DNA from: Bryobacterales bacterium
Lineage (GTDB): Bacteria; Acidobacteriota; Terriglobia; Bryobacterales; Bryobacteraceae
Direction of reading: 5' to 3'
Assembly: GCA_020847975.1 (NCBI GenBank)
Contig: JADLBD010000061.1
Location: 1 to 64,000 of the forward strand
DNA: 64,000 nucleotides
The notes below the pieces were generated by a model that was not told where the DNA came from, ran no database searches, and saw only the letters and a list, made by a program, of their open reading frames with translations. This document shows positions 1 through 64,000 of the stretch, piece by piece. The first letter of the stretch is position 1; every line of letters starts with the position of its first letter. The translations under genes were made by a program, and so were the position numbers.

Positions 1-48
1 GAATACAAAATCCAGAAGCTGACGGATTGCTACACATGCCACCGATGA
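1..48 (+). CDS. actA: ActA C-terminus (multihaem cytochrome c), partial
   Basis: The first 15 codons read EYKIQKLTDCYTCHR and stop at TGA 46-48. The CxxCH haem-binding motif (CYTCH) at the very end, directly before actB, fits the C-terminus of ActA, the multihaem c-type cytochrome of alternative complex III, whose gene normally precedes actB. Only the tail is in the window, so the assignment rests on the motif and on gene order. Its stop codon overlaps the likely actB start in an ATGA arrangement. Confidence 0.7.
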   Translation, partial: EYKIQKLTDCYTCHR

Positions 49-3000
49 GTGGAACACAACCTTTCAAAATATTCGGGCAAGGCCCTCGACTGGATCTCGA
101 GGCCGTGCGGGAACGGCTGAGCCAGAAGACTGGCCAGGAGTATTGGCGCAGCTTGGAAGAGCTGTCGGATACGCCGGAGTTCCAGGAATTTCTCGACAAC
201 GAATTTCCGCAGAGCGGGACGGACTGGCGGAATCCGCTGGACCGCAGGAACCTGCTGAAGCTGATGGGGGCTTCGCTGGGGCTGGCGGGGCTGACGGCGT
301 GCACGCGGCAACCGCTCGAGAAGATTGTGCCCTACGTGAAGCCGCCGGAGGAGTTTGCGGAGAACGTTCCGGTGTACTATGCGACGGCTCACATGATGGG
401 CGGATACGCGACGGGCCTGCTGGTGGAGAGCCACCAGGGGCGGCCGACGAAGGCAGAGGGGAATCCGGACCACGCGGGGAGCCTGGGGAGCACGGACATC
501 TTCGCGCAGGCGAGCCTGCTCGCGTTGTACGATCCGGACCGGTCGAAGACGGTGGTGCGCGAGGGCGAGATCAGCAACAACACGTCGTTCTGGGCGGCGC
601 TGACGGTTTTGCGGGAGAAGCACTTCGCGGCGAAGGGCGCGGGGATGCGGATTCTGACGGAGACCATCACGTCGCCGAGCCTGATCGAGTTGATGAAAGC
701 GCTGCTGGCGATGATGCCGGATTTGAAGTGGCACGTATGGGATCCGGTGAATCCGGACGGAGCGCGCGAGGGGGCGAAGCTGGCGTTTGGCGAGCCGGTA
801 TCGCAGCATTACAAGCTGGACACGGCGGACGTGATTTTCTCGCTCGATGCGGATTTTCTGTACACGGGTGTGGGGGCGGTGCGGTACGCGCGGGAGTTCG
901 CGGCGCGGCGCAAGCCGGAAGAGGGCAAGAAGCGGATGAACCGCTTCTACGCGGTGGAAACGCACCCATCGGTGACGAGCGTGTTGTCGGATCACCGGCT
1001 GGCGGTGAAGCCGAGCGAAGTGGAAGCGATCGCGCGGAGCCTGGCGGCGAAGCTGGGAGTGGCGGTGGATGCGCCGGGCGCGCTGCCGCAGGATGCATGG
1101 ATTGCAACGCTGGCGAAGGATTTGGGGGCGCATAACGGGACGAGCCTGGTGGTGGCAGGCGAGCATCAGCCGGCGATCGTGCATGCGCTGGCGCACGCGA
1201 TCAACGAGAAGTTAGGGAACGCGGGCAAGACGGTGATCTACACGGAGCCGCTCGAAGGGAATCCGGCCGCGCACGCCGATTCGCTGAAGGAACTGACGGC
1301 GGACATGGACGCGGGGAAGGTGGAGACGCTGCTGGTGTTGAGCGCGAATCCGGTGTACACGGCTCCGGCGGATTTGAAGTTCCGCGAGGCGTTCCTGAAG
1401 GTGAAGAACCGGATTCAATTGAGCCAGTACCAGGACGAGACGGCGGTGCTGTGCAACTGGCACGTTCCGGAAGCGCATCCGCTGGAGAGTTGGGGCGAGG
1501 CGCGGACCTATGACGGGACCGTGACGCTGATGCAGCCGCTGATTGATCCGCTCTACAGCGGGAAGACGGCGATGGAGATCATCTCAGCGCTCGGCGGCAA
1601 GCAGGGGACGAACTATCAGATCTGGCGGCGCTACTGGCGCGACCGGATCAATGCGAAGGATTACGACGCGCAGTTGCAGAAGGCTTTGCATGACGGATTT
1701 GTAGCCAATTCGGCTGCGGCGGTGAAGGCGGTGGCGGTGAAGGGGGACTTGAAAGCGGTTGCCCCAACGCCGGCAGGGAGCGGGATGGAGATCAGTTTCC
1801 GGCCAGACCCGACGGTATTGGATGGGCGGTTCGCCAACAACGGATGGCTCCAGGAACTGCCGAAGCCGGTGAGCAAGGTGACGTGGGACAACGCGGCATA
1901 CATTGCTCCATCGACGGCGCAGAAGCTGGGAGTGACGACGGACGACGTGGTCACGATCAAGGTGGGCAACGGATCGGTGAAAGCGCCGGTGTGGGTGACT
2001 CCGGGACAGGCGCGCGATACGGTGACGGTGCACCTGGGGTACGGGCGCACGAACGCGGGGAGGATCGGGACGGAGATCGGGTTTGACGCGAACGCGCTGC
2101 GGACGTCGCAGGCGCTGTGGGCGGCATCGGGAGTGGAGATCACACCGGCGGGGCGCCGGTACAAGCTGGTGTCGACGCAGACGCACCACGGGATACAGCA
2201 GATCAGGGAGGCGGACGCGGCGCAGAGCGAGCGGCACCTGGTACGCGTGGCCACGGAAGACGAGTACCTGAAGAAGCCGGAATTCGCCAAGGAAATGGTG
2301 GAGGATCCGGCGGCGGCGTTCAGCCTGTATTCGCCGGGGTTCGACTATTCGCAGGGTTACCGCTGGGGGATGGCGATTGACCTCAACGCGTGTAACGGGT
2401 GCGGGGCGTGCACGATTGCCTGCCAGGCGGAAAACAACATTGCGACGGTGGGCAAGGAAGAAGTGCTGAGAGGAAGGGAAATGCACTGGATCCGCGTGGA
2501 CCGCTACCACAAGGGCGAGCTGGACAATCCGGCGGCGTATGCGCAGCCGGTGATGTGCCAGCACTGCGAAAACGCTCCGTGCGAGACGGTGTGTCCGGTG
2601 GCGGCGACGGTGCACAGCAGCGAGGGGATCAACCAGATGGTTTACAACCGCTGCGTGGGCACGCGGTACTGTTCGAACAACTGCCCGTACAAGGTGCGGC
2701 GGTTCAACTTCTTCCTGTACAGCGATTGGGATACGCAGAGCCTGTGGGGTTTGCGCAATCCGGATGTGACGGTCCGCAGCCGCGGCGTGATGGAGAAGTG
2801 CAGCTACTGCATCCAGCGGGTGAGCCGGGCGAAGATCCAGGCGGAGAAGGAAGACCGCCGGGTGAAGGATGGCGAAGTGGTTGCGGCGTGCCAGCAGGCG
2901 TGCCCGACGCAGGCCATCATGTTCGGCGATATGAACGATAAAGAGAGCAAGATCGCCAAGTGGAAAGGCGATGCCAGGAATTACGGAATTCTCACGGACC

Positions 3001-3071
3001 TCAACACCAAGCCGCGCACGACGTATCTGGCGCGCCTGGAGAATCCGAACCCTGAACTGAAGCAGGCATAA
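45..3071 (+). CDS. actB: ActB, molybdopterin-like plus Fe-S subunit of alternative complex III
   Basis: About 1008 residues, the usual size of fused ActB. An RRNLLKLMG stretch followed by a hydrophobic run ending in LTAC (about residues 68-90) resembles a twin-arginine signal with a lipobox. A long molybdopterin-oxidoreductase-like domain follows; in this family it carries no molybdenum. The C-terminal ferredoxin-like part (about 782-950) has four cysteine clusters, including CNGCGACTIAC, CQHCENAPCETVCP, CVGTRYCSNNCP and CQQACP, expected to bind three 4Fe-4S and one 3Fe-4S centre. It should relay electrons from the quinol site of ActC to the cytochrome subunits. ATG 45 is chosen because it makes an ATGA overlap with the actA stop; in-frame TTG 27 and ATG 36 are less likely. 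Confidence 0.95.
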   Translation: MSGTQPFKIFGQGPRLDLEAVRERLSQKTGQEYWRSLEELSDTPEFQEFLDNEFPQSGTDWRNPLDRRNLLKLMGASLGLAGLTACTRQPLEKIVPYVKPPEEFAENVPVYYATAHMMGGYATGLLVESHQGRPTKAEGNPDHAGSLGSTDIFAQASLLALYDPDRSKTVVREGEISNNTSFWAALTVLREKHFAAKGAGMRILTETITSPSLIELMKALLAMMPDLKWHVWDPVNPDGAREGAKLAFGEPVSQHYKLDTADVIFSLDADFLYTGVGAVRYAREFAARRKPEEGKKRMNRFYAVETHPSVTSVLSDHRLAVKPSEVEAIARSLAAKLGVAVDAPGALPQDAWIATLAKDLGAHNGTSLVVAGEHQPAIVHALAHAINEKLGNAGKTVIYTEPLEGNPAAHADSLKELTADMDAGKVETLLVLSANPVYTAPADLKFREAFLKVKNRIQLSQYQDETAVLCNWHVPEAHPLESWGEARTYDGTVTLMQPLIDPLYSGKTAMEIISALGGKQGTNYQIWRRYWRDRINAKDYDAQLQKALHDGFVANSAAAVKAVAVKGDLKAVAPTPAGSGMEISFRPDPTVLDGRFANNGWLQELPKPVSKVTWDNAAYIAPSTAQKLGVTTDDVVTIKVGNGSVKAPVWVTPGQARDTVTVHLGYGRTNAGRIGTEIGFDANALRTSQALWAASGVEITPAGRRYKLVSTQTHHGIQQIREADAAQSERHLVRVATEDEYLKKPEFAKEMVEDPAAAFSLYSPGFDYSQGYRWGMAIDLNACNGCGACTIACQAENNIATVGKEEVLRGREMHWIRVDRYHKGELDNPAAYAQPVMCQHCENAPCETVCPVAATVHSSEGINQMVYNRCVGTRYCSNNCPYKVRRFNFFLYSDWDTQSLWGLRNPDVTVRSRGVMEKCSYCIQRVSRAKIQAEKEDRRVKDGEVVAACQQACPTQAIMFGDMNDKESKIAKWKGDARNYGILTDLNTKPRTTYLARLENPNPELKQA

Positions 3072-3090
3072 CAGGAGAAGGACGCGAGAA

Positions 3091-4479
3091 ATGGAGAGAG
3101 TAGAGAACACCGGGACATCGATGGTACAGACGGGTCCGGACGCGATGCTGGCTCCAGGGCACAGTTACGCGACGGTAACGGACAAGATCGCGGCGGTTCC
3201 GCTGGAGGTGGGATGGCCGAAGTTCTGGATAGTGGGTTTCACGATCGCATTCGGCATTCTGATGATGCTGCTGGCGACGATCAACTACCTGGTATTGAAG
3301 GGGATCGGGATCTGGGGCGTGAACATACCGGTCGGCTGGGGCTTCGACATCATCAACTTTGTGTGGTGGATCGGAATCGGGCATGCGGGGACGCTGATAT
3401 CGGCGATTCTGCTGTTGTTGAAGCAGCAGTGGCGGATGTCGATTTCGCGGTTTGCGGAAGCGATGACGCTGTTCGCGGTGGCATGCGCGTTCCTGTATCC
3501 GGCGCTGCATACGGGCCGTCCGTGGGTGGCATACTGGCTGCTGCCGTATCCGAACACGATGTCGATGTGGCCGCAGCCGCGCAGTCCGCTGCTGTGGGAC
3601 GTGTTCGCGGTGTCGACGTACGCGACGATTTCGCTGGTGTTCTGGTACGTGGGATTGATACCGGACCTGGCGAGCATGCGCGACAAGGCGAAGAGCAAGC
3701 TGGCGCAGATGAGTTATGGGATGCTGGCGCTGGGGTGGCGCGGATCGGCGCGGCACTGGAACCACTATGAAATCGCATCGCTGGTACTGGCGGGGATGTC
3801 GACGCCGCTGGTGCTTTCGGTGCACACGGTGGTGAGCTTCGACTTCGCGGTGGGACTGATTCCGGGGTGGCACACGACGATCTTCCCGCCCTACTTCGTG
3901 GCGGGGGCGATTTATTCGGGATTCGCGATGGTGCTGACGCTGGCGATTCCGCTGCGGGCCTGGTACAAGATGAAGGACTTCATCACGATGAAGCACATCG
4001 ACAACATGTGCAAGGTGATGCTGGCGACGGGGCTGATTGTGGCGTACGGGTATTTCATGGAAGCGTTCATGAGCTGGTACAGCGGCAACCTGTGGGAAAT
4101 GTTCATGTTCAAGAACCGGGCGACGGGGCCCTACGGGTGGAGCTACTGGTCGCTGATCCTGTTCAACATACTGGTTCCGCAGGTGCTGTGGTCAAAGAAG
4201 GCGCGGGCGAATGTGCCGCTGGTGTTCGTGATCTCGCTGATCATCAACATCGGGATGTGGCTGGAGCGGTTCGTGATCATCGTGACGAGCCTGCACCGCG
4301 ATTTTCTTCCCTCGAGCTGGGGGATGTACTACCCGACGAAGTATGACTGGAGCATGTTTATCGGCACGATGGGGTTGTTCCTTACGCTGCTGTTCGTCTT
4401 CGTCCGGCTGCTGCCCGCGATCTCGATTTTCGAAGTGCGGACGTTGATTCCGCGAGCCGAGAAAGGGGGCAGCCACTAA
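3091..4479 (+). CDS. actC: ActC, NrfD/PsrC-like quinol-binding membrane subunit
   Basis: 462 residues with about ten hydrophobic helices, matching NrfD-type integral membrane subunits. In alternative complex III this subunit sits beside ActB and is where menaquinol is thought to be oxidised. The segment WWIGIGHAGTLISAILLL is typical of the family. It lies 19 bp after actB, with an AGGAGAAGGA ribosome site in the gap, and directly abuts actD (its TAA is followed at once by the actD ATG), so the genes are co-transcribed. Confidence 0.95.
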   Translation: MERVENTGTSMVQTGPDAMLAPGHSYATVTDKIAAVPLEVGWPKFWIVGFTIAFGILMMLLATINYLVLKGIGIWGVNIPVGWGFDIINFVWWIGIGHAGTLISAILLLLKQQWRMSISRFAEAMTLFAVACAFLYPALHTGRPWVAYWLLPYPNTMSMWPQPRSPLLWDVFAVSTYATISLVFWYVGLIPDLASMRDKAKSKLAQMSYGMLALGWRGSARHWNHYEIASLVLAGMSTPLVLSVHTVVSFDFAVGLIPGWHTTIFPPYFVAGAIYSGFAMVLTLAIPLRAWYKMKDFITMKHIDNMCKVMLATGLIVAYGYFMEAFMSWYSGNLWEMFMFKNRATGPYGWSYWSLILFNILVPQVLWSKKARANVPLVFVISLIINIGMWLERFVIIVTSLHRDFLPSSWGMYYPTKYDWSMFIGTMGLFLTLLFVFVRLLPAISIFEVRTLIPRAEKGGSH

Positions 4480-5013
4480 ATGCGCAAGCCTCTATACGGC
4501 CTGATGGCCGAATTCGAGACGCCGGAGCAACTGGTGCGCGCGGCCGAGGCGGCGCATCACGAAGGCTACCGGAAGATGGACGCCTATTCGCCGCTGCCGA
4601 TCGAGGAGCTGCATCACGCGATGCACATACCGGATTCGCCGCTGCCGAAGTTCGTGCTGGCGGGGGGGATCGCGGGAATGATCGGCGGATTCGGGCTGTT
4701 GTACTGGATTGCGGCGATCACCTATCCGTTGAACGTGGGCGGCAGGCCATACAATAGCTGGCCGGCGTTTATCCCGATCACGTTCGAGACGACGGTGCTG
4801 CTGGCCGGGCTGACGACACTGGCGACGCTGGTGTTCCTGTGCGGGTTTCCGATGCCGTATCATCCGGTGTTCAACGTGCCGCGGTTCAAGCGCGCCTCGC
4901 GGGACCGGTTCTTTCTGTGCATCGAGGCGGAAGACGCGAAGTTCGATTTGCAGCGGACGAAGGAGTTTTTGCAGACTCTGCATGCCCATGAAGTGGCGGA
5001 GGTGGAGATTTGA
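4480..5013 (+). CDS. actD: ActD (DUF3341) membrane subunit of alternative complex III
   Basis: 177 residues. A soluble N-terminal part of about 55 residues, opening with the family-like LYGLMAEFETPEQLVRAA, is followed by two hydrophobic helices (about 60-85 and 100-127) and a short soluble tail. This matches DUF3341, the ActD subunit. The ATG directly follows the actC stop and the end overlaps the actE TTG start by four bases (TTGA). Its precise role in proton coupling is not settled for the family. Confidence 0.93.
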   Translation: MRKPLYGLMAEFETPEQLVRAAEAAHHEGYRKMDAYSPLPIEELHHAMHIPDSPLPKFVLAGGIAGMIGGFGLLYWIAAITYPLNVGGRPYNSWPAFIPITFETTVLLAGLTTLATLVFLCGFPMPYHPVFNVPRFKRASRDRFFLCIEAEDAKFDLQRTKEFLQTLHAHEVAEVEI

Positions 5014-5624
5014 GGTACGTATTCCTCATTGCCGGTGGATTGACGCTGCTGGGGTGCCGGCAGGACATGCATGATCCGCCGCGCTACCGGGTGGACGCAG
5101 GGACGGATTTCTTTGGGGACCGGCGGGCGGCGCGGCCGGCGATCAAGGGGACGGTAGCGCGGAACATGGTGAAGAGCGCAAACCCGGCGTATTGGACGGG
5201 GATAGCGGACGGGAAAGTAGTGGACCAGCTTCCGGTTCCGTTTACGAAGGAACTGCTGGAGCGGGGGCGGGACCGGTTCAACATTTACTGCACGCCGTGC
5301 CACGGTTATACGGGCTATGGCGATGGAATGATTGTGACGCGCGGGCTGAAGAATCCGCCGTCGTACCACACGGAGGCGCTGCGGGACGCGCCGATCGGGC
5401 ATTTCTTCGTGGTGATGACGAACGGGAGCGGAGCGATGGCGAGCTATGCGGCGCGCATTCCGGTGAAGGACCGGTGGGCGATTGCGAGTTACGTCCGGGC
5501 GCTGCAACAGAGCCAGAACGTGAAGGTAGCCGAGTTGACGCCGGATGAGATGCAGAAGGTAAACGCCGGGCCGGCGATTGTTGCGCCGCCTCAGCCGCAG
5601 GAGAAGAAGGAGGCTGCGAAGTAA
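5010..5624 (+). CDS. actE: ActE, monohaem cytochrome c lipoprotein of alternative complex III
   Basis: 204 residues starting with TTG, which overlaps the actD stop. The N-terminus is a lipoprotein signal (LTLLGC, Cys16), so the protein should be anchored on the periplasmic side. A single haem motif CTPCH lies at about 94-98, followed by GYTGYGDG. The C-terminus is rich in Pro, Lys and Glu. As ActE it would pass electrons from the Fe-S chain to the oxidase. No in-frame ATG exists before the signal peptide, which supports the TTG start. Confidence 0.92.
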   Translation: MRYVFLIAGGLTLLGCRQDMHDPPRYRVDAGTDFFGDRRAARPAIKGTVARNMVKSANPAYWTGIADGKVVDQLPVPFTKELLERGRDRFNIYCTPCHGYTGYGDGMIVTRGLKNPPSYHTEALRDAPIGHFFVVMTNGSGAMASYAARIPVKDRWAIASYVRALQQSQNVKVAELTPDEMQKVNAGPAIVAPPQPQEKKEAAK

Positions 5625-6787
5625 TGACGGAAGCGATGCGGCCGTATCTGGACCGATTGCAGAGCCGCGCCCTGATGGTGGGCGTGGCGGGATTGCTGGC
5701 GACGGGCGCCGGGTTTGCGATGAATTCGGAGCAGTTTTACCGCTCGTACCTGCTGGCGTTCATGCTGTGGGCGGGCGTGGCGCTGGGGAGCCTGTCGCTG
5801 TTGATGCTGCATCACATGGTGGGTGGCGGCTGGGGAGTTGCGATCCGCCGAGGGCTGGAAGCGGGGACGAGGACTCTGCCGCTGGTGGTGCTGTTGTTTC
5901 TGCCGCTGGCGTTCGGAGTGCACAGTCTGTATGAATGGTCGCACCCGGACGTGGTGGCGAAGGATCCGGTTCTGCAATCGAAGCAGATGTATCTGAACCA
6001 GACGGGGTTCTACATCCGGGCGGTGATCTACTTCGTGATCTGGTTTTTCCTGACGGCGCGGTTGAACAAGATGACGGAAGAGCAGGAGAGGGTGGGGTAC
6101 TGGGCGATCCGGCCGCGGCTGCAGCGGCTGAGCGCGCCGGGGATCATCGTCCACAGCCTGTGCATCACGTTCGCGTCGGTGGACTGGGTGATGTCGATTG
6201 AGCCGCATTATTTTTCGACGATTTACGGCGCGATCTTCATGGTGAACCAGGCGCTGTCGACGTTCGCGGTGATGATTTTCGTGCTGTGTCTGCTGGCGAC
6301 GAAGGAACCGATGCAGGGGGTGGTGAAGACGCAGACGTACCACGATCTGGGAAGCCTGATGTTCGCGTTCAACATGCTGTGGGCGTATGTGAGCTTTTCG
6401 CAGTTGCTGATCGTGTGGTCAGCGAACCTGCCGGAAGAGATTGCCTACTATGTGAAGCGCATGCGCGGGGGGTGGGAATATGTGGGGCTGGCGGTGTTCC
6501 TGTTCCACTTCTGCGTGATCTTCGTGCTGCTGCTGATGAGGAAGGTCAAGCGCAATCCGCACCTGCTGCGGAAGGTGGCGGCGTATGTATTGGCGATGCG
6601 GGTGTTGGATCTGTTCTGGGTAATCCGGCCGGCGTTCAGCCATGGGATGGAGAACGGGACACCGGTTTCGCACTTCAGCATTCACTGGCTGGACATTGCG
6701 GCTCCGGTGGCGCTGGGCGGGATCTGGATGGCGTTTTTCGCCTTCCAATTGAAGAAGCGGTCTCTCGAGCCGCTGGCATTGGAATAG
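5624..6787 (+). CDS. actF: ActF, second NrfD-like membrane subunit of alternative complex III
   Basis: 387 residues with about ten predicted membrane helices. It is the second polysulfide-reductase-like subunit of the complex, paralogous to ActC and proposed to take part in coupling. Characteristic stretches include YRSYLLAFMLWAGVALGS and a VDWVMSIEPHYFSTIYG loop. The ATG shares one base with the actE stop (TAATG). The gene is followed after 16 bp by a one-helix protein. Confidence 0.94.
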   Translation: MTEAMRPYLDRLQSRALMVGVAGLLATGAGFAMNSEQFYRSYLLAFMLWAGVALGSLSLLMLHHMVGGGWGVAIRRGLEAGTRTLPLVVLLFLPLAFGVHSLYEWSHPDVVAKDPVLQSKQMYLNQTGFYIRAVIYFVIWFFLTARLNKMTEEQERVGYWAIRPRLQRLSAPGIIVHSLCITFASVDWVMSIEPHYFSTIYGAIFMVNQALSTFAVMIFVLCLLATKEPMQGVVKTQTYHDLGSLMFAFNMLWAYVSFSQLLIVWSANLPEEIAYYVKRMRGGWEYVGLAVFLFHFCVIFVLLLMRKVKRNPHLLRKVAAYVLAMRVLDLFWVIRPAFSHGMENGTPVSHFSIHWLDIAAPVALGGIWMAFFAFQLKKRSLEPLALE

Positions 6788-6803
6788 GGGGGGACAAAAG
6801 GAA

Positions 6804-7226
6804 ATGGAGACAATTCATCATCACATTCCGGCGGCCGAACCCGAAGCGACGGACGCGAACATACCGCTGGTGGCATGGTCCACGATCGGAATTCTGGGCA
6901 CGCTGGCGTTGTGCATCTTCCTGGCGGGGCTGATGTTCCGGTATGAGGAGAGCGCGATGCCGAAGCCGACGGGGATTTTCTCGAATCTGCGGCGTCTGCC
7001 GCCGCCGCCGCGGCTGCAGGCGTTTCCGGCGAAGGACCTGGCGGCGTTCCAGGCACAGCAGATGAGCCGGGTGGAAAACTACGGCTGGGTGGACAAGCAA
7101 GCCGGAGTGGCACACGTTCCGGTGGAGAAGGCGATGGAGATGCTGCTGAAGAGCGGTCTCCCGGTTCCGGTACAGAAGAAGGCGGCCGCGGGCGCGAAGC
7201 CGGCAGCGGCGGCAGCAAAGCAGTAA
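6804..7226 (+). CDS. small one-helix protein in the ACIII-cox operon
   Basis: 140 residues. An acidic, His-containing N-terminus is followed by one strongly hydrophobic helix (about 25-46), then a soluble region with the distinctive motif YGWVDKQAGVAHVPVEKAM (about 92-110) and an Ala/Lys-rich tail. From memory, similar short proteins with a YGWVD signature sit between actF and sco genes in related bacteria; that recall is unverified and no function is established. Its place between reductase and oxidase genes suggests an assembly factor or a small bridging subunit. A GGGGGGACAAAAGGAA ribosome site precedes the ATG. Confidence 0.85.
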   Translation: METIHHHIPAAEPEATDANIPLVAWSTIGILGTLALCIFLAGLMFRYEESAMPKPTGIFSNLRRLPPPPRLQAFPAKDLAAFQAQQMSRVENYGWVDKQAGVAHVPVEKAMEMLLKSGLPVPVQKKAAAGAKPAAAAAKQ

Positions 7227-7234
7227 GAGGAAAC

Positions 7235-8035
7235 ATGCGCAGTTGGGTAGTAGCATTGGGGATTGTTTCATCGGCCTGGGCGCAGTCTTCGCGGCAGAAT
7301 CCGGGAGACCAGACCCAGTTGCTGAAACAGGTGGCTTTTGAGCAGAAGCTGAATGCACAGCTTCCCATGGATCTGCCGTTCCGGGACGAGACGGGGCGGA
7401 CGGCTCCGCTCGGCGAATATTTCCAGGGCAAACCGGTGGTGCTGGTTCCGGTCTATTACGAATGCCCGATGCTGTGCAATCTCACGATGAGCAGTTTGGT
7501 GAAGACGATGAAAGCGCTTCCGCTGACGCCGGGGAAAGACTTTCGAGTGGTGATGTTCAGTTTTGATCCGCGGGAGAAGCCGGAACTGGCGGCGGAGAAG
7601 AAGAAGGCGTACCTGAAGCGGTACGAGAGGACAGGGACGGACGCGGGGTGGAGTTTCCTGACGGGGGAGGAAGGGAACATCAAGAGGCTGACGGAATCGA
7701 TGGGGTTCCGGTATGCGTTCGATCCGACGATTCAGCAATACGCGCATGCCGCCGGGTTTGTGGTAGCCACGCCGGACGGGCGGCTGTCGCGGTATCTTTT
7801 CGGCATCGAATATTCGGCGCGGGACTTGCGGCTGGGGATACTGGAATCGTCGAAGGGGAAGATCGGGGATCCGGTGGGGCAACTGCTGCTGATGTGCTTT
7901 CACTACGATCCATCGAGCGGGAAGTACACGCTGCAGGTGCTGACGGCGCTGCGGGCGGCGGGTGTGTTGACGCTGGCCGTGATTGGTGGATTTCTTATTG
8001 TCAGTTTCCGGAGGGAGAGGCGCCAGAAGGCTTGA
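7235..8035 (+). CDS. SCO1/SenC copper chaperone for the oxidase CuA site
   Basis: 266 residues. The N-terminus is a secretion signal ending near SAWAQ. The thioredoxin-like domain carries the copper-binding CPMLC (CxxxC, about 77-81) and a downstream His in AHAAGFVVATPDG (about 171). A C-terminal hydrophobic helix followed by RRERRQK would anchor it by its tail. SCO proteins deliver copper to, or reduce, the CuA cysteines of subunit II, and coxB is the next gene. The ATG lies 8 bp after the preceding stop. Confidence 0.93.
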   Translation: MRSWVVALGIVSSAWAQSSRQNPGDQTQLLKQVAFEQKLNAQLPMDLPFRDETGRTAPLGEYFQGKPVVLVPVYYECPMLCNLTMSSLVKTMKALPLTPGKDFRVVMFSFDPREKPELAAEKKKAYLKRYERTGTDAGWSFLTGEEGNIKRLTESMGFRYAFDPTIQQYAHAAGFVVATPDGRLSRYLFGIEYSARDLRLGILESSKGKIGDPVGQLLLMCFHYDPSSGKYTLQVLTALRAAGVLTLAVIGGFLIVSFRRERRQKA

Positions 8036-8056
8036 GCTGGCCGCAAGAGATCTCGC

Positions 8057-8997
8057 ATGAACAAATCATTCTCTTTATTACCTGAAGCCGCGAGCAATCT
8101 GGCGACTCAGATTGATGATCTGATGACGGCGGAGATGCTGTTTTCGATATTCTTCACGGCTTTGATTTTCGTTACGGTTTTTGCGTTCGCGATGAAGTTC
8201 CGGCGGAAGTCGGAAGACGACCGTACGCCGCATATCCACGGGTCGCTGCTGCTGGAACTGGCGTGGTCGATGATTCCGTTTGCGATGATCCTGGTGTTTT
8301 TCGTCTGGGGAGCGAACATTTATTTCCGGGCGTACGCGTCGCCGCAGCCGGATTCGATGGAGATTTTCGTGACGGGCAAGCAGTGGATGTGGAAGGTGCA
8401 GCATCCGGAGGGGCAGCGGGAAATCAACGAACTGCATCTACCGGTGGGGCGGCAGGTGAAGTTCACGATGATCAGCGAGGACGTGATCCACAGCTTTTTC
8501 ATTCCGGCGTTCCGGCTGAAGAAGGACGTGATACCGGGGCGCTACACGAGCTATTACGTGACGCCGACGAAGCAGGGGGATTACCACCTGTTCTGCGCGG
8601 AGTATTGCGGGACGCAGCATTCGGGGATGATCGGGACGGTGCACGTGATGCCGCCGACGGAATATGAGAAGTGGGTGAGCGGCGGAGACGAATCGATGAC
8701 GGCGCGGGGCGAGGCGCTGTTCAACCAGTACGGCTGTTCGACGTGCCATCTTCCGGACGGCAAGGGGCGGGGGCCGTCGCTGGTGGGGGTATACAACAGC
8801 ACGGTGAAGCTGCAAGGCGGGGCGATGGTGAAAGCGGATGACACCTACATTCGCGAATCGGTTTTGAATCCGCGGGCGAAGATTGTGGATACATATCCCT
8901 CGATCATGCCGACGTTCCAGGGGCAGATCAGCGAAGAAGGTTTGTTGCAAATTATTGCGTATGTCAAGAGTTTGGAAAAAGAGGAGGGAGAGCAGCA

Positions 8998-9001
<4 letters not shown>
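8057..9001 (+). CDS. coxB: cytochrome c oxidase subunit II fused to a cytochrome c domain
   Basis: 314 residues. Two N-terminal membrane helices (about 27-50 and 68-92) precede the cupredoxin domain. The binuclear CuA ligands are visible as His in SEDVIHSFF and in [12 protein letters not shown] (about 180-192). A class I cytochrome c domain with CSTCH (about 226-230) is fused at the C-terminus, which makes this a caa3-type subunit II. The end overlaps the coxA ATG by four bases (ATGA). Confidence 0.96.
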
Positions 9002-10633
<1,632 letters not shown>

Positions 10634-10641
<8 letters not shown>

Positions 10642-11302
10642 TCACGCCGTTGCTCTCGATTCGCACCGGGAAGAACACGTAGCGCACCAGTTTTACAGCG
10701 CCCAACAGCAGTATGAGTCGGGCAACCTGGGGATGTGGCTCTTCCTGGCCACGGAAGTCATGTTTTTCGGCGGCATGTTCGCCGCATACACGATCTACCG
10801 GACGTGGTACCCGGATGCGTTCCGGATCGCCAGTTCGGCGACGAACGTATTTTTGGGCGCAGTGAACACGGTGGTGCTGATCGTGTCGAGCCTGACGATG
10901 GCGCTGGCGGTGCAGAGCGCGCAGTTAGGGAAACAAAAACGCCTGGTGGCGATGCTTATTCTGACCATGATTTTCGGCTCGATTTTTTTGGGCGTGAAGG
11001 CGGTGGAGTATACGCACAAGTGGCAGGAAGGGCACGTGCCGGGGCCGTACTTCCACTGGGACCAGACGGAAGGCGGAAGAGAAGTGCAGATTCTGTTCTG
11101 CCTGTATTTCGCGATGACGGGGATGCACGCCATACACATGATTGTCGGGTTGGGCATCATGACATGGCTGCTGGTGACGGCGATGAAGGGGCGATACGGG
11201 CCCAAGTACTATAATCCCGTGGAGATCAGCGGGCTGTACTGGCACTTTGTGGACATCGTGTGGATCTTCCTATTCCCGCTGCTGTACCTGATCGAGAGAT
11301 GA
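10634..11302 (+). CDS. coxC: cytochrome c oxidase subunit III
   Basis: 222 residues with five predicted helices, the short bacterial caa3 form. Typical stretches are [19 protein letters not shown] near the N-terminus and [18 protein letters not shown] at the C-terminus. It starts inside the end of coxA (TTG or the ATG-like start within the 8 bp overlap) and ends in an ATGA overlap with coxD. Confidence 0.95.
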
Positions 11303-11652
11303 ACATCATGCAGAACGAACTACACGCGGAACACCATATTGCATCGACGAAGATGTATGTCACCGTTTTTTTGGCGCTGATTGCGGGGACGGTGCTGACC
11401 TACCAGGTGTGGAAGATCAACCTGGGCTTACTGAGCGTGATGATCTCGCTGGGGATTGCGGTGTGCAAGGCAACGCTGGTGATCCGGTACTTCATGCACG
11501 TCAAATGGAGTCCTATTTTATCGAAGATGACGCTGGCGGGGGCGGTAATTTTTCTGGCGATTCTGCTGGTGCTGATGTCGATGGACTATGTGTCGCGGGG
11601 ATGGCAGCCGCGTGCGATGCCGTGGGACCATCACCAGGTGTTGAACAACTGA
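11299..11652 (+). CDS. coxD: cytochrome c oxidase subunit IV, prokaryotic type
   Basis: 117 residues with three hydrophobic segments and a His-rich N-terminus. The motif VIRYFMHVKWSP is typical of bacterial subunit IV/CtaF-like proteins. ATG 11299 overlaps the coxC stop (ATGA) and is preferred over the in-frame upstream start at 11260, which lies inside coxC. It is the last gene of the respiratory operon; a promoter-like hexamer for the next gene follows. Confidence 0.9.
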   Translation: MNIMQNELHAEHHIASTKMYVTVFLALIAGTVLTYQVWKINLGLLSVMISLGIAVCKATLVIRYFMHVKWSPILSKMTLAGAVIFLAILLVLMSMDYVSRGWQPRAMPWDHHQVLNN

Positions 11653-11704
11653 TCTCGCCGGTGAGAGGGAGCGCCGGCGCCACGTTTCGCGAAAGTTCCT
11701 GATA

Positions 11705-11710
11705 TAGAAT
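11705..11710 (+). promoter_or_regulatory. -10 element TAGAAT ahead of soxC
   Basis: TAGAAT ends seven bases before the soxC ATG, so transcription would begin at or next to the start codon. No purine-rich ribosome site lies in the gap. No convincing -35 hexamer is visible at 17 bp. Confidence 0.4.
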
Positions 11711-11717
11711 TGGATGG

Positions 11718-12905
11718 ATGAAGCGAACGAATCGACGGCGTATCCTGCAATTGGGCGCGGGGCTGGGCGGCGGGTTGTTGGGGAAGGCGGACGAAGGGCG
11801 CGCGCCGGGGAGACCGCTGAGCGGCTACGGGGAGCGGTCGAAGTACGTCAAGCCGGTGCGGACGATGCGGCAATCGAAGACTCCGCAGGCCGGGTCGAGC
11901 GCGACTCCACTTGCCGACATGTACGGCATCCTCACACCATCCGCGCTGCACTATGAGCGGCATCATGCGGGAATTCCGGACATTGATCCGGATCAGCACA
12001 CGCTATTGATTCACGGGTTGGTGGAGCGGCCGCTGCTGCTGACGATGGAGGACATCCGGCGGCTTCCTTCGGTGTCGCGAATTCATTTCCTGGAGTGCGG
12101 GGGCAACAGCGGGGGCGAGTGGCAGGAAAAGACCGGTCCCGACGCGCAGCGCGCGTACGGGCTGGCGAGTTGCAGCGAATGGACGGGAGTTCCGCTGCGC
12201 CTGGCGCTGAGGGAAGCAGGGGTGAAGCCCGAGGCGAAATGGATGATTGCGGAGGGGGCGGACGCCTGCCGGATGCAGCGGAGCGTGCCTCTGACGAAGG
12301 ATTTGGATGATGCCCTGCTCGCCTACGGGCAGAATGGCGAACCGTTGCGCCCGGAGCAGGGTTTTCCTTTGAGGCTGCTGACGCCGGGGTGGGAGGGGAA
12401 CGTCCAGGTGAAGTGGCTGCGGCGGTTGTTTCTTACGGCGGAGCCGCACTATACACGGGACGAAACCTCGAGGTACAGCGACCTGATGCCGGACGGGAAG
12501 GCGCGGATTTTCACGCTGACGCAGGAGGCGAAGTCGCTGGTGACGTTTCCTTCGGGCGGGCGGAGACTGGCGGGCTCCGGCCTGTATGAGATCACGGGGC
12601 TTGCCTGGACGGGACGGGGACGGATCACGCGAGTGGAAGTGACCCTGGATGGCGGGCGCACCTGGCAGGACGCGCGATTGGAAGAACCGGTGCTGCGCAA
12701 GGCGTTCACGCGGTTCCGGCTGCCGTGGGAGTGGGATGGGAAAGCGGCGGTGATTGCTTCGCGGGCGACGGATGAGAGCGGGTATGTGCAGCCCACGCGG
12801 GAGCAGTTGATTGCCGTGCGGGGCAGGAATTCGGGATCGCACTTCAATGGAATCAAGATGTGGAGGGTTCAGGCGGACGGGAGCGTGACCAATGATGACG
12901 CTTAG
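11718..12905 (+). CDS. soxC: SoxC-like sulfite dehydrogenase (molybdenum cofactor subunit)
   Basis: 395 residues. The N-terminus (RTNRRRILQLGAGLGGGLLG) is a twin-arginine signal. The sulfite-oxidase fold is recognisable by HFLECGGNS (about 115-123) and by LASCSEWTGV, whose Cys should ligate the molybdenum. The C-terminal dimerisation domain has VEVTLDGGRTWQDARL and LPWEWDG, as in SoxC. Expected role: oxidation of sulfite or a thiosulfate-derived sulfane in the periplasm, with electrons to the SoxD-like cytochrome. It overlaps soxD by 14 bp. SorA-type sulfite dehydrogenase is the main alternative. Confidence 0.85.
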   Translation: MKRTNRRRILQLGAGLGGGLLGKADEGRAPGRPLSGYGERSKYVKPVRTMRQSKTPQAGSSATPLADMYGILTPSALHYERHHAGIPDIDPDQHTLLIHGLVERPLLLTMEDIRRLPSVSRIHFLECGGNSGGEWQEKTGPDAQRAYGLASCSEWTGVPLRLALREAGVKPEAKWMIAEGADACRMQRSVPLTKDLDDALLAYGQNGEPLRPEQGFPLRLLTPGWEGNVQVKWLRRLFLTAEPHYTRDETSRYSDLMPDGKARIFTLTQEAKSLVTFPSGGRRLAGSGLYEITGLAWTGRGRITRVEVTLDGGRTWQDARLEEPVLRKAFTRFRLPWEWDGKAAVIASRATDESGYVQPTREQLIAVRGRNSGSHFNGIKMWRVQADGSVTNDDA

Positions 12906-13434
12906 GGCGGGGGTTTTTGTGTGGCTGGCAGTGGTGTTGGGCGCGCAGGTTCCAAAGTATGGCGTGGGCCGCGCGGTGAGCGCGGAGGAGATTCGGAATT
13001 ATGGGGTGATGGTGGGGGCCGACGGGAAAGGGCTGCCTGTGGGATCGGGAACGGCGGTGGAGGGCAAAGCCGTGTACGCGGCGAAGTGCGAGAGGTGCCA
13101 CGGAGCGAAAGGCGAGGGAGGTATCGGATCCGCGCTGGTGGGCGGCCAGGGAACGCTGGCGACGGCGAAGCCTCTGAAGACGGTGGGAAGCTACTGGCCG
13201 TATGCGACCACGGTATGGGATTACGTGCATCGCGCGATGCCTTTTGACCGGTCGGGGACGCTGAAGTACGACGAGGTGTACAGCGTGGTGGCTTATGTGC
13301 TTTTCCTGAATGGAATCGTGGAGGAGAAGCAGGTGATGAATGCGTCCACGCTGCCGAAGGTCCGGATGCCGAACCGGGATGGGTTTGTGCGGGATCCGCG
13401 GCCGGATGTGGGGGGCTCGGGGAGTCCAAGGTGA
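12892..13434 (+). CDS. soxD: SoxD-like cytochrome c partner of the sulfite dehydrogenase
   Basis: 180 residues with an N-terminal signal (to about residue 18) and one haem motif CERCHG (about 65-70). The C-terminal LPKVRMPNRDGF stretch is typical of SoxD-type cytochromes. It starts within the end of soxC, so both are made together. It would accept electrons from SoxC and could pass them to the caa3 oxidase encoded just upstream. SoxD of classical Sox clusters is usually dihaem and longer; only one CxxCH is visible here. Confidence 0.85.
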   Translation: MMTLRAGVFVWLAVVLGAQVPKYGVGRAVSAEEIRNYGVMVGADGKGLPVGSGTAVEGKAVYAAKCERCHGAKGEGGIGSALVGGQGTLATAKPLKTVGSYWPYATTVWDYVHRAMPFDRSGTLKYDEVYSVVAYVLFLNGIVEEKQVMNASTLPKVRMPNRDGFVRDPRPDVGGSGSPR

Positions 13435-13500
13435 ATGGACTGATTCATACAGGAGAGAACCAGGAAGACTGCTGCGACGAGAATCCGTATCATGGCGCTT

Positions 13501-13605
13501 TCAGGCCTCCTCCGCGTCCCGGGACAGTTCGCGCCGCAGTTGCAGATACTCGCGCGCATCGGCCTGGTGGAGCATGAAGGTTCGCGACTGGCCCAGACGG
13601 CCCAT
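13501..13605 (-). CDS. possible small protein downstream of lpxA
   Basis: A 34-codon reading frame following lpxA on the same strand, starting MGRLGQSRTFMLHQADAREY and ending in RDAEEA. The hydrophilic, helix-like composition looks coding, and it lies in the same frame as lpxA after its stop, 21 bp further on. It is too short to be sure. No strong ribosome site is visible. It could equally be a decayed extension of lpxA or noise. Confidence 0.3.
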   Translation of the reverse strand: MGRLGQSRTFMLHQADAREYLQLRRELSRDAEEA

Positions 13606-13626
13606 GGGACAAATACGGATGGCCGG

Positions 13627-14433
13627 TCATTCTTCCTCCTTTCCTCCGGCGCGGGCGATGCCTCTGTGGGAAGCGCGGATGAACCGGACCATGTAGGCGG
13701 CGTGCGAGCCGGGGAATTCCGCTTCGATGCGGGCAAGCGCCTCAGAAAGTTTCAGGCCGGAACGGTAGAGCAGCCGGTAGGCGGCTTTGACCTCGGCGAT
13801 TTCGGTAGCCGAGAATCCGGCGCGGCGCAGGCCGACAAGATTCACTCCCCTGGGGGCGACATTGAAATCCGAGTAGAGGAGAAAGGGCGGCAGGTCGCTA
13901 TTGACGCGCGTGTTGCCGCCCACCATGGCGAGGCGGCCGATCTTCGAGAACTGGTGGACGACGACGCCGCCGGAGAGGAACGCCTGGTCCTCCACCTCGA
14001 CGTAGCCGGCGACGAGCGCGCAACTGGCGATGACACACTGGTTGCCGATGATGCAATTGTGGGCAATGTGGCCGCTGGTCATGATGAAGTTGCCGTCACC
14101 GATGATTGTGACGGACTCGGGCTTCGTGCCGCGGGAGATGGTGTAGTGTTCGCGGATTTTGTTCCCGCGGCCGATGCGGAGATAGCTGCGCTCGCCGGTG
14201 AAGGCCTTGTCGAGGGGGTCGGTGCCGAGGGCGGTACCGGCGGAAATTTCGTTGCCTTCGCCCATCTCGGTCCAGCGCTTCACATAGACATAAGGCTCCA
14301 GGCGGCAGAATGCCCCGATGACCACGTCGCTTTCGATGACGCAATACTCGCCGACGACGGTCTGCGCCCCGATGACCGCATCAGGATGGATGCGGGCAGT
14401 GGGCGCAATGGAAGCCGAGGGGTCAATAGGCAT
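13627..14433 (-). CDS. lpxA: LpxA, UDP-N-acetylglucosamine O-acyltransferase
   Basis: 268 residues, the normal length. It shows the left-handed beta-helix hexapeptide pattern (for example IHPDAVIGAQTVVG) and SGHIAHNCIIGN with the catalytic-type His (about 125). The C-terminal helical region (RRAGFSATEIAEVKAAYRLL) is typical of LpxA. It catalyses the first step of lipid A synthesis in the cytosol. It is divergent from lpxD; in most bacteria the two lie in one operon with fabZ, so the arrangement is unusual. The start at MPIDPS is supported by a -10-like element seven bases upstream. Confidence 0.95.
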   Translation of the reverse strand: MPIDPSASIAPTARIHPDAVIGAQTVVGEYCVIESDVVIGAFCRLEPYVYVKRWTEMGEGNEISAGTALGTDPLDKAFTGERSYLRIGRGNKIREHYTISRGTKPESVTIIGDGNFIMTSGHIAHNCIIGNQCVIASCALVAGYVEVEDQAFLSGGVVVHQFSKIGRLAMVGGNTRVNSDLPPFLLYSDFNVAPRGVNLVGLRRAGFSATEIAEVKAAYRLLYRSGLKLSEALARIEAEFPGSHAAYMVRFIRASHRGIARAGGKEEE

Positions 14434-14440
14434 ACTCTTA

Positions 14441-14446
14441 ATCGTA
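14441..14446 (-). promoter_or_regulatory. -10 element TACGAT ahead of lpxA
   Basis: On the minus strand TACGAT ends seven bases before the lpxA ATG, with no ribosome site between. The lpxA/lpxD intergenic space is 53 bp, so both divergent promoters must share it. Confidence 0.35.
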
Positions 14447-14486
14447 GGGCAGGCCAGCGGCCTGTCACAAAGGAGAGACTCGAGAC

Positions 14487-15518
14487 ATGCGCGTACGGGA
14501 ACTGGCGGACTGGCTGGGCTGCACATTCGAGGGGGAGGGGGAGCGGGAGGTGGACGGGGTAGCTGCTTTGGAGTCGGCGGGGGCCGGGCATGTGTCTTTC
14601 CTGGGGAACCGCAAGGCTGCCGCGCAAGCGGCGCAATCGGCCGCAGGCTGCCTGATTGTGCCCAGCGATTTTGTGAATGCCGGTGGGCGGACGGTGATTC
14701 GGGCAAAGGATCCGCGGTGCGTCTTTGCGCGCGTGGTGAGCCGCTTCCATCCGAGTCCCGCGCCGAGTCCTGGCGTGCATCCCACCGCCGTGATCGGCGA
14801 GGGCGTGGAACTGGGGGAGGGCGTTTCGATTGGGCCGAATGCTGTGTTGGGGGAAGGCGTGCGGGTGGGGGAAAGGTCGCGAATCGGGGCGGGTTGTGTG
14901 CTGGGGCGCCGCGTTTCACTCGGCCAGGATTGCGTCCTTCACGCGAACGTGACGCTCTACGACGATATCGAGATAGGCGACAGGGCCGTCCTCCATTCGG
15001 GCTGCGTTCTCGGGGCGGACGGGTTTGGCTTCGTATTGACGGGAGACTGTTACGAGAAGTTTCCGCAGGTGGGGCGGGTGCAGATGGGGCATGATGTGGA
15101 GGTGGGCGCAAACTCCACCATCGACCGCGCGGCGCTTGGGGTGACGTGGATCGGCGACGGGGTGAAATTGGACAACATGGTTCACGTGGGGCACAATTGC
15201 CGCCTGGGCAAGCATGTTGTGGTGGCGGCGCAGACGGGCTTTTCCGGCGGCGTTGTAGTGGAGGACCATGCGGTGATCGGCGGCAAGGTCGGCATTGGCG
15301 ACAAGGCGCGGATCGAATCCCGCGCGGTGCTCGGGTCGGGTTGCGGCGTTCTTACCTCGAAAGTGATCCGCAGCGGGGAAGTGGTATGGGGCACGCCGGC
15401 GCGGCCATTGAAGGAAGTCCTGGAGCAGCTTGCCAACCTCGCGCGGCTGCCGCAGATGCGCGAGGAACTCACGGCGCTCAAAGCCCAGGTGGGAAAATTG
15501 TTGGAAGGGAAGCATTGA
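14487..15518 (+). CDS. lpxD: LpxD, UDP-3-O-acylglucosamine N-acyltransferase
   Basis: 343 residues. The N-terminal uridine-binding domain (MRVRELADWLG...AAGCLIVPSDF) is followed by a hexapeptide-repeat beta-helix. NMVHVGHNCRLGKH (about 232-245) carries the catalytic-type His. The C-terminus has a helical tail (LARLPQMREELTALKAQVGKLL). It performs the third step of lipid A synthesis. AAAGGAGAG precedes the ATG. It is coupled to the next gene by a one-base TGATG overlap. Confidence 0.96.
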   Translation: MRVRELADWLGCTFEGEGEREVDGVAALESAGAGHVSFLGNRKAAAQAAQSAAGCLIVPSDFVNAGGRTVIRAKDPRCVFARVVSRFHPSPAPSPGVHPTAVIGEGVELGEGVSIGPNAVLGEGVRVGERSRIGAGCVLGRRVSLGQDCVLHANVTLYDDIEIGDRAVLHSGCVLGADGFGFVLTGDCYEKFPQVGRVQMGHDVEVGANSTIDRAALGVTWIGDGVKLDNMVHVGHNCRLGKHVVVAAQTGFSGGVVVEDHAVIGGKVGIGDKARIESRAVLGSGCGVLTSKVIRSGEVVWGTPARPLKEVLEQLANLARLPQMREELTALKAQVGKLLEGKH

Positions 15519-16174
15519 TGCTGGTGGTGGTGGGCGGGCATAGCCGGAATGTAGGCAAGACATCCGTAGTTTGTGAAATCATTTCCGGAATACCGGAGGC
15601 CCGCTGGCAGGCGGTCAAGATTACGCAGCACGGACACAACTTCTGTTCCATCGACGGCCACCCGTGCGATTGCGCGCCTGGAGACGCATCCCACCCGTTC
15701 GTGCTTGACGAGCAGCCCGGCGCGGACAGAACCGATTCCGGCCGCTACCTTGCCGCCGGCGCGCGCCGCTCGTTCTGGCTGCGCACCGCCAAGGACGAAC
15801 TGGGCCACGCTCTTCCGGCATTGAAAAGCTTGCTGGCCGGAGCCGAGCACACGATCGTCGAATCGAACAGCGTGATGCGTTTTTTCACGCCGGACCTCTA
15901 CATCGTGGTGCTCGATTACGGCGTGGAGGACATGAAGGAGTCGACGCGCCTGTACTTCGATCGCGCTGATGCGTTTGTGGTGAACGCCGCCGGCCGTCCG
16001 GCACCACCATGGCCGGGTATTCCCCGGCGATGGCTGGAGGGCAAGCCGCGGTTCCCCGCTGATCCGCCGCGATATGGGGGGCCGGAATTGGTTGCGTTTG
16101 TCCGCTCGAGGATGGCGTCTCGCGGGCCGGGCGCTCACGAGGTGTGCGGAGGGAGTTTCGCAGAAAAGGATTGA
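15518..16174 (+). CDS. SIMIBI-type P-loop NTPase, MobB/BioD-like, unknown role
   Basis: 218 residues. A P-loop GGHSRNVGKTS at about 6-16 has the five-residue spacing seen in BioD-like enzymes; the overall look also recalls MobB (molybdopterin-guanine dinucleotide adapter). VESNSVMRFFTPDLYIVVLDYG (Walker-B-like region) follows at about 110-130. There is an unusual Cys/His-rich stretch (HGHNFCSIDGHPCDC) near residue 40 that may bind metal. It is translationally coupled to lpxD, but no link with lipid A is known to me. The substrate is not assignable. Confidence 0.75.
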   Translation: MLVVVGGHSRNVGKTSVVCEIISGIPEARWQAVKITQHGHNFCSIDGHPCDCAPGDASHPFVLDEQPGADRTDSGRYLAAGARRSFWLRTAKDELGHALPALKSLLAGAEHTIVESNSVMRFFTPDLYIVVLDYGVEDMKESTRLYFDRADAFVVNAAGRPAPPWPGIPRRWLEGKPRFPADPPRYGGPELVAFVRSRMASRGPGAHEVCGGSFAEKD

Positions 16175-16204
16175 CGGCGGCGTTTATTTCCCATACACTG
16201 TATG
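16171..16204 (+). promoter_or_regulatory. padR promoter with overlapping palindromic operator
   Basis: A -35 TTGACG (16171-16176, overlapping the upstream stop codon) and a -10 TACACT (16194-16199) are separated by exactly 17 bp. The -10 is embedded in the perfect 13-bp palindrome CATACACTGTATG (16192-16204). Transcription would begin about three bases before the padR ATG at 16209, with no ribosome site, so the message is likely leaderless. A palindrome covering the -10 suggests autorepression by the PadR protein (inference). Confidence 0.7.
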
Positions 16205-16208
16205 ACAA

Positions 16209-16589
16209 ATGGCGAAGCCTGATTCTCTGGGCCAGTTCGAGCAGCTTGTTCTGACGGCAATCCTCTCGCTGCGCGAGGATGCCTATGGCGTCACCATTCA
16301 CGAAAAAGTGTCTCAATTGGCCCATCCCAGGCAGGTTTCCCTCGGGGCAGTGTACGTGACGCTGGACCGGTTGGAAGACAAGGGGTTCATTTCGAGCTGG
16401 CTTTCGGACCCCACGCCGGAGCGCGGCGGGCGCGCGAAGCGCTGTTACCGGCTGGAAGCGCTGGGGGAACGGGCACTGGAGGAATCCGCCGCTACGGCAA
16501 AGCGCGTATGGGATGCCATCACCGAGATCTGGGGCATTGACTGGGCGAGGAAGTGGGGCAAGCAATATGGAAAGGAGACAGGCCGATGA
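16209..16589 (+). CDS. PadR-family transcriptional regulator
   Basis: 126 residues with the winged-helix PadR pattern: LGQFEQLVLTAILSL, the recognition region VSLGAVYVTLDRLEDKGF and the wing ERGGRAKRCYRL, followed by a dimerisation helix. It is a small PadR of the type that in Acidobacteria is paired with permease-like membrane proteins. It overlaps the next gene by ATGA, and its own promoter carries a palindrome. Expected to repress its own operon until an unknown effector binds. Confidence 0.9.
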   Translation: MAKPDSLGQFEQLVLTAILSLREDAYGVTIHEKVSQLAHPRQVSLGAVYVTLDRLEDKGFISSWLSDPTPERGGRAKRCYRLEALGERALEESAATAKRVWDAITEIWGIDWARKWGKQYGKETGR

Positions 16590-17644
16590 AACCGCGTCCT
16601 CCTCGAGTGTTCGAATTCCTTGTGGGATTGCTGCTGCCGCCGGCGTGCCGTGAGCATGTGCTTGGCGATCTGCATGAGCGCTACCGTGGTCCGGTTGCCT
16701 ATCTGTTGGAGGGGATCTCCGCAATCCCGCGCGTGGTTGTGAGCCAAGTGCGACGGACCACAGGGTGGCAGTTGCTGGTGATGGAGGCGTTCACGCTCTA
16801 TCTTGCGTTCCTCGCCGCGGCGTGGAGATTCGACGGCGCGGCCTTTCCGGATGAGGGGCTGGTGATTCCGGCGGCGGTTGCGCTGATCACGCTGGTTCTG
16901 GCAGACGCATACCGAACCGCGCCGAGGCGGACGCCGCAGCAATCACTCAGCGGCGTAGTGCTGGCGGTTGTTGTTGCGTACGCCACGCAAACCGTAATGG
17001 CCGCGGTCTTCCCTGCCTTGCTGGTTCCGAAGGCGATGATAGCTGTGGGCTTGGGGGCGAGCCTGCTGCTGCTGACGGCGCTGCGTGTTTCGCTTGCACC
17101 GGCCGGATTTGCTTTCCGCAACGCCACGGCTGAGCCTCTGACGTGGCGGGAAATTCCGCGCCGCGCACAGAAACTCGAGGGAGAGGCGCGACGCGGCAAT
17201 TTTGCGATGGCCGCCTGTTCGCTGCTGCTGCTACTGATGGGCTGGCAGGCGGGGTCGAATCCGGCGCCGCCGGACCGGATCGCGGGCGGGCTCATTATTG
17301 GCGCGGCGGTGTTTCTCCTCTATCAGGTTTACAGGCGCCGGCTCACAGCCGGGGCGGATATGGACATGGCGGCCTCGTATCGCGCTCAACTGAGGTGGAG
17401 ATGCGAGAGCCTCCGGGCCATCTGGTGGTGGTATGTGGCTCCCTTTTTCTGTGCGCTTCTGATCTTTGCGCTGCGCATTCCACTGCTGCATCAGGAAGAC
17501 CGGGTGCCTGTGCGGAACGTGCTGCCTTTTCTGGTTCTCGCCGTGATTTGGTCTATCGCGATGGTGGGGAAGAGCCGTCTCGAGGCACGCCGGTTACAGC
17601 GCGAGATCGAAGCCCTGGACGCATTGCCGAAGGATCCCTCGTAG
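16586..17644 (+). CDS. multi-pass membrane protein with permease-prefix-like N-terminus
   Basis: 352 residues. The N-terminal FLVGLLLPPACREHVLGDLHERY (residues 12-34; conserved core LLPPxxREHVLGDLHERY) resembles the prefix domain found at the start of acidobacterial duplicated orphan permeases. About eight hydrophobic segments follow, with no FtsX-type permease domain. It is coupled to padR (ATGA). The module could be a stripped-down relative of PadR-controlled MacB-like permeases; substrate and function are unknown. Confidence 0.7.
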   Translation: MKPRPPRVFEFLVGLLLPPACREHVLGDLHERYRGPVAYLLEGISAIPRVVVSQVRRTTGWQLLVMEAFTLYLAFLAAAWRFDGAAFPDEGLVIPAAVALITLVLADAYRTAPRRTPQQSLSGVVLAVVVAYATQTVMAAVFPALLVPKAMIAVGLGASLLLLTALRVSLAPAGFAFRNATAEPLTWREIPRRAQKLEGEARRGNFAMAACSLLLLLMGWQAGSNPAPPDRIAGGLIIGAAVFLLYQVYRRRLTAGADMDMAASYRAQLRWRCESLRAIWWWYVAPFFCALLIFALRIPLLHQEDRVPVRNVLPFLVLAVIWSIAMVGKSRLEARRLQREIEALDALPKDPS

Positions 17645-17705
17645 CGCAGCGCGTAGTAGCGGATTCCGCGGGAATGTCTTAGTCTCATATGAAGAGGAGA
17701 GCAGC

Positions 17706-18281
17706 ATGGCTTCCAGTCCTGTTCACAAGCTGACGGAGGAAGAATACCTCGCCGTGGAGCGCGCGGCCGAGATCAGGAGCGAGTTCTACGAGGGCGAGAT
17801 GTTTGCCATGTCTGGCGGGACACATGTCCATTCGCGTCTCCAGGTGAGAATGATTTCGGAACTCGAAGCGAGGCTCACGGGAGGTCGCTGCACTGTCTAT
17901 AGCTCTGACTTACGCATCAAGATCAGCGAGACCGGCCTCTACACGTATCCCGACGTTTCCGTCGTCTGCGGCCGACCGTTGTTTGCGGACGACAGGAAAG
18001 ACAGCCTCCTGAACCCATCCCTGATTGTGGAAGTGCTCTCCCCTTCCACGGAGAGCTACGACCGAGGGCGTAAATTTGAGCACTACCGCCCGGTCGAGAC
18101 GCTGCGCGATTACATCCTGGTCTCGCAGGACCGGGTCCTGGTGGAGCACTACGCCCGACAGGAGGCTGCCGCGTGGCTGCTGCGCACGTATTCTCAACTC
18201 GAGGAGGAACTGCACATCGATTCAGTTTCGGTGGCGGTGCCATTGTCCGCGATCTACCACGGTATCGAACTCGGGGAATAA
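17706..18281 (+). CDS. Uma2-family (DUF820) PD-(D/E)XK nuclease-like protein
   Basis: 191 residues with the family pattern: LTEEEYLAVER at the start, RSEFYEGEMFAMSGGT, YPDVSVVCG (candidate metal-binding Asp near residue 80), and LIVEVLSPSTESYDRGRKFEHY (conserved Glu and Lys). Uma2 proteins adopt a restriction-endonuclease fold and are common, often as paralogues, in Cyanobacteria and Acidobacteria; their biological role is unclear. GAGGAGAG precedes the ATG. Confidence 0.88.
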   Translation: MASSPVHKLTEEEYLAVERAAEIRSEFYEGEMFAMSGGTHVHSRLQVRMISELEARLTGGRCTVYSSDLRIKISETGLYTYPDVSVVCGRPLFADDRKDSLLNPSLIVEVLSPSTESYDRGRKFEHYRPVETLRDYILVSQDRVLVEHYARQEAAAWLLRTYSQLEEELHIDSVSVAVPLSAIYHGIELGE

Positions 18282-18322
18282 CACTCTCCCTGCGGCCGCG
18301 TATATCATCTTGGATAAAGCTC

Positions 18323-19552
18323 ATGCGAAGCTGTCCCGTGTTGGTACTGGTTTGCGCGTTGGGGTGTGCGGCGGGAGAAATCCGGTGGGTGCACCTCAGC
18401 AGCAGTAAAGGAGATCTGCCGGCGCCGGGAACGTCCACCGAGCAGACCGGGTTGCTGGCGGTGAGAATCGACAAGGACAGCCCGGCCACGGATTTTGTGG
18501 TGAGTTGCCGGCAGGCGGCTCCGGCGTTGATCTGGTACCGGCACATCAAAGCGGGCTGGTCGCGTTACGTGGTGGAAAAAGAGTTTCTGCGGATTGAAGC
18601 GGGAGGGGCGGCGTTCGACATCGATCACGACGGGGATCTCGATGTGGTGTTCGGAGATGACGCATCGGGTAATCGGCTGTACTGGTGGGAGAATCCCTAC
18701 CCGCACTTTGATCCGGGGATTTCCTGGAAGCGGCACACCATCAAGAGCGGAGGCGCCAATCAGCACCACGATCAGGTTTTCGCTGACTTGAAGGGCACGG
18801 GCGCGCCGCAACTCGTCTTCTGGAATCAGAAGGCGAAGACTCTGTTCCTTTCAGAGATTCCAGCCGGCCCACGGCATGCCGAATCGTGGCCGCTCGAGAC
18901 CATCTTTTCCGGTCAGGCGGGAGAGGATGTGAAGAGCGCGGCCAAGTACGCGGAGGGAATAGATGCTTTCGACGTGGATGGGGATGGCCGTCCGGACCTG
19001 CTGGCCGGGAATTTCTGGTTCCGGCGCGAGAGCGGCGGACGGTTTCTGCCGGTGCAGGTGAGCGAGATTGGGGGCCGCATCCGGGCCGGAAAATTCAAGC
19101 GCGGCAAGTACGCGCAGATCGTCATCGGCCCCGGGGACGGCACGGGGCCGCTGATGTTCCTGGAAGCCAGCGGCGATCCCGCGGAACCGTCATCCTGGCG
19201 AGGGCGGAATCTGCTGGGGCGCGACCTGGTGCACGGCCACACGCTCGATGCCGGCGATATTGACGGGGACGGGAACCTCGACATCTTCGCCGCGGAAATG
19301 GCCAGGTGGACGAAGAAGCCGGGGGCGGACTATCCCGATGCGACGGCTTGGATTCTGTACGGGGACGGCAGGGGAAATTTCCGGATCACCACGCTGGTTC
19401 GCGGCAACGGCTGGCATGAGGGAAAGCTCGCCGATGTGGATGGGGATGGCGACCTCGACATCATCAACAAACCGTACGCCTGGGAGACTCCGCGAGTCGA
19501 CCTCTGGTTGAATCAGGGCTCCCCGTCCGGGCGCACTCGACGGAGGGAATAG
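18323..19552 (+). CDS. FG-GAP/VCBS repeat lipoprotein
   Basis: 409 residues. The N-terminus is a lipoprotein signal with ALGC near residue 14. Four calcium-binding-type loops are visible: DIDHDGDLDVV, DVDGDGRPDLL, DIDGDGNLDIF and DVDGDGDLDII, consistent with a beta-propeller of FG-GAP repeats. It is probably displayed in the periplasm or on the outer membrane. The ATG at 18323 is preferred over the upstream in-frame start at 18173, which lies inside the Uma2 gene. Ligand unknown. Confidence 0.8.
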   Translation: MRSCPVLVLVCALGCAAGEIRWVHLSSSKGDLPAPGTSTEQTGLLAVRIDKDSPATDFVVSCRQAAPALIWYRHIKAGWSRYVVEKEFLRIEAGGAAFDIDHDGDLDVVFGDDASGNRLYWWENPYPHFDPGISWKRHTIKSGGANQHHDQVFADLKGTGAPQLVFWNQKAKTLFLSEIPAGPRHAESWPLETIFSGQAGEDVKSAAKYAEGIDAFDVDGDGRPDLLAGNFWFRRESGGRFLPVQVSEIGGRIRAGKFKRGKYAQIVIGPGDGTGPLMFLEASGDPAEPSSWRGRNLLGRDLVHGHTLDAGDIDGDGNLDIFAAEMARWTKKPGADYPDATAWILYGDGRGNFRITTLVRGNGWHEGKLADVDGDGDLDIINKPYAWETPRVDLWLNQGSPSGRTRRRE

Positions 19553-19647
19553 GGTTCCGGGAGGCCGTCCGCGGGTGGCCTCGCACAAGGCGAAACAGCG
19601 CTCCATTTCCAAATGTCTACTCCTATGGAAGGAGGAGAGAGAAGGCC

Positions 19648-20826
19648 ATGTTTGGAAAGAAATTCAAAATATTCAAACTGCTTGGCTTTGAGGTCCATAT
19701 TGACGCCAGCTGGCTCATTCTGGCCCTGCTCGTGGTCTGGTCTCTGGCGCGCGGCTACTTTCCGTTTCGCTATCCGGGACTGGAAAACGCCACCTATTGG
19801 TGGATGGGCGTGGCGGGGGCGCTCGGCCTGTTCCTGTCGATCGTGATCCATGAGTTTTCGCATTCGCTGGTTGCCCGCCGGCGAGGACTTCCGATGCGGG
19901 GGATCACTCTGTTCATATTTGGGGGCGTCGCCGAGATGAGCTCGGAACCGCCAAGCGCGGCCACCGAGTTCCGCATGGCGATCGCGGGCCCGATTGTCAG
20001 CGTGGCACTCGGAATTGTCTTCTACCTTATCCACTCCCTGCTCGTTAGCGCGGGCTCTTCGAATGCTGTCACGGGCATTTTTTCGTACCTGGGATTCATC
20101 AACATAGCGCTGGCGGTGTTCAACATGATTCCGGCCTTCCCGCTCGATGGAGGGCGCGTGCTGCGGGCTTATCTGTGGAGCCGCAGGGGTGACATGCGAA
20201 GCGCCACGAGGACCGCGGCAAACCTAGGTTCGGGTTTCGGAGCCGTCCTCATCGCTCTTGGCGCGGTGAATGTAGTGTTCGGCAATTTTATAGGAGGGAT
20301 GTGGTGGTTTCTCATCGGGCTGTTTCTGAGAGGCGCTTCGGAAAGTTCGTACGAGCAGTTGGAAGTTCGCAAAGCGCTCGAGGGCGAACCGGTTTCCCGG
20401 TTCATGACGGCGAACCTCGTCACGGTTCCCCCCTCGACGTGGCTGCCGGATTTGGTGGAGGGTTACTTCTATCGCTACCACCACCGGATGTTCCCCGTTG
20501 TGGGGGATGACGGCCATCTCATTGGATGTGTGAGCACACAGGACTTGAAGGCGGTTCCGCGAGAGGAGTGGTATCGCCACACCGCCGGCGAAATCGCGGA
20601 GAGTTGTAGCAATAGCAATACCGTGACGCCGGAAACGGACGCCGTGGAGGCGCTGGGCCGGATGACGCGCGGAGGGCAAAGCCGCCTGCTGGTGGCGCGG
20701 GACGGACAGCTGCTCGGGGTGGTGACGCTCAAGGATCTGCTGAACTTCCTTGCAATCAAGCTCGATCTCGACTCCGGAGGAAGGCGGCTTTCCCACATCG
20801 AACACATGGTTGGCGCGCGGAGGTAA
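19648..20826 (+). CDS. site-2 protease (M50) with C-terminal CBS pair
   Basis: 392 residues. The zinc motif HEFSH is at 68-72 and the second motif NMIPAFPLDGGR near 155-166 provides the Asp ligand, both in membrane helices. Two CBS domains occupy about residues 245-375 (for example VSRFMTANLVTVPPSTWL), a layout shared with SpoIVFB/Rip3-like proteases. It should cleave a membrane-embedded substrate, often an anti-sigma factor, under nucleotide control through the CBS domains. No sigma or anti-sigma gene is adjacent. A strong GGAAGGAGGAGAGAG site precedes the ATG. Confidence 0.92.
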   Translation: MFGKKFKIFKLLGFEVHIDASWLILALLVVWSLARGYFPFRYPGLENATYWWMGVAGALGLFLSIVIHEFSHSLVARRRGLPMRGITLFIFGGVAEMSSEPPSAATEFRMAIAGPIVSVALGIVFYLIHSLLVSAGSSNAVTGIFSYLGFINIALAVFNMIPAFPLDGGRVLRAYLWSRRGDMRSATRTAANLGSGFGAVLIALGAVNVVFGNFIGGMWWFLIGLFLRGASESSYEQLEVRKALEGEPVSRFMTANLVTVPPSTWLPDLVEGYFYRYHHRMFPVVGDDGHLIGCVSTQDLKAVPREEWYRHTAGEIAESCSNSNTVTPETDAVEALGRMTRGGQSRLLVARDGQLLGVVTLKDLLNFLAIKLDLDSGGRRLSHIEHMVGARR

Positions 20827-21028
20827 CCCCTTTTCGCCGTCGAAAGGCGGACCTATACTGTGCGCATACAGACCGGATTGCGGCGGCACTATCCAGGCTG
20901 GGAACTGATGAGACAGAATGATCGAAAAAAACTCGGCGCCGCGAGACGGCTCACAAGGGTGGGCGATCGCTTCGCGGCGGGAATTAGTGGACACCTGCAT
21001 GTAAGCAACAAATTCCAAGGAGGAAGCG
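20827..21028 (+). promoter_or_regulatory. intergenic region with candidate -10 and strong ribosome site
   Basis: 202 bp between the M50 protease and the next gene. TATACT at 20854-20859 resembles a -10 element, but no good -35 is at 16-18 bp. AAGGAGGAAG lies just before the ATG at 21029. A transcript starting near 20866 would have a leader of about 160 nt; I see no recognisable riboswitch in it. Confidence 0.3.
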
Positions 21029-21508
21029 ATGTGTGACTACTCCCTGACCGGGCTCCCCAACCGGCTTGCAAGAGAGGGCGAGGAGCTAATTGTTCACAGG
21101 TTTCGTACCGGATCGATGGGTCTGGCTTCCGCGGCGGATCTGCGGCCCACCGCGCCGCCACCCACATCTCCGCGCAAGAGCGTTTGGGAGCGGATTGTGG
21201 CTTTTCTTGCTCCGCCGCGGGCCTCTATTGAGGTTTGCGCGGTGTGCGTGCCTCCCGGCGCGAGGCTCGTGTTGAGCAGTGTACCCCCGAAAGTAAAGTC
21301 GAAGTGGGATGTCACCGAGGGGACGCGTGTGCTCTTCACGCAAACTACGGAAGCCGCCTACACGTACCGGGATGCCTTTCTCATGCCTAACGGAAGCTCC
21401 GTGCTCCTGCAATGCCTTCCGGAAGGGATGAGGGTGGTTGTTCTGTCACTTGGCGGCGTGGAGGAGACTCCCGCGGTTCCGGAACGGAATACCTTGATCG
21501 GAGCGTAA
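21029..21508 (+). CDS. conserved-looking small protein, unknown function
   Basis: 159 residues starting MCDYSLTGLPNRLAREGEEL. The first part is polar with FRTGSMGLAS; the second half, after a proline-rich linker and ERIVAFLAPPRASIEVC, is beta-rich. No signal peptide or membrane helix is visible. Cysteines at 2, about 70 and 73 are noticeable. Codon use matches its neighbours and a strong ribosome site precedes it, so it is very likely real. I do not recognise a named domain. Confidence 0.7.
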   Translation: MCDYSLTGLPNRLAREGEELIVHRFRTGSMGLASAADLRPTAPPPTSPRKSVWERIVAFLAPPRASIEVCAVCVPPGARLVLSSVPPKVKSKWDVTEGTRVLFTQTTEAAYTYRDAFLMPNGSSVLLQCLPEGMRVVVLSLGGVEETPAVPERNTLIGA

Positions 21509-21752
21509 ATCCTTCGAGCGAACTTTCCGCTCTCCGTGGAGGGATATCCGGGAACAGAGTTGCGCGCGGAAGGCTACAACCAGTAGCGGGGGGCCGTGCG
21601 CCTTTGTCTCCGGGCTCTGCGAAGACTGGACTTGTAGACGGAACGGAGATCTACTTCTGTCTTGCTTTGAATCGACCCGCGGGAAAACCTTCGTTTCGGG
21701 AGCAGGCGGCCACTCAAGCCGCGATTTCACCTGCCGCCCGTAACGATCACGC

Positions 21753-21758
21753 TAGAAT
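21753..21758 (+). promoter_or_regulatory. -10 element TAGAAT ahead of proS
   Basis: TAGAAT ends eight bases before the proS ATG and no ribosome site lies between, so a leaderless or near-leaderless message is likely. The hexamer is identical to that before soxC. The rest of the 21509-21766 gap shows no other structure I can support. Confidence 0.45.
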
Positions 21759-21766
21759 AACAGTTC

Positions 21767-23467
21767 ATGCGTTGGAGCAAGCTTTTCATCCCCACGCTGC
21801 GGGAGGCGCCCGCCGAAGCGGAAGTCCCCAGCCATCAATTACTGCTGAGAGCCGGATACGTGCGGCAGCTTTCCGCGGGTATCTACAGTTATCTCTTCCT
21901 GGCGCAGCGGTCTTTGAACAAGATCATGCATATTGTGCGCCAGGAGATGGACGCCATCGGCGCGCAGGAGATGTATCTTCCGGCATTGCATCCGGCCGAG
22001 ATCTGGCAGGAGTCAGGGCGGTGGCAGGTGATGGGCGACAACATGTTCCGCCTGAGGGATCGCTTCCAACGCGACCTGTGCCTGGGGATGACGCACGAAG
22101 AGGTGATGACGTCCATCGCCCGCGGCGAATTGCGCAGCTACAAGCAACTGCCGCAGATCTGGTATCAGATTCAGACGAAGTTCCGCGATGAGCCGCGGCC
22201 GAAATCAGGTCTGCTGCGCGTGCGGCAATTCCTGATGAAAGATTCCTACACCTTCGACATGGATGCCGCGGGGTTGGATGTAGCCTATCAGAAGCACTAC
22301 GACGCCTACTGCCGGATCTTCGACCGGTGCGGGCTGAAGTACACCGTGGTGGAGGCGCACTCGGGCGCCATGGGCGGCAGCCAGTCGCATGAGTTCATGG
22401 TTGCTTCCGACGCTGGGGAAGACCTGATCGTGATCGGGGAAAAAAGCGGGTATGCGGCGAATCTGGAGAAGGCGGTTTCGCGGCCGATCCCGCCGGCTTT
22501 GCCGGATCCGGAGGGAGACCTGGCGCCGGAGGAGTTCCACACACCGGGGCGTAAGACGATCGAAGAAGTAGCGGCATTCACCAACCTTCCCGCCACTTCG
22601 CAGATCAAGAGCCTGGTGATGGTGGCCGATGGGAAGCCTGCGCTTGCGCTGCTGCGCGGCGATCATCAGTTGAGCGAGACGAAGTTCGCCTCAGTGACGG
22701 GCGCGGCGGAAGTGCGGCCGGCGCATCCGGCGGAGATGCGGGATTGGATGGGCGCGGATGCCGGTTCGCTCGGTCCGGTGGGCATCACCAAGATGCGCGT
22801 GGTGGCGGACCTGGCGCTGGAGGGACGGCGCAACATGATCTGCGGCGCGAACAAAGATGACTACCACCTGCGGCATGTCACCCCCGGGGAGGATTTCGAG
22901 GCGGAGTTCCACGATCTGCGCCAGGTTGCGCCGGGCGATACGGAGGCGAACACCGGGGGGCCGCTGAAGATCGTGAAGTCGATGGAGATCGGGCATATTT
23001 TCAAGCTCGGCTACAAGTATTCGCAATCGATGGGTCTGCGAGTGACGGATGAACACGGCAAGGAAGTGACGCCCATCATGGGCTCCTACGGTATCGGCAT
23101 CGAGCGTATTCTGTGCGGGGCGATCGAGCTGTTTCATGACGCCGACGGCATGATGCTGCCGCCTTCCATCGCGCCGTTTCAGGTGGTGATCACGCCGGTG
23201 AACAGCAAGGACGCGGCGCTGCGGGAAGCCTCCGAAACTCTTTACGACGAATGTCTGCGGATGGGTCTGGATGCGCTGCTGGATGATCGCGATGAGCGCC
23301 CGGGCGTCAAATTCAAGGATTCCGACCTGGTTGGAATTCCGTTCCGCCTGACGTTGGGCAAGAAACTCGCGCAGGGGCTGGTGGAACTTTACGTGCGCAA
23401 CGGCAAGCAGGTGACGGATGTGCCGGTGGGCGAGGCCGCGGCGAAGATCAAGCAAATGATCGGATAA
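21767..23467 (+). CDS. proS: prolyl-tRNA synthetase, bacterial type
   Basis: 566 residues, the length of bacterial ProS. Class II motif 2 is visible around [21 protein letters not shown], the editing (INS) domain lies between about 220 and 400, motif 3 is [11 protein letters not shown], and the anticodon-binding domain is C-terminal. It charges tRNA-Pro in the cytosol. Two bases separate it from the aminotransferase that follows. Confidence 0.97.
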
Positions 23468-23469
23468 GC

Positions 23470-24582
23470 ATGCCAGACTGGGACGCTGTCCGCCGCGAAT
23501 TTCCCGCTCTCGAGCGCTATACCTTTCTCAATACGGCCACGTACGGACAATTGCCTCGCGCCACCACGAGGGCGGTGGAAGAGCACTTTTCCCGCCGCGA
23601 CGAGTTCGCCTGCTCGGATTTTCTCGAGTGGTTCGACGATGCCGACCGGATTCGGGGCTCGATTGCGCGGTTGATTCACTGCGAGGGGGAGGATGTCGCA
23701 TTCTTTCCGAACGCCGCCGCCGCGGTTTCGCTGCTGGCGCAAGGCATCGACTGGCGGGCGGGCGACCGCATCCTCACGCTGGAGGATGAATTTCCGAACC
23801 ATCTCTACATCGCGCAATCCCTGGCGCAGGCGGATGTCGTGCCCTGGCCGCGGTTCTTTGAAGCCCTGACGCCGCGCACGCGGTTGGCGATGCTTTCGAC
23901 GGTGAATTACACGACGGGGCTTTGTCCGCCGCTCGAGAAGATCGCCGAGGCGTGCCGCGCCAACGGAACCTTGCTTTCCATCGACGGGACGCAGAGCATC
24001 GGCGCGCTCCGGTTCGACGCGGCGCGAATCCAGCCGGACATGTTTGCGGTGGACGGCTATAAGTGGCTGTGTTGTCCCAATGGCTCGGGCTTCGCCTATA
24101 TCCATCCACGCGTCCGGGAGTGGCTGAAGCCGCAAACCATCGGCTGGCGCAGCGACAGGCGCTGGCGCGAGGTGAACTCGCTGCATCACGGCGCGCCGGA
24201 GTTCAAAGGGAGCGCGGAACGTTACGAGGGCGGCATCCTGCCCTTCCCCGCCATTTACGCGATGGGGGCGTCGGTGGAGTTCATGCTGCAACTGGGTCCG
24301 GAAGTGATCGAGCAGCGCGTTCTCGAGTTGGCCGGGATACTTCGCGACAGGCTTCGCGGGCTGGGTGCGCAGTTGTTGAGCGACCAGGACCCTGTTTATG
24401 TCTCGCCCATTGTTGCCGCCCGCTGGCCGGGCTTCGATTCCGGAGTTCTCTCGCTGGCCTTGAAGCAGCGTCGCATCCTCACCGCGGCGCGGCATGGCAA
24501 TCTTCGCGTATCCACACACTTCTACAACAACGAAGAGGATATCGACCGGTTGATTGAGGCGCTGAGGGATCTTCTCGCATGA
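23470..24582 (+). CDS. class V PLP-dependent aminotransferase
   Basis: 370 residues. FLNTATYGQLPRAT near the start, EDEFPNHLYIAQ, SIDGTQSIGAL and VDGYKWLCCPNG (PLP-binding Lys near 198) are typical of the class V/cysteine-desulfurase-like fold. The substrate cannot be deduced: desulfurase, isopenicillin-epimerase-like and kynureninase-like members all look alike here. It sits 2 bp after proS and overlaps the OPT transporter by ATGA, forming a three-gene run. Confidence 0.88.
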   Translation: MPDWDAVRREFPALERYTFLNTATYGQLPRATTRAVEEHFSRRDEFACSDFLEWFDDADRIRGSIARLIHCEGEDVAFFPNAAAAVSLLAQGIDWRAGDRILTLEDEFPNHLYIAQSLAQADVVPWPRFFEALTPRTRLAMLSTVNYTTGLCPPLEKIAEACRANGTLLSIDGTQSIGALRFDAARIQPDMFAVDGYKWLCCPNGSGFAYIHPRVREWLKPQTIGWRSDRRWREVNSLHHGAPEFKGSAERYEGGILPFPAIYAMGASVEFMLQLGPEVIEQRVLELAGILRDRLRGLGAQLLSDQDPVYVSPIVAARWPGFDSGVLSLALKQRRILTAARHGNLRVSTHFYNNEEDIDRLIEALRDLLA

Positions 24583-26558
24583 CTCCGGCGGAACTCAAGA
24601 ATCCTCGCGAACTCACATTCAAGGCCATCGCGCTCGGTCTGTTTCTGGCGTTCGTTTTCGGGTCGGCGAACGCGTACCTGGGCATGCGCGCGGGACAAAC
24701 CGTGGCGGCCACCATTCCCGCCGCTGTCATTGCTGTCGCGCTGTTCCGGTTGCCGGCGTTTCGCGGCACTATCCTCGAACAGAACATCGTGCGGACGGCG
24801 GCGAGCGTGGGCGAGGCGCTGGTGGCGGGAGCGATCTTCACCATCCCGGCGTTTCTGCTGGCGGAGATGGACGGGCGCCGGCTGTGGGGGAACCTCCGCG
24901 ATCATTACTGGGAGGCAACGATGATCCTGCTGGTGGGGGGACTGATCGGAGTGTTCTTCATCATCGCCCTGCGCCGGCCGCTGTGCGTGGATGCCGGTTT
25001 GCCGTGGCCGGAAAGCGTCGCGAGCGCGGAGATCGTGAAGGCAGGAGCGGAGACTGGTGACGCGCCGCGAACGATCTTCGGGGCCATGGCGTTCGGCGCG
25101 CTGATGCAGCTTTTGAAATCGGACAAGGGGCTCCAGATATTCCGCGAATATTCGCAAGGGTGGCTGCCGTTTCCGCGGTCGGTGATTCGCCATTCAACAG
25201 GGACGCCGGTCACGCACGGCGGGGGAGTTCCGTGGTCCACCCCGAGCCTCTCACCCGCTCTTACCGGCATCGGCTACATCATCGGTTTCGAAGCGTCTTC
25301 GATCACGTTCGCGGGAGGCATCCTGGCGTGGTGGGTTCTCATCCCGCTGCTTCTTTTCTTTGATCCCGACCTGGCGCGGCGGATGGGCGGAGGGGAGAAC
25401 GGGGCTCCGGACGTTCTGGCCGGCACGGTGTGGAGCAACGTCGTGCGCCCGATTGCCGTAGGCGCGATGTTGATTGCCGCGGCGCAGACAATGTGGTCCA
25501 TCCGCGATTCGCTGATCACGTCCTTCAAGGGCGCGCTTTCCGCCACCTCGCTGAAGGCGACAGAGGCGATGGAGCGCACGGAACTGGACATCCCGCTGAA
25601 GTGGGTGATTCTGGCTACCACAGTGCTGCTGATACCGATCACCGCGATCTACTATTTCTTCACACAGAATCTGGCGGCGGCGATGGTGACGGCGGTGATC
25701 ATGGCCGTGGTCGGCTTTCTGCTTTGCGCCTGCGGCGGGTACCTGGTGGGCCTGGTGGGCAGCAGCAATCAGCCACTTTCAGGACTCACGCTCTCGGCGC
25801 TGCTGCTTTCGGCGATCGTGATTCTTGCCATTGGCGTGGAGGGCGCTCCGGGCGTGGCGGCGGTTCTGGGGGTTGCGGCGGTTGTCGCCTGCGCGTGCTC
25901 GGTGTCCGGTTCCCTGATTCAGGATTTGAAGGCGGGCCACCTTCTGGGGGGAACTCCGTGGAAGATGGAACTGGTGGAAATCCTTTCCGTGATTCTGCTC
26001 TCGTTCTTCCTGATGGGGCCCATCATCGCGCTGCACGAGGCGAACCTTGCCACGGGAGGCATCGGCGGGCGGGCGCTGCCGGCGCCGCAAGCAGGGCTGA
26101 TGGCGCAGTTGGCGAAGGGCATCGTGGGCGGGCAGATGGCGTGGGGCCTGCTCGGGATTGGAGCCGCGCTAGGTGTGACGTTCATTCTCTGCGGAGCGCG
26201 CGCGCCGATGCTGATCGCGGTGGGGATGTATTTGCCGTTTGACACGACTTCGGCCATCTTCCTTGGCGGGCTGCTCAAGTACGTCGCGGACAAACTGACG
26301 GCCGCGCGGCCGGAGCATGAGCGGCGGCATATCGAAGAGAAGGGCACTCTGCTCGCTTCGGGTCTGGTGAGCGGCGAGGCGATTGTGGGTATTTTGCTGG
26401 CGGTCACCTACCTTGCGGGGGTTCCCTCGTTCACGCACATGCTGATTGGGAAGGATACATTCGATTTCTATCCGGCGTGGGGAGGATGGCTGTCGCTGGT
26501 TGGGTTTGCATCGCTTGCTTATGTGCTGATTGTGATTCCGCTGCGGCGCCGGCGCTAA
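24579..26558 (+). CDS. OPT-family oligopeptide transporter
   Basis: 659 residues with about fifteen hydrophobic helices. ALFLAFVFGSANAYLGMRAG-type sequence at the N-terminus and LVGLVGSSNQPLSGLTLSAL in the middle (NPxSG-like motif) are typical of prokaryotic OPT transporters. It is a proton-driven importer of peptides or metal chelates. Coupled to the aminotransferase by an ATGA overlap. Hairpins follow its stop. Confidence 0.92.
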   Translation: MTPAELKNPRELTFKAIALGLFLAFVFGSANAYLGMRAGQTVAATIPAAVIAVALFRLPAFRGTILEQNIVRTAASVGEALVAGAIFTIPAFLLAEMDGRRLWGNLRDHYWEATMILLVGGLIGVFFIIALRRPLCVDAGLPWPESVASAEIVKAGAETGDAPRTIFGAMAFGALMQLLKSDKGLQIFREYSQGWLPFPRSVIRHSTGTPVTHGGGVPWSTPSLSPALTGIGYIIGFEASSITFAGGILAWWVLIPLLLFFDPDLARRMGGGENGAPDVLAGTVWSNVVRPIAVGAMLIAAAQTMWSIRDSLITSFKGALSATSLKATEAMERTELDIPLKWVILATTVLLIPITAIYYFFTQNLAAAMVTAVIMAVVGFLLCACGGYLVGLVGSSNQPLSGLTLSALLLSAIVILAIGVEGAPGVAAVLGVAAVVACACSVSGSLIQDLKAGHLLGGTPWKMELVEILSVILLSFFLMGPIIALHEANLATGGIGGRALPAPQAGLMAQLAKGIVGGQMAWGLLGIGAALGVTFILCGARAPMLIAVGMYLPFDTTSAIFLGGLLKYVADKLTAARPEHERRHIEEKGTLLASGLVSGEAIVGILLAVTYLAGVPSFTHMLIGKDTFDFYPAWGGWLSLVGFASLAYVLIVIPLRRRR

Positions 26559-26989
26559 CTAGCCAAGGGCTTCGGCCTTGATATCCCTGCGGGATATGGA
26601 AGTCAGGAGGCAGGAGACAGGAGGCAGGAGAATGGCGGCGACATACGCGTTGAGTAGTCGGCTGACTTCTTCCAGCGTGGCAGCGAGCTGAGCGGTATCA
26701 CCGTAGCTGAGGTCCTTGGCAAGGATCAGGAAATAGCGGCTTCCTCGACCGACCCCTCGGCGATGTTCATGAACCGGGCCTTGTCCGGCTTGCTGCGACG
26801 ACGGAATCCCTCGGCGATGTTGGCTGGAATGGATACGGCCGCCCGACGCATCTGGAGTGAGAGGCCGTAGGTCTCGTGCTTGGGAAACGATGCGCTGAAG
26901 GCATAGACCTCCAGCACGAACCGGTGGGCCTGCTGCCATACCAGCAGATCCTGAAACGTCCGCGCCGGTTTTGCAGTGGCCATAGACAT
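26559..26989 (-). pseudogene. four-helix-bundle (23S rRNA IVP-type) protein, frameshifted
   Basis: The first frame starts MSMATAKPARTFQDLLVWQQ and contains MRRAAVSIPANIAEGF, the hallmark of the four-helix-bundle family. It stops early after SVEEAAIS. A second frame picks up with RYFLILAKDLSYGDTAQL and runs to a stop at 26559. Deleting one base near 26737-26742 explains the break: SVEEA joined to RYFLILAKD restores the expected order. So it is a recent one-base frameshift or a sequencing error. The tail after LNAYVAAI contains a GGAGGCAGGAG-type repetitive stretch often seen at the ends of such genes. Confidence 0.8.
26564..26597. terminator. two adjacent hairpins after the OPT gene
   Basis: A stem with a TTCG tetraloop (26564-26580, one bulged G) is followed immediately by a perfect 7-bp stem ATATCCC/GGGATAT with a 3-base loop (26581-26597). 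No T-run follows, so termination is only suggested. The hairpins lie within the tail of the broken minus-strand gene. Confidence 0.4.
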
Positions 26990-27045
26990 CAGAAGGCGTT
27001 CACGGCGGTATGCTCCTGGTATCTCACCACACAGGAGGATGAGGC

Positions 27046-27379
27046 ATGAACGCCTTCGTCGAGCATCACAAGGTTAGCATCCAGTTCACTGGCATCGTTC
27101 CGCTATGATCTGTCAAAGCTCCGCGCAAAAGGACTGGTGGAACGGATTCCACATTCGCGTCGTTACCGTCTGGCCGGCAAGGGCTACTCGATCTGCGTGG
27201 CCTTCCTCAAACTGTTCGAGAAAATCTACGCGCCTCTTACAGCAGGACTGCTGTGGCCGTTCCGCGGAGATCGAATTTTGGCAGAGCAAAAACGCTGCGA
27301 ACTCGATCGCCTGTATCAGCGCGTCTCCGATGACCTGGATGCGCTCTTCCGCGCCGTCGGCCTCAATGTTGCGGCGTGA
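27046..27379 (+). pseudogene. internally deleted transposase-like remnant
   Basis: ATG 27046, behind AGGAGG (27033-27038), begins MNAFVEHHKVSIQF and soon stops. A different frame carries SLASFRYDLSKLRAKGLVER then a winged-helix-like region, FLKLFEKIYAPLTAGLL and a terminal helix LYQRVSDDLDALFRAVGLNV. From memory the two pieces resemble the extreme N-terminus and the C-terminal domain of one family of about 450 residues repeated in Solibacter-like genomes; this recall is unverified. The simplest reading is an internal deletion of roughly a kilobase that fused the ends out of frame. Confidence 0.55.
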
Positions 27380-27385
27380 ATTCCG

Positions 27386-27408
27386 CAACGAGAACAAAGT
27401 TCTCGTTG
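27386..27408. terminator. perfect 10-bp hairpin
   Basis: CAACGAGAAC and GTTCTCGTTG form a perfect 10-bp stem with an AAA loop, seven bases after the remnant's stop codon. There is no T-tract. It may terminate transcription toward the converging methyltransferase gene or be a leftover of the mobile element. Confidence 0.45.
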
Positions 27409-27461
27409 GCGAGCGTATAACGGCTAACCGCGCGGCGTGGGGCCTTGGGCGCAGAGCCTCT

Positions 27462-28730
27462 TCACCTTGATTGCGAAGGCGCATTCACGCGGGGCTTGCC
27501 GGATAGCTTGAGCAATCCGCGCCGCAGGGCGGCATGTACCGCATGTGGCGGATGCCCGGCATTGGGCGATTCGAGAATCGCGCGCGTCGCTTCATCCACC
27601 GGCAGAGTCCCCACCCATGACCCCGGGGCTCCCTGGACCACGGTCTGCGTGCCTTCCTTCAGGACCGTGAGGCCCTCGGACACTTCGAACGCCATCCCGC
27701 CGTTTGGCTGCAGCAGGTAATCCTCGACGGCAAAGATCTCTTCGATGGCGGCTCGCGTGATTTCTCCCCAGCGGTCGGCCGATACCTCGCGTTCGGCGTG
27801 CCAGGCTTCTCCGGCAGGGGTATGCGCAAGCACGGTGATGCCTTGCCGCGTGCCGTGCAGTTCGCGGCGGTTGGCGCTGAGTTCCAGCACCTTGAGGTCT
27901 GGCGTGTGGATCGGCGGACGCCCGCTGGTCCAGGAAGCAAAGATAACTGCCTTCCCGGCGGGCGTGAGGTAGGAAGGAGCTTCGGTCGCGATGCGCCAGG
28001 CGAGTTCATCGCCCCGCACGCCGCCGTGGAGGTAGGTTTCGATGGATTCGCCTTGCGGGTTAGGGTAGTAGGGCGGCTGCGAAAGGATCACGTCGAACCG
28101 CTCACCGCGCGCCGGAGCAAAGCCGTCCCCGCGGCGGAACTCGATGTTGGCGATGCCGTTTAGTGAAGCGTTGAGCTTCGCCAGCGCCACCGCGCGCGGG
28201 TTGATGTCGGTTCCCACCACATGGGCGGCGGTGCGCGACAGCAGAAGCGCCAGGGTTCCCGCGCCGCAGCCGAGATCGAGCGCGCGCTGCACGGCGTGGG
28301 TGGGACATCCGGCCTGATAGAGAATCGCCGTGGTTTCGCCCGCTCCCATGACGGCTTCCGAATGGCCGTTCAGATAGTCGCTGAACAGGTAGAGCCCGCG
28401 GATCAGCCGCAGGTGGAACGGCGCGGTCAGCCTGTCGCCGTCGCTCAGCAAGAGCCCGCACTCCCGTACGGCGCCCAGCAGTTCCGCTCCCATTGCGGCT
28501 TCCGCTTCCCACGCGGGGGTGGGAATTGCGCAGAAGAAGAGACGAAGCAGCACTGCCGCCGCGTCGTCCCGAAACTGCGCCTCACGCGCCGGCGTGAGCG
28601 GGCGCCGCAGGTTGTCCGGATGTTCCGTCATGCGGCGGAGGAAGGCGCGGTCGATGCCGCAGGCTCTCCATCGCGAGGCGAGCGCGGGTCCGGGGCTCTT
28701 TTCCAGGTTCGATACGCCGGGCAGTGGCAC
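27462..28730 (-). CDS. class I SAM-dependent methyltransferase
   Basis: 422 residues. The SAM-binding motif LDLGCGAGTLALLL lies near 170 and the catalytic-type motif ILSQPPYYP near 235, resembling the (N/D/S)PPY motif of enzymes that methylate amide or amino nitrogens. An N-terminal helical domain of about 150 residues precedes it, and a C-terminal region of about 130 residues follows. The overall order suggests an RsmC/PrmB-like or HemK-like enzyme, but the target is not identifiable. MTEHPDNLRR (35 codons in) is an alternative start. Confidence 0.8.
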   Translation of the reverse strand: MPLPGVSNLEKSPGPALASRWRACGIDRAFLRRMTEHPDNLRRPLTPAREAQFRDDAAAVLLRLFFCAIPTPAWEAEAAMGAELLGAVRECGLLLSDGDRLTAPFHLRLIRGLYLFSDYLNGHSEAVMGAGETTAILYQAGCPTHAVQRALDLGCGAGTLALLLSRTAAHVVGTDINPRAVALAKLNASLNGIANIEFRRGDGFAPARGERFDVILSQPPYYPNPQGESIETYLHGGVRGDELAWRIATEAPSYLTPAGKAVIFASWTSGRPPIHTPDLKVLELSANRRELHGTRQGITVLAHTPAGEAWHAEREVSADRWGEITRAAIEEIFAVEDYLLQPNGGMAFEVSEGLTVLKEGTQTVVQGAPGSWVGTLPVDEATRAILESPNAGHPPHAVHAALRRGLLKLSGKPRVNAPSQSR

Positions 28731-28815
28731 TTCTTCCCGATGGTAGCGAAGTCAGGCTCCCGAACCTCGCCGGCGCCTCATCCGCCGCCCGTAAGTGCAA
28801 GAATATAGGTGCGGC

Positions 28816-30270
28816 ATGCCAGCGCGCTTCCAAGGTCTGAAGATTCTCGATCAGATCCACGATGCCATCATTGCTTCGGATCTGGATGGAACCATCACCT
28901 CCTGGAATGCCGGCGCCGAACGGCTCTACGGCTACAGTGCGGATGAGGCCGTGGGGGCGAATATCTGCATGCTGCATTTTCCCGAAGATCGTCCTTGTAT
29001 TCAGTCCTCGGTTTTCGATCTGCTCCATGACAAGGATATGGTCGAGATCGAACTGCGCAACCGCCACAAAAGCGGGGAGGAGATCTTCGTCGACTCGCGC
29101 ATCTCAGCCCTTCGCGACGGCAAGAGCAGGCTGGTGGGACATTTGAGTTGCTCGAACAATATCACTGTCCGATTGAAGGCTGAGAATGCGCTCCGCTCCA
29201 GCCGGGAGCAGTTGCAACACCTGGTGTCGAGCACCCCCGGACTTCTGTATAGCTGCACGACCAAATACCCCTTTGTGCCCAATTTCCTCGGGGATAACGT
29301 GGAGCAGGTGCTTACCTTTTCGGCCAGCGAACTGGAAGAGAATCCGGAGTTGTTTGTGAGCCGGTTGCATCCGGAAGATTCGGAACGCGTCATTACCGCC
29401 TCCTCAGGCGTGCTTGAACGTGGCTCTATACTCGAGGAGTACCGCTTCCGAGTCCGTAATGGGTCGTACCGCTGGCTGCGCGATTCCGCGAAGTTGGTTC
29501 CGGGCGACGGTCACAGGCCGCCGGAGATTGTCGGCTATTGCGAGGACATCACCGAAGCCAAACGAATCGAGGAGACTCGCCTCGAGCAGGAAAGGCTGGC
29601 GGCAATGGAGCATGCCCTCCTCACTACGCTGGACGGAGAGCGAAGGCGCTTCTCCAGGGAACTGCACGACAATCTCAATCAGGAATTGGCGGCCGTGCTG
29701 CTGGACTTCGCCTACCTCGAGAACAATCCCAAAGTGGCCGCGAAGTCGCTTCACAAGTTCCTCGAGGGTTGGACCCAGCGGATCACCAGGCTTACGCAGC
29801 TTATCCATGACATGGCGACGCAGCTTCATCCTTCCCGGCTGGAACATTTGGGCCTGGATCGCGCCCTGCGAGGGGAGTGTTCCGTGCTCGCCTCGCGCAC
29901 GGGAATCGCCATCGAATTCCACAGCGCCTCCCTTCCTGAGAGATTCCACCCGGATGAAGATCTGTGCCTGTACCGCGTGGCGCAGGAATGTTTGCGGAAT
30001 ATCGTCCAGCATTCGCACGCCACTCATGTACGCATTGCCTTGCAGGGAATGGAAGGAGGAGCGGGCATGGTCATCGAGGATAACGGGCGGGGATTCGATC
30101 CCGACGCGCTGCCTCCTGACCGATTGGGAATCCGCAGCATTACGGAGCGGGTCCGGCTGGCGAAAGGGACGCTTTCCCTGCACTCCGGGAACGGGCACGG
30201 AACGCAGGTGGAGGTCTGGATCCCGATCTCCCGGGCCAGTCCAGCCGAGGACGGCGGCGACGCTGCCTGA
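28816..30270 (+). CDS. PAS-PAS sensor histidine kinase, HisKA_3 type
   Basis: 484 residues from ATG 28816. PAS 1 (about 10-115, DAIIASDLDGTITSWNAGAE) and PAS 2 (about 130-250, a PAS_3-like fold with EYRFRVRNGSYRWL) precede the phosphoacceptor region FSRELHDNLNQELA with His284. The ATPase domain shows ECLRNIVQHSHATHV, DNGRGFD and GIRSITER. It has no membrane helix, so it senses a cytosolic signal. This kinase type partners NarL-like regulators; the orphan regulator at 38109 is a candidate but is 8 kb away. Confidence 0.9.
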   Translation: MPARFQGLKILDQIHDAIIASDLDGTITSWNAGAERLYGYSADEAVGANICMLHFPEDRPCIQSSVFDLLHDKDMVEIELRNRHKSGEEIFVDSRISALRDGKSRLVGHLSCSNNITVRLKAENALRSSREQLQHLVSSTPGLLYSCTTKYPFVPNFLGDNVEQVLTFSASELEENPELFVSRLHPEDSERVITASSGVLERGSILEEYRFRVRNGSYRWLRDSAKLVPGDGHRPPEIVGYCEDITEAKRIEETRLEQERLAAMEHALLTTLDGERRRFSRELHDNLNQELAAVLLDFAYLENNPKVAAKSLHKFLEGWTQRITRLTQLIHDMATQLHPSRLEHLGLDRALRGECSVLASRTGIAIEFHSASLPERFHPDEDLCLYRVAQECLRNIVQHSHATHVRIALQGMEGGAGMVIEDNGRGFDPDALPPDRLGIRSITERVRLAKGTLSLHSGNGHGTQVEVWIPISRASPAEDGGDAA

Positions 30271-30366
30271 ATCCTGGCGGCCCCGCGGCGCATCTCAAAA
30301 GCACGAGTTCCGCGGTAATCTCCCTAATCCTGCTGGAGATTGCGATATTATGGATTCAGAGGGGCA

Positions 30367-31323
30367 ATGGCACTCCCGATCGCTGTACCGAATTCTTGGA
30401 GCACACACGCCGCATCTCTGCTCTCCGCCATCGGCAACACTCCGCTTATCAAACTGGAGCGCATCGCCGCCGGATTGCCGGGAGTGGAGATCTACGGGAA
30501 GGCCGAATTCCTCAATCCCGGCGGCTCGGTGAAGGATCGCCCAGCGCTGAATATGATCGTGGATGGAGAGCGCACCGGCAAGCTGACGCATGAACGGATT
30601 CTGCTCGATTCCACCAGCGGGAACACCGGCATCGCCTATGCGATGATCTGCTCGGCGAAGGGCTACCGCGTCAAACTGTGCCTGCCGAAGAACGCGTCCG
30701 AGGAGCGCAAGAAGATTCTGAAAGCGTTCGGGGTGGATATTGTATTTACCGACCCGGCTGAGGGCTCGGATGGGGCCATTTGCAAATGCCGTGAGATCTA
30801 CGAAACCGACCCGGACATCTATTTTTTCCCGGATCAGTACAGCAATCCGGCCAACTGGAAGGCGCATTTTGAAACCACCGGGCCAGAGGTGATCCGGCAG
30901 ACCGAAGGGCGGATCACGCACTTTGTCACCGCCATGGGAACCAGCGGGACGTTCGTAGGCACGACGCGGCGGCTGAAGCGCGACGTCCCTGGCATCCGCT
31001 GTATTTCGGCGCAGCCCGCCTCGGGCTTTCATGGCCTGGAAGGGCTGAAGCACATGCCGACGGCGATTGTCCCGGCCATCTACGACAAGGATCTCGCTGA
31101 CGATAACATCTGGCTCGACACCGAAGACGCATACGCCATGGTTCGGCGCCTGGCGCGCGAAGAGGGTCTGCTGGTGGGCATCTCCGCCGGCGGGAACGTG
31201 GTGGCGGCGCGCAAGATCGGCGAGGAGTTGGCGCGAAACAGGCAGAAAGGCGTAATCGTCACCGTCCTCTGCGACGGCGCGGCGAAATATCTGAGTGAGC
31301 CGTTCTGGGACCAGGAAGAGTAG
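30367..31323 (+). CDS. cysM: CysM-type cysteine synthase (probable O-phosphoserine-using)
   Basis: 318 residues from ATG 30367 (ribosome site GAGGGGC). PLP Lys56 is in NPGGSVKDRPA; the substrate loop is STSGNTG and the cofactor loop is GTSGTFVGTT. The next three genes encode a JAMM protease, a ubiquitin-like carrier and its activating enzyme, the gene set of the CysM-CysO-Mec route of Mycobacterium, in which a protein thiocarboxylate supplies sulfur to O-phosphoserine. A Lys (EGLKHMP) sits about where an Arg is reported to bind phosphate in the mycobacterial enzyme; this alignment is by eye. Confidence 0.88.
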   Translation: MALPIAVPNSWSTHAASLLSAIGNTPLIKLERIAAGLPGVEIYGKAEFLNPGGSVKDRPALNMIVDGERTGKLTHERILLDSTSGNTGIAYAMICSAKGYRVKLCLPKNASEERKKILKAFGVDIVFTDPAEGSDGAICKCREIYETDPDIYFFPDQYSNPANWKAHFETTGPEVIRQTEGRITHFVTAMGTSGTFVGTTRRLKRDVPGIRCISAQPASGFHGLEGLKHMPTAIVPAIYDKDLADDNIWLDTEDAYAMVRRLAREEGLLVGISAGGNVVAARKIGEELARNRQKGVIVTVLCDGAAKYLSEPFWDQEE

Positions 31324-31337
31324 CGCTAAACTACAAG

Positions 31338-31760
31338 ATGATCCAAATTGAGAAACAGGCCTGGGAGGTAATGGTGGCGCACGCACGCGCGGCCTATCCG
31401 CGCGAGTGCTGCGGCGCCATGCTGGGCGTGGAAGAGGACGGCGCCCGGCGCGTCCGTGCCGCGCGGCCCATGCGGAATGCCTTTGAAGGCGCGCAGGAGG
31501 ATACTTACGTTCTCGATCCGGCCGAACAGCTTCAGGTGGAAAAGGAAGCGCGGGCGCAGGGATTGAGCGTCGTCGGCATCTTCCATTCGCATCCTGATTG
31601 CGACGCCTACTTTTCGCGGCGCGACCTCGAGAACTCCTGCCCCTGGTATTCCTTTGTGGTGCTGTCTGTGAAGAAGGGCGAATTCGACCACGCGAACAGT
31701 TTTCTGCCGAACTTCGAACAGACCGCGGCGGAGAAAGAACAGTTAGAATATTCGGTTTAG
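31338..31760 (+). CDS. mec: Mec-type JAMM (JAB/MPN) zinc metalloprotease
   Basis: 140 residues. The JAMM motif is complete: Glu in YPRECCGAMLG (about 23) and HSHPDCDAYFSRRD (HxHx7SxxD, about 76-89). In the mycobacterial pathway Mec releases cysteine from CysO after transfer. Here it may also trim the extra C-terminal Arg of the carrier encoded 15 bp downstream. The gene follows cysM by 14 bp. Confidence 0.9.
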   Translation: MIQIEKQAWEVMVAHARAAYPRECCGAMLGVEEDGARRVRAARPMRNAFEGAQEDTYVLDPAEQLQVEKEARAQGLSVVGIFHSHPDCDAYFSRRDLENSCPWYSFVVLSVKKGEFDHANSFLPNFEQTAAEKEQLEYSV

Positions 31761-31775
31761 CAGGATTAGAATGAC

Positions 31776-32051
31776 ATGGCAAAGATTCTCATACCCACTC
31801 CATTGCGTCAGTTTGTGAACGGACAGGACGCCGTTGAAATCGCGGGCGGTACGGTAGGCGAGTGCCTGGAAAAGCTCACGGCAGATTTCGGCGATCTGCG
31901 CAAGAATCTCTTCAACGATGAGGGGAAGCTGCGCAGCTTCGTAAACGTGTACCTGAACGACGAAGACATCCGCTACCTGGACAAGACGGCGACCGCGGCC
32001 GGCGATCGGGATACCATCTCCATCGTTCCATCGATTGCAGGAGGACGTTAA
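31776..32051 (+). CDS. cysO: CysO-like sulfur carrier (ThiS/MoaD fold) with a Gly-Gly-Arg end
   Basis: 91 residues, ubiquitin-like. It starts MAKILIPTPLRQF and ends SIVPSIAGGR. Activation by an E1-like enzyme needs a C-terminal Gly-Gly; here one Arg codon (CGT) follows before the TAA. Carriers with an added residue are known in other bacteria (the HcyS/HcyD system of Wolinella, as I recall), where a JAMM protease removes it first. The stop shares one base with the start of the activating enzyme (TAATG). Confidence 0.9.
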   Translation: MAKILIPTPLRQFVNGQDAVEIAGGTVGECLEKLTADFGDLRKNLFNDEGKLRSFVNVYLNDEDIRYLDKTATAAGDRDTISIVPSIAGGR

Positions 32052-33220
32052 TGGCGACAACGGCAGTTCCAGTTGCGCTTTCGAATGAAGAGGTGTTGCG
32101 CTACAGCCGCCACCTGCTCCTACCCGAAGTGGGCATGGACGGGCAGTTGAAGCTGAAGTCGGCGCGCGTGCTGTGCATTGGGGCGGGCGGTCTTGGCGCG
32201 CCCCTCGGAATGTACCTCGCCGCCGCTGGTGTGGGCACCATCGGCATGGTGGATTTCGACGTCGTGGACCGCACGAACCTTCAGCGACAGATCATCCACG
32301 GCACCAAGGACATCGGCCGCAAGAAGCTCGATTCGGCGGCGGAGACGATGCTTGACATCAATCCGAACGTGAACATCGAGCGCCATGAGGTGGCGCTCTC
32401 GAGCGAGAACGCACTCGAGATCATGAAGGGCTATGACGTGGTGGTGGATGGAACGGACAACTTCCCCACCCGCTACCTGGTCAACGATGCCTGTGTGCTG
32501 CTCGGCATTCCGAACGTCTATGGCTCCATCTACCGTTTCGAGGGCCAGGCCTCGGTGTTCGCCACCAAGGATGGCCCCTGCTACCGCTGTCTTTATCCCG
32601 AACCGCCTCCCCCGGGCCTGGTTCCAAGCTGCGCCGAAGGCGGCGTGCTCGGCATTCTCCCCGGAATGATCGGAATCGTGCAGGCTACCGAAGCGGTGAA
32701 GCTGATTCTCGGCAAAGGGGAAACGCTCATCGGGCGGCTGATGCTGTATGACGCGATGAACATGAAAGTCCGCGAGATGAAGCTGCGGAAGAGTCCCGAT
32801 TGCCCCATCTGCGGGCCAAACCGCTCCATTCACCAGTTGATCGACTACCATCAGTTCTGCGGCGTTCCGAAGCAGCCGGCTCAGCCGGAACCGGTTGCGG
32901 CGAACGGCGAGATTGACGCCTTAGGCTTGAAGGAACTCCTCGACCGCAACCACAACTTCGTGCTGATTGACGTGCGCGAGCCGCACGAATACCAGATCTG
33001 CCGTATTCCGAATGCGAAGCTCATCCCGCTCGGCGAACTGCCCAGGCGCGTGCGCGAACTCGATCCCGCCGCCGAGTACATCATTCATTGCCGGAGCGGC
33101 GTGCGGAGCGCGAAGGCATGCACGGTTCTCCGTGATGCCGGCTTCCGCAGCGTGCGCAACATGGCAGGCGGCATCCTCGCCTGGAGCGACAAAGTGGACC
33201 CGTCGGTCCCGAAATACTGA
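32051..33220 (+). CDS. moeZ: MoeZ-type E1-like adenylyltransferase/sulfurtransferase
   Basis: 389 residues with two domains. The ThiF/MoeB domain (about 15-265) has GAGGLGAPLGMYLAAAGVG for ATP binding, RTNLQRQIIH, and zinc cysteines in CYRCLYP and CPICGPN. The rhodanese domain (about 290-385) has the active Cys in IIHCRSGVRSAK. It adenylates the carrier's C-terminus and loads sulfur to give the thiocarboxylate. It completes the four-gene cysteine cluster. Confidence 0.93.
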   Translation: MATTAVPVALSNEEVLRYSRHLLLPEVGMDGQLKLKSARVLCIGAGGLGAPLGMYLAAAGVGTIGMVDFDVVDRTNLQRQIIHGTKDIGRKKLDSAAETMLDINPNVNIERHEVALSSENALEIMKGYDVVVDGTDNFPTRYLVNDACVLLGIPNVYGSIYRFEGQASVFATKDGPCYRCLYPEPPPPGLVPSCAEGGVLGILPGMIGIVQATEAVKLILGKGETLIGRLMLYDAMNMKVREMKLRKSPDCPICGPNRSIHQLIDYHQFCGVPKQPAQPEPVAANGEIDALGLKELLDRNHNFVLIDVREPHEYQICRIPNAKLIPLGELPRRVRELDPAAEYIIHCRSGVRSAKACTVLRDAGFRSVRNMAGGILAWSDKVDPSVPKY

Positions 33221-33243
33221 ACGTCTCGTATCCCGCGCCCGTC

Positions 33244-34884
33244 TCAGGCGAACACATGCCGCTTCGCGGTCCACTTCGCCTTCAGATATTCGCCCATGTC
33301 CAGCGTTCCGGACATCGCGCCGCCGTCCAGCGTTCCGGTGAAGCGATAGGAAAGCGCCGCTCCGTGCGCCTCCGATACGAAGCTGGCAATCCGCACATCG
33401 GCTCCTTCGATCGTCCCCGACAGGTCGCGTGAGACGAAGTCGCCCTGGTGCGTTCCCACCAGACGGTTGCCCTCCTGCTGCACGTGAAGGACATGCTGGG
33501 AACTGCCGGCGGCGAACTGGATGTGGACCTCCCACTTCCCGCTGAGATTCCCCGCCGGCGCCGCCGGAGCCTCCTTCTTCTTCGGAGCGCGGTGGGCCGA
33601 GAGCACGTCATGAATCCGCTCCCCGACAATTTTGTCCTCGCCCGGCGACATCATGTACGCCGTGATGGAAATGCCGGTTTCATTTGACTGCCGGCCGCGT
33701 CTTCTGCCGCCTTCGCCGCCGTTGAGCGCAATGCGAGGTTCGCCCTCATAGAGGATGCGCGCCACCTCTTCCCCGGTGATCCCGAGTGTATCGGCATCCC
33801 AACTGATGCTCAAATTCGGGCTGTGGTTTGACAATTCGCGCGGCTCGCGGATGCTCGACTTTACGCCACTCACTTTCTCGGCCTGCGCGCCGATGTTCCT
33901 CATCCACGACATCCACATCTCCATCTCGGCCTTGTGGTCGCGCTTCATCCACATCTCGATAGCCGCCAGCATGCCGATGGCCTCCTCCTTGCCCACCTTC
34001 ATGGTGCGGCCGTGGCCATGGTGCGGCGCGCTCGACATCCACGCCGCCTGTACGAGGTCCTTGCGGCCCAGCAGCAGCCCGGCGCACTGCGGGCCGCGAA
34101 TGCACTTGCCGCCGCTGTAGCCGACCAGCGTCGCGCCTCGCTGCAGGTGCACGTTGGGAACCGTCAGCATCTCCGCCGCGGCGTCCACCAGCACCGGCAC
34201 GTTCTTCTTCTTCGCGATGCTGTACATGGCGTCGTAGGGCAGCGGTCCGCTTTCCGCCCGCGGTCCCGCGAAGACGTACACCATCGCCGCCTTCGGACCG
34301 AGCGCCGCCTCATACTCCGCCGCGTCGCCCACTTCGATGATCCGCACGCCCACCGAACGCACGGCCTGGTCGTACACGTTGCGCGAATGCTTCGGGATGA
34401 TCACTTCGTCCTTTTCGAATCCCGTCAGATCAGGGACACGAACGTGCAGGTCAGGGTTGCCGCCGGTGACGCAGGCCGTCGTGGCATGCGCCAGGCCCGC
34501 CGCGCATCCCGAGGACACCATGCCCCACTCGGCTCCCGTTAACTCCGCCAGCCGCCGCCCAATGCCCTCCGCCAGTTCGTCAAGCTGCACGAAATGATGC
34601 GCCGCCGCTTCCTTGGCCGCGCGCACTTCCGGCAGTTCCAGCGACCCGCCGACGATGGTCAGTGTTCCCCGGCAGTTGATCACCGGCCGGACCCCGATCG
34701 ACTGATAGATCTGGTCCGGACTCACATGGAGGTTGCCCACCGTGGCCGCCGCGGGCGCGCCCAGCGCCTCCCTACCCTTCATCAGTCCGGGAATAGCGGC
34801 GAGCCAGCCTGCCCGTTGAATCATTTCCCGGCGGCTCAACCCGCCCAGGTATTTGTGGAAAGCGCTCTTTACGGAGTGGATCAT
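33244..34884 (-). CDS. TAT-exported SelA-like PLP protein with C-terminal beta domain
   Basis: 546 residues. The N-terminus SRREMIQRAGWLAAIPGL is a twin-arginine signal. Residues about 60-420 form a SelA/DgaE-like aminotransferase fold with a PLP-type Lys in YSGGKCIRGPQCAG. About 100 C-terminal residues (LSGKWEVHIQFAAG to the end) form an added beta-rich domain with repeated WEV, GTHQGDF and SGTLDMG strands. Cytosolic relatives are lyases or selenium transferases; the secreted form suggests a periplasmic or extracellular catabolic lyase or racemase. It is followed by a hydrolase on the same strand upstream. Confidence 0.82.
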   Translation of the reverse strand: MIHSVKSAFHKYLGGLSRREMIQRAGWLAAIPGLMKGREALGAPAAATVGNLHVSPDQIYQSIGVRPVINCRGTLTIVGGSLELPEVRAAKEAAAHHFVQLDELAEGIGRRLAELTGAEWGMVSSGCAAGLAHATTACVTGGNPDLHVRVPDLTGFEKDEVIIPKHSRNVYDQAVRSVGVRIIEVGDAAEYEAALGPKAAMVYVFAGPRAESGPLPYDAMYSIAKKKNVPVLVDAAAEMLTVPNVHLQRGATLVGYSGGKCIRGPQCAGLLLGRKDLVQAAWMSSAPHHGHGRTMKVGKEEAIGMLAAIEMWMKRDHKAEMEMWMSWMRNIGAQAEKVSGVKSSIREPRELSNHSPNLSISWDADTLGITGEEVARILYEGEPRIALNGGEGGRRRGRQSNETGISITAYMMSPGEDKIVGERIHDVLSAHRAPKKKEAPAAPAGNLSGKWEVHIQFAAGSSQHVLHVQQEGNRLVGTHQGDFVSRDLSGTIEGADVRIASFVSEAHGAALSYRFTGTLDGGAMSGTLDMGEYLKAKWTAKRHVFA

Positions 34885-34936
34885 CGCGAAAACCTCCCAG
34901 GTTCCATCACATCACAAATCGACGGCCTGCTGTTCT

Positions 34937-36077
34937 TCAGCCCTTCAGCCACTTATCAAACCACGCGAATGCTTCCTTCTGCATCTCGAGGTCGAACTTG
35001 TGCGGCCCGTCATAGAAGCTCGCCCGGTAGCGATCGGCGGCCCCGGCCTTTTTGTAGACCGCCGTCAAAATCCGGTCCGCCCGTTGCATCTCAGGCATGG
35101 TGAACAACTGATCCTGCCGGTTGTTTAATACGAGCACCGGATTCGGCGCCCCCAGACCCAGAATCTCCGGATAATCGAGGTCGCGCGGCAGACCCGGAAT
35201 GTAGACCATCCACGTGTGCGTGTAACACTTGTTCAACAGGTAGTCCCGCCACGTGGTCATCATGCCCACGCAGCACGAACAGCGGATCCGCTCGTCGGCG
35301 CCGGTCAGCATTACCGTGCGCAAGCCGCCCCCCGATAGTCCGCCGCAGCCAAGCCGCGTCGCATCCACATCGGGCCGGGACGCCAGGTAATCGAGCGCCC
35401 GCTGGTCATCGAACACAAACACGCCCGGCCAAGTCATGCCAGCGCAGAAGAGGCTCTTGGCGATCAGATGTTCGTGCCCTCCAGCGAACTGGTTGTAGCG
35501 CTCGATCTCCGCTTCTTCTTCCGGATTCGCCTCCACCATGTTGTTGCGGATGTTCGCCGGCAGGTTTGCCAGGCGCATCCGCCGGCTGCCGAAGGCGAAC
35601 GTGTCGTGCACCAGCACCACGTACCCTCGCCTGGCCAGTTCGTTCGCCCACGCCGCGCCGCCGTAGTAATGCTCCTGGTGCTTCACCATCAACGGATGCG
35701 GATCTTTCGAAATCTTTGTAATCTTGCGCAGGCCGAAATATTTGTTCCCGCCATGGTCATGCAGCGCGACAACACCCGGTAATTTACCGGCAGCCCCGGC
35801 GGGCTTCAGCACCAGGGCTTCCGTCGGAGGGCCATATGGAAGCTGCCACTGCATGTGCTCGATGGACAATCCATCGAACTCGAAGTGGTGTTGGATGACG
35901 GGAACCGGCGTGGCGGCGCCTCCCGGACCCAACAGCGCCTCCCGGTAGCGGGCGCGAGCCACCGGCCTCCAGGAATCCACGTTAGTGAACATCGGCTGCC
36001 GAAAGGAAAGACGCGGCGGATCCGCGACGGCGCGGGCTGCCCAATCGCCATATGCGCCAAGCATGTTCGGGGTCATG
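34937..36077 (-). CDS. alpha/beta hydrolase, acetyl-xylan-esterase/dienelactone-hydrolase-like
   Basis: 380 residues from ATG 36077 (MTPNMLGAYGDW). The nucleophile elbow is GGLSGGGLR, preceded by VVALHDHGGNKYF for the oxyanion region. A candidate Asp lies in NRQDQLF and the catalytic-type His in DGPHKFD near the end. No signal peptide is apparent from this start. A frame extends upstream to 36187, but ATG 36077 is favoured by a CATAAT element nine bases ahead. It lies 52 bp upstream of the SelA-like gene on the same strand. Confidence 0.82.
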
Positions 36078-36086
36078 GGTCCATCA

Positions 36087-36092
36087 TTATGG
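36087..36092 (-). promoter_or_regulatory. -10 element CATAAT ahead of the hydrolase gene
   Basis: On the minus strand CATAAT ends nine bases before ATG 36077. TTGCAA lies 15 bp further upstream, a short spacing for a -35. A start close to the ATG would make the message nearly leaderless. Confidence 0.4.
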
Positions 36093-36231
36093 AAGGGAAC
36101 GGTGATTTGCAAGCGCGCGGAGGCGTGGTACCATCTATCAAACGTACTAAGTATGTCTTGTTTTAGGCCACTAAGGTTCTTTTCCAACTACCGTTCTATT
36201 CCCACGTAACCATGCCTCCTCTACTCTCCAA

Positions 36232-37032
36232 ATGAAAGCTATGCTGAACCACTCACTGTCATGTGGGTGGGGGTTATGCAGAGGGCTGCTTCTCCCCCTC
36301 CTCCTCTCCGCCACCTCTGGGTTCGCCGCTACGGTGACCGTCCACTTTAACACTCCGTACTCCACGAGCATGACGGTTGACCGCACGGTTGATGGCGGAG
36401 CCAACTGGTATCTGCAAGATCCCGGTCAATTCAACTTCTCGCTCGTTAGCGGTCCAAGTGGGATTCCCTCGCAGTTCTACACCTTCTGTATCGAGCCGCG
36501 AGAATTCCTCACTCCCGGGCAAACGGTAACCTACAACCTGGCCATGGTCGAAGCCGGAGCAACGAACATCGGCGGCATGGGCGCGACGAAGGCAAACCTC
36601 CTGCGGGAACTGTTGAACGGCTACTACCCGGATTTTTCCGTACAGATGGACCAACTGCATGCCGCTGCCCTTCAAGTGGCCATCTGGGAGATTGTCCGCG
36701 AGAACCAGCAAGGAGTGGGAACCTACAATTTGTCCACCGGGGATGTGCGGTACAGAACGTGGTCCGATTCCGCTGCATGTACTCCGGGCCAATACACGTG
36801 CGTTCAGGATCTCGCCCAGCACTGGCTCAACTCGCTTACAGGAATCGGCGGTCCCTACATGCAGAACGTAGACGCCCTGATTCTTACCGGAGGTGTGCAG
36901 GATATTCTAGTGCAGTTCTCGGGAGAGAACCCTATCCCCGAACCGGGGACCTATTTCCTGACGGGTACGGCCCTGATCCTCGCGGGGGCCGGATTCCGTA
37001 GGGCCTGGAGGCAGTCCGGCCGGTCTCGATAG
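36232..37032 (+). CDS. PEP-CTERM surface protein
   Basis: 266 residues. A long signal peptide (LLLPLLLSATSGFAA) leads a beta-rich domain with FYTFCIEPREFLTPGQ, which resembles thioester-type adhesin domains. The C-terminus has PIPEPGTYFLTG, a hydrophobic helix and a basic RRAWRQ tail, the PEP-CTERM sorting signal recognised by an exosortase. It should be exported and attached to or released into the envelope matrix. No exosortase gene is in the window. Confidence 0.88.
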   Translation: MKAMLNHSLSCGWGLCRGLLLPLLLSATSGFAATVTVHFNTPYSTSMTVDRTVDGGANWYLQDPGQFNFSLVSGPSGIPSQFYTFCIEPREFLTPGQTVTYNLAMVEAGATNIGGMGATKANLLRELLNGYYPDFSVQMDQLHAAALQVAIWEIVRENQQGVGTYNLSTGDVRYRTWSDSAACTPGQYTCVQDLAQHWLNSLTGIGGPYMQNVDALILTGGVQDILVQFSGENPIPEPGTYFLTGTALILAGAGFRRAWRQSGRSR

Positions 37033-37056
37033 AATAGCGGTTAGGGCTCCGCCGCC

Positions 37057-37815
37057 ATGCCCCGATCCACCGTTCGTCCTTACAAACTGCTTGCCGCGCA
37101 CTACGACGAGTTATTCGGGTTCGCCCGTTCCTGGGGCGAGTTTGCCCGTACGAACCTGTTGGCGAATGTTTTCCCGAAGATCGATTCCGCCTGTGACCTG
37201 GCCTGCGGGACCGGGACGGCGGCATTGGAATTGGCGCGGCGGGGTCTGAAAGTGTACGCGGTCGACCTCTCGCCCACCATGTGCCGCCTGGCGCGCAAGA
37301 AGGCTCGCGCCGCGGGATTGCCGGTGCAAGTCATCCAGGCCGACATGAGAAACTTCCGTCTTCCACGGCCGGTTGGGCTGGTAACTTGTGAGTTCGATGC
37401 CCTGAACCATATTCCCCGGAAGAAGGATTTAGGCTCTGTAACAAAGGCTGCCGCGCGCGCGTTGCAGCCTGGCGGCCATTTCTATTTCGACGTGAATACA
37501 CGCCTTGCTTTCGAGAAGATTTGGCCTTTGACATGGTGGCTCGAAAAGCCCGGCGTGGTTCTGGTGATGCGCGGCGGCTACGACGAGTCAAGCGGCAAAG
37601 CGTTCGCCAATGCGGAATGGTTTATTCGCGAGGGTAGCCTTTGGCGCCGGCATCACGAGTATGTCGAGCAGGTCTGTTGGACGGCACGGGAGATCCGCGA
37701 GGCGCTGCACGCCGCGAGTTTTCGTTCCATCCGTAAGTGGGACGCCGCCCCTTTCTTCAAGGATGACCCTTTCGTGCGCCGTGGCTATCGCACCTTCTAT
37801 CTCGCCCGCAAATAG
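37057..37815 (+). CDS. class I SAM-dependent methyltransferase
   Basis: 252 residues. The SAM motif CDLACGTGTAALELARRG lies near 48-65 and the second motif VYAVDLSPTMCRLAR near 68-82. The later part has GLVTCEFDALNHI and LQPGGHFYFDVNTR, as in small-molecule methyltransferases. There is no signal peptide. The substrate is unknown. A TAGAAT element lies 26 bp upstream of the ATG. Confidence 0.85.
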   Translation: MPRSTVRPYKLLAAHYDELFGFARSWGEFARTNLLANVFPKIDSACDLACGTGTAALELARRGLKVYAVDLSPTMCRLARKKARAAGLPVQVIQADMRNFRLPRPVGLVTCEFDALNHIPRKKDLGSVTKAAARALQPGGHFYFDVNTRLAFEKIWPLTWWLEKPGVVLVMRGGYDESSGKAFANAEWFIREGSLWRRHHEYVEQVCWTAREIREALHAASFRSIRKWDAAPFFKDDPFVRRGYRTFYLARK

Positions 37816-37820
37816 GCCGT

Positions 37821-38009
37821 CTCCATGACAGAATCACCAATCCGAAGGACTACACGGACAAGAGAAAGAACAAGACGTACAAAGTCACCGGGAAGCTCCT
37901 TCTCCGCGCGCTGTATAAGTGGAAAGGCTCCGATGCCGGCGAGGAAGTGAAGAAGGCCATTAACAAGAAGCTGCGGGAATCCGGCCAATCCGAGTGGCCC
38001 GTACATTAG
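37821..38009 (+). pseudogene. start-less coding remnant
   Basis: A 62-codon open frame reads LHDRITNPKDYTDKRKNKTY onward to SEWPVH and a TAG. The composition is strongly protein-like and lysine-rich, unlike random frames in this DNA, but no start codon lies between the upstream in-frame stop (near 37764) and the sequence. It looks like the C-terminal scrap of a lost gene. The parent family is not recognised. Confidence 0.45.
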
Positions 38010-38108
38010 ACTCAACGGAAATCCCCGCCCGCAGGTTTATCCCGTAGCCTGCCGAAGGTATGAAATATTGCTCCGCCTGCTGCGTCTAATGATGTATTCG
38101 GGAGTTGC

Positions 38109-38753
38109 ATGATTAGAATTCTTCTGGCGGACGACCATTCCATGATCCGGCACGGCCTGCGCCTGCTGCTGGAGGAACAACCGGATTTTCTGGTGGTGGG
38201 CGAGGCGGCGGATGGCCGTGAGGCCGCTCAACTGGCCGAAGCGCTGAAACCCGACGTCGCGCTTCTCGATATTCGCATGCCGAGCCTGAACGGCATCGAG
38301 GCTGCGCGCCAGATGAAGACGCGGCAGCCCAACATTGCGATTATCATGCTCAGCATTTTCGCCGATGAAGGCTACGTGTTGCGCTCCCTCAAGGCGGGAG
38401 CCTGCGGGTACCTGCTCAAGGAATCCCCGGAGGCGGACCTGATTCATGCAATCCGTTGCGCCTTCGAGGGAAAGGCGTTTTTCAGCCCCTCCGTGAGCCG
38501 CATTCTGCTCGAGGACTACATGCGGAAGATGAAGGAAAAAGGCGTGGATGACAGCTTTGAGCTGCTGACTCCGCGAGAGCGTGAAATTCTCCAACTCGTG
38601 GCCGAGGGCAAGAGCAACAAAGAGATCGCACAACTGCTGAATCTCAGTCTCTACACTGTCGAAACGCACCGCAGCAATGTCCTCGAAAAACTGAACCTGC
38701 ACAGCGTCCCGGAATTGACGCTCTATGCTGTGCGCAAGGGAGTCATCTCCTGA
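38109..38753 (+). CDS. NarL/FixJ-family response regulator
   Basis: 214 residues. The receiver has the acidic pair at 8-9, phosphoacceptor Asp54 (ALLDIRMPSLNG) and the conserved Lys in CGYLLKES. The LuxR-type DNA-binding domain is LTPREREILQLVAEGKSNKE followed by VETHRSNVLEKL. No kinase is adjacent. The PAS kinase at 28816 is of the class that pairs with such regulators. It overlaps the converging CoA-transferase gene by 11 bp. Confidence 0.92.
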   Translation: MIRILLADDHSMIRHGLRLLLEEQPDFLVVGEAADGREAAQLAEALKPDVALLDIRMPSLNGIEAARQMKTRQPNIAIIMLSIFADEGYVLRSLKAGACGYLLKESPEADLIHAIRCAFEGKAFFSPSVSRILLEDYMRKMKEKGVDDSFELLTPREREILQLVAEGKSNKEIAQLLNLSLYTVETHRSNVLEKLNLHSVPELTLYAVRKGVIS

Positions 38754-39753
38754 GGTAAAGTTCCGTGTGCTCGCCCAGCGCGGGAACCGCGCCCGGGCGC
38801 GGGGCGCCGAGCCCAAGGTCCGCGGCGGCTTCCGCCACCGTTCGCACGGGAGTGACGCAGGCGTCCAGGCTTTTCAATTCGCGAAACCACTCCGCGGCAT
38901 CCTTTTTACGAAAGATGGCGCGTAAGGTTTGAAGAATCCCGGTGCGTCTCGGGTCTTCGGCGAACTGCTCCGAAGCGAATTCTTCGCATCCCAGGGCACG
39001 GCACAGCGTGGTCCAGAACTTGGGCTCGAGGGCGCCGACGGCCACGGCCCGCCCGTCGCGCGTGGGATAGAGGTTGTAGCAGGCGTAACGGCCGCTGAGG
39101 AGCCCTTCCCCGCGCGGGGCGGCGGCGCCGTTCGCCAGTTGCGCCAGGGGAATGGGGAGCATGAGGGCGGAGCCGTGAGTCATGCTGACGTCGACAAAAC
39201 GGCCGGCGCCGGTGCGCGCGCGCTCGAGCAGGGCGCTGAGGACACCAATCAACGCCTGCATCGAGCCCCCGGCGAGATCGGCAATCTGGATGCCCGGCGC
39301 CATGCCGATCAGGTCCAGCACGCCGGACATGGCGAGGTAATTGATGTCGTGCCCGGCGAGGTCCCTATAGGGACCCGCTGATCCATAACCGGTCAGCGCG
39401 ACGTAGATCAGGCGCGGGTTCCGCGCGTGGAGCGCTTCCCAACCGCAGCCGAGCCGGTCCATGACGCCGGGGCGGAAGCCTTCCATCACCACATCGGCGC
39501 TGCCCGAAAGGTGCAGGAAGTCCTGCAACCCTTCGGCGGTTTTCAGATTGACGGCGACGCTCTTCTTACCGCGGTTGATGCTTTCAAACAGACCGCGCGG
39601 CGGCATATTGCGCATGTAGTCTCCCGTGCCGGGTTCCTCCACTTTGATGACGGTGGCCCCCATGTCCGCCATCCATTGCGAGGCCATTGGGCCCGGCAGG
39701 AGGCGCGTAAGATCGAGGACCGTCACATCATCGAGAGCGGCAAACGGGAACAT
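38743..39753 (-). CDS. CaiB/BaiF family III CoA-transferase or acyl-CoA racemase
   Basis: 336 residues. It starts with VTVLDLTRLLPGPMASQWMA, the family signature, followed by ADMGATVIKVE and NRGKKSVAVNLK. GHDINYLAMSG contains the catalytic-type Asp. The short length is closer to alpha-methylacyl-CoA racemase than to formyl-CoA transferase. It is divergent from an acyl-CoA ligase gene 33 bp away, suggesting joint use in branched or unusual acyl-CoA metabolism. Confidence 0.87.
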   Translation of the reverse strand: MFPFAALDDVTVLDLTRLLPGPMASQWMADMGATVIKVEEPGTGDYMRNMPPRGLFESINRGKKSVAVNLKTAEGLQDFLHLSGSADVVMEGFRPGVMDRLGCGWEALHARNPRLIYVALTGYGSAGPYRDLAGHDINYLAMSGVLDLIGMAPGIQIADLAGGSMQALIGVLSALLERARTGAGRFVDVSMTHGSALMLPIPLAQLANGAAAPRGEGLLSGRYACYNLYPTRDGRAVAVGALEPKFWTTLCRALGCEEFASEQFAEDPRRTGILQTLRAIFRKKDAAEWFRELKSLDACVTPVRTVAEAAADLGLGAPRPGAVPALGEHTELYLRR

Positions 39754-39786
39754 GTCCTGATATTATGCGCAGACGTGGAACAGGAA

Positions 39787-41403
39787 ATGCTCAGCTACGC
39801 GAAAGGCCCGGAGGCTGCGCTGCTGGAAGTAACGATTGACGAGGGCTTACGCCGTACGGTGGCGGCGCATCCGCGGCGGGAGGCGCTGGTGGCGCGGCAT
39901 CAGGGCGTCCGCCTCACCTGGGCGGAGTTGGATGACCAGGTGGAACGTGCGGCGCGGGGCCTGGCAGGACTGGGGCTCAAGCCCGCCGATAGGGTTGGCG
40001 TCTGGTCCACGAACAATGTCGAGTGGATCCTGCTCCAATTGGCCACCGCGCGTGCGGGCATCGTTCTGGTGAACGTCAACCCCGCCTATCGAAGCTACGA
40101 ACTGCGCTACGTGCTCGAATATTCGGGGATGAAGACGATTTTTCTGCGGGAAGCCGATGCGCGGTCCAACTACCGGCAGATCCTGGCGGACGCCCGCAAG
40201 GACGGCTCCGCGGCGCTCGGGCATGCCGTTTACTTTGACCACCCGTCCTGGCGTCAGTTTCTTGAAGAGGGAGTACCCTACGCAAAGCCGGCGCTCGAAC
40301 CCGAAGATGTGGCGAACATCCAATACACCTCGGGAACTACCGGATCGCCGAAGGGAGTGCTGCTGACCCACCGCAACCTGGTAAACAACGCGTGGCTGAT
40401 CGCGCAGAGGCTGCGGATTACGGAACAGGACAAGCTGTGCATGCCGGTCCCGCTCTACCATTGCTTCGGGTGTGTGATGAGTTCCATGCTGTGTTTTCTT
40501 ACCGGCGCGGCCCTGATCCAACCGGCGGCGAGTTTCGACCCACGGGCCACCCTCGAGGCGGTGGAAGCAGACCGTGCCACGGCCCTCTATGGCGTGCCGA
40601 CGATGTTCATCGCCGAACTCCAGCATCCCGATTTTGCCCGGTTCGATCTCACCAGCCTGCGAACGGGAATTATGGCCGGGTCGCCGTGCCCGATCGAGGT
40701 GATGCGGCGCGTGGCGGCGGATATGCACCTGACCGGGATGACCATAGCCTACGGGCAGACGGAAAGCTCGCCGGTGATCACGCTTTCGCGTCCCGACGAC
40801 GATCTGGAGCACCGCGTGGGAACGGTGGGCAGCGCGCTTCCCTGCACGGAGGTGAAGATTATCGACCCCGCGGGGGGCGGAACCGTGGCGGTGGGCGAGA
40901 TCGGCGAGTTATGCACGCGCGGCTACCTGGTGATGAAGGGCTATGACGGGAATCCGGAGGCGACGGCGCAGGCGATCGATTCCGGCGGATGGCTCCACAC
41001 GGGAGATCTCGCGGTGATGCATGCCGACGGCTATTTCGGCATCCGCGGGCGTTCGAAGGACATGATCATCCGTGGCGGGGAAAACATCTATCCGCGCGAG
41101 ATCGAGGAGTTTCTTTACACCCATCCGGCGATTTCCGACGTGGCGGTGTTTGGCCTGCCGGATGAACGGTTCGGCGAGATTGTCTGCGCCTGGGCGCGGT
41201 TGAAACCGGAGGCAAAGGTGACGGAGGAGGAGATTCGCGAGTACTGCCGCGGGAACATCGCGCGCTACAAAGTGCCGGCCTATGTGCGTATCGTCGATGC
41301 GTTTCCGATGACGGTGACCGGGAAGCTGCAAAAGTTCCGGATGCGGGATGCGGAGATCGAGTTGCGCGGCCTGGCGACGGCGTCGCGAATTCAGACGGCG
41401 TAA
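39787..41403 (+). CDS. AMP-forming fatty-acyl-CoA ligase
   Basis: 538 residues from ATG 39787. The ATP-binding motif YTSGTTGSPKGVLLTH, the YGQTESSP core motif, the GWLHTGDLAVMHADGYFGI hinge region and the catalytic Lys motif MTVTGKLQKF are all present. It resembles medium/long-chain acyl-CoA synthetases of the FadD3/AcsA-like class. TATTAT at 39761-39766 could be its -10. GTG 39775 is an alternative start. Confidence 0.92.
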   Translation: MLSYAKGPEAALLEVTIDEGLRRTVAAHPRREALVARHQGVRLTWAELDDQVERAARGLAGLGLKPADRVGVWSTNNVEWILLQLATARAGIVLVNVNPAYRSYELRYVLEYSGMKTIFLREADARSNYRQILADARKDGSAALGHAVYFDHPSWRQFLEEGVPYAKPALEPEDVANIQYTSGTTGSPKGVLLTHRNLVNNAWLIAQRLRITEQDKLCMPVPLYHCFGCVMSSMLCFLTGAALIQPAASFDPRATLEAVEADRATALYGVPTMFIAELQHPDFARFDLTSLRTGIMAGSPCPIEVMRRVAADMHLTGMTIAYGQTESSPVITLSRPDDDLEHRVGTVGSALPCTEVKIIDPAGGGTVAVGEIGELCTRGYLVMKGYDGNPEATAQAIDSGGWLHTGDLAVMHADGYFGIRGRSKDMIIRGGENIYPREIEEFLYTHPAISDVAVFGLPDERFGEIVCAWARLKPEAKVTEEEIREYCRGNIARYKVPAYVRIVDAFPMTVTGKLQKFRMRDAEIELRGLATASRIQTA

Positions 41404-41405
41404 CG

Positions 41406-41567
41406 TCAGTTTTCTTCCGCTCCCTGCCGTACCATGCTCGATATTTCGGCGTAGCGGACGCCATAGAGCTTCTCGAGCCGGCGGCAGATCTCTTCGGCCA
41501 GCCTCGAGAGGTTTTCTTCCTCCTCGTGCTCGACCACCACTTTCAGGAAAATGTCCGTACGTGCCAT
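41406..41567 (-). CDS. small acidic protein, unknown function
   Basis: 53 residues starting MARTDIFLKVVVEHEEEENL and ending SSMVRQGAEEN. A beta strand is followed by an acidic helix and RRLEKLYGVRYAEI, giving a plausible compact alpha/beta fold. It begins 24 bp from the divergent zinc-ribbon gene. The reading frame extends upstream to 41624, but the internal ATG avoids overlap with that gene. Codon pattern looks coding; family not recognised. Confidence 0.6.
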   Translation of the reverse strand: MARTDIFLKVVVEHEEEENLSRLAEEICRRLEKLYGVRYAEISSMVRQGAEEN

Positions 41568-41590
41568 CGACCTAATGATACGATGGCAAC

Positions 41591-42232
41591 GTGGAGTGCC
41601 GAATCTGCGAAACCCGAAAACCACGCCGGTTTTGTCCGGGAGTGGGGGGTGACATCTGCTCCCAGTGCTGCGGAACGGAGCGTGAGGTCAGTATCGACTG
41701 TCCGCTCGATTGCGAATACCTGCTCGAGGCGCGAAAACACGAGAAGCTCTCCGCAGTGGATCCGAAGCTGATTCCGAACAAGGATATCCGCGTGACGGAC
41801 GAGTTCATGAACGAACACGAAGCATTGCTGGATGTTCTTGCGCGGATGCTTCTCACCGCCGCGCTGAGCACCGCCGGAGCGAATGACAACGACCTGCGGG
41901 AAGCTCTGGACACGATGATCCGGACCTACCGCACGCGGCAGACCGGGCTGATCTACGAATCACGGCCCACGAACCCGGTGGCCGGCACGATCCAGCAGCA
42001 GGTGTTGGAGGAAATCGCGCAGTTTCAGGAAGCCGAGGCGCGGCAGACCGGCGTTCACAGCATGAGGGACACGGATGTGCTGGGAGTGCTGGTCTTCCTG
42101 CAACGGGTGGGCATTCACTGGGACAACAAGCGCCCGCGGGGCCGGTCTCTGATTTCGTTTCTCCTGGAGCGCTACGGTCAGAAGCAGCAGTCGCCTGCGG
42201 CGCCGCAATCGCCGTCACTGATTATTCCGTAG
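41591..42232 (+). CDS. zinc-ribbon protein, unknown function
   Basis: 213 residues with a GTG start. The N-terminus carries a cysteine array, CRICETRKPRRFCPGVGG then CSQCCGTEREVSIDCPLDC, likely a one- or two-zinc module. A helical middle follows (ALLDVLARMLLTAAL), then VLEEIAQFQEAEARQ and RGRSLISFLLERYGQ near the end. The 3' third of the gene is duplicated at 43764-44019 in a frameshifted form. A TAATGATACGAT stretch upstream may be its promoter. This copy is intact and presumably the functional one. Confidence 0.75.
   Translation: MECRICETRKPRRFCPGVGGDICSQCCGTEREVSIDCPLDCEYLLEARKHEKLSAVDPKLIPNKDIRVTDEFMNEHEALLDVLARMLLTAALSTAGANDNDLREALDTMIRTYRTRQTGLIYESRPTNPVAGTIQQQVLEEIAQFQEAEARQTGVHSMRDTDVLGVLVFLQRVGIHWDNKRPRGRSLISFLLERYGQKQQSPAAPQSPSLIIP
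41971..42232 (+). repeat. direct repeat copy 1 (3' end of the zinc-ribbon gene)
   Basis: This segment recurs at 43764-44019 in the same orientation. From 42005 to 42232 (228 bp) the copies differ by scattered substitutions and one inserted base; upstream of that, a gap of about 9 bp and weaker similarity extend the match. The two copies flank the membrane-protein/GntR module. Confidence 0.9.
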
Positions 42233-42376
42233 AGCGCAGTTCGCCGCTCGATCGGGCGGCACGTTCGGTGGTTGGCGAGGTTTCAAACTGCCTTTGCTCC
42301 TCGTCGCCACCGGACAGGCAAAGACAGTGAAGCGACGGAATCGAGTCGCCGACGCGTGTGGTCACGGACCGCATGT

Positions 42377-43315
42377 TCAATTTCGAAAAGCAATGAGGAG
42401 CAGCGCCAGCCCGGCACAATAGAAAATGGCCCAGGCGAGACCTCCGCGCACAAATAGGCCCGACCGGCGAAACGGCCCGGAAAAACTGCCTACAGGCCGG
42501 AAGTTGCGGCCTGTGGCGGCGACGCGCGCCATGCCGCGAAAAATGATTGTCATCATAGTGGAGAAGATTGCGCCTTCGATCAATAGCGCCAACCAGGGAA
42601 TCCACGGTTCGTCGCGCCAGGACCTTTGCGCCGAGTACCCGGCGAGTGCGGTTGCGGCGAACCAGCCCATCACGCTCATCAGCCGGAGAGAGTGGCGCCG
42701 TTGCATGTCGAGCCAGCGGTGGTACTCGTCGGTGCGCTCCGGCGGCAGCGGGTAGCTGTTCCGGACCAGGATGATCTTGCCGGGTAGTAGGGCGAGCACC
42801 ACGTACGTGCTGACGACCGGCCACCCCCAACTGAAGCGCGCGGCGCCGGCAGTGAGTAGAACCACCCAGCTCGCGGCAGCCAGGGCACCCATTAGGCCTT
42901 CGCCCGGCCAGCAGTTATAGTCCGCCAAACGGCGGGGTTCGAACGGCGCTACCGCCTGCGGCAGGATGGCCGGTGGAGCCCCCACGATGCGGCGAGCCCA
43001 CAGCGTGAATCCTCCTATCAAGGCGAAGAATGAAGTAACGTCCACGGGAGCAAGGATGGGCATCTCGCTCCAGCGGCCGGAAATCAGCACCGCCGCGAAA
43101 ACGCCTGTTACGAGCAGGCATTGAACCGCAAGCAGCGCGTGGTAGCTCCGGAGCCACCGAAGCCCGGCTCCGTCATAAAAACCGGCCGGGACCGCAACAC
43201 CAACGAAGTAACCGGGACCGTGGTTCAGCGGAAAATTCCATAACCGCCAAACAACGAGGATCTTCAGGGCGACAATGACGCAGCCGCTGGCGAATCCAAG
43301 CTGTGACTCATTCAT
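42377..43315 (-). CDS. multi-pass membrane protein coupled to a GntR regulator
   Basis: 312 residues with seven or eight hydrophobic segments and no recognisable enzyme motif. It starts MNESQLGFASGCVIVALKIL and ends in a hydrophobic helix. The ATG overlaps the GntR stop (ATGA). Small YtrA-type GntR regulators usually control membrane proteins or ABC transporters, and this could be such a target; no ATPase gene is adjacent. The DUF1648/SdpI-like family is a possible relative but is not established. Confidence 0.7.
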   Translation of the reverse strand: MNESQLGFASGCVIVALKILVVWRLWNFPLNHGPGYFVGVAVPAGFYDGAGLRWLRSYHALLAVQCLLVTGVFAAVLISGRWSEMPILAPVDVTSFFALIGGFTLWARRIVGAPPAILPQAVAPFEPRRLADYNCWPGEGLMGALAAASWVVLLTAGAARFSWGWPVVSTYVVLALLPGKIILVRNSYPLPPERTDEYHRWLDMQRRHSLRLMSVMGWFAATALAGYSAQRSWRDEPWIPWLALLIEGAIFSTMMTIIFRGMARVAATGRNFRPVGSFSGPFRRSGLFVRGGLAWAIFYCAGLALLLIAFRN

Positions 43316-43698
43316 TGGGAGCCTCCTTTTCGATGCAACGATTCCAGTTCCTGGCGCACGAAGGCAACAATATCGGCGTCGTCGATTCCCGCCAGCACGA
43401 ATTGGGTTAGAGCCTTACGCAGCGGCTTCCGCAATTCGCTCACCTCGGCCTCGCGCGCGCAGGCGGAAGCGACTACGGCGCCGGCCCCATGGCGGATCTT
43501 GACGAATCCCTCGTCCTGGAGCTCTCTGTAAGCGCTGGCGATGGTGTTGAGATTAACCCCCAGGTCTCCAGCCAGTTGCCTGACGGAGGGGAGCGTCATG
43601 CCCTCCCGCAACTCGCCACGAGCAATCCAGTCTTTAATACCATCGGCCACCTGCCTATAGAGTGGCCGTTCGTCACGGGCATCGACGGTAAGGAACAT
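43312..43698 (-). CDS. GntR-family regulator, YtrA subfamily
   Basis: 128 residues. The N-terminal winged helix is complete: PLYRQVADGIKDWIARGELR, LPSVRQLAGDLGVNLNTI and the wing GFVKIRHGAGAVV. Only a short C-terminal helical tail follows, as in the YtrA subfamily, so the effector is small or absent. AGAAGG is the ribosome site. Its promoter carries repeated TACAGTA motifs, consistent with autoregulation. Confidence 0.9.
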   Translation of the reverse strand: MFLTVDARDERPLYRQVADGIKDWIARGELREGMTLPSVRQLAGDLGVNLNTIASAYRELQDEGFVKIRHGAGAVVASACAREAEVSELRKPLRKALTQFVLAGIDDADIVAFVRQELESLHRKGGSQ

Positions 43699-43718
43699 GC
43701 TGGCTGCCTTCTACTGTC

Positions 43719-43754
43719 TACTGTATGTATACTCCATACTGTAAGTCGCGTCAA
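43719..43754 (-). promoter_or_regulatory. GntR promoter and candidate operator
   Basis: On the minus strand -35 TTGACG (43754-43749) and -10 TATACA (43731-43726) are 17 bp apart. Two TACAGTA heptamers (43743-43737 and 43725-43719), 18 bp apart, bracket the -10, with the palindrome GTATAC between. The spacing is close to two helical turns, suiting cooperative binding of a dimeric repressor (inference). Confidence 0.65.
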
Positions 43755-43763
43755 GAGGGTAAC

Positions 43764-44019
43764 GCGAACCCGCTGGCTAGGCAGCAAGCGTTGGAGGAAA
43801 TCGCGCAGCTTCAGGAAGCCGAGGCGCAGCAGACCGGCGTGCACACCATGAGGGACACGGAATGTGCCGGGAGTGCTGGTCTTCCTGCAACGGGTGGGCA
43901 TTCACTGGGACAACAAGCGCCCGCGGGGCCGGTCTCTGATTTCGTTTCTCCTGGAGCGCTACGGTCAGAAGCAGCCTTCGCCTGTGGCGCCGCAATCGCC
44001 GTCGCTGATTATTCCGTAA
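43764..44019 (+). pseudogene. frameshifted partial copy of the zinc-ribbon gene
   Basis: Direct repeat copy 2, matching the end of the gene at 41591-42232. An extra A in GGGACACGGAATGTG (copy 1 reads GGGACACGGATGTG) shifts the frame, and a TAG and a small deletion lie upstream. It keeps the final codons down to a TAA at 44017-44019 but has no start or zinc ribbon, so it cannot make the full protein. It directly abuts the truncated toxin gene. Confidence 0.85.
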
Positions 44020-44028
44020 GTTACGATT

Positions 44029-44210
44029 TGCCGTTTGACACGAGTGCGGCAACGCCATCCCATCTTAGGCTGCGTCGCAAGCAGGGCGAAGGTGTTGTGG
44101 GCGGCAACCAGGAACCGCCGACCGGCCTCGGGGCTCACCTCAGCCGCGTAGTAGTAGGCTTGGCCGTCCAGATCCTGGTCCGCCTTGGGGCGGACAACGT
44201 AGCGGCTCAC
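44029..44210 (-). pseudogene. truncated ParE/RelE-type toxin
   Basis: From GTG 44210 the frame reads MSRYVVRPKADQDLDGQAYY, then EAGRRFLVAAHNTF and PKMGWRCRTRVK, the N-terminal two-thirds of a ParE-like toxin. After RVK, near 44030, it runs antisense into the duplicated segment, and the C-terminal strands normal for the family are missing. The duplication junction has therefore removed the end of the gene. The GTG overlaps the restored stop of the antitoxin (GTGA). Confidence 0.75.
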
Positions 44211-44448
44211 CGCGCGCCGGTCTTCTTAAGCCGTTCTTCAGAATGCGGTGTTTCTCATCCCAGTAACCTGCATCGATCTCGATCGGATCGCCGGAGTTCA
44301 GGCCTTCGAGGGCGAGATCTTCGATCTCATCCTCGGCAGCTTGGTCGTCCCGGGCAATTCGCTCGATGTAGGTCTCAACAGAGACCCCCGTGGCTTCCGC
44401 ACGGGCTCGGAGTTTTGCCTCCAGTTCGGGATGAATGGTTATAACCAT
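44207..44448 (-). pseudogene. frameshifted antitoxin of a ParD/ParE-like pair
   Basis: The frame starts MVITIHPELEAKLRARAEAT (a ribbon-helix-helix-like start) and continues to DAGYWDEKHRILKN. It then reads past the toxin start as GLRRPARGEPL. Adding one base near 44231-44238 would restore RLKKTGAR and a TGA overlapping the toxin GTG, the normal GTGA coupling. So the antitoxin carries a one-base deletion, and its partner is truncated: the whole system is decaying. Confidence 0.7.
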
Positions 44449-44557
44449 GGACTGATTTCTTTGGACTCTACGATCATCTTACGCCCGCCGGAGAGAGTAA
44501 CACTGAGATCGGGAGTGCCCGCGCTGTGGGGGTGTGGTAGAGTTTCGGATTCCCCCC

Positions 44558-45457
44558 ATGATGTCCAAACTGCTTTCCGTATCTCTCCTGTTTACCTCCC
44601 TCGCCGCCGCGGCGCAGCGGGGAGAAGAGATCAAGCTGTGGCCGCACGGCGCGCCCGGCTCCGAGGGGATCACAGCGCCGGAGGTTTCGAAGCCGTCGTC
44701 GAATCCGAACTACCAGGGGTGGCCGGCCAACTACACGGTGACGCATTATCCGGCCATCTACGTGTTTCTCCCGCCGAAGGAGAAGGCCAATGGCGCGGCG
44801 ATGGTGGTGGCGCCCGGAGGCGGGCACCGGCAATTGGTGATCGAGAAGGAAGGCTGGGAGGTTGCGGACTGGCTCAACGCTCAGGGGATCGCGGCGTTCG
44901 TACTGAAGTACCGGCTGGCGAAGGCCGAGGGGTCCAGATATACATTGGCTGGCGAGGTCTACGCGGATGCGGCGCGGTCCATCCGCCTGGTGCGGAGCCG
45001 CGCGGCGGAATGGCATGTGGATCCGGGGAAGATCGGGTTCATCGGCTTCTCGGCGGGCGGCGAAGTGGCGGGCATGGTGGAGACGAAGTTCGATGGGGGC
45101 AAGGCGGATGCCTCCGATCCGGTGGAGCGCGTGAGTTCGCGGCCCGATTTCACGGTTCTGGTCTACCCGTGGTACCGCCCCGGCGCCATGAAAGCCGGCG
45201 CCGATCCGCTGTTCCCCGTGCCGGCGGATGGTCCGCCGGCGTTTCTGGTATGCGCCGATGATGACCGGTCGCACGTGGAACCGACGGTGAAGTTCTACCT
45301 GGAGTTGGAAGCAAAGCGCATCCCTACGGAGATGCACATCTATGCGTATGGGGGGCACGGATTCGGCCTACGGCCCACGAAGAAGCCCGCTCCGGTCATG
45401 GAGTGGCCCCAGCGGCTGAAAGAATGGTTGGTCGAGCGGGGGATCATCCGCCAGTAA
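44558..45457 (+). CDS. exported alpha/beta hydrolase (BD-FAE-like esterase)
   Basis: 299 residues with a signal peptide ending near SLAAAAQ. The oxyanion motif is APGGGHRQL, the nucleophile GFSAGGE, a candidate Asp is in CADDDRSHVEP, and the His in YGGHGFGL. It resembles carbohydrate esterases such as BD-FAE or xylan deacetylases. TAGAGT lies about 17 bp upstream of the ATG. It would act on plant-polymer-derived esters in the periplasm (inference). Confidence 0.87.
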   Translation: MMSKLLSVSLLFTSLAAAAQRGEEIKLWPHGAPGSEGITAPEVSKPSSNPNYQGWPANYTVTHYPAIYVFLPPKEKANGAAMVVAPGGGHRQLVIEKEGWEVADWLNAQGIAAFVLKYRLAKAEGSRYTLAGEVYADAARSIRLVRSRAAEWHVDPGKIGFIGFSAGGEVAGMVETKFDGGKADASDPVERVSSRPDFTVLVYPWYRPGAMKAGADPLFPVPADGPPAFLVCADDDRSHVEPTVKFYLELEAKRIPTEMHIYAYGGHGFGLRPTKKPAPVMEWPQRLKEWLVERGIIRQ

Positions 45458-45473
45458 GGCGAACCCGGGGCGA

Positions 45474-45509
45474 CCGGAATGTACCACGCTCTCTCCCATG
45501 GCATTCCGG
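45474..45509. terminator. inverted repeat between convergent genes
   Basis: CCGGAATG (45474-45481) and CATTCCGG (45502-45509) form a perfect 8-bp stem with a 20-base loop in the 82-bp gap between two converging genes. There is no T-tract. It could act as a bidirectional terminator. Confidence 0.35.
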
Positions 45510-45539
45510 CCGCCTTCGCAGGGGCGGACAGGAGTTCCC

Positions 45540-46703
45540 CTATCCGCGAACCGAACCCAATGAGTACCGGAACAGTGCCACAACCTGGGCCTGGACCGGC
45601 AGTTGGTCCGAAGGAACAATATTCAACTCCCCGCCCTGCGCCAGAGTCTCGATGGCAATGGCGTTGATGAGATCCTCCTGGACGGGGAAAGGATTCACGG
45701 AGTCGCCAAGCTCTTCATGAAAGTCTCCGGAATACGCCCCCCCGGAAGCGAGAAAGAGCCTGGAAACGCGGCCCGAAGCAGCGCCACGAAGAACGCTATT
45801 GAGCGTTGTGGACCAGCGGTCGCCGGGAGCATATTCTTCCATCTCCGCAAGGTGGCGAACAGCCTGCTGCACCTTCTCGGCGTTCACCAACTGCCTGGCG
45901 CGCTCGAGAAGTTCTTCGACCGTCATCGACTCCACGTCGCCGTGCAGCGGCTTGATGATGGTGGCGGGATAGGTATTCTCCTTGCGGTAAGTGTTCACCA
46001 TGCCGCCGGAGCCGGCCAGCACCAGGGGAAGACCCAGATCCTGCAGGTAGGAATGAAGACCACGGTCCAGCATGGTGCAAAAGAACCGTATGCGCCGCTC
46101 CTCATTGGCCGAAGAGATGCCAAAGGAAATAGCGCTCGATGGGGGAGGCCCTTTTCCACCCGGGTTGCGGTTCAGGCGAGGCTGGTCGGGGGCGTCTGAA
46201 GAAGCGATCTCCTCCAATGAAGTGGGAACGCCGCGCGGAAGGACGACCTCAGTCAACATGCCGTTGGACGCCCGCTTTAATCCGACCCCCGCTGGGGATA
46301 ACTCGAGAATCAGAAAGTCCCTCGGCGCGGTGAGCCAATCCAGCAGAGGTTTGATGTAGAAGTGAGTGGAAACTACAACGGATTCCGGAACATCCGCGGG
46401 AATCTCGAAGCAATGGAATCCGCTACGGCTCAAGTACAGGGCCATGCCACATTTCCGGCCCTCGCACAGGTTGGGGTCATTGGAGAGGGCAAGCAGGGGG
46501 GCCACCAGGTGAGCCACCTCATGGTGCGCCCAGCCTCTGGCCACGAGCACGCGAAAGATTTCATCCACCGCCTGGCGCAGACGGAGCGAATTCGGGGCGG
46601 CGGCCGAACCGGGAGCACAACCGGGAAGGAGGACAGAAATAGCGGGCGGAATCGCCTTGCCCATGCGATGCAGGTGAGCAGCGGTGAGGGATGGAAACAA
46701 CAA
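45540..46703 (-). CDS. bacterial eRF1-like (baeRF) family protein
   Basis: 387 residues from TTG 46703. The N-terminal AISVLLPGCAPG, a middle FFCTMLDRGLHSYL region and LGLPLVLAGSGGMVNTYRKE, followed by VEELLERARQLVNAEKVQQAV, follow the domain order of bacterial homologues of archaeo-eukaryotic release factor 1. No GGQ loop was seen. These proteins are predicted to act at the ribosome, possibly in rescue or conflict responses, but most are uncharacterised. The start could also be the ATG 13 codons in. Confidence 0.65.
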   Translation of the reverse strand: MLFPSLTAAHLHRMGKAIPPAISVLLPGCAPGSAAAPNSLRLRQAVDEIFRVLVARGWAHHEVAHLVAPLLALSNDPNLCEGRKCGMALYLSRSGFHCFEIPADVPESVVVSTHFYIKPLLDWLTAPRDFLILELSPAGVGLKRASNGMLTEVVLPRGVPTSLEEIASSDAPDQPRLNRNPGGKGPPPSSAISFGISSANEERRIRFFCTMLDRGLHSYLQDLGLPLVLAGSGGMVNTYRKENTYPATIIKPLHGDVESMTVEELLERARQLVNAEKVQQAVRHLAEMEEYAPGDRWSTTLNSVLRGAASGRVSRLFLASGGAYSGDFHEELGDSVNPFPVQEDLINAIAIETLAQGGELNIVPSDQLPVQAQVVALFRYSLGSVRG

Positions 46704-46881
46704 AAACAGCCGTTGTCAAGGAAAAAAGCCCCGTGACGAACGCCTCCTGATTCCTCGGAATTACGAAAAGGGCAACGCGCTCTCCGTGCGGACGCCGCGC
46801 TGCCCTGAGCCCACTTCCTTCCCGGAGCACTTCGCCACGCCGCAGTCGAAACGAAGCCGTGCTCCGCCAACATGAAACGTA

Positions 46882-47184
46882 TCAGTTAGTAAGTATCTGA
46901 TTAGCTGACTTTTGGAACTCCTGATACAACAGCCATGCCAACAGCACTAGGAAATACACGATGGTAACCAGAGTCAGAACCTTGCCCCACTTGTCGATGG
47001 CGAGCAGACGACCGGCGGTCATGGATTGCTGGCCCACGCTTTGCGCTTCCCGGGCCTCCATATGAAGGTGGAAATCCTGTTTCTGGGCAATCAGATGCCT
47101 GTACAGGGCCAGGCCTATTACGGCCGCCGTCAACACCGCCAGGACGATCAGTTCCGTTGCCATAGATCGAATTTCGTCTGGCAT
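46882..47184 (-). CDS. small two-helix membrane protein
   Basis: 100 residues from ATG 47184, behind GAAAGGAGTG. Two hydrophobic helices (about 9-28 and 70-92) flank a polar loop with HLHMEAREAQSVGQ. No motif ties it to a known family. The upstream frame extends to 47412, but the ribosome site supports the internal ATG. The 46704-46881 gap upstream of the baeRF gene shows nothing else I can support. Confidence 0.6.
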   Translation of the reverse strand: MPDEIRSMATELIVLAVLTAAVIGLALYRHLIAQKQDFHLHMEAREAQSVGQQSMTAGRLLAIDKWGKVLTLVTIVYFLVLLAWLLYQEFQKSANQILTN

Positions 47185-47352
47185 TGCTGGCACTCCTTTC
47201 GTCCGGAGGACCAGCAAGCCTCCTGCCATTCGGTATACGGCTGAAAAACACTGGCGAAGCAAGTGCGTTGCAGCAGATCCATGGGTTATGGTACACACCT
47301 TGCGGGGTTTCACCCAGTATGAAAAAGTAGTGTATTTTGGATCGGGGGTCTT

Positions 47353-49224
47353 ATGAATCGCCGTCAGATGTTCCGTCTGTTTCCGGCGGCTGCCGGCGCG
47401 GCCGCTGCTCAATCCAGCGATTCGCCGGCATATCTCTCCATCCTGGAAGAGGAAGCTGCGAAGATCATGGCCGGGACGGAGGCGGAGCTGGCCTCCAAAG
47501 AGGCATGGGAACCTCTGCGGAAGCGCAGAAGACAGGAGCTTCAGGACATGCTCGGGCTGGAGCCCTGGCCCGGGCGAACCGATCTGCGGCCGCGTGTCAC
47601 GGGCAGACTCGACTTCGAGGATTACGTGGTCGAGCGGGTGGCGTTCGAAAGCGTTCCGAAATGTTACGTAACGGCGAACCTGTACTTACCCAAGAGAGCG
47701 GATGGTCCGGCGCCCGGGATCGTGTATGTCTGCGGGCACGCCGGGCCGGCCCAGGGCTCCAAGGCCGCCTATCAGAGGCACGGCATCTCCTTCGCGCGGA
47801 ACGGCTACGCCTGCCTGATTCTGGACACTATCCAGATTGGCGAGATCTACTCAGTCCACCACGGGGTGTACGGGCTGAGGCATTGGGACTGGTACTCGCG
47901 GGGATATACGCCGGCCGGGATAGAAACCTGGAACGCCATCCGCGCGCTCGATTACCTTGAAACACGTCCGGAAGTGGACAGGCAGCGAATGGGGATGACG
48001 GGGCGTTCGGGAGGCGCGGCGATGACCTGGTTTACGGCCGCCCTCGATGATCGCATTCGCGTCGCGGCGCCCATCATGGGCAACAGCACCTACGTGGCGA
48101 ACATTCACGAAAATACCCAGAAGGGCCACTGCGACTGCATGTTCCCGTTGAACTTTCACCGCCAGGAAATGGCCCACCAGGGAGCGCTGATCGCCCCGCG
48201 CCCGCTCCTGATGGCGCACGGGCGCAAGGACTCGCTTTTTCCCGTAGCCGGCTATACGAAGTTCGAAGAGCTGATGAAGGGGCTCTACGGCAGCTATGGG
48301 AGGCCGGAACGGTTCCGGAACATTGTGGTGGACACCGGCCACGCGGATTCAGATTATCTGCGGGAAGAGGCCATTGGATGGTTCGATACGCATCTGCTGG
48401 GCAAACCCGGCCGGAAACTCGAGATGCGCTACGTGAATGCCGAACCACAGTCGCTCGCGGTGTTTCAGGGGCATCCTCCCAAAGACGCCATCAATCCGAA
48501 GATCGACTTGGTCTTCCGCCCGGCTGCCAGTCCGGTTATCCCGGCCAACCGGGCAGCGTGGCTGAAGCGCAGCGGCGAGTTGACGGACCTGTTGCGCAAA
48601 CGCGTTTTCGCAACAATCAGGAGCGGGCCCTCGCGGCAGACGCACAAAGGCCATAGCCAGGCCCTGGTATATCTTGTGCCGCACGGTGAAGAGGCCGCCG
48701 TCACGGCGAATTTCTTCCGCTTCGCCGGCTTCCCCAAGGACGCCGCACGGATGCTCGTGTATTCGCAGTTCACCACGAATCGCGACACGCTCCGCAATGC
48801 GATGCACGTGGGGACCTCCCCCGACGCCCTGCGCGTGGAGGAGATATTGCGCGTGGTCCGGGGGCTGCAAGCGTCGCATATTACGGTGGCGGGACGCGGA
48901 ACGGACGCCGGAGTGGCGCTCTACGCCGCGCTGCTCGAGCCCCGCATCGGCGGAGTGCTGATGATCGAGCCTGCCGAAAGCCATTGGGACGGGCCTGTAT
49001 TTCTCAACGTGCTGCGGTACACCGACCTGCCGGAGGCCGCCGGCCTGCTCGCCCCACGGCCGCTGCATTTTTTTCACCACATGCCGCCGGCCTATGAATT
49101 CACGGCGAAGATCTACCAGATGATGGGCGCCCGCCAGGCTATCGGGGAGTGCTATTCGCTCGAAGCCGCCATCAACGCTTTGTCCGCTTCCCGATGCAAT
49201 ACAGAGCCTTCTCGGTGCGTATGA
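47353..49224 (+). CDS. exported two-domain alpha/beta hydrolase (acetylxylan-esterase-like)
   Basis: 623 residues. MNRRQMFRLFPAAAGAAAAQ is a twin-arginine-type signal. The first domain (about 80-350) has the oxyanion region YVCGHAGPAQG, the nucleophile GRSGG, a candidate Asp in HGRKDSLFP and His in DTGHADSDY. The second half (about 370-600) looks like a degenerate second hydrolase-type domain without a clear nucleophile. The last 53 bp overlap the converging propeller gene. Confidence 0.82.
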   Translation: MNRRQMFRLFPAAAGAAAAQSSDSPAYLSILEEEAAKIMAGTEAELASKEAWEPLRKRRRQELQDMLGLEPWPGRTDLRPRVTGRLDFEDYVVERVAFESVPKCYVTANLYLPKRADGPAPGIVYVCGHAGPAQGSKAAYQRHGISFARNGYACLILDTIQIGEIYSVHHGVYGLRHWDWYSRGYTPAGIETWNAIRALDYLETRPEVDRQRMGMTGRSGGAAMTWFTAALDDRIRVAAPIMGNSTYVANIHENTQKGHCDCMFPLNFHRQEMAHQGALIAPRPLLMAHGRKDSLFPVAGYTKFEELMKGLYGSYGRPERFRNIVVDTGHADSDYLREEAIGWFDTHLLGKPGRKLEMRYVNAEPQSLAVFQGHPPKDAINPKIDLVFRPAASPVIPANRAAWLKRSGELTDLLRKRVFATIRSGPSRQTHKGHSQALVYLVPHGEEAAVTANFFRFAGFPKDAARMLVYSQFTTNRDTLRNAMHVGTSPDALRVEEILRVVRGLQASHITVAGRGTDAGVALYAALLEPRIGGVLMIEPAESHWDGPVFLNVLRYTDLPEAAGLLAPRPLHFFHHMPPAYEFTAKIYQMMGARQAIGECYSLEAAINALSASRCNTEPSRCV

Positions 49225-50425
49225 AAATCTGGCCTTCGGAAACCGCCGGAGAACTGAGGGTGTATTCATCCAGCCTGTTTTCAGCCAGCACCTGGAACTG
49301 AGGTCCGGCCTGGATCACAGTGGTGGTCCCCTCCTCATTCGTGATGTACACTTTGCCGTCCGCAAGGGTGGGCGAAGAACTGTAGATCGCGGAGGCGATC
49401 CGCTGTCCTCCCCACACTTCCTTGCCGGTTCTTGCATCAATGCAGAACAGGATGCCGCGGTCGTTGACGATGTAAATGTACTGGCCATCGCTGACGGGCG
49501 TGGGGACGTCCGGGCCGCGGTCATAGGTCCAGAGTCTGGCGGACTCGCTGACATCGCCCTTGCCGCCAGGCTTGAGCGCGACGAACGGCTTGACCCGGGA
49601 GCACGCATAGACGATGCCGTTCTTCACCATGGGCGAAGCAATGATACGGTTGAATCCGTCGTTAGTCGGGTTGAGGACATCGGCTCGCCACAGTTCCTCG
49701 AGCGTGGCGGGATCGTAGCCGGTCACCAGGTCGCCGCCGCTGATGATGACCTCGGTACGATTTGCCGTCTTCACAATCGTGGGAGTGGTGTAGGCGTCCG
49801 GTGATTCCATCTGAGCCTTGGTGGGCCGCTCGCGCCGGGCAAGGGTCTTTCCGGTCTTCTTATCAATACGGAGGACGTAAGAGGGATCGTCGGTCTTCAT
49901 GCCGTGAAGAACCTGAACATAGAGAGAGTCGTTGTGGAGCAGGGGAGACGAACCGTAACCCCAGTTCAGGCCGAAGCGGCCGTAATCCTTCTGGATGTCG
50001 CGTTCCCAAAGCAGGTTGCCTTCAAAGTCGAAGGCTTTGAGTGCGCCGGTGCCGGTGAGGACGTAGACAGTCCGGCCATCGGTAACCGGCGAGGGGGACG
50101 ACATGTTCTGCTTGTTGATCTTGTAGTTGCCCCCGGAGGTGGGCCGTTTCCAGAGCAGATCACCCTTTTCGCGATGGAGGCACCAGAGTTCGAGGTTGTC
50201 GCCGTCGGCCACGTTGAGGAAGATCCGGTCACCCCAGATAATGGGCGTCGAACCGCTGCGGCTGGGCATGGGCAGGCGCCAGGAGATGTTTTCCGTTTTG
50301 GACCAGACTACCGGGAGGTTCTTTTCTCCGCTGGTGCCGTCGAGGTAAGGACCGCGCCACTGGGGCCAGTTTTCCCCAAGGGCGAGAGTGGAGCAGGCTA
50401 CGGTGAGGGGCAACAGCAACCGCAT
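49172..50425 (-). CDS. PQQ-like beta-propeller protein, exported
   Basis: 417 residues with a signal peptide (MRLLLPLTVACSTLALG). Repeated WD/PQQ-type blades are visible, for example GALKAFDFEGNLLWERDI, YVLRIDKKTGKTL and ILFCIDARTGKEVWGG. No catalytic residues for a quinoprotein dehydrogenase were seen; it is more like BamB-type or planctomycete/acidobacterial surface propellers. It converges on and overlaps the esterase gene by 53 bp. Confidence 0.88.
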   Translation of the reverse strand: MRLLLPLTVACSTLALGENWPQWRGPYLDGTSGEKNLPVVWSKTENISWRLPMPSRSGSTPIIWGDRIFLNVADGDNLELWCLHREKGDLLWKRPTSGGNYKINKQNMSSPSPVTDGRTVYVLTGTGALKAFDFEGNLLWERDIQKDYGRFGLNWGYGSSPLLHNDSLYVQVLHGMKTDDPSYVLRIDKKTGKTLARRERPTKAQMESPDAYTTPTIVKTANRTEVIISGGDLVTGYDPATLEELWRADVLNPTNDGFNRIIASPMVKNGIVYACSRVKPFVALKPGGKGDVSESARLWTYDRGPDVPTPVSDGQYIYIVNDRGILFCIDARTGKEVWGGQRIASAIYSSSPTLADGKVYITNEEGTTTVIQAGPQFQVLAENRLDEYTLSSPAVSEGQIFIRTEKALYCIGKRTKR

Positions 50426-50476
50426 GTGGAAATTGTATGCGAAGTTGGCCGTCCTGGCTATAAATTCAGGAAATAC

Positions 50477-50485
50477 TGGTATAAT
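50477..50485 (+). promoter_or_regulatory. extended -10 promoter of the class III aminotransferase
   Basis: TGGTATAAT is a consensus extended -10 (TGnTATAAT). No clear -35 is at 17 bp, as expected for extended -10 promoters. A transcript would have a leader of about 140 nt before ATG 50634; no riboswitch is recognised in it. Confidence 0.6.
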
Positions 50486-50633
50486 ATAAGTGTGTTCCGG
50501 CCTGCACAGGCGCGCCCCTCCTTATTCGGCTCCGATTAACGAGCCTCTGTTTTCCCTGCCAACCTGACTCCCTGCCCGCCGCTCGAGCGGCCTGGAGTGT
50601 ATGCCCATTGTTTGGAGATAGAAGGAGATTGCC

Positions 50634-51986
50634 ATGGCGAGAACGGTAAATGATGTGAGAACGGATTTCCCAAGGATTGCAACCGCTCTTCCGGGTCCGA
50701 AGGCGGCGGCTGTGATCGCGCGCGACAAGGCGGTGGTTTCGCCTTCCTACACGCGGCCCTATCCGCTGGTAGTGGAACGCGGCGAGGGCGCGACCGTGCA
50801 CGATGTGGACGGGAATCGATTTCTGGACATGTGTGCCGGCATCGCGGTGGTGGCGAGCGGCCACTGCCATCCCAGGGTGGTGAAGGCTATCCAGCAACAG
50901 GCCGCGCGCCTCATCCACATGTCGGGCACGGATTTCTACTACGAGAACATGGTGGCGCTGGCGGAGAAACTGGCGCGCGTGGCGCCCGGGAATGTGCCGC
51001 GCCGTGTGTACTTCGGCAATTCCGGCACGGAGGCCGTCGAGGCGGCGCTGAAGATGGCTCGCTACCACACCGGCCGCGACAAGTTCATCGCCTTTCTCGG
51101 AGGCTTTCATGGCCGGACCATGGGATCGCTGTCGTTGACCGGGAGCAAGAGCGTGCAGCGCAAGGGGTTCGGACCGCTGGTGCCGGGTGTGACCCACATC
51201 CCTTACGCCTACTGCTACCGCTGTGCATACGGAAAGTCGCCGGATACGTGTGCTGTCGAGTGCGTCAAGGTAATCGAAGAGCAACTGGTGAAGACCATTC
51301 TGCCGGCCGAGGAACTGGCGGCCATCGTTTTGGAACCGGTGCAGGGAGAGGGCGGCTATGTGGCGCCGCCGCAAAAATTCTTCGACGAGTTGCAGCGCGT
51401 GGCGGCGAAGCTGGGCGTGCTGATCATCGCCGACGAAGTGCAAAGCGGAATGGGGCGTACGGGCAGGATGTGGGCTTCCGAGCACTTTGCCTTGAATCCG
51501 GACATCCTGACGGTGGCCAAAGGCATCGCCAGCGGACTGCCGCTGGGGGCAACCATCGCCCGCGCGGAACTCATGCAGTGGAAGCCCGGAGCGCATGCCT
51601 CGACTTTTGGAGGGAATCCGGTGGCCGTGGAGGCATCGCTTGCGACCCTGGAATTACTCGAGGAAGGTTTGGTGGAGAACGCCGCCAAGGTCGGCGCCCA
51701 CATGATGAACCGGCTGCGGGAGTGGCCGGCGCGCTACGGACGCGTCGGCGAGGTGCGCGGTCTGGGCCTGATGATCGGAATCGAGTTCGTCAAGGATCAG
51801 GCCACGCGGGAGCGGGATGCGGCGCTTCGCGACCGTGTCAGCCAACTGGCGTTTGAACGGGGTGTCCTGGTTCTGGGCGCCGGGCAGAATTCCATCCGGC
51901 TGTCGCCCCCGCTGGTGGTCACGCGCGATCAGGCCGACTATGCTCTGGATGTCCTCGAGGATTGTTTGCTCGAGGCCGTGGCGTAA
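50634..51986 (+). CDS. class III PLP aminotransferase (GABA/acetylornithine type)
   Basis: 450 residues. The fold signatures are FLDMCAGIAVVASGHCHP, FGNSGTEAVEAALKMAR, and LIIADEVQSGMGRTG; PLP Lys is in TVAKGIASGLPLG. An unusual CYRCAYGKSPDTCAVEC insertion (four cysteines) near residue 190-210 is shared with archaeal/GABA-type members. The likely reaction is transfer of an omega-amino group to 2-oxoglutarate. AGAAGGAGATT is the ribosome site. Confidence 0.9.
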   Translation: MARTVNDVRTDFPRIATALPGPKAAAVIARDKAVVSPSYTRPYPLVVERGEGATVHDVDGNRFLDMCAGIAVVASGHCHPRVVKAIQQQAARLIHMSGTDFYYENMVALAEKLARVAPGNVPRRVYFGNSGTEAVEAALKMARYHTGRDKFIAFLGGFHGRTMGSLSLTGSKSVQRKGFGPLVPGVTHIPYAYCYRCAYGKSPDTCAVECVKVIEEQLVKTILPAEELAAIVLEPVQGEGGYVAPPQKFFDELQRVAAKLGVLIIADEVQSGMGRTGRMWASEHFALNPDILTVAKGIASGLPLGATIARAELMQWKPGAHASTFGGNPVAVEASLATLELLEEGLVENAAKVGAHMMNRLREWPARYGRVGEVRGLGLMIGIEFVKDQATRERDAALRDRVSQLAFERGVLVLGAGQNSIRLSPPLVVTRDQADYALDVLEDCLLEAVA

Positions 51987-51995
51987 GATGGGACG

Positions 51996-52529
51996 GTGAA
52001 GATCCTGGACGTCGGCTGCGGGCGGAAGAAATATCCCGGTTCCATTGGACTGGACCGGAATCCGGCCGGGGATGCCGACGTCCTCGCCGATCTGGACCAC
52101 TTCCCTTTTCCGTTTCGCGACCGGACCTTCGACCGGATACGAGCGATCCACGTCATTGAACACGTGGCCGACGTCATCCGGACGATGGAGGAGTTCCACC
52201 GCATGCTGCGGCCCGGCGGCAGGGTGGTGCTGGTGACGCCTCACTATACCGATTTCAGCTCCTTCTGCGACCCAACCCACCGCTGGCACCTGAACAGCTT
52301 TTCCTTTCGCTACTTCGGTGACGACAACGCAGGTTTTGGCTATTATTCGCCGGTGCGGTTCCGGGAGATTTCCGTGCGCGTGAAGCTACTTGCTTTGTGG
52401 AGGTACTGCGGCTTCGAACTGCTGGTGAACGCGTTCCCGCGCTTCCGGCGGTTCTGGGAGCATTACTTGTGCTTTGTGGTGCGCGGAAAGGTGATGGAAT
52501 TTGAATTTGAACGCGTTGACGGCAGTTGA
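51996..52529 (+). CDS. SAM-dependent methyltransferase (Methyltransf_11 type)
   Basis: 177 residues with a GTG start, opening directly with the SAM motif KILDVGCGRKKYPG. A later motif is IHVIEHVADVIRTMEEFHRMLRPGG (residues 51-75; core HVIEHV and LRPGG). PTHRWHLNSFSF may bind the substrate. It is short, lacking any accessory domain. It overlaps the yraN frame by up to 29 bp. Confidence 0.85.
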   Translation: MKILDVGCGRKKYPGSIGLDRNPAGDADVLADLDHFPFPFRDRTFDRIRAIHVIEHVADVIRTMEEFHRMLRPGGRVVLVTPHYTDFSSFCDPTHRWHLNSFSFRYFGDDNAGFGYYSPVRFREISVRVKLLALWRYCGFELLVNAFPRFRRFWEHYLCFVVRGKVMEFEFERVDGS

Positions 52530-52950
52530 CTGGCTGCGGCACAGGGCTCGCTTGCGGCTGTGGGATCATGACCGGGCCTGGGGACGGCGGGGCGAGGATG
52601 TGGCCCACCGCTATCTGCGCGCGCGAGGCTACACCATCGTGGCGCGGAACTACCGGACACGGTCCGGATCGGGAGAGGTGGACCTCATCGGATGGGATGG
52701 AGAGACGCTGGCGTTCATCGAAGTGAAGGCCAGGCAGACCGAGGAGTTCGGAACCCCGGACCGGGCAGTGGATCCGGAAAAGCAGCGCCGCCTGCTGATC
52801 GCCGCCCGCGACTACGTGCGGCATGCGGGCGTCGAATGGGAGAAGACCCGCTTCGATATCGTGAGCGTGGTGTGGAGCAAGGCGGACGGAGTGACGCTGA
52901 TCAAGGACGCGTTTGCGAAGTCGGCCGCCGCGGCGCGGGGCGGACATTGA
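52501..52950 (+). CDS. yraN: YraN/UPF0102 family nuclease-like protein
   Basis: 149 residues. The family motif is GRRGEDVAHRYLRARGY, then GEVDLIGWDGETLAFIEVKAR, the PD-(D/E)XK-like core (Glu, Asp, and E-V-K). It belongs to a widely conserved family with a predicted Holliday-junction-resolvase-like fold; role unproven. The start is a TTG at 52501 or 52507; no ATG is available in this region. Confidence 0.88.
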   Translation: MNLNALTAVDWLRHRARLRLWDHDRAWGRRGEDVAHRYLRARGYTIVARNYRTRSGSGEVDLIGWDGETLAFIEVKARQTEEFGTPDRAVDPEKQRRLLIAARDYVRHAGVEWEKTRFDIVSVVWSKADGVTLIKDAFAKSAAAARGGH

Positions 52951-52975
52951 GAACAGCTATTCTGGTTCAGAGCGG

Positions 52976-53425
52976 ATGTGTTCCATGAGGAAGCGGAAGA
53001 CCTACAATCCGAAGAGGAAGTTATGTGGCCGGGCGCAGGCCATGGAGCGTCGGGCCGCGCTTCAGGCGCTTGGGGTCCAGCCCAACTACACCGGCAATCC
53101 TGAGCACAAGCGGAATCCAGGAGACTTCGGCCTGCAGCCGCCCAGCGCCCCTCGGCTTGGCAAGACTCTTTGTGACGACCTTCAACTTGACTCTCGTTCG
53201 GAGGCCCTGCGCTTGCTTCGCGAAGGCTTCCATAGGGGACTATTCAGCGTACAGGAGCGCGGCGGCTGGCCTCAGAATGTGTGGGCAGTGACAGACGATG
53301 GATACCCGGTGGAGGCACAATTGGACGGCAACGGCAGCTACCACGGCTATCCGATGCCGGAGGATGACCCGCTGCGTGAGTTCGTCCTCGATCGATGGAA
53401 TGCCCAGGGGGAGGCCTGTCGTTGA
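52976..53425 (+). CDS. unrecognised small protein coupled to an IrrE-like gene
   Basis: 149 residues. A basic N-terminus (MRKRKTYNPKRK after MCS) leads to NPEHKRNPGDFGL, then a helical SRSEALRLLREGFHRGLFS stretch and a beta-rich end with GGWPQNVWAVTDDGYPVEAQ and YHGYPMPEDDP. The middle looks like a small winged-helix-like or partner-binding module. A TATTCT element lies 12 bases before the ATG. It overlaps the following gene by TTGA, so the two are made together. I do not recognise a named family. Confidence 0.7.
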   Translation: MCSMRKRKTYNPKRKLCGRAQAMERRAALQALGVQPNYTGNPEHKRNPGDFGLQPPSAPRLGKTLCDDLQLDSRSEALRLLREGFHRGLFSVQERGGWPQNVWAVTDDGYPVEAQLDGNGSYHGYPMPEDDPLREFVLDRWNAQGEACR

Positions 53426-54726
53426 CCAATGAGTTCTCGATAGAAGTGTCCTGGCTGCCCGCATCTCACGGACCCGAAGAATTCCGCCAGACATCGGCAT
53501 CCTTGTGTATCCGCGCGGGCAACAAGGTAGTAACCAGAATTGAAGACGGATGGTCTCAGTCCCTGCAACACGAGGTGAGATTGTCAGTGTACCCACTGGC
53601 GCTCTGGTTCGCTTCATCCTGGTGGAGGTTGAGATGGGAGCCAAGACCATTTCGTGGCGAACCTGACTTGTCCTGGAGGATGTCGCACGAAATGCCGGGA
53701 GCGGGCTATGGTTTCTTGTGGCCTCCGGTTACCTTCGAGAGTGACGGGGAACAAATCAGCCTTCATTGCCGCCCTTCCAATCCCTTGTCAAGCGAGCCCG
53801 TGAAGTATCTGGCGGGTTTCAGTGAGACGGTCCCGGCCCAGGCTTTTGAAAGAGAGATTGACGGGTTTATCGACTTGGTCCTCGCCAGACTCCAGGCGAC
53901 CAGCGGAGCGAAGACACACCTTCAGGCTTTGTGGAGCGAGATTGTCGAGGAACGCGCCGATGCGGTCATGTCGGCCGGCCGCAAATTGGAGGCGAGTTTG
54001 GGGTTTGATCCGGACGAGGCGCCGGAGGAATTAATGGATAAAATGGGCGTGCTGTCCGAGCGCGCGGGCAAGGCTGCCGTTGAGGAAATGGCGCCTGTTT
54101 GCGCCGGCCCCGATCCTGTTCGGATCCTCAAGCAGATTGAAGCTTTTTCGGCACGACCTGGAGTGGACGCCCGGATCTCCCCTCCCAGTGCATTGATGAA
54201 GCAATATTCAGGCTCTGGAGCCCCATGGGAAAGAGGATGGAATCTCGCTCGCATGGTCCGTCAAGCCTACGGATTTAACGGCGAGCCGCTGCCGGACGAG
54301 CGGCTGGCAACAGTGCTTGACATATCTCCGGAGGTTCTGCGTAATCCGATAGGTGGAACTGCGCGCGCACCCTTGTCCTTGGCTATTCGGAATGGCGCCG
54401 GTGATCGTGTGAAACTCCTGTTGCGTAAACGGAACAGACCGGGGTTGCGATTCGAGGCGGCGCGGCTTCTGGCCGAACAGATCCTGACCCCAGAAGAGGA
54501 ACGCTGGCTGCCGGCAGCCGATTCCGGAACGGTGCGCCAGAAAGTGCAGCGTGCTTTCGCGGCTGAGTTCCTGTGTCCCTACGAAGCGTTGCTGGATTTT
54601 CTGAATGGGGACTTCTCTCCGGAAGCGATCGAGGAGGCCGGAGAGCATTTCGGCGTCTCCGAACTGGCCATCAAAAGCCATTTGGCTAACCACGGGCAGA
54701 TGGATTCTGAGCCCATGCTGATTTGA
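53422..54726 (+). CDS. IrrE/ImmA-like protein lacking the HExxH motif
   Basis: 434 residues, TTG start overlapping the previous stop. The N-terminal domain is beta-rich with LSVYPLALWFASSWWRLRWE (51-72). Residues about 340-425 follow the ImmA/IrrE metallopeptidase layout: RFEAARLLAEQIL where RFTLAHELGH is expected, then RAFAAEFLCPYEAL and FGVSELAIKSHLANHG. The zinc motif HExxH is replaced by RLLAE (348-352), so it should be proteolytically dead. The assignment is by pattern. Function is unknown; a regulator or sensing partner for the small protein is a guess. Confidence 0.6.
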   Translation: MTNEFSIEVSWLPASHGPEEFRQTSASLCIRAGNKVVTRIEDGWSQSLQHEVRLSVYPLALWFASSWWRLRWEPRPFRGEPDLSWRMSHEMPGAGYGFLWPPVTFESDGEQISLHCRPSNPLSSEPVKYLAGFSETVPAQAFEREIDGFIDLVLARLQATSGAKTHLQALWSEIVEERADAVMSAGRKLEASLGFDPDEAPEELMDKMGVLSERAGKAAVEEMAPVCAGPDPVRILKQIEAFSARPGVDARISPPSALMKQYSGSGAPWERGWNLARMVRQAYGFNGEPLPDERLATVLDISPEVLRNPIGGTARAPLSLAIRNGAGDRVKLLLRKRNRPGLRFEAARLLAEQILTPEEERWLPAADSGTVRQKVQRAFAAEFLCPYEALLDFLNGDFSPEAIEEAGEHFGVSELAIKSHLANHGQMDSEPMLI

Positions 54727-54779
54727 ACAACCCCGCAAGAACCCAGCAAGCGCGCGGGTAGCCTCGGCACGGGGAGCGG

Positions 54780-54785
54780 TATAAT
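54780..54785 (+). promoter_or_regulatory. -10 TATAAT ahead of galT
   Basis: A consensus TATAAT without a clear -35. The transcript would have a leader of about 85 nt before the TTG at 54878. Confidence 0.4.
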
Positions 54786-54877
54786 GCCTCTTTCGCGCTC
54801 GCATCGCGGCCCGCCTCGATGTGGGCATCCAATCGAAGCCGTGAAGTTTCTTACTGTTTCCTGCAGAAGGGGGATCG

Positions 54878-55879
54878 TTGCCAGAACTGCGCAAAGACCC
54901 GATCACCGGCCGGTGGGTGATCATAGCGACGGACCGCGTCCGGCGTCCGAGTGATTTCGCAAGAGAAACCGTGACCATCAAGGGCGGACGGTTCTGTCCC
55001 TTTTGTCCTGGGAATGAGTTGAAGACGCCGCCGGAAGTGCTTGCCTATCGCACCAGCGGGCGCTCGAATGAACCCGGGTGGAATGTTCGCGTCGTACCGA
55101 ACAAGTTCCCCGCGCTGCGCGTCGAAGGCAACATGGAGCGGCAGGGCGAGGGAATGTACGACAAGATGGACGGCGTAGGGGCGCATGAGGTGATCATCGA
55201 GACGCCCGATCACATGGCCACGTTGAGCGACTTGCCGGAGAAGCAGATTGAAAGCGTGCTCTGGGCTTTCCGTGACCGGACGCTCGACCTCAAGCGCGAC
55301 ATTCGGCTGCGCTACATCCTGTTCTTCAAGAATCACGGCGAAGCGGCGGGCGCGACGCTCGAACATTCGCACGCGCAGTTGATCGCGCTGCCGGTGGTGC
55401 CGAAGCGAGTGCAGGAAGAGATCGACGGAGCCAAGCGCTACTACGATTTCAAAGAGCGCTGCGTGTATTGCGATATGGTCCGTCAGGATGCCGAAGCGGG
55501 AACGCGCGTGGTTCTGGAGACGGATTACTTTCTCGCCGTGTGTCCCTACGCCCCGCGGTTTCCGTTCGAGACATGGATCGTGCCCCGGCGGCATGCCTCG
55601 CATTTCGAAACCGCGGATGCGCCGCTGCTTGAAAACCTTTCCTGGGTGCTGCGCACGCTGGTGCGGAAGATGGATAAGGTGCTCGAACGGCCGCCGTACA
55701 ATTACGTGATCCACACGACGCCGATTCACGAAGCGCCGATGGCGCACTATCATTGGCACCTCGAGGTGATCCCAAAGTTGACAAAGGTGGCGGGGTTTGA
55801 ATGGGGCACGGGCTTCTATCTGAACCCGACGCCGCCGGAGGAAGCGGCGCGGTTCTTGCGGGATGCCGGGCTCAGTTAG
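54878..55879 (+). CDS. galT: galactose-1-phosphate uridylyltransferase
   Basis: 333 residues with a TTG start behind GAAGGGGGA. The zinc pair CPFCPGNE is near residue 45. LEHSHAQLIALP provides the HxH-type active site His (about 165), and HYHWHLEVIP near the end is the second His motif. A second CxxC (CVYCDMV) is near 196. It converts galactose-1-P and UDP-glucose to glucose-1-P and UDP-galactose; some acidobacterial members may act on other sugars. No galK or galE is adjacent. Confidence 0.92.
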   Translation: MPELRKDPITGRWVIIATDRVRRPSDFARETVTIKGGRFCPFCPGNELKTPPEVLAYRTSGRSNEPGWNVRVVPNKFPALRVEGNMERQGEGMYDKMDGVGAHEVIIETPDHMATLSDLPEKQIESVLWAFRDRTLDLKRDIRLRYILFFKNHGEAAGATLEHSHAQLIALPVVPKRVQEEIDGAKRYYDFKERCVYCDMVRQDAEAGTRVVLETDYFLAVCPYAPRFPFETWIVPRRHASHFETADAPLLENLSWVLRTLVRKMDKVLERPPYNYVIHTTPIHEAPMAHYHWHLEVIPKLTKVAGFEWGTGFYLNPTPPEEAARFLRDAGLS

Positions 55880-55883
55880 CCGG

Positions 55884-56204
55884 TCACGAGAGGAAGTAAC
55901 GCGGCTGGTCGCGCAGCAGTTCCTTCAACCTGGAATCGGGCTTTTCCGTTTCCAGACGGCAGGTGTTGCATCCCTCGAGACCACTCACCGCAATGCGGCC
56001 GTTTTCCTGCGTGACGCGATAGGCCATGCGCGCGCCGCGGTCTCCCGCCAGCCGGTCAAGCGGCCAATCGTTGTTCGACAGGATGTGGATGCCTCCCTCG
56101 GGTCCGATGAGCACCGTCATCGAATCGCTGGCGGCGGATCCGGTTCGGGCTGCCGAGAGGGCCGCGTCGAGCAACTTGGTGGCGTTCTCCCAGAAAATGC
56201 TCAT
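55884..56204 (-). CDS. small conserved-looking protein, unknown function
   Basis: 106 residues. The middle segment MTVLIGPEGGIHILSNNDWP followed by LDRLAGDRGARMAYRV is distinctive and looks like a small beta-rich domain. Two Cys (GCNTC) lie near residue 80. No signal peptide. From memory similar sequences occur in other Acidobacteria; this is unverified. It converges on galT. Confidence 0.6.
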   Translation of the reverse strand: MSIFWENATKLLDAALSAARTGSAASDSMTVLIGPEGGIHILSNNDWPLDRLAGDRGARMAYRVTQENGRIAVSGLEGCNTCRLETEKPDSRLKELLRDQPRYFLS

Positions 56205-56250
56205 ACCAGCCTCTTCGGAGGGAACACGTGTTGTATGAGCGGGCTTGTGC

Positions 56251-56547
56251 CTACCGCGGGGAATGCGCGCCGCAAGACGCGCAGGAAAGCGGAGAGTTGC
56301 GAATCGTAATCAAACGCGCGTGCAGCGCGTCGAGTTGCGCCGACAACCGCCCAATCTCCCCGGCTTGGCCCTGCGTAATTGTCGGGAGTACGGCAGCGGC
56401 GAAACGATAAGTTCTCGCTGCTCGTTCCAGACCGGACGGTGAGGAGGCATGGAGCGCTTGGCAAAGTTCTCCAGCCATGAGAATCAGCAATTCCCGGTCC
56501 GTCTTCGCCCGTAATTCGATCAGTTTGCCTGTTTGCGGATTGCCCAT
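56251..56547 (-). CDS. small helical protein, unknown function
   Basis: About 98 residues from ATG 56547 (MGNPQTGKLIELRAKTDREL). The helical heptad-like stretch LLILMAGELCQALHASS is followed by AARTYRFAAAVLPTI. The C-terminus has CASCGAHS, a possible metal pair. The frame extends upstream to 56577. It lies 46 bp upstream of the small protein at 55884-56204 on the same strand, so the two may form an operon. Confidence 0.5.
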   Translation of the reverse strand: MGNPQTGKLIELRAKTDRELLILMAGELCQALHASSPSGLERAARTYRFAAAVLPTITQGQAGEIGRLSAQLDALHARLITIRNSPLSCASCGAHSPR

Positions 56548-56715
56548 ACAACTGCAAGGACGCGACCCTTCACTCAAAAAGACGAAGCCGGCGGTGGGAG
56601 GGTTCGCGCAGGCAGTTAATTTTTACGAAATCTCGAGAGCGTCCCCCCGCTCAGGCGCGCCCGCTTGCGCCGGACCCGCCAAGGTGAAAGAGTAGTAGAA
56701 GAAAGCCGTGCTTCG

Positions 56716-57609
56716 ATGAAGATTTCGTTTGGGAGTTGGGCCTTCTCATTCGGCCCATATGCGCGGCGTCCCCTTCCCTTTGACGAAGCGGCGCGCCGCG
56801 TTGCCGCCGCCGGATATGACGGAATTGAGCTTGGCGGATTCCCACCCCATGTCACCTTGGAACAATACGCCAGCGCCGTCTCGAGACGGGAATTGAGGCG
56901 GATGCTCTCTGACCTGGGGCTGGGAGTTTCGGGATACGCTCCGGACTTCACCATGGTGAACCCCCTGGTAGAGGAGAACCGGTATAAGTACCTGGAGCGG
57001 ATTCAGCGCTGCGTCGAGTTGTGCGCCGAGGCCGGGAGCCCGGCGCTGCGCGTGGACACCATCGCCGCCCCAGGCTCCATTGCGGAGCCCGAGTATGAGG
57101 AATGCGCCGCCCGGCTGGCGGCCTTGTGGCATGATGCGGCGGAACTGGCCTCACGGGAGCGCGTGCGGCTGGTGTGGGAATTCGAGCCCGGGTTTGTCTT
57201 CAACAAGCCCTCCGAAGTCGTGAATATTTTCGAAAAGGTAGGACACCCGAATTTCCAGATCCTGTTCGACACCTGCCATGCCTATCTTTGCGGCGTCGTC
57301 GGGGCGCGGCAACAGGGCACAGTGGAGCGGCTGGCAAGAGGTGTGCCGGAGTTCCTGGAATTGCTCAGCGGCCGCATCGGCCACATCCACATTGTCGATA
57401 CCGACGGAACGCTCTATGGCGACGAAACCAGCACGCACTGTCCCTTCGGTGAAGGGGTGATCGACTTTCAGAAGCTGGCGCCCGACCTTCTGTCCGTGCC
57501 GGGCATCAAGTGGTGGTGCGTCGATCTTTCGTTTCGTGCCGATAGCGAGCGGTTGCTCGAGCCCAGCCTGGAGTTTGTCAGGAAGTTGACCGCGGGCGTG
57601 CGCGTGTAG
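56716..57609 (+). CDS. sugar phosphate isomerase/epimerase-like TIM barrel
   Basis: 297 residues from ATG 56716. The xylose-isomerase-like TIM barrel shows AAAGYDGIELGG, a metal-type Glu in VWEFEPGFVFN, FDTCHAYL (Asp/His), IGHIHIVDTDG and a late GEGVIDF. These are the usual metal ligands (Glu, Asp, His, Glu). The substrate is unknown; tagatose-3-epimerase- and inosose-dehydratase-like enzymes share this fold. No membrane or signal segment. Confidence 0.87.
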   Translation: MKISFGSWAFSFGPYARRPLPFDEAARRVAAAGYDGIELGGFPPHVTLEQYASAVSRRELRRMLSDLGLGVSGYAPDFTMVNPLVEENRYKYLERIQRCVELCAEAGSPALRVDTIAAPGSIAEPEYEECAARLAALWHDAAELASRERVRLVWEFEPGFVFNKPSEVVNIFEKVGHPNFQILFDTCHAYLCGVVGARQQGTVERLARGVPEFLELLSGRIGHIHIVDTDGTLYGDETSTHCPFGEGVIDFQKLAPDLLSVPGIKWWCVDLSFRADSERLLEPSLEFVRKLTAGVRV

Positions 57610-57639
57610 GCCGTGGCAGGCAAGCTTTTAGCGCTAGCG

Positions 57640-57861
57640 CTAGCCGCGGCGAACGATCGGGATTCCGCAGCGCACCAGGGCGGCTTCCACGGCGCGTTCG
57701 CTCAGCCGGCTGGCATCGTATTCCACCCTCACGGCGTCGAGGGAGGGCCGCTTGAGAACTACGCGGTGAATTCCGTAGACGCCGTGAACCCGGGCGATGG
57801 CGTCGAGATCGCCGTCTCCGAGCGGACGCACGAGATCATACTGTAGGTCGACCTTGGTCAT
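57640..57861 (-). CDS. HMA-like small protein without a CxxC motif
   Basis: 73 residues from ATG 57861. The beta-alpha-beta-beta-alpha-beta pattern (AIARVHGVYGIHRVVLKR ... AVRVEYDASRLSERAVEAAL) resembles heavy-metal-associated domains, but the metal-binding CxxC is absent. A Cys near the end is isolated. It follows the histidine kinase gene by 20 bp on the same strand, so it may be part of the same transcript. Confidence 0.55.
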   Translation of the reverse strand: MTKVDLQYDLVRPLGDGDLDAIARVHGVYGIHRVVLKRPSLDAVRVEYDASRLSERAVEAALVRCGIPIVRRG

Positions 57862-57881
57862 TCGAAAAACAGCATAGCATT

Positions 57882-58520
57882 TCAACCCGGGGAACTGAGG
57901 GTAATGACAAACTCCGCTCCGCCCTCCGGACGATTGGCGGCGCGGACGCGCCCGCCGTTCGAGCGGACGATCGAGCGCACGATATTCAAGCCGATGCCTG
58001 TGTTCGAGGGCTTTGTGGAAAAGTGCGCGTCGAAGATCCGCGGGAGGATCTCTTCCGGAATCCCGGGACCATTGTCGGCGATAACGATGCAGGCGCCGTC
58101 TTCACCCGAGGAAGCCGTCAGTTGCACTCGGCCTCCCTGCGGCATGGCCTGTACGGAGTTGAGCAGGAGGTTGACGAGCACCCGCTCCCAGCCCACAGGA
58201 TTGCCGCGGATGCGCAGGCCGGGTTCGATCTTCCGTTGAAAGTCGATGGCGGGCCCATGCGTGGCTCGCAGGAAGTCGCCCGCGACCTGTACGGCGATCC
58301 CGGCGATCACCGCGAAATCGAAGGTGGAGTCCGTAACCTGGGAGACTCCGCGAACCAGCCTCTCTCCGTGCTCGGCGCTGCGCTGTATCGTGCCGGCGAC
58401 GGATTCCCACCGCGGGTCGCCGGCCAATAAATCAGCGGCGTCCAGAATTGTTTGAAACACGTTCTTGAGATCGTGGACGAGGCCGGGAAGGGTCAGATCC
58501 TGGGCGTCTGTTGGGGACAT
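57882..58520 (-). CDS. minimal histidine kinase without a sensor domain
   Basis: 212 residues. The phosphoacceptor-like motif LVHDLKNVFQTILDAADLL lies at about 14-32. The ATPase domain has LLLNSVQAMPQGG, DNGPGIPEEIL and NTGIGLNIVRSI. There is no membrane helix, PAS domain or receiver. It may be fed by a separate sensor. Four bases separate it from the upstream aroA, so the two are likely co-transcribed. Confidence 0.82.
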   Translation of the reverse strand: MSPTDAQDLTLPGLVHDLKNVFQTILDAADLLAGDPRWESVAGTIQRSAEHGERLVRGVSQVTDSTFDFAVIAGIAVQVAGDFLRATHGPAIDFQRKIEPGLRIRGNPVGWERVLVNLLLNSVQAMPQGGRVQLTASSGEDGACIVIADNGPGIPEEILPRIFDAHFSTKPSNTGIGLNIVRSIVRSNGGRVRAANRPEGGAEFVITLSSPG

Positions 58521-58524
58521 GCCG

Positions 58525-59805
58525 TTACTCGCTCAGTGAGCGTAGCATGTTGTAAAACTCCGGGAAAGAGACCGAGGCGGCATCGGCGTTGTGGATGCGG
58601 GAAGGCCCGCCCGCGGCGAGAGCGGCCACGGAAAAAGCCATGGCGATGCGGTGGTCGGTAAACGAGTCGAGATCGGCGGCGTGAAACTTTTGGTTGCCCG
58701 GAACCTCGAAACCGTCGTCGCGTACGGTGATGGAGACTCCCATGCGGCGGAGATTCTCGGCCACGGTGGCGATCCGGTCGGTTTCCTTGATCCTCAACTC
58801 CGCGGCGTCGCGCACGATCAAGCCGTCGCGGCTCGAGGCGCCGAGCACCGCGAGCACGGGAATTTCGTCGATCAGGGCGGCGGTGGCGGATTTCTCGAGA
58901 ATGCCGCCGCGCCAGGGGGCGTGCTCGATGAGGATGTCGCCCACCAGTTCCCCGCAGGATTCTCCGATATTGAGCACGCGCAGCGGCGCGCCGCCGGCGG
59001 CGAGGAAATCCATGAGCGCCGAGCGTGTGGGGTTCAGCCCCACTCCCTGGATGGCGATTCGCGACCCCGGCACAAGCAGCGCCGCCACCAGGAAAAACGC
59101 CGAAGAGGAAAGATCGCCGGGAACGGCGAGTTCGCGCGCCCGAAGAGCCGGACGCCCATGAATGGAGATGGCGCCCTTGACCGACTCCACTTCCGCCCCG
59201 AACTGCCGCAGCGCGATCTCGGAATGATCGCGGGTGATCACCGGTTCGTGGACAGTGGTAACTCCATCACAGAACAACCCCGCGAAGAGAACGCAGGATT
59301 TCACCTGCGCGCTGGCAACCGGCAGGTGATAATCAATGGCGTGCAGCGGCGAGCCGTGAATGGTGAGCGGGGGATACTTGCCGTCACGGGCTTCGATGCG
59401 CGCCCCCATTTCCGCGAGCGGCGTAATAATGCGCCCCATCGGGCGGCGGCTGAGGGACTCGTCTCCCGTGATGCGGGTGGTAAACGCCTGCGCCGCCAGT
59501 ATCCCGCTCAGCATGCGGATGGTGGAGCCCGAGTTGCCCGCGTCCAGCATCCCCTCCGGAGCTTTGAGGCCGTCGAGACCAACGCCGTGGATGATGGTTT
59601 CCACGCCGTTCGTCTCGATCTTCACGCCCAGCCCGCGCATGCACGCGAGCGTGGACTGGCAATCGGCGCCTTGTGAGTAGTTGTAGATCTTCGAGTCGCC
59701 TTCGGCCAGCGAGGCGAGCATGCCATAACGATGGGAGATGGACTTGTCGCCCGGAAGGCGAATGGAGCCTTGCAGGGCTCGAGCGGGTTGGATGGTTTCG
59801 ACCAT
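58525..59805 (-). CDS. aroA: EPSP synthase (3-phosphoshikimate 1-carboxyvinyltransferase)
   Basis: About 426 residues from ATG 59805 (MVETIQPARALQG). LPGDKSISHR and DAGNSGSTIRML are the substrate-binding motifs, the latter with GNSGS in place of the common GNAGT, a class II-type feature. DEIPVLAVLG and LRIKETDRI (catalytic Asp, Glu and Arg) follow. It joins PEP to shikimate-3-phosphate. ATG 59820 is an alternative start, but TACAAT overlaps it and fits better as a -10 for ATG 59805. Confidence 0.94.
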   Translation of the reverse strand: MVETIQPARALQGSIRLPGDKSISHRYGMLASLAEGDSKIYNYSQGADCQSTLACMRGLGVKIETNGVETIIHGVGLDGLKAPEGMLDAGNSGSTIRMLSGILAAQAFTTRITGDESLSRRPMGRIITPLAEMGARIEARDGKYPPLTIHGSPLHAIDYHLPVASAQVKSCVLFAGLFCDGVTTVHEPVITRDHSEIALRQFGAEVESVKGAISIHGRPALRARELAVPGDLSSSAFFLVAALLVPGSRIAIQGVGLNPTRSALMDFLAAGGAPLRVLNIGESCGELVGDILIEHAPWRGGILEKSATAALIDEIPVLAVLGASSRDGLIVRDAAELRIKETDRIATVAENLRRMGVSITVRDDGFEVPGNQKFHAADLDSFTDHRIAMAFSVAALAAGGPSRIHNADAASVSFPEFYNMLRSLSE

Positions 59806-59859
59806 GCGGAAACCATCCATTGTACCGGGTGATGCGATCGCTACGCCTCGGGAAAGCTT

Positions 59860-60234
59860 TTATACGGCGACGAGTTCCGGAACGTAGTTCATGTAGCTGC
59901 GCGGCTCGCGGTAGCGCTGAAAGCGGTAACCGACGCCGAAGATGGTTTCGATATACGTGTCTCCATAGGGAAACAGCTTCTTCCGCAGCCGGCGAATGTG
60001 CACATCCAGGGTACGCGTGCGGATACCGCGCCCGTATCCCCAAATTCTTTCAAGAAGGATCTCGCGCGGGACGATCTCGCCGGCGTTGTCTAACAGAAGG
60101 CCCAGCAGCTCATGCTCTTTGCGCGTGAGAAGAATCTCACGCAGGTCGACATAGGCTGAACTGTTGTGGAAGTCGAAGGAGAGATGTTGGTCCTGATATT
60201 TCTTTTCAACGTTGTTCGTTCTGGCTGGAAACAT
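59860..60234 (-). CDS. OmpR/PhoB-type DNA-binding domain protein without receiver
   Basis: 124 residues. The winged-helix domain (LTRKEHELLGLLLDNAGEIV, RTLDVHIRRLRKKLF, ETIFGVGYRF) is complete. The receiver domain that normally precedes it is absent; only about 30 residues come before. The protein may be constitutively active, regulated by another mechanism, or be a decay product. The candidate operator lies in the upstream gap. The start MFPARTNN is the only plausible one. Confidence 0.85.
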   Translation of the reverse strand: MFPARTNNVEKKYQDQHLSFDFHNSSAYVDLREILLTRKEHELLGLLLDNAGEIVPREILLERIWGYGRGIRTRTLDVHIRRLRKKLFPYGDTYIETIFGVGYRFQRYREPRSYMNYVPELVAV

Positions 60235-60299
60235 GTGGAAGGCCCCTTTTTTCCGTTCAACTCGATACTAAGGTCCATACGAAAAGAGATGGTGGTTTG

Positions 60300-60318
60300 T
60301 TTGTAAAAAATTTGTAAA
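60300..60318. promoter_or_regulatory. 11-bp-period direct repeat, candidate OmpR/PhoB-type operator
   Basis: TTTGTAAA occurs at 60300-60307 and again at 60311-60318, exactly 11 bp apart, the period typical of sites bound by OmpR/PhoB-type dimers. It lies in the gap between the winged-helix gene and the asparaginase gene. On the minus strand TAGTAT (60270-60265) could be the -10, with the repeats upstream near -42 to -60, an activator position. No consensus -35 is present. Confidence 0.5.
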
Positions 60319-60408
60319 AGGTGCGAACTCGGGCGGAACTTTTGACTTGCCCCGGCCGGCGGCTTGCCTTCCTTCCCGGACGAGACGGACAATGAGTCGG
60401 GGGATGCG

Positions 60409-61506
60409 ATGTTTACACGACGTCATTGGTTATCAGCATCGGCGGCTCTCGCCGCCGCTCCACAGGCTCTGCCCGCGGGCGGCAAGCATGTAGTGATCTC
60501 CTCGGCGAACGGCTTGCGCGCCTGTGCCCGGGCCATGGAGATGATCAACTCCGGGGCGGATACCCTCGATGCCGTGGTGGCCGGGGTCAACATTGTCGAG
60601 GAAGACCCGGATGATGATTCCGTGGGTTACGGGGGCCTGCCGAATGAAGAAGGCGTGGTGGAATTGGATGCGTGTGTCATGCACGGGCCCACGCGCCGCG
60701 CTGGATCCGTGGCGAGCATCCGCGGGGTAAAGACGCCGTCCAAAATCGCCAAACTGGTGATGGAGCAAACGGACCACGTCATGCTCGCCGGCGAAGGCGC
60801 CGCCCGCTTCGCCAGAGCCTACGGGTTCAAGGAAGAGAACCTCCTCACCGAAAAGTCCCGGCTGGCATGGCTTGTCTGGAAGCGCAGCCTGCGCGACGCC
60901 TCGGGACACAATAACTGGACCGATGGGCTCGACGCTCCGGTGAAGCCCACGGCCCGGCTGAAACAAATGTTTCCCGATGTGAGCGATGAGTTGCTGGCCT
61001 ACGCCTGGGACCGGGCGATTCATCCGCCGACGGGCACCATCAACTGCCTGGCGCTGAACACCAGGGGAGAGATGAGCGGGGTAACTACGACCAGCGGCCT
61101 GGCCTGGAAGATTCCGGGGCGCGTCGGGGATTCGCCCATCATCGGCGCGGGGCTCTATGTCGATCAGGACGTGGGCGCGGCCGGATCGACAGGGCGGGGC
61201 GAGGAGAATATCCGTGTCGCTGGCGGCCACACCATCGTGGAAAATATGCGTCACGGGATGTCCCCCAAAGAAGCCTGCCTCGACGCGGTGAAGCGCGTGG
61301 CGCGGAACTACGATAACGATCTGGCCAGACTAGCGAAATTCGATATCAGCTTTTACGCGCTGCGGAAAGATGGTGAATACGGATCAGCCACGCTCTGGAG
61401 CGGGACCACGAAGAACGGGCAAGCGCGGCCGCGGCAGTTCGCGGTGAATGACGGCGGGAAGAGCCGGCTCGAGAACTGCTCCTATCTTTACGAGCGGAAG
61501 GGCTGA
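60409..61506 (+). CDS. exported N4-(beta-N-acetylglucosaminyl)-L-asparaginase
   Basis: 365 residues from ATG 60409. The start MFTRRHWLSASAALAAAP is a twin-arginine-type signal. The N-terminal-nucleophile hydrolase fold is recognisable by GTINCLALNTRGEMSGVTTT, in which a Thr should become the new N-terminus after self-cleavage, and by KIPGRVGDSPIIGAGLY. It removes the glycan from Asn-linked glycopeptides; isoaspartyl peptidase activity is a possible alternative. The catalytic Thr is present. A frame extends upstream to 60364. Confidence 0.88.
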   Translation: MFTRRHWLSASAALAAAPQALPAGGKHVVISSANGLRACARAMEMINSGADTLDAVVAGVNIVEEDPDDDSVGYGGLPNEEGVVELDACVMHGPTRRAGSVASIRGVKTPSKIAKLVMEQTDHVMLAGEGAARFARAYGFKEENLLTEKSRLAWLVWKRSLRDASGHNNWTDGLDAPVKPTARLKQMFPDVSDELLAYAWDRAIHPPTGTINCLALNTRGEMSGVTTTSGLAWKIPGRVGDSPIIGAGLYVDQDVGAAGSTGRGEENIRVAGGHTIVENMRHGMSPKEACLDAVKRVARNYDNDLARLAKFDISFYALRKDGEYGSATLWSGTTKNGQARPRQFAVNDGGKSRLENCSYLYERKG

Positions 61507-61605
61507 ACCCCGGCTTTGGGCGGCTTTAGGCCCGGCGGTGAGCGCGCCGCCCATGATAAATTTAAACTTATCCTCTCACCATCGTCACGATCACCGCTTC
61601 TAATA

Positions 61606-62406
61606 ATGTCAGAGTCCTCAGCAAACGCCGGCCAGCGATTCCAGCAACTCGTCGAGATCATGGCCCGGCTGCGCGCTCCTGACGGGTGTCCCTGGGACCG
61701 GGAACAGTCCTTCGATTCCATCAAGCCCTACACGCTCGAAGAGACCTACGAAGTGATGGAAGCCATCGACAACCGCGACTGGCGCGCGCTCGCCGAGGAA
61801 CTTGGCGACTTCCTGCTGCAGGCCGTCTTCTATGCCCAGATGGCTGCCGAGGAACGGCGCTTCACCATCGAGGATTCGCTCCAGGCCATCAACGAGAAGC
61901 TCATCCGCCGTCATCCGCATGTCTTCGGCGGCGGGAACGCGAAGACTCCCGACGAAGTGAAAGTGCGCTGGGACGAGATCAAGCAGCAGGAGAAGAAGGA
62001 CCGCGGAGAGCAGCCCAAAGGAATGCTGGACGGCGTGCCGAGGGCGATGCCGGCGCTCGTCGAAGCGCAACAGATCAGCTCCAAGGCGGCCGCGGCGGGC
62101 TTTGATTGGGAGGACGCCTCGCAGGTACTCGAGAAGGTCCGCGAGGAGATCGTGGAGTTGGAGCAGGCGCGCGACGCGCAGGACCGCGACGAAATGGAAG
62201 GTGAGATCGGGGACTTGCTGTTCACCATCGTCAACCTCGCGCGGTTCTTGAAAGTGGACCCCGAACAATCGCTGCGGCGCACGAACGCGAAGTTCCGGAA
62301 GCGGTTTGCGCACGTGGAACAGGGACTGGCCGCGCGCGGAAAGACCGTCAGCGGCTCGACTCTCGAGGAGATGGAGGCACTCTGGCAGGAGGCGAAAAGT
62401 TTGTGA
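61606..62406 (+). CDS. mazG: MazG nucleoside triphosphate pyrophosphohydrolase
   Basis: 266 residues. Two MazG domains: the first has PDGCPWDREQSFDSIKPYTL and LEETYEVMEAID plus EELGDFLLQ (metal-binding EExxE and ExxD), the second has REEIVELEQA and EGEIGDLLFTIVN. It hydrolyses non-canonical NTPs and has been linked to (p)ppGpp removal. It ends in a GTGA overlap with the next gene. TAATA lies just before the ATG, with no strong ribosome site. Confidence 0.95.
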   Translation: MSESSANAGQRFQQLVEIMARLRAPDGCPWDREQSFDSIKPYTLEETYEVMEAIDNRDWRALAEELGDFLLQAVFYAQMAAEERRFTIEDSLQAINEKLIRRHPHVFGGGNAKTPDEVKVRWDEIKQQEKKDRGEQPKGMLDGVPRAMPALVEAQQISSKAAAAGFDWEDASQVLEKVREEIVELEQARDAQDRDEMEGEIGDLLFTIVNLARFLKVDPEQSLRRTNAKFRKRFAHVEQGLAARGKTVSGSTLEEMEALWQEAKSL

Positions 62407-63134
62407 TCGAGACGCGAAAACTGACCACCATTGCGGAATATGAGGAGGCGGTGAATCTTCAGCGGGAGATCTGGGGATTCGCGGACGTGGAACTGCTACC
62501 GCGCCGGCTGTTTGTGGTGGCGAACAAAGTGGGAGGACAGACGTTCGGAGCCTTCGACGGCGGCCGCATGGTGGCGTTTCTGATTGCCATCCCCGGACTC
62601 AAGTCCGACGGGACAACCTACTTGCACAGCCATATGCTGGGCACGCTTGCCGGATATCGCGACCGCGGGCTGGGGCGAAAGCTAAAGCTGATGCAGCGCG
62701 AGGAAGCGCTTTCGCGCGGCATCAAGCTCATCGAATGGACCTTTGATCCGCTGGAATTGAAGAATGCTTTCTTCAACATTGAACGGCTGGGCGCGGTGGT
62801 GCGGCGGTTCGTTCCCAATCAGTACGGGACAACTTCGAGCCACCTGCACGGCGGTTTGCCGACAGACCGCTGCGTGGCCGAGTGGTGGATCGGCTCCCCG
62901 CGCGTGGAAGCCATTTTGAACAACACTCCTTTGCCGGCGGCGCCCATCGAAGCGCGCGTTCCCATTCCCTCGAACATTGACACCCTGCGGCAGAAAGACG
63001 CGCAACAGGCGCGTGTCATTCAGGATATGGTGCGCGAGCGTTTCCTCGAATACCTGCGCAAGGGTCTCGAAGTGTCGGGCTTCGAAAGGACCGGGGAAAC
63101 GGGCACTTACCTGTTTTCCCCGCGGCAGGGTTGA
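62403..63134 (+). CDS. GNAT-like acetyltransferase next to a MenC-type enzyme
   Basis: 243 residues with a GTG start overlapping the mazG stop. It shows the GNAT layout: ELLPRRLFVVANKVGGQTFG, SHMLGTLAGYRDRGLGRKLK (acetyl-CoA-binding R/QxxGxG/A-like loop) and IEWTFDPLELKNAFFNIERL. The pairing with an enolase-superfamily MenC/N-acylamino-acid racemase gene suggests it makes an N-acylamino acid for that enzyme (inference). The substrate is unknown. Confidence 0.82.
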   Translation: MIETRKLTTIAEYEEAVNLQREIWGFADVELLPRRLFVVANKVGGQTFGAFDGGRMVAFLIAIPGLKSDGTTYLHSHMLGTLAGYRDRGLGRKLKLMQREEALSRGIKLIEWTFDPLELKNAFFNIERLGAVVRRFVPNQYGTTSSHLHGGLPTDRCVAEWWIGSPRVEAILNNTPLPAAPIEARVPIPSNIDTLRQKDAQQARVIQDMVRERFLEYLRKGLEVSGFERTGETGTYLFSPRQG

Positions 63135-63143
63135 GGAATAACT

Positions 63144-64000
63144 ATGTCATTTCGCATTGAGCAGATCACGCTGCGGCAGATCCGGATGCCGCTGGTACAT
63201 TTCTTCGAGACGAGCTTCGGGCGGACCTATGAACGCGCCATGATCCTGGTGGAGGCATCGGGCGGCGGAGTCTCGGGCTGGGGGGAGGCCACCTGTGGGG
63301 AGAACCCCTTTTACAACGAGGAGTGGACCGATTCGGCGTGGCTGATTCTGCGCGATTACGTGGCTCCGCGCGTGCTCCACCAGGAGTTCGGCGCGGCAGG
63401 CGAAGTGGGAGCGCGCACCGCGCATATTCGCGGCCACAATATGGCGCGCGGCGGGTTCGAGGTGGCCGCGTGGGACCTCGAGGCGCGTCTCCTCGGCAAA
63501 CCGCTCTACCAGCACATCGGCGGCGGCGCGCGCCGGGAAATTCCGTGCGGGGTTTCCATCGGGATTCAGGACACCGTGGCGCAACTGCTTCAAAAGATCG
63601 AAACCGAGATCAAAGCCGGCTACCAGCGGATCAAGATGAAGATCAAGCCCGGCTGGGATATTGACGTCATCAAAGACGTACGCAAGGAGTTCCCTTCCAT
63701 CAAACTGATGGCGGATGCCAACAGCGCCTACACTTTGAAGGACATCGACCATCTGCGGCGGCTCGATGAATTTTACCTGATGATGATCGAACAGCCGCTG
63801 GCGCACGACGAGATCATCGACCACGTTCCGCTGCAAGCGGCGCTCCAGACGCCCATCTGTCTCGATGAATGTATCCGTTCGGCCCACCAGGCCGAGCAGG
63901 CCATTCGCATGAAGGCTTGCGGCATCATCAACATCAAGCTGGGCAGAGTGGGCGGATTCGCGGAAGCCATCAAAGTGCACGATGTCTGCCAGGCGCACAA
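63144..64000 (+). CDS. menC: o-succinylbenzoate synthase/N-acylamino-acid racemase, partial
   Basis: The reading frame from ATG 63144 is open to the window end, at least 285 residues, so the gene is truncated. Enolase-superfamily motifs are visible: the KxK motif RIKMKIKPG (about 155-162), metal ligands MADANSAY, MIEQPL and CLDECI, and INIKLGRVGG with the second catalytic-type Lys. The same fold serves menaquinone synthesis (MenC) or racemisation of N-acyl amino acids; the GNAT neighbour favours the latter. GAGGAATA precedes the ATG. Confidence 0.88.
   Translation, partial: MSFRIEQITLRQIRMPLVHFFETSFGRTYERAMILVEASGGGVSGWGEATCGENPFYNEEWTDSAWLILRDYVAPRVLHQEFGAAGEVGARTAHIRGHNMARGGFEVAAWDLEARLLGKPLYQHIGGGARREIPCGVSIGIQDTVAQLLQKIETEIKAGYQRIKMKIKPGWDIDVIKDVRKEFPSIKLMADANSAYTLKDIDHLRRLDEFYLMMIEQPLAHDEIIDHVPLQAALQTPICLDECIRSAHQAEQAIRMKACGIINIKLGRVGGFAEAIKVHDVCQAH

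Follow-up and report, generated by a model that had tools for sequence, protein, structure and literature searches.

A Gly-Gly located inside a protein cannot be adenylated by an E1 enzyme unless the protein is cut. Earlier publications describe capped sulfur carriers accompanied by a JAMM protease, MoaD-MoaE fusions that a JAMM protein cuts, and fusions of MoaD with MoeBR. In Wolinella, HcyD reportedly trims HcyS and also releases homocysteine. The carrier PtmS2 has a short cap after its Gly-Gly (MV or C among capped carriers) and its JAMM gene is clustered with it, while QbsD exposes the Gly-Gly (PMC6006322). Three further papers report that the JAMM protein DR0402 cuts MoaD-MoaE (PMC8832034), that HvJAMM1 cuts SAMP1-MoaE precisely after the Gly and is needed in vivo (PMC4443979), and that MoaX has to be cleaved between Gly82 and Ser83, a free Gly-Gly being needed in the carrier family (PMC4326299). 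A survey of archaeal fusions described MoaD-MoeB and MoaD-MoeBR fusions and suggested transfer from Acidobacteria because identity was >55% (PMC11237513). In mycobacteria, which have a CysO-CysM-Mec-MoeZ system, Mec+ hydrolyses the CysO-cysteine adduct (PMC3227635). Finally, operon type 4c of Iyer et al. 2006 was described as ThiS/MoaD, E1-rhodanese, JAB and cysteine synthase, with the Acidobacteria 'Susi' included (PMC1779556).

All four protein types of the mycobacterial system are encoded together in the window, i.e., the whole 64,000-nucleotide stretch of DNA analyzed here, by four genes on the + strand. The window comes from a metagenome-assembled genome (MAG) of 8.67 Mb in 302 contigs, 89% complete and with 7% contamination, whose best named matches are Bryobacterales. 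The features of the locus are as follows:

30340..31323, + strand: CysM-like cysteine synthase (PALP fold; PALP 206.1 bits)
31338..31760, + strand: Mec, a predicted JAMM/MPN+ metalloprotease (140 aa; Prok-JAB 91.9 bits)
31776..32051, + strand: putative CysO-like ubiquitin-fold sulfur carrier precursor (91 aa; ThiS 41.5 bits, cut-off 22.5)
32039..32044, + strand: AGGAGG, Shine-Dalgarno-like core of moeZ, inside the Gly-Gly codons and 6 nt before the ATG
32040..32048, + strand: Gly-Gly-Arg codons, read from the sequence, with the proposed cut between 32045 and 32046
32051..33220, + strand: MoeZ-like E1 (ThiF adenylation and rhodanese domains, HCRSGVRS loop; 389 aa; ThiF 279.7 bits, rhodanese 67.5 bits)

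The only Pfam matches of the four proteins were ThiS, Prok-JAB/JAB, ThiF, rhodanese and PALP, as set against bacterial conjugation systems of the Bil/Bub type, which have an E2 in the operon. The original prediction covered positions 31338-33220, and the cysteine synthase gene (30340-31323) sits just outside this span. Its start codon is uncertain, with an in-frame ATG at 30367, and the protein scored 338 bits against TIGR01138 (cysM), below the cut-off of 394.2. Its C-terminus is shorter than that of the mycobacterial enzyme, with 7 residues past the aligned part compared to 20 in 3dwg_A, and an alignment by eye, made to judge whether the enzyme uses O-phosphoserine and a protein thiocarboxylate, places a Lys at the position matching mycobacterial Arg220. 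Since the genome also carries cysE (252 bits, above its cut-off), O-acetylserine is a possible substrate of this CysM. In Mec, the motif HSHPDCDAYFSRRD corresponds to HxHx7SxxD (His83, His85, Ser93 and Asp96) and Glu23 lies upstream in PRECCG, completing the Glu and HxHx7SxxD of JAMM/MPN+ proteases; the full motif and the E1-like enzyme that the original prediction had described are thus borne out by the motif and the Pfam matches. Its reading of the carrier's end as SIVPSIAGGR followed by a stop is confirmed by the open reading frame at 31776-32051, with the codons GGA GGA CGT TAA at 32040-32051, and the ATG of the E1 gene (32051) overlaps the stop codon as TAATG. The route had also been called self-contained, a description that fits just the gene cluster. 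The convergent neighbour at 33244-34884 (- strand) has, as read from its open reading frame, the look of a PLP-dependent SelA-type protein.

Compared with solved structures, the carrier family profile scored highest against 4n6e_B (84.2 bits; titled ThiS/MoaD family protein and presumably from Amycolatopsis) and 3dwg_C (81.3 bits; titled cfp10A, which we take to be the CysO of M. tuberculosis), followed by 1v8c_A (MoaD related protein, 55.1 bits), 2m19_A (molybdopterin converting factor subunit 1, 39.7 bits) and SAMP1 chains (~30 bits). By profile bits, CysO is therefore a nearer relative of the carrier than MoaD or SAMP. However, mycobacterial CysO ends in a bare Gly-Gly (in 3dwg_C the match runs to the last residue, 93 of 93), whereas the carrier of the window is capped. 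The CysO carriers of Nonomuraea and Tsukamurella are bare as well, and the two stretches fetched for these organisms contain no moeZ. Unlike the mycobacterial carrier, Acidobacteriota CysO beside mec was capped in 155/155 cases, often by MoeZ. Because its GG-Arg end lacks a free Gly-Gly and 0/80 of the best listed relatives are bare, the cluster was classified as a variant of the CysO pathway. With residues past the Gly-Gly and an adjoining JAMM gene, it resembles QbsD (thioquinolobactin) and PtmS2/PtmS1, where a short cap is likewise combined with a JAMM protease; QbsD-, PtmS- and HcyS-type systems differ in serving siderophore, antibiotic or methionine routes, and the accessible parts of the sources note no E1 cap. 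For operon type 4c, the accessible part of PMC1779556 notes neither masking nor a carrier-E1 fusion.

The nearest relatives of the locus were represented by 80 close loci, the best 80 among the matches listed. Both mec and moeZ were present in 80/80 and cysM in 75/80 of these best listed loci, and a bare Gly-Gly was found in none of their carriers (0/80). Forty-nine are separate carrier genes with 1-12 residues past the Gly-Gly, the first of which was R in 30, L in 6, A in 4, K in 3, T in 2, G in 2, E in 1 and N in 1; in the 31 others, no stop was found and the carrier reads in frame into the E1. The exact GGR end was seen in 20/80, including an independent MAG (L005) whose carrier is 98% identical to that of the window. 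The L005 carrier and the 20/80 GGR ends rule out a sequencing or assembly error as the origin of the Arg, and a chance oddity of one genome is ruled out by the 0/80 bare ends; homologues ending in plain Gly-Gly, which in the original prediction would have made the Arg a sequencing error, did not turn up among these best matches. On the other hand, the prediction had left it to an alignment of relatives whether the Arg is conserved, and this alignment showed that the residue after the Gly-Gly varies, which rules out the Arg as a conserved signal. Across the Acidobacteriota sample, the first residue past the Gly-Gly was R in 32, A in 13, L in 9, T, K and C in 5 each of 84 tails, and S in 41, A in 30 and V in 8 of 88 fusions; tails of 1-2 residues made up 59/84. 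Since tails vary, 31/80 of the best listed relatives are fused and none is bare, the conserved trait is masking, not the Arg. The earlier proposal is thus partly supported. Its core, a hidden Gly-Gly that Mec would unmask while probably releasing cysteine as well, finds good support in the comparison (masking in 155/155 sampled carriers with an adjoining mec, a cap that is often the whole E1, and no other JAB protein in 25 genomes chosen for one Prok-JAB match); the weight given to the Arg does not.

Masking was also surveyed across the phylum. A profile built from 26 carriers matched 207/396 Acidobacteriota genomes. Among the matches listed, an open frame of at least 370 aa, which leaves room for an E1, was seen in 87/131 genomes with a best match at E up to 1e-30, these figures being lengths read off the match list for the best matches; by group, such long frames were found in 0/3 genomes of the window's family, 6/37 of the other family of its class (f2) and 81/91 of other classes among the matches listed. 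Fusions were confirmed in 56/56 fetched loci with a frame of at least 370 aa, and in the majority of the classes covered the cap is a whole E1. Ninety-eight further loci were fetched, among them three that hold additional carriers from the bin of the window. In total, 179 Acidobacteriota carriers were analyzed (the window, L005-L084 and L085-L179), with two duplicate pairs (L011/L012 and L037/L141). A same-strand mec gene was found at most 500 nt upstream of 155/179 carriers, of which 80 are fused to the E1, 75 are tailed and 0 are bare; after removal of the two duplicates, 153/153 carriers adjoining mec are masked (80 fused, 73 tailed, 0 bare). The 20 carriers without a local mec comprise 5 fused, 8 tailed and 7 bare forms (13/20 masked), and four carriers at contig edges are all masked. 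Within the phylum sample, CysO beside mec is the sole carrier type that is never bare. The association between mec adjacency and masking (2x2 table, p = 8.8e-8) is descriptive only because the rows share ancestry, and the masking rates are not unbiased because L085-L179 were chosen by hand from the match list, mainly as one per genus plus lower-scoring copies. The profiles for mec, moeZ and cysM derive from the close loci, and divergent neighbours may have escaped them; the carrier C-terminus counts exclude L180-L182 and L204-L206, and the open reading frame sets exclude L001-L004.

Outside the Acidobacteriota, 12/15 carriers were bare. Two actinobacterial CysO carriers (L192 and L194) are bare beside mec, and thus an adjoining Mec does not force masking. 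Masked carriers were found in Aliarcobacter (GG-I) and Burkholderia multivorans (GG-RS), each with a JAMM gene within ~1.7 kb, and in one haloarchaeon, where no JAMM gene is nearby; two relatives of the carrier on viral contigs are both bare. The Aliarcobacter locus (L185, plasmid pACIB of Aliarcobacter cibarius) has a cysteine synthase, a JAMM gene, the carrier and an E1 match with IS110 and IS5 family elements interspersed, and adjoins a family 2A encapsulin and its cysteine desulfurase cargo.

Caps occur on carriers other than CysO too. In one batch of 25 ThiS proteins of the window's relatives, counted by hand, 17 are bare and 8 capped, and three more capped ThiS proteins were found, in the window's own bin, L212 and L216; a third, uncharacterised carrier of the relatives is bare in 5/15. 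The ThiS of the bin (G000 contig C191, L181:2001-2201) ends HFVGGG-RR. On contig C86 of the same bin (L180:2001-2618), matches to MoaD (2001-2231) and MoaE (2286-2618) lie in one 242-aa open frame with the junction PPVSGG-LGPYTH, i.e., a second carrier of the bin is masked by its partner, and the same kind of MoaD-MoaE junction was seen in twelve relatives' loci. Since the assembly is 89% complete with 7% contamination, contigs C67, C86 and C191 may not all belong to this genome.

Among the CysO-MoeZ fusions, Ala-Gly-Gly is invariant at 88/88 junctions, as is a Pro three residues before, while the linker is variable (1.9-3.5 bits of entropy at the 14 positions after the fused Gly-Gly) and the Gly codons vary synonymously, which together indicate that selection keeps the Gly-Gly in the middle of the protein. 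In an AlphaFold2 model of a 483-aa fusion (mean pLDDT 79.2, pTM 0.55), residues 86-97, which contain Gly89-Gly90 and lie between the carrier and the E1, have a predicted pLDDT <50. The cluster is joined in other ways as well: Mec, CysO and MoeZ share a single open frame in L106/L205 (619 codons in G267), Mec and CysO share one in L064, and CysM-Mec frames of 482 and 490 aa occur in L199 and L200 (G014 and G175), where a CysO-MoeZ fusion is found on another contig. In the model of the Mec-CysO-MoeZ frame the Mec part is poor (pLDDT <50 at 21-60 and 84-137) and allows no inference about docking. The fusion of L178 belongs to the family weakly (62 bits) and at a distance. CysM-like frames in L090, L157 and L159 have a C-terminal stretch resembling a portion of the MoeZ profile, which is probably the rhodanese domain. 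A quick tree was drawn from 164 E1 domains; it has one outgroup row and carries a long-branch warning. On it the fused or split state changes 21 times (shuffled mean, 54), and 12 of the 21 changes are forced by starred branches. The E1 rows closest to the lone outgroup row are fused, which suggests that the fusion may be ancestral and that the tails of split carriers may be its remnants. No split form next to mec in the Acidobacteriota sample has bared its Gly-Gly.

These fusions resemble the Ubl-MoaE fusions and MoaX in having an N-terminal carrier, a Gly-Gly junction and, for the known proteins, a cut that frees both partners; the latter differ in that the partner is MoaE, not the activating E1, and the product Moco, not cysteine. 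The MoaD-MoeB and MoaD-MoeBR fusions have the same partners as CysO-MoeZ and are filed under molybdopterin, and the available part of PMC11237513 notes no link to JAMM or cysteine synthase genes, no Gly-Gly analysis and no tailed split forms. The new part is the E1 as a cap, phylum-wide and tied to cysteine synthesis; a search of the literature, with few subscription papers within reach, found no report of a cut CysO-MoeZ fusion or of Acidobacteriota-wide masking, nor any that combines the published elements into a pathway with a masked CysO.

The Glu and HxHx7SxxD residues are kept in 154/154 aligned Acidobacteriota Mec domains, the window included (alignment numbering is 5 higher). A Prok-JAB search of 92 genomes gave one match in 30 and two to five in 62, and thus a second JAMM protein could do the maturing in most genomes. 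In 25 genomes chosen for their single Prok-JAB match, a PF01398 search found no second JAB protein: 21 matches were to the same gene and 4 genomes had no match. A masked carrier is present in 25/25 of these genomes. That Mec is the only JAMM protein of the window's own genome was rejected, as the bin encodes a second JAMM-motif protein (L281:505-2373, G000 contig C67; 622 aa with HSHTRDEIFLSEGD). In this protein, which is a different kind of JAMM protein from Mec, the motif is N-terminal and a transmembrane stretch was recognized by reading.

Masked ends, gene order, intact catalytic motifs and repeated switching between fused and split forms are shown by the analysis. Cleavage by Mec, its two roles and cysteine as the product are probable in light of these sequence features, and we consider it likely that the carrier is a CysO-type precursor that passes through the following cycle. 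Mec would cleave past the Gly-Gly whatever the cap (Arg, another tail or a whole E1), leaving a free glycine carboxylate on CysO. MoeZ would adenylate this carboxylate and its rhodanese domain would provide sulfur, yielding CysO-thiocarboxylate, which CysM would couple with activated serine to CysO-cysteine. Mec would then cleave the same Gly-X bond once more, releasing cysteine and CysO.

The extra codon could instead be a by-product of translation, if the Gly-Gly codons double as the Shine-Dalgarno sequence of moeZ, the additional codon keeps the spacing to the ATG, and the tail is trimmed or tolerated. The window fits this well, with an exact AGGAGG (32039-32044), separated by 6 nt from the ATG at 32051, and the TAATG overlap, and GGAGG or AGGAG occurs at the Gly-Gly codons of 38/84 tailed carriers, 10/84 having a stop/start overlap of the TAATG type. 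However, 18/84 tailed carriers are masked even though the moeZ match starts 82-1231 nt past the carrier domain (the true start may be some codons nearer), and 88 carriers have no stop at all before moeZ. At most this explanation, which we regard as unlikely, accounts for the Arg codon of the window but not for masking in general; a Shine-Dalgarno sequence was accordingly rejected as the general cause and kept as a local contribution. Short caps may also simply be tolerated, given that 13/20 carriers without mec are masked and ThiS is capped in 8/25 relatives. If another protease does the unmasking, Mec would only release cysteine; candidates are a carboxypeptidase acting on short tails, a different JAMM protein, and a general protease that attacks the linker. 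The 59/84 tails of 1-2 residues could be trimmed from the end, 62/92 genomes have more than one Prok-JAB match, and the protease that cuts MoaX is called unidentified in PMC4326299. A carrier joined to a 390-residue E1, though, is beyond the reach of a carboxypeptidase, whereas another JAMM protein could release it in genomes that have one. Switches between fused and tailed forms occur beside the same Mec (21 changes on the quick tree, 12 forced), and in the 25 genomes chosen for one Prok-JAB match no further JAB protein was found by either family. We regard a separate maturing protease as unlikely.

It is highly improbable that a carrier in fused or capped form serves for docking and donates no sulfur, with a separate bare carrier doing the chemistry. 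While a second bare copy lies nearby in three fused genomes (L120, L124 and L178), a docking domain would not keep its Gly-Gly invariant (88/88), and the carrier profile has a single match in 12 of the 23 fused genomes that were retrieved first (L085-L107). We also judge it distinctly unlikely that the cluster serves molybdopterin synthesis or another thiolation rather than cysteine. The fusion survey files MoaD-MoeBR under cofactor (molybdopterin) synthesis (PMC11237513) and mycobacterial MoeZR works with MoaD as well as CysO (PMC3227635), and cysE above its cut-off means that another cysteine route may exist in the genome of the window. Against this, a cysteine synthase is present in 75/80 close loci (the best among the matches listed), a separate MoaD-MoaE open frame is found elsewhere in the bin, and among solved structures CysO, rather than MoaD, is the closer match to the carrier.

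With a CysO precursor matured by Mec as the preferred reading, a wider proposal can be put forward only tentatively, namely that Acidobacteriota run a sulfur economy based on ubiquitin-like precursors. The ancestral CysO would have been made as an N-terminal part of the E1 that activates it, silent until cut by one JAMM protease; the same protease would close the cysteine cycle and, in the group of the window, might mature MoaD-MoaE and the GGG-RR end of ThiS, thereby gating the synthesis of cysteine, molybdenum cofactor and thiamin. A natural parallel is the ubiquitin precursor matured by a deubiquitinase, although here the cap is the activating enzyme. Such a fusion would yield carrier and E1 in equal numbers, the carrier staying inactive until cut. 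Whether a sulfur-relay cycle can be opened and closed by a single JAMM protease becomes testable, and carriers cloned from Acidobacteriota with their native C-terminus would probably need Mec to be active. Fusions so far listed under molybdopterin synthesis now point to a probable cysteine pathway.
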